Assembly (NCBI GenBank): GCA_001873285.1
Contig: MNYV01000015.1
Coordinates: 1 to 10,454, forward strand
DNA: 10,454 nucleotides
Source: Nitrospirae bacterium CG2_30_53_67
Lineage (GTDB): Bacteria > CG2-30-53-67
Direction: 5' to 3'
The position numbers and the translations under genes are program-made. Below the pieces are notes generated by a model that saw nothing but the letters and a program-made list of their open reading frames with translations, searched no databases and was not told the origin of the DNA. Shown here piece after piece: positions 1 through 10,454 of the stretch. Position 1 is the stretch's first letter. Every line of letters begins with the position of its first letter.

Positions 1-557
1 GCCGCGATGAGCCGGCCGAATTCATCAGGGATGGCATACCCGACCGTGTCAGGGATATTGACCGTGGCGGCCCCGACCGCGATAACCGCCTCGATCACCC
101 GGCAGAGATAGTCGAGGTCCGAACGGGCCGCGTCCTCGGCCGAAAACTCCACATCGCCGGTATATTTCCTTGCTCGCTCGACAGCCCAGACCGCCCGTTT
201 CAGCGCCTCTTCCCGGCTCATCTTGAGCTTGAACTTGAGGTGCAGGTCCGATGTCGCAATGAAGGTGTGAATCCTCGGATGCTCGGCCTCTTTGACCGCT
301 TCCCAGGCCGCATCGATGTCCTTTTCCAGCGCCCTGGCCAGGCCGCAGATGACCGGCCCTCGGACCTTGCGGGCAATCTCACGGACCGCCTCAAAATCCC
401 CGGGAGAGGCCACAGGAAACCCGGCCTCGATCACGTCAACCTTAAGGGCGGCCAGTTGATGGGCCACACGGATCTTTTCCTCGATGTTCATGCTGCATCC
501 CGGGGACTGCTCCCCGTCCCTCAGGGTCGTATCGAAAATGCGGACGATGTCGTTCAT
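1..557 (-). CDS. leuA: 2-isopropylmalate synthase, N-terminal part (runs off the window)
   Basis: LeuA condenses acetyl-CoA with 2-ketoisovalerate, the committed step of leucine synthesis, in the cytoplasm. The visible 185 residues are the front half of the DRE-TIM catalytic barrel of a protein usually near 510 residues. Residues 9-20 read [12 protein letters not shown], where R13 is the catalytic arginine and D14 a metal ligand. Further family motifs are [14 protein letters not shown] from 46, [12 protein letters not shown] at 97-108, [12 protein letters not shown] at 136-147 and [14 protein letters not shown] at 167-180. The chain starts MNDIVRIFD, the usual LeuA start, and a purine-rich GAGAGGG lies about 8 nt upstream. 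The [18 protein letters not shown] block fits 2-isopropylmalate synthase better than homocitrate or citramalate synthase, although the regulatory domain that would settle this is outside the window. A T-box leader precedes the gene, which agrees with a leucine role. Confidence 0.95.
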
Positions 558-631
558 CAGATTTACCCTCTCACTCCCCAAGTTCTTAAATCCGAAATCC
601 TAATATCTAAATCCTATGCTCGATTGCAAAT

Positions 632-675
632 AAAAAACCCCCGTCTCAAGCCTTTTTAAAAGCCAGGGACGAGGG
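632..675 (-). terminator. Rho-independent terminator of the T-box leader
   Basis: On the minus strand CCCTCGTC (675-668) pairs with GACGGGGG (645-638), eight pairs with one G-U, enclosing a loop with weaker inner pairing. A run of six T (637-632) follows. It lies 74 nt before the leuA start and competes with the T-box antiterminator, as expected for a class I T-box. Confidence 0.85.
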
Positions 676-907
676 CTGAAAATTTCCCACGTGGTACCAC
701 CCTGTTTCAGTGAGCCAGGGACCCGACCCCGGTCACCCTTATTTCCGGCAGGATGACGGCCGCCAGCCGGCGAAGACTACGGCTGTCCTGATCAACAGGT
801 TCACCTTCGCGACTCCGAGGCGAGTTCAGGGCGCCCTGCGCCGGCTCGCAGCATCCGCCGGCTCTCTAAGGCAGGGGGGAACCCTTACTACTCCTCTTCA
901 CAGTTTT
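632..907 (-). promoter_or_regulatory. T-box riboswitch (tRNA-Leu sensing) controlling leuA
   Basis: This is a transcriptional attenuator that reads uncharged tRNA. On the minus strand the core AGGGTGGTACCACG (703-690) matches the T-box consensus AGGGTGGNACCGCG at all but one fixed position. The variable bulge base is U, which would pair with A73 of tRNA-Leu. Upstream are stem I hallmarks: GAAGAGGAGTAGTA near the 5' end, AGAGAGCC and GCGAGCCGGC in the distal arm, and GAACTCGCC in the specifier loop, placing a CUC leucine codon at 824-822. CAGGG (704-700) can pair with CCCTG (668-664) to form the antiterminator. CCCTG shares bases with the terminator stem, so the two folds exclude each other. 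The 5' boundary is estimated from the promoter. The inference is that leucine starvation allows read-through into leuA. Confidence 0.92.
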
Positions 908-913
908 TACCCT

Positions 914-943
914 ATACTACTACAAAACCTGATTCTGTTGCAA
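914..943 (-). promoter_or_regulatory. Candidate sigma-70-type promoter of the T-box/leuA transcript
   Basis: Minus-strand TTGCAA (943-938) and TAGTAT (919-914) are separated by 18 nt, each with 4 of 6 consensus matches. Transcription would start near 907, just ahead of stem I of the T-box. The -35 hexamer lies inside the terminal repeat of the palindromic element at 929-1060. This is inferred from sequence only. Confidence 0.45.
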
Positions 944-1060
944 ATGCTCCAGATGCAAGGCACGATATTTACTGGCGAATGAGGCGTACTTTTCTGGTAC
1001 GCCGCAGTGAAGCCAGAATATATCGTAACGCCGCAGATGGGGTATTTGCGGCAGAATCAG
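929..1060. repeat. MITE-like snap-back palindromic element, 132 bp
   Basis: The ends are inverted repeats: CTGATTCTGTTGCAAAT at 929-945 and the complement of ATTTGCGGCAGAATCAG at 1044-1060, 15 of 17 identical, with both differences still G-U pairs in RNA. Pairing continues inward: 947-951 with 1038-1042, 954-956 with 1033-1035, ACGATAT (962-968) with ATATCGT (1020-1026), CTGGC (972-976) with GCCAG (1012-1016), and a perfect 7-bp tip GGCGTAC (983-989) with GTACGCC (997-1003). Almost the whole element folds into one hairpin. It has no coding capacity and no clear target-site duplication. It fills the space between the pssA stop and the leuA promoter. It could be a non-autonomous MITE, a REP-like repeat, or an RNA-stabilising 3' hairpin for the ilv-pssA message. 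Copy number in the genome is unknown. Confidence 0.7.
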
Positions 1061-1818
1061 TCTTCTTTTACTACATCTTCATCATCTATGTCAAGTACAT
1101 CCACGCTTTTTTTGTGGCGGATCCCCTCGACCACTCCGGAAAGGGCATAGACCACGCTCATCAGAAAGAGGACGGATTCCGGATCGGCTGCGATCACCAG
1201 GGCGCCGAGAACAAGGAAAAGCAGGATCTTGAAATGGCGCCGTTTGATCAGATCGATGTCCTTAAAACTGTAGTAGCGGATATTGCTGACCATGAGGAAG
1301 GAGATGCCGAGAACCACGACCACAAACCAAAACGGCTTGTCCGATTCGGAATACCCGAAGAAATGATGGTAGGCAAGAACGGATGTGGCGATCACTCCGG
1401 CCCCAGCCGGAATGGGAAGACCCACGAAGTATTTCTTGTCCGCCACGTCGGTATTCACATTGAACCGCGCCAGGCGGAAGGCGCCCGCCACCATGAAGAG
1501 AAAGGAGGTCAGCCATCCGATCCGGCCGAAAGGCTTCAGCGCCCATAAAAAGCTCAGAATAGCCGGGGCGATCCCGAAGGAGACCAGGTCGGAGAGAGAG
1601 TCGTACTCAACCCCAAACTTTGATGATGTATGCGTCCACCGTGCGATCTTGCCGTCCACGGAATCAAAGATCGCTCCGATCAAAATGGCTATGGCCCCCT
1701 TCTCGTATTCTCCATTGACCGAGGCGATAATCGAGTAGAACCCGGCAAAGAGATTTCCGGTGGTAAAGATATTGGGAAGAAGATAAATCCCCTTGGGGCG
1801 TTCAACGGTATGGTTCAT
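1057..1818 (-). CDS. pssA: CDP-diacylglycerol--serine O-phosphatidyltransferase (phosphatidylserine synthase)
   Basis: This integral membrane enzyme makes phosphatidylserine from CDP-diacylglycerol and L-serine, the precursor of phosphatidylethanolamine. It has 253 residues, a normal length. The CDP-alcohol phosphotransferase motif is complete: D52, D55-G56, A59-R60, G69, D73 and D77. FVGLPIPAGAG from 131 is typical of the PssA branch. Hydrophobic segments lie near 20-35, 42-54, 78-92, 102-116, 138-152, 164-180 and 197-228, and the tail is acidic. The start at 1818 (MNHTVERPKGIYLLPN) was chosen over an in-frame ATG at 1857 because the family begins near this point and AGGGTG lies about 8 nt upstream, while the longer form has no ribosome site. 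It is the last gene of the ilvB-ilvN-ilvC run. A psd gene, a frequent partner, is not adjacent. The stop codon lies in the palindromic element. Confidence 0.93.
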   Translation of the reverse strand: MNHTVERPKGIYLLPNIFTTGNLFAGFYSIIASVNGEYEKGAIAILIGAIFDSVDGKIARWTHTSSKFGVEYDSLSDLVSFGIAPAILSFLWALKPFGRIGWLTSFLFMVAGAFRLARFNVNTDVADKKYFVGLPIPAGAGVIATSVLAYHHFFGYSESDKPFWFVVVVLGISFLMVSNIRYYSFKDIDLIKRRHFKILLFLVLGALVIAADPESVLFLMSVVYALSGVVEGIRHKKSVDVLDIDDEDVVKED

Positions 1819-1848
1819 GTCTGCACACCCTGTCTTTAGAACCGTCTG

Positions 1849-1886
1849 CCCCGTCATGCCGGAAAGTCACGGCCTTCAGGCTGGGG
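1849..1886. repeat. Small GC-rich dyad between ilvC and pssA
   Basis: CCCC (1849-1852) and GGGG (1883-1886) bracket an inner hairpin, GCCG (1858-1861) with CGGC (1870-1873), and an alternative GCC (1872-1874) with GGC (1879-1881). The beginning GTCATGCC and the end GGGGATCC look like a degraded intergenic palindromic repeat. This is judged from its look alone. It sits in the unusually wide 131-nt ilvC-pssA gap. Confidence 0.3.
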
Positions 1887-1949
1887 ATCCATGGGATATC
1901 CGTCAGATCATCAGAAAAGACCGTACTTCAAGACGGGGTGTAACGGGAT

Positions 1950-2960
<1,011 letters not shown>

Positions 2961-3024
2961 CTCATTTCCTCCTCCTGGGTTGGTTCCTCTGGAAATAATT
3001 TCAATATTTGAACCCGAATATTTT

Positions 3025-3504
3025 TCACCTTTCCCGAACCATGGCTACGGGACCGGTCCGGACAATTCCCTTGATCCCCAGGGGCTTGAGCATCTCGATG
3101 ATGGCATTGACCTTCTCCGAACTCCCGGTCACCTCTATGGTATAGTGCGTCTGGCTGGAATCCACCACCTTGGCCCGGAAGATATCGGTGATCCGGAGCG
3201 CCTCGGCACGGTGCTCGGCCTTCGCGCTCACTTTGATCAGGACCAGCTCCCGCTGGAGATACTCCTTCTCTTCCGAGTAATCCATCACCTTGATCACATT
3301 GATGAGCCTGTTCAACTGTTTGGTGATCTGTTCGAGGATCTTATCGTCTCCGGACGTCACAATCGTCATCTGGGAAAGAGAGGGGTCCATGGTCGCCGCC
3401 ACATTCAGGCTTTCGATATTAAAACCCCGCCCGCTGAAGAGCCCTGCAATCCGGGACAGGACGCCGAATTTGTTCTCCACGAGCACCGAGATGGTATGAC
3501 GCAT
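3025..3504 (-). CDS. ilvN: Acetohydroxyacid synthase, regulatory (small) subunit
   Basis: This is the regulatory partner of IlvB. It stimulates the catalytic subunit and carries valine feedback inhibition. It has 159 residues, the length of the common IlvN/IlvH family. The N-terminal ACT domain (about 4-78) begins [31 protein letters not shown], with N11 and G14 in the effector-binding loop and the family's RGFNIESL segment. The C-terminal ACT-like domain (about 84-159) contains ELVLIKV and [21 protein letters not shown] lies 5 nt upstream of the ATG. It lies 74 nt downstream of ilvB. Confidence 0.96.
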
Positions 3505-3578
3505 AGGGACCTCTATCCATCTATTATTCTATTGATCCGGGTCCGTGTGCCCTTTGATACCCGGACAGATCGGCCGTT

Positions 3579-5324
3579 TCAGCCTGTGATCTTTTCCGCT
3601 TGTTCAGGGGTCAACTTTTTCTTGTCTTTTTTCTCTTCAAAGATCATCTCGTCGATGGCCGCGCCCGGCGGAACCATAGGAAGGACATTGGCTTCACGGT
3701 CGATCACAAAATCCAGGATGACGGTATTCTTGATGGAAATGGCCTCCCGGATGGCATCGGCCACGTCCTCTTTCCGGGTCACCCGGATTCCGGCGGCCCC
3801 GTAGGCCTCAGCCAGTTTCACAAAGTCCGGTCCGCTGGAGAGACAGGTGTAGGAGTAACGGCACTCATAGAAAATCTGCTGCCACTGACGGACCATGCCC
3901 AGGAACCTGTTGTTCAGGATAGCGATATTCAAAGGGAGCCGATGCTGAACGGCCGTGGCCAGTTCCTGGATGTTCATCTGGATGCTCCCGTCTCCGGCAA
4001 TGTCGAAGACGGTCCGCTCCGGACAGGCGATCTGGGCCCCTATGGCCGCGGGGAAACCATACCCCATGGTCCCCAGCCCTCCGGAGGTGAGGAACTGCCT
4101 GGGGGATTTGAATTTGTAGTATTGGGCCGTCCACATCTGGTTTTGCCCGACCTCGGTGGTCACGATGGCATCCCCGCGGGTCACCTCATAGATCTGCTCC
4201 ACGACATATTGCGGGGCGATCTTGCCCTTGCGTTCCCTGTACCTCATGGGGTGTTCCTGCGCCCATTTGCCGATCTGAGCAATCCAGGATTCGTGTTTCT
4301 TTTTCCATTGCACACCGCTCTCCGCTGCGGCAAGTTTTCCCATCTCCTTGAGAACGTTCTGACAGTCTCCGACGATCGGGATATCGACCGGCACGTTTTT
4401 CTTGATCGAGGTCGGATCGATGTCGATATGAATGATGGCGGCCTTGGGGGCAAAGGTTGCGATCTTCCCGGTGACCCGGTCGTCAAACCGAGCGCCCACG
4501 GCGATGATCAAATCCGCATTCTGCACCGACATATTCGCGCAATAGGTCCCATGCATCCCGAGCATCCCCAAAAAGAGGGGGTCCTCACCGGGGTAGCTCC
4601 CCAGACCCATGAGGGAACTGGCGACCGGGATATGCGTCTTCTTCACCAGGGCCCTCAGCTCAGAGGAGGCATCCGACTGAATGACTCCGCCTCCGGTGAA
4701 GAAGACGGGCCGCTCCGCCTTTTTCATGTACTGCAAAGCCCGCTTGATCTGCTGAGGGTTCCCCTCGTAGGTCGGTTTATATCCCTTGAGGTCTACCTTG
4801 GAGGGATACTTGAAGTCCGTCTTGTTGACCGACACATCCTTGGGAAGATCGATCAGCACCGGCCCCTTGCGCCCGGTCGTGGCGATATGAAAGGCCTCTT
4901 TGATCACTGACGCCAGTTTGGAGACGTCGCTGACGAGATAGTTGTGCTTGGTGCAGGGACGCGTAATCCCTACGATATCGGCCTCCTGAAAGGCATCGTT
5001 CCCGATCATGGACATGGGGACCTGACCCGTGAAGACGACCAGCGGGATGGAATCCATATAGGCCGTGGCGATCCCGGTCACGGTGTTGGTGGCGCCGGGG
5101 CCGGAGGTCACCAGCACCACGCCGGGCTTTCCTGATGCCCTGGCGTATCCGTCCGCTGCGTGCACGGCGCCCTGCTCGTGTTTGGCCAGGATATGCGCGA
5201 TCTCCCGCTGTTGGTGCAGAACATCGTAGATGTTCAAGACCACACCTCCCGGATAACCGAAGATGACGTCCACCCCTTCTTTTTTCAGGCATTCAATAAA
5301 AATTTCAGCCCCGGAGAGCTTCAT
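3579..5324 (-). CDS. ilvB: Acetohydroxyacid (acetolactate) synthase, catalytic (large) subunit
   Basis: This ThDP- and FAD-dependent enzyme condenses two pyruvates, or pyruvate with 2-ketobutyrate, at the first common step of valine, leucine and isoleucine synthesis. It has 581 residues, full length. The ThDP N-terminal domain carries FGYPGGVVL at 22-30 and the catalytic glutamate E50 in [16 protein letters not shown]. The central FAD domain has [11 protein letters not shown] from 277. The C-terminal ThDP site has GDGS at 444-447 and NN at 471-472, the correct GDG-X24-NN spacing. P103 in GQVP and W481 in VRQWQQ are retained at positions where substitutions give herbicide resistance in this family. 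The C-terminal [17 protein letters not shown] is a charged extension. AAGGGA precedes the ATG by about 8 nt. This is the first gene of the ilvBNC-pssA run. Confidence 0.97.
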
Positions 5325-5385
5325 ATTTTTTCCCTTATCCTATTTTCTTAGCAGGTCTTCCTGACCATTTCCTTAGGGGAATATC

Positions 5386-5412
5386 ACTATATAGCACTTA
5401 CGAATTCATCAA
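5386..5412 (-). promoter_or_regulatory. Weak candidate promoter of the ilvBNC-pssA operon
   Basis: Minus-strand TTGATG (5412-5407) and TATAGT (5391-5386) are 15 nt apart, shorter than ideal, with a start near 5380 and a leader of about 55 nt. A small hairpin GGTC-AGGAA-GACC lies in that leader. I see no T-box and no BCAA-rich leader peptide ahead of ilvB. The other sequence in the 268-bp ilvB-dacA gap is short GC-rich repeats near dacA. Confidence 0.3.
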
Positions 5413-5592
5413 CCTTAGCACTGATTAGATTGAAAAACAACAAGAATTCGCGGAGGCGTCTCACATAAGTTTCACAGTGAGAACCGGCTGCAGGATGTGG
5501 GTCTCAAATAGAAACGTGACTGAAGTATCCTGGGGCAAGCCGCTGCCTGCGGCGGCAGGAACAACAGCCTGCCGAACCCTTTCGAATCATCT

Positions 5593-6765
5593 CTATAAGA
5601 ATTTTGAGATCATCCTGTAAAAGAAGTTGGCCCTGGGAATCTCTTCCTGGGAAAGGGCTTGAATCTTCGCAATTTCCTTTTCCCCGTTCTTGACGATGAT
5701 GGAACCGTAAGGCTTCCCTTTGATCACGGGCGCCTCGATCACGGACGGGGCGTCAATGACCTTGCTCAACGAGGACTCGGCCCCCCGAAGGACAAAAACC
5801 GAGAAATCGTCCGCCGCCACAAGGATCGTGCTCTTGACCTTGGCCCCGGAAACAGGCACCTCCTTCCCGATCGTCTCCCCTTTTTTGACCACCTGAACCT
5901 TCTTGTACATATTGAAGCCGACGCTCAAGAGCCTTGCAGATTCACGCATCCGGTCCTTGTTGGTTTTCGCGCCGAGGACCACGGAGATCATCCGGAGACC
6001 ATCCCGTGAAGCCGAAGCCGTAAGGCCGAAACCCGCTGCCCGGTAATAGCCGGTCTTGATCCCATCGGCGCCGGGAAAATTTCCGATCAGCTTATTGGTG
6101 TTGACCAGGATAAATTTTCCGTCCCGAAAAGGCGCGGACTTCGTGGAACCCCACTCCAGGATATTGGGATACTTGACCAGTTCCCTGCCCAGCATGGCCA
6201 GGTCATAGGCGCTGGACAGATCGGGTTCCTGGTTTTTCTCCGGCGGAAGCCCGTCCACACTGTGATAGATCGTGTCCTTCAACCCCAATTCCTGTGCCCT
6301 TCGGTTCATGAGGTCCACGCACCCTTCCACACTCCCCAGGATGTGTTCGGCCACCGCCACACTGGCATCATTGGCTGAATGGATGACGATCGCCTTCATC
6401 AACTCTTCCAGAGAGAAGACCTCGCCTTGTTTCAGGTAGGCCTGGGAACCTCCGGTCTTACTGGCCCTCGCGGAGACGGTAATCTGGTCCGTCAGGGCTA
6501 TGGAATGATCCTTGAGTTTCTCCATGACCAGAAGCATCAGCATCATCTTGACCATGGAGGCCGGCGGGTGCTTCTCATGAATATTTTTTTCATAGAGCAG
6601 ATCGCCGGTATCGGCATTGATCATGATTGAGGACGTGTAATCACCGTCCTGGATTAATGGCTTGGTCCCGGGGTCTTCCGCAAAGGCGCCTGCAGGAAGA
6701 TAAAAAGTAAATAAGACAGTCCAGACACAAAAAAAGAAGAGCGCTCCTATAACCTTTCTCTTCAT
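5593..6765 (-). CDS. dacA: D-alanyl-D-alanine carboxypeptidase (penicillin-binding protein 5/6 family)
   Basis: This periplasmic serine peptidase removes the terminal D-alanine from peptidoglycan pentapeptides and so limits cross-linking. It has 390 residues. A signal peptide has basic KRK at 2-4, a hydrophobic core at 7-24 and an AFA cleavage site around 27-29. The active-site motifs of the family are all present: S70-M-V-K73, S130-A-N132 and K237-T-G239. The PBP5 C-terminal beta domain spans about 285-370, and the last residues (IPRANFFYRMISKFL) form a likely amphipathic membrane anchor. The start at 6765 was preferred over an ATG at 6795 because AAGGAGG sits 5 nt before it and the signal peptide then has normal length. 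It has its own promoter after leuB and looks like a single-gene unit between the leu and ilv genes. Confidence 0.95.
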   Translation of the reverse strand: MKRKVIGALFFFCVWTVLFTFYLPAGAFAEDPGTKPLIQDGDYTSSIMINADTGDLLYEKNIHEKHPPASMVKMMLMLLVMEKLKDHSIALTDQITVSARASKTGGSQAYLKQGEVFSLEELMKAIVIHSANDASVAVAEHILGSVEGCVDLMNRRAQELGLKDTIYHSVDGLPPEKNQEPDLSSAYDLAMLGRELVKYPNILEWGSTKSAPFRDGKFILVNTNKLIGNFPGADGIKTGYYRAAGFGLTASASRDGLRMISVVLGAKTNKDRMRESARLLSVGFNMYKKVQVVKKGETIGKEVPVSGAKVKSTILVAADDFSVFVLRGAESSLSKVIDAPSVIEAPVIKGKPYGSIIVKNGEKEIAKIQALSQEEIPRANFFYRMISKFL

Positions 6766-6854
6766 TGCCGCCTCCTTGATGATGGTAAGGTCCATAACTT
6801 TTCGACAAGCCGCATGGATTCCAATAAAATAAAAGATTTTTTTTAACGCCGGCT

Positions 6855-6883
6855 ATTCTTGCACATTTTAATTCTACCGTCAA
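6855..6883 (-). promoter_or_regulatory. Promoter of the D-Ala-D-Ala carboxypeptidase gene
   Basis: Minus-strand TTGACG (6883-6878, 5 of 6) and AAGAAT (6860-6855, 4 of 6) are separated by exactly 17 nt. Transcription would start near 6848, about 80 nt before the ATG. It lies downstream of the leuB stop. I see no clear intrinsic terminator in the leuB-dacA gap, so read-through may add to expression. Confidence 0.55.
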
Positions 6884-6911
6884 TCCGAAAAATAGACCGG
6901 CGACCCTAAAG

Positions 6912-7976
6912 CTACTCGAGAACATAGGCCTTAACGATGTCACCGACCTCTCTGGTTCCATGCCCCATCTTGCCTGCGGAAAGGCTTTGCATATCCTTAT
7001 GAATGGCCTTCATCACGGCCTTCTCGATCCGGCCGGCTGCAGCTTTTTCACCCAGAAAATCGAGCATCATCTGCCCGGCTGAGATCGCGGCCAGAGGATT
7101 GATCACATTCTTGCCCGTATATTTCGGAGCCGAACCGCCGATGGGCTCGAACATGGAGGTCCCTTCCGGATTGATATTCCCCCCGGCTGCGATCCCCATG
7201 CCTCCCTGGATCATGGCCCCGAGGTCGGTGATGATATCCCCGAACAGGTTGTCGGTGACGATCACATCGAACCATTCCGGATTCTTGACCATCCACATGC
7301 AGGTGGCATCCACATGGGCGTAATCGGTCCGGATCTCCGGATAATCCCCGGCCACCTCATAAAAGGCCCGCTCCCATAAATCAAACGCATAGGTCAGGAC
7401 ATTGGTTTTGCCGCACAGGGTGAGCTTCTTCGTCCGGTTCCTCTTCTTGCAGTAGTCGAAGGCGAACCGCAGGCACCGCTCCACGCCTTTCCGGGTGTTG
7501 ATCGACTCCTGAATCGCCACCTCGTCCGGTGTCCCCTTCTTCAGGAAGCCTCCCGCCCCGCAATAGAGCCCTTCGGTATTCTCCCTGACCACCACAAAGT
7601 CAATCTGTTCCGGCCCTTTGTCCTTGAGCGGGGTCTCGACCCCGGAATAAAGTTTGACCGGCCGAAGATTGATATACTGGTCCAAAGCAAAGCGGAGATG
7701 GAGCAGGATCCCCTTCTCCAGGATCCCGGGTTTCACATCGGGATGGCCTATGGCCCCCAGATAGATGGCATCCATCTGACGGAATTCTTCGATGGCCGAA
7801 TCCGGAAGGATTTCCCCGGTCCGTTTGTAGCGTTCCCCTCCGAAATCATAGTGGGTCAGCTTCAACGAGAATCCTTCTCTCTCGGCCGCCGCCTTGATGA
7901 CCTTGACCCCTTCTGCAATGACCTCCGGGCCCGTCCCATCCCCCGGCATAAGCGCAATGTTGTATGTCTTCGCCAT
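6912..7976 (-). CDS. leuB: 3-isopropylmalate dehydrogenase (isocitrate/isopropylmalate dehydrogenase family)
   Basis: LeuB oxidises and decarboxylates 3-isopropylmalate to 2-ketoisocaproate. It has 354 residues from the second of two adjacent ATGs. The second was chosen because AAGGA is 6 nt before it but only 3 nt before the first, at 7979. Motifs are MPGDGTGPEV at 10-19, substrate-binding R95, R105 and R131, catalytic Y138 and K190, and metal ligands D223, D247 and D251 (DNLFGDIITD). ILLHLR at 90-95 resembles the LLxLR of 3-isopropylmalate enzymes rather than the Ser/Asn site of isocitrate dehydrogenase. The coenzyme loop reads GGSAPKYTGKNVINP from 280; typical NAD-dependent LeuB has APD here, so coenzyme use is unclear. 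Homoisocitrate or tartrate dehydrogenase are less likely alternatives given the BCAA neighbours. leuC and leuD are not adjacent. Confidence 0.85.
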   Translation of the reverse strand: MAKTYNIALMPGDGTGPEVIAEGVKVIKAAAEREGFSLKLTHYDFGGERYKRTGEILPDSAIEEFRQMDAIYLGAIGHPDVKPGILEKGILLHLRFALDQYINLRPVKLYSGVETPLKDKGPEQIDFVVVRENTEGLYCGAGGFLKKGTPDEVAIQESINTRKGVERCLRFAFDYCKKRNRTKKLTLCGKTNVLTYAFDLWERAFYEVAGDYPEIRTDYAHVDATCMWMVKNPEWFDVIVTDNLFGDIITDLGAMIQGGMGIAAGGNINPEGTSMFEPIGGSAPKYTGKNVINPLAAISAGQMMLDFLGEKAAAGRIEKAVMKAIHKDMQSLSAGKMGHGTREVGDIVKAYVLE

Positions 7977-8099
7977 CATCCTTCCTTTCGGTAGATAAAG
8001 AGTAAAAAATATTAGATAACGGTTCTTCTTCGTTTATTTGTAAAACTTCCAACGGGGCTTGAACCCTGATGTTTTCACCCGCTCTTTTGGAAATGCTTT

Positions 8100-8128
8100 T
8101 AGATAACATAACACAGAGGATAAATCAA
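8100..8128 (-). promoter_or_regulatory. Weak candidate promoter of leuB
   Basis: Minus-strand TTGATT (8128-8123) and TATCTA (8105-8100) are 17 nt apart. The -10 match is poor (3 of 6). The implied leader of about 115 nt contains no T-box core. The 207-bp gap between the rhomboid gene and leuB shows no strong terminator. Confidence 0.28.
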
Positions 8129-8183
8129 GAACGAAGTCAATACGAATTCATCAAAGCTCCGACTCGGAAAGGTCCTCAATCCC

Positions 8184-9398
8184 TTATGGTCTTCTCCTGA
8201 TCTGCATCTTCTGCATGGACTGGATGGCATCCAGATATCTTCTAACCTGGGCTTCGATTTCCGGGTCCGGGTTGAGGTCCAGCACGGTCAGGAAATATTG
8301 ATAGGCCGAGGTGATCAGACCCTTTCCCTGATAGAGGGCAATCCCGGCGCCGAGATAGGCCCGGTCCAGAAAGGGGCCGTTGGGATCATCCGCAATATAC
8401 TGTCTGAACACGGTGAGGGCCTCGGAGTATCGGTTCTCCTTGAGAAGGAAAAATCCGATCTGCAGACGGTCTTCCGGATCGATGGTCTTTCGTGCTGAGG
8501 CGGAAGGGGATGAAAAATATCCGGCGGCAGCCTCCATGTCATCCCCGCGTTGCAGGGCCTCATGAATATTTTGCGGCAACTGAACGCCTTGATCGGGTTC
8601 TTCTGTGTAGGCGCTTTCAGGTCTGCGTCCCATGATGGCTCGCCGCCTGAATCGGCTGATGAATTCCGGGGGCCGGTCCACGCCGTAGGCAATGGCCAGG
8701 CCCGCGAGAAAACCTCCGATATGCGCCCCGTGAGCCACGCCCCCTGCGCTTGCCGGGGTGAAGAGAAAAGGTAAGAGGTTGTCGATAAGCAGGAAGAATC
8801 CCAGCACCAGGCGCGCAGGAAGCAGAACCGTATCCATGAAAAAGGGGAAGAGCATGACAAAGACCCGGACCTTGTTCTTGGGAAACCAGAGGAAATAAAG
8901 CCCGAGGACCCCGGAGATGGCGCCCGATGCCCCAATCATGGGCATGGGAGAGTTGAATTGGAAGAGCGAATAGAAAAGGGTGGCGATCACCCCCGTTGTT
9001 AGGTAGACAGGGAGATAAACGAGATAGCCGAGCCGGTGCTCCACATTGTCGCCGTAGATCCAGAGAAAAAGCATGTTGCCGAACAGGTGGAGGAAACCGG
9101 CGTGAAGGAAAAGGGAGAAAAAGAGATCGTTCAAAGACGGGTGGGCCGGTTTAAACCCGTGTGTGAAGACAAAGAGGTCATAGGCGGAGATATGATGGAT
9201 GATCTGGTAGAGCGGGAGATTCTGATATTGCGGAATGGCCCTGATATACTCCAGAATGGCCGGGTCGTTCAGGTCAGGCCGCGCCGTGCTCAGGGGGAGG
9301 GAGTAGAGGAGATAGACGGCCACATTGATCCCGATGAGCAGGTAGTTGACCACGGGGATCCCTTTGGGATTGGGCATATCGTTCAGAGGCAAAAACAC
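8184..9398 (-). CDS. Rhomboid-family intramembrane serine protease with C-terminal TPR-like domain
   Basis: This is a polytopic inner-membrane protein of 404 residues. The rhomboid core spans about 15-245 and keeps the catalytic features: H104-L-F-G-N108 (oxyanion region) in HAGFLHLFGNMLFLWIYG, nucleophile S158 in IGASGAISG, and general base H226 in HGAHIGGFLAG. About seven hydrophobic segments can be traced. Residues 246-300 form a basic, polar linker. Residues 305-395 look like two to three TPR-type helical hairpins (LQIGFFLLKENRYSEALTVFRQYIADDPN), probably cytoplasmic. The start is GTG at 9398, since AAGGA is 8 nt upstream and the N-terminus FLPLNDMPNPKGIPVVNYLLIGINVAVYL is typical of the family. 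The substrate is unknown. It is transcribed toward leuB and divergently from the orphan gene at 9545. Confidence 0.88.
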   Translation of the reverse strand: MFLPLNDMPNPKGIPVVNYLLIGINVAVYLLYSLPLSTARPDLNDPAILEYIRAIPQYQNLPLYQIIHHISAYDLFVFTHGFKPAHPSLNDLFFSLFLHAGFLHLFGNMLFLWIYGDNVEHRLGYLVYLPVYLTTGVIATLFYSLFQFNSPMPMIGASGAISGVLGLYFLWFPKNKVRVFVMLFPFFMDTVLLPARLVLGFFLLIDNLLPFLFTPASAGGVAHGAHIGGFLAGLAIAYGVDRPPEFISRFRRRAIMGRRPESAYTEEPDQGVQLPQNIHEALQRGDDMEAAAGYFSSPSASARKTIDPEDRLQIGFFLLKENRYSEALTVFRQYIADDPNGPFLDRAYLGAGIALYQGKGLITSAYQYFLTVLDLNPDPEIEAQVRRYLDAIQSMQKMQIRRRP

Positions 9399-9495
9399 GG
9401 TGGTTGTCCTTTTTTAGGTTTTGTGCTGTGATGAATCAGCATATTAGAATACGATGTTAAAAGCAACCTTTTAGGTTTTTTTCAGAGAATAAAAA

Positions 9496-9523
9496 TTGCA
9501 AAATCCTTGATTATATGTATAAT
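9496..9523 (+). promoter_or_regulatory. Promoter of the orphan gene at 9545
   Basis: TTGCAA (9496-9501) and a perfect TATAAT (9518-9523) are 16 nt apart. The start would fall near 9530, leaving a leader of only about 15-18 nt that holds GGGAGG (9530-9535) as ribosome site. This rules out the upstream in-frame ATG at 9515, which lies inside the promoter. Confidence 0.65.
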
Positions 9524-9529
9524 CAGGAT
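9503..9529. promoter_or_regulatory. Operator-like dyad overlapping the -10 box
   Basis: TGATTATATGTATAATCA (9508-9525) is a perfect 8-2-8 inverted repeat, extended by ATCC (9503-9506) and GGAT (9526-9529) with one unpaired T at 9507. It covers the -10 hexamer and most of the spacer. That position fits a repressor site, possibly autoregulatory. I cannot match it to a known regulator: Fur/PerR and FNR boxes have different spacing. Confidence 0.55.
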
Positions 9530-9544
9530 GGGAGGTCGAAAGGG

Positions 9545-10030
9545 ATGAAAGAGGAGGTCTGGTCATTTCTGCTTGGCCAGGAAGATAGATTTCAGGAGGT
9601 TTCTTCGGAGTCTTTGAACCGGCTGGTCAATGAAGAGGGCTCGCAGGTGTTCCCGCAATTGGGCGGGAAGGTCATCCTGGCGGCGCTGGTTCATATGCGT
9701 TGTGAGCACGAGAAACCCAAACAAGTTAAGAGGATTGAGTTCCGCCGGTGCAGATTGACTAAAGACGGTTTTCCGGACCCGGCTTTTAAAGAGAGAAGAA
9801 AACAAATTATTGCTGAAATAGCTTCCATCCAGCCGCAAAAACTCGGATATCCCAACGTGGTGGATGCATCACAAAGATTTAAGGAAAGACGATTCCAAAA
9901 TGAGTTTTCCTGGACCCCTTCGGTTTCCATGGTTCAGCAGCTTTCTGCCATGATTCATGAAAAGACTAAGGGCGCCCTTGGATCCCGGGAGATTATGTAT
10001 CAGATCCTGCAGCTGACGGCTACGGCCTGA
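9545..10030 (+). CDS. Hypothetical protein, 161 aa, family not recognised
   Basis: I do not recognise this protein. It is a complete frame with GGAGG 9 nt upstream of the ATG and a strong promoter, so it is probably a real gene. There is no signal peptide and no true membrane span; residues 35-50 (VFPQLGGKVILAALVHM) are only moderately hydrophobic. The middle is strongly basic (57-87, KPKQVKRIEFRRCRLTKDG and FKERRKQIIAEI). FKERR occurs twice, at 81-85 and 112-116. The only cysteines are C53 and C69. The C-terminal 125-157 looks helical. A cytoplasmic protein that binds nucleic acid or a protein partner would fit the charge, but this is inference. A longer version from 9515 is unlikely because its first codons lie in the promoter. 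It is divergent from the rhomboid gene. Confidence 0.7.
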   Translation: MKEEVWSFLLGQEDRFQEVSSESLNRLVNEEGSQVFPQLGGKVILAALVHMRCEHEKPKQVKRIEFRRCRLTKDGFPDPAFKERRKQIIAEIASIQPQKLGYPNVVDASQRFKERRFQNEFSWTPSVSMVQQLSAMIHEKTKGALGSREIMYQILQLTATA

Positions 10031-10192
10031 CCGGCCATGTTTACACAGAATGTATAAAATCATCAAAAAAAATACAGCGGCTACAAGGAGTCTTTCTTGG
10101 ACCTGTCGGAATATCGCGACGGCTACTACACTAAGGCATCTTGGGGTCCAGTGTTTTTCTCTGGAGATTTTGCTTGCATTTCAGTATTTCAC

Positions 10193-10232
10193 TTGAATCC
10201 TTGATCCCTTTGACCCTTGAACCCTTTTTACC
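10193..10232. repeat. Degenerate 8-bp tandem repeat (TTGAACCC-like, about five units)
   Basis: Consecutive octamers read TTGAATCC, TTGATCCC, TTTGACCC, TTGAACCC, then a poorer TTTTTACC. All are in 8-nt register from 10193. The period is not a multiple of three, which argues against coding. Confidence 0.55.
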
Positions 10233-10330
10233 CACTAAATGGGAGAAGAACCTAAAATTCCAGGTGTCGAGGCATCCTGTCAGAGCGGTTAAATCGGAAT
10301 GCCCGAAGAAGAAGCAACATAAACCATGAG

Positions 10331-10346
10331 GCGTCAGGGATGACGC
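10331..10346 (+). promoter_or_regulatory. GNRA-capped hairpin just upstream of the nitroreductase ribosome site
   Basis: GCGTCA-GGGA-TGACGC forms a perfect 6-bp stem with a GNRA-type GGGA tetraloop. It ends 4 nt before AGGAGG (10351-10356). It might influence translation start or mRNA stability; no ligand is implied. Confidence 0.35.
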
Positions 10347-10365
10347 GGTCAGGAGGAGATCACCC

Positions 10366-10454
10366 ATGCTGAGAGATCTGGTTATTAAAAACAGGAGTTA
10401 CCGCCGGTTTTATGAAAAAGAGAAGATTAGTCTTCGGACCTTGAAGGATCTTGT
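10366..10454 (+). CDS. Nitroreductase-family protein, N-terminal fragment (runs off the window)
   Basis: Only 29 codons are visible: MLRDLVIKNRSYRRFYEKEK followed by ISLRTLKDL. The pattern of an initial helix, then R-S-Y-R-R-F at 10-15, then a helix start matches the N-terminus of FMN-dependent nitroreductase-family oxidoreductases, where the RSxRxF arginines contact FMN phosphate. AGGAGG lies 9 nt before the ATG. The substrate cannot be predicted from this fragment. Confidence 0.8.
   Translation, partial: MLRDLVIKNRSYRRFYEKEKISLRTLKDL

Follow-up and report, generated by a model that had tools for sequence, protein, structure and literature searches.

The long hairpin between pssA and the leuA leader in the window (the whole stretch of 10,454 nucleotides that was analysed) belongs to a large superfamily of imperfect palindromes, found mostly in Deltaproteobacteria/Desulfobacterota. 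It is a lineage-specific insertion at the point where the 3′ end of pssA meets the leuA T-box leader. Within the superfamily, three end types with different target-site-duplication lengths (approximately 6–8 bp, 4 bp YTAR and 3 bp TWA) surround one folded core, and the + strand of this core appears to be constrained as a single strand. Taken as a whole, the element is very probably a non-autonomous, MITE-like mobile palindrome that inserted in the lineage of this species. The MITE-like reading follows from the many dispersed copies, the empty orthologous site, and the terminal inverted repeats and target-site duplications of sister types.

Structure of the element

The + strand of window positions 929–1060 forms one long interrupted hairpin that pairs from end to end (Table 1). 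Minimum free-energy folding as RNA gave −77.3 kcal/mol, against a mean of −35.7 for shuffled sequences (z = −11.0), and none of 200 shuffles folded as well. The − strand folds worse (−56.5, z = −6.9), because the G-U pairs of the + strand become A-C there. When the same segment was folded as single-stranded DNA, the + strand reached −38.4 (z −8.5) versus −30.5 (z −5.6) for the − strand. The 17-bp ends, CTGATTCTGTTGCAAAT and CTGATTCTGCCGCAAAT, match at 15 of 17 positions, and both mismatches are G-U on the + strand. They enclose inner stems and a tip with the arms GGCGTAC/GTACGCC. The initial annotation had described the palindrome with the same coordinates, ends, inner stems and 7-bp tip, all of which are reproduced here together with the strong fold, and it had seen neither a transposase nor a target-site duplication at this copy, which is also our result.

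The element is 132 bp long, and is thus short (<500 bp), as well as non-coding, dispersed and multi-copy, as MITEs are. Terminal inverted repeats, a further property of MITEs, are present in the window copy (15/17) and measure about 20 bp in two of the sister types described below, B and D. The sister types fit the definition of a MITE, and so does the window copy, with the exception of the target-site duplication.

Table 1. Features of the window around the palindromic element
Feature	Position	Strand	Remarks
leuA, partial	1–557	−	
T-box leader of leuA, neighbour outside the element	662–910	−	Rfam RF00230, 100 bits; right behind pssA in relatives G001–G005
25 bp gained along with the palindrome relative to the empty site of the congener	904–928	+	
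Imperfect-palindrome element, end type A (CTGATTCTGTTGCAAAT ... ATTTGCGGCAGAATCAG)	929–1060	+	Fold z −11; repeats in own genome and relatives; empty site in relatives
Stretch matching covariance model R1 (conserved folded core and inner arms)	940–1048	+	97.4 bits, E 1.7e-23, with the window copy itself among the 26 members used to build the model
Left core motif AGATGCAAGG	951–960	+	Unpaired GA and AA conserved; invariance partly due to ascertainment, since the search pattern included the motif
Tip hairpin ATGAGGCGTAC-loop-GTACGCCGCA	979–1006	+	Common to end types A–E
Right core motif TAACGCCGCAGATG	1025–1039	+	Conserved AAC bulge (columns 97–99, AAC 100%) and GA (106–107); outside the search pattern
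pssA-like CDP-alcohol phosphatidyltransferase gene	1057–1857	−	Pfam PF01066; TGA stop overlaps element end
Further genes: ilvC, ilvN, ilvB, PBP5-type carboxypeptidase, isocitrate/isopropylmalate dehydrogenase family gene (PF00180), rhomboid gene		−	

Insertion between pssA and the leuA leader

In seven of seven relatives (G001–G007) pssA adjoins leuA, and the element is absent from the junction in all seven. The congener, G001, has 16 nt between two conserved blocks that in the window lie 166 nt apart (29 + 132 + 5), which amounts to a net gain of 150 bp in the window. Judged against the congener, the insertion exceeds the palindrome by approximately 25 bp on the left (904–928). They may be a copy of the pssA end that has since diverged (GTAGTA...ACTG recurs), or else a left module. 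The stop codon of pssA (1057–1059, − strand) falls inside the element end. The same TGA is found in the same place at the empty site of the congener, and the stop was therefore kept, not created, by the insertion. When the junction was compared with the congener, no clean target-site duplication could be named for the window copy.

With a stop codon on one side and a T-box leader on the other, and with a very stable fold, the element might suggest a local regulatory or 3′-end structure of pssA or leuA, such as a terminator or part of a riboswitch. We find this hardly credible, since the relatives keep pssA beside leuA but lack the structure there, no promoter- or terminator-like site was found around the window element, and many copies lie elsewhere. 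An ancestral local structure of pssA/leuA is refuted by the empty site in G001–G007. The initial annotation had proposed comparing this gap in close strains, and had named a single copy kept in position by all relatives as the sign of a local structure; the opposite was observed, with many dispersed copies and a junction that is empty in all seven relatives.

The sequence CTTGACATnGAnGAnGAnGATGTAGTAAAA at the 3′ end of pssA (window 1066–1094, − strand) is conserved almost unchanged across six genomes, third positions of codons included. It may be the leuA promoter, in which case the element would lie between promoter and T-box and would be transcribed in the leuA leader. The insertion may thereby or otherwise have acquired a new effect on leuA expression.

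Copies in other genomes

BLASTN searches gave 14 matches in the element's own genome, counting the window copy (13 further), and copies were also detected in five relatives. In most of the own-genome matches the core was common, but the ends were not. A covariance model, R1, was built from 26 diverse copies. It matched the host genome 74 times and the congener 66 times; three other members of the family gave 42, 22 and 24 matches, and the next family 2 and 0. The number of model matches in eight other genomes ranged from 2 to 144, with 144 and 100 in two distant genomes. The guess of a mobile repeat in the initial annotation is therefore upheld by both kinds of search, each of which found many copies in the source genome and its relatives.

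A pattern scan of approximately 85,000 genomes returned at least 118 stretches; among the matches listed, the labels were mostly Deltaproteobacteria, Desulfobacterales, Syntrophobacterales or Geobacter, with some Methylomirabilota. Plasmid and phage sequences gave no match, nor did viral contigs. At the gathering score Rfam held no family for the element and matched only the adjoining T-box, and a full-text literature search for the element's sequence strings returned none. Some A-type copies occupy orthologous places in sister species (L019/L024 and L018/L033), so that not all of them are recent. Between these orthologous copies the terminal stem shows paired substitutions; L018, for instance, has GCGCTGC/GCGGCGC where L033 has GCGTCGC/GCGACGC.

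End types and target-site duplications

Type A, that of the window copy, has the ends TGATTC...GAATCA and is without a conserved left module; no clear target-site duplication could be demonstrated for A-type copies. In type B, TGATGGnCTCGTAAAAAGTC is followed, after a spacer of approximately 10–20 bp, by the same end once more, and then by the core and a further end. Type B has a target-site duplication of approximately 6–8 bp, with 5.30 of 8 positions matching in an 8-mer frame, versus 3.79 when shuffled (maximum 4.08 in 1000). Type C, with ends TnCAGGnTGTTGAAAAA..., is flanked by a 4-bp YTAR duplication, 14 of 31 copies having identical 4-mers versus 3.4 in shuffles. Type D begins GTGGTCCTGTTCGTAAATA... 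directly after TWA and makes a 3-bp TWA duplication (identical 3-mers in 22 of 23). The D-end sequence AGTGGTCCTGTTCGTAAATA matches 168 times in the host genome, corresponding to roughly 85 copies. Type E is represented by three copies (L240, L245 and L250).

Copies of types D and E match model R1 with E values of about 1e-7 to 1e-10, so the presence of a common core in different end types is statistically supported. B ends were also found around other fillers without the core, which indicates that ends and core are separable. The D type is a near-perfect palindrome of 163–190 bp that occurs roughly 85 times in its own genome of 2.36 Mb (L237–L255).

Conservation of the core

In an alignment of the 26 diverse copies, 89.5% of the cells of a 36-pair structure were paired, compared with 79.6% when the 3′ letters were redealt and 30–45% when they were slid. 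Double-sided changes occupied 92 cells, versus 26.7 after shuffling. We also compared 48 sister pairs, chosen disjoint to lessen shared ancestry although they only approximate a tree, and found, within the inner stems, 43 double changes that preserve pairing. On the + strand of the same sister pairs, changes between Watson-Crick and G-U numbered 94, versus 28 between Watson-Crick and A-C (binomial p about 1.6e-9). As the orientation of copies relative to genes is random (see below), a process blind to strand should give equal numbers of G-U and A-C. The large excess of G-U on the + strand therefore argues for constraint on one strand in its single-stranded form, and backs the earlier suggestion that differences preserving G-U pairs mean that a single-strand fold matters. 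Several unpaired bases outside the search pattern are also fixed, among them GCA (columns 75–77), GA (80–81), AAC (97–99) and GA (106–107).

Quasi-palindrome correction is a known mutational process, and pairing could be kept without selection if each arm served as the template for correcting the other, through template switching or gene conversion; the compensatory changes would then be mutational. The arms of the end types do co-vary in step, and tandem arrays of A-type copies in one relative (G002) show recombination. However, correction of this kind predicts strand symmetry, contrary to the ratio of 94:28, and the unpaired GA, AAC, GCA and GA have remained uncorrected and nearly invariant over many genera. 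We consider this explanation improbable.

RNA or single-stranded DNA

Tolerance of G-U (G-T) does not separate RNA from single-stranded DNA. With a crude ORF caller, the + strand was co-directional with the flanking genes in 48 cases and opposite in 41, while 30 copies lay between divergent and 21 between convergent genes. This random orientation (48:41) disfavours a cis-regulatory RNA and favours a role as single-stranded DNA or one autonomous to the element. At the window site, moreover, a leuA or pssA transcript would carry the weaker − strand fold. A role as cis-acting RNA is thus unlikely. The initial annotation had left RNA and folded single-stranded DNA as alternatives; constraint on a single strand stands, and RNA acting in cis is disfavoured.

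The copies could still encode or contribute a structured RNA, either an independent small RNA or processed read-through, the constraint on the + strand then reflecting RNA function. Such a reading would account for one-strand tolerance of G-U and for the compensatory changes. RNAs, too, typically contain tandem GA/GA internal loops, and other MITEs yield sRNAs (Coxiella QMITEs, PMC5896051). Random orientation to neighbouring genes, the weaker − strand fold in leuA/pssA transcripts at the window site, the lack of a promoter- or terminator-like site around the window element and the lack of an Rfam match speak against it, and we judge it unlikely, although the element might produce a transcript of its own. 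A role of the conserved + strand core as single-stranded DNA, for example during replication or transposition, is the reading that we favour, though tentatively and at slightly less than an even chance. On the closed chromosome CP070774.1, eight of nine good matches would point one way if the origin lay at position 0; since the sampled GC skew shows no clear origin there, we draw nothing from this replication-strand comparison.

Candidate transposases and a proposed mode of propagation

We judge it very probable that the element is mobile or MITE-like. Among the DDE_Tnp_1 transposase genes of G000–G002 (G000 being the host genome), none was bounded by A–D ends, except for an insertion sequence nested inside a MITE, and no autonomous element carrying any of these four kinds of end came to light. 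The autonomous partners of MITEs are frequently missing. Insertion sequences of the IS5 family use YTAR and TNA targets. In their duplications, IS5 subgroups resemble the C type (4 bp YTAR) and the D type (3 bp TWA); unlike IS5, the elements described here were not accompanied by a transposase gene with matching ends among the DDE_Tnp_1 genes of the three genomes. An integron attC site was rejected, as the R′/R″ core sites (RYYYAAC...GTTRRRY) are missing at the palindrome ends, which read TGATTC...GAATCA.

A REP/REPIN-type repeat moved by a Y1 (RAYT) transposase would share the palindromic, intergenic character of the element, and Y1 transposases are present in its own genome (3 matches) and in relatives. 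The 30 Y1 loci retrieved had no core within 1.5 kb, however, and Y1 genes are equally present in G007, which is without the core. REPs are mostly 20–50 nt long (PMC12306157), versus a unit of 130–200 bp here, and the sister types make DDE-like target-site duplications. This origin is very improbable, and membership of a REP/RAYT system (REPtron) was rejected because at the 30 loci the repeat does not flank or accompany the Y1 gene.

In the pathway that we propose, the element would be moved in trans by a DDE-type transposase that is now absent from the draft genome or unrecognised in it. The + strand hairpin, with its fixed unpaired GA, AA and AAC, would act as single-stranded DNA in the element's own propagation, and might for example be bound by transposase or a host factor once the strand is exposed. 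A transcript regulating neighbouring genes would be less likely than such a role. More speculatively, the core may be an independent module, a single-strand-specific hairpin with fixed GA, AA and AAC bulges captured by different, unrelated transposition systems. It would aid any carrier, for instance through contact with a widespread protein when single-stranded DNA is exposed, and would thus act as a 'passport' common to mobile palindromes of Desulfobacterota and neighbouring phyla; we regard this extension as conceivable but less likely than not.

Relation to known elements

Like the bacterial MITEs ERIC, Correia and QMITE2 (PMC10969869, PMC5896051), members of the superfamily are short, non-coding, palindromic, intergenic and dispersed, with terminal inverted repeats and a stable fold. 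Target-site duplications (here in sister types) and copy numbers from tens to over 100 are also shared with bacterial MITEs; for ERIC the likeness is one of general architecture, as given in the review (PMC10969869). What sets the superfamily apart is a strand-biased core common to families with differing ends and duplication lengths in many genera. MITEs themselves are known, but in the literature searched we found no account of a strand-specific core shared by MITEs that belong to several transposition systems.

Chunjie is described as a MITE of 178–235 bp in Geobacter uraniireducens, located within an operon and with 37 further copies (PMC10969869). By that description it resembles the superfamily in being a multicopy MITE of a deltaproteobacterium, and it may be identical with one of the B–D types. 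The multicopy families of Geobacter metallireducens are reported to include 24 'predicted short RNA elements' with the central palindrome GRCGTAGCGCTGCTACGCC, and similar sequences are reported in Desulfotalea (PMC2700814). By its consensus phrase, the one part compared, the GRCGTAGCGCTGCTACGCC family has a tip-like stem resembling GGCGTAC/GTACGCC, and it is intergenic and multicopy; the main text of that report is without ends, core bulges and target-site duplications for it (PMC2700814). Going by these descriptions, part of the superfamily may already be on record as Chunjie or as the G. metallireducens families.

In the usual view MITEs consist of ends plus filler, whereas in this superfamily conservation is greatest in the filler, and it is the ends that vary. 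At least three lengths of target-site duplication around one core, with apparent constraint on one strand, amount to an inverted pattern of conservation, which is the less expected result. If confirmed, the superfamily would provide a natural data set, with tens to over 100 copies per genome, on the purpose of a hairpin inside a mobile element, and model R1 could be used to label many of the intergenic hairpins of Desulfobacterota genomes that so far lack an explanation.

Nested, tandem and composite copies

At one locus of the host genome (L191, G000:C60:8605-8956) a D-type element lies inside the tip loop of a B-type element, which indicates that the hairpin loops of these elements are insertion targets. 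The region C150:5797-7724 (L189), considered as a candidate autonomous element, was rejected because it consists of an IS1182-like insertion sequence (542-aa ORF) nested in a B-end MITE of G000, where it splits the CCCTCTCCC filler. The tandem arrays of G002 (L017 and L022, on contigs C228 and C221) contain three A-type copies near contig ends, with a period of about 133–138 bp. In eight copies (L052, L057, L103, L105, L118, L136, L139 and L154) a second sequence, beginning TTTACCC, is present at one point of the right arm, after CGCARTGA. To judge from its shared position, this insert suggests amplification of composite elements.
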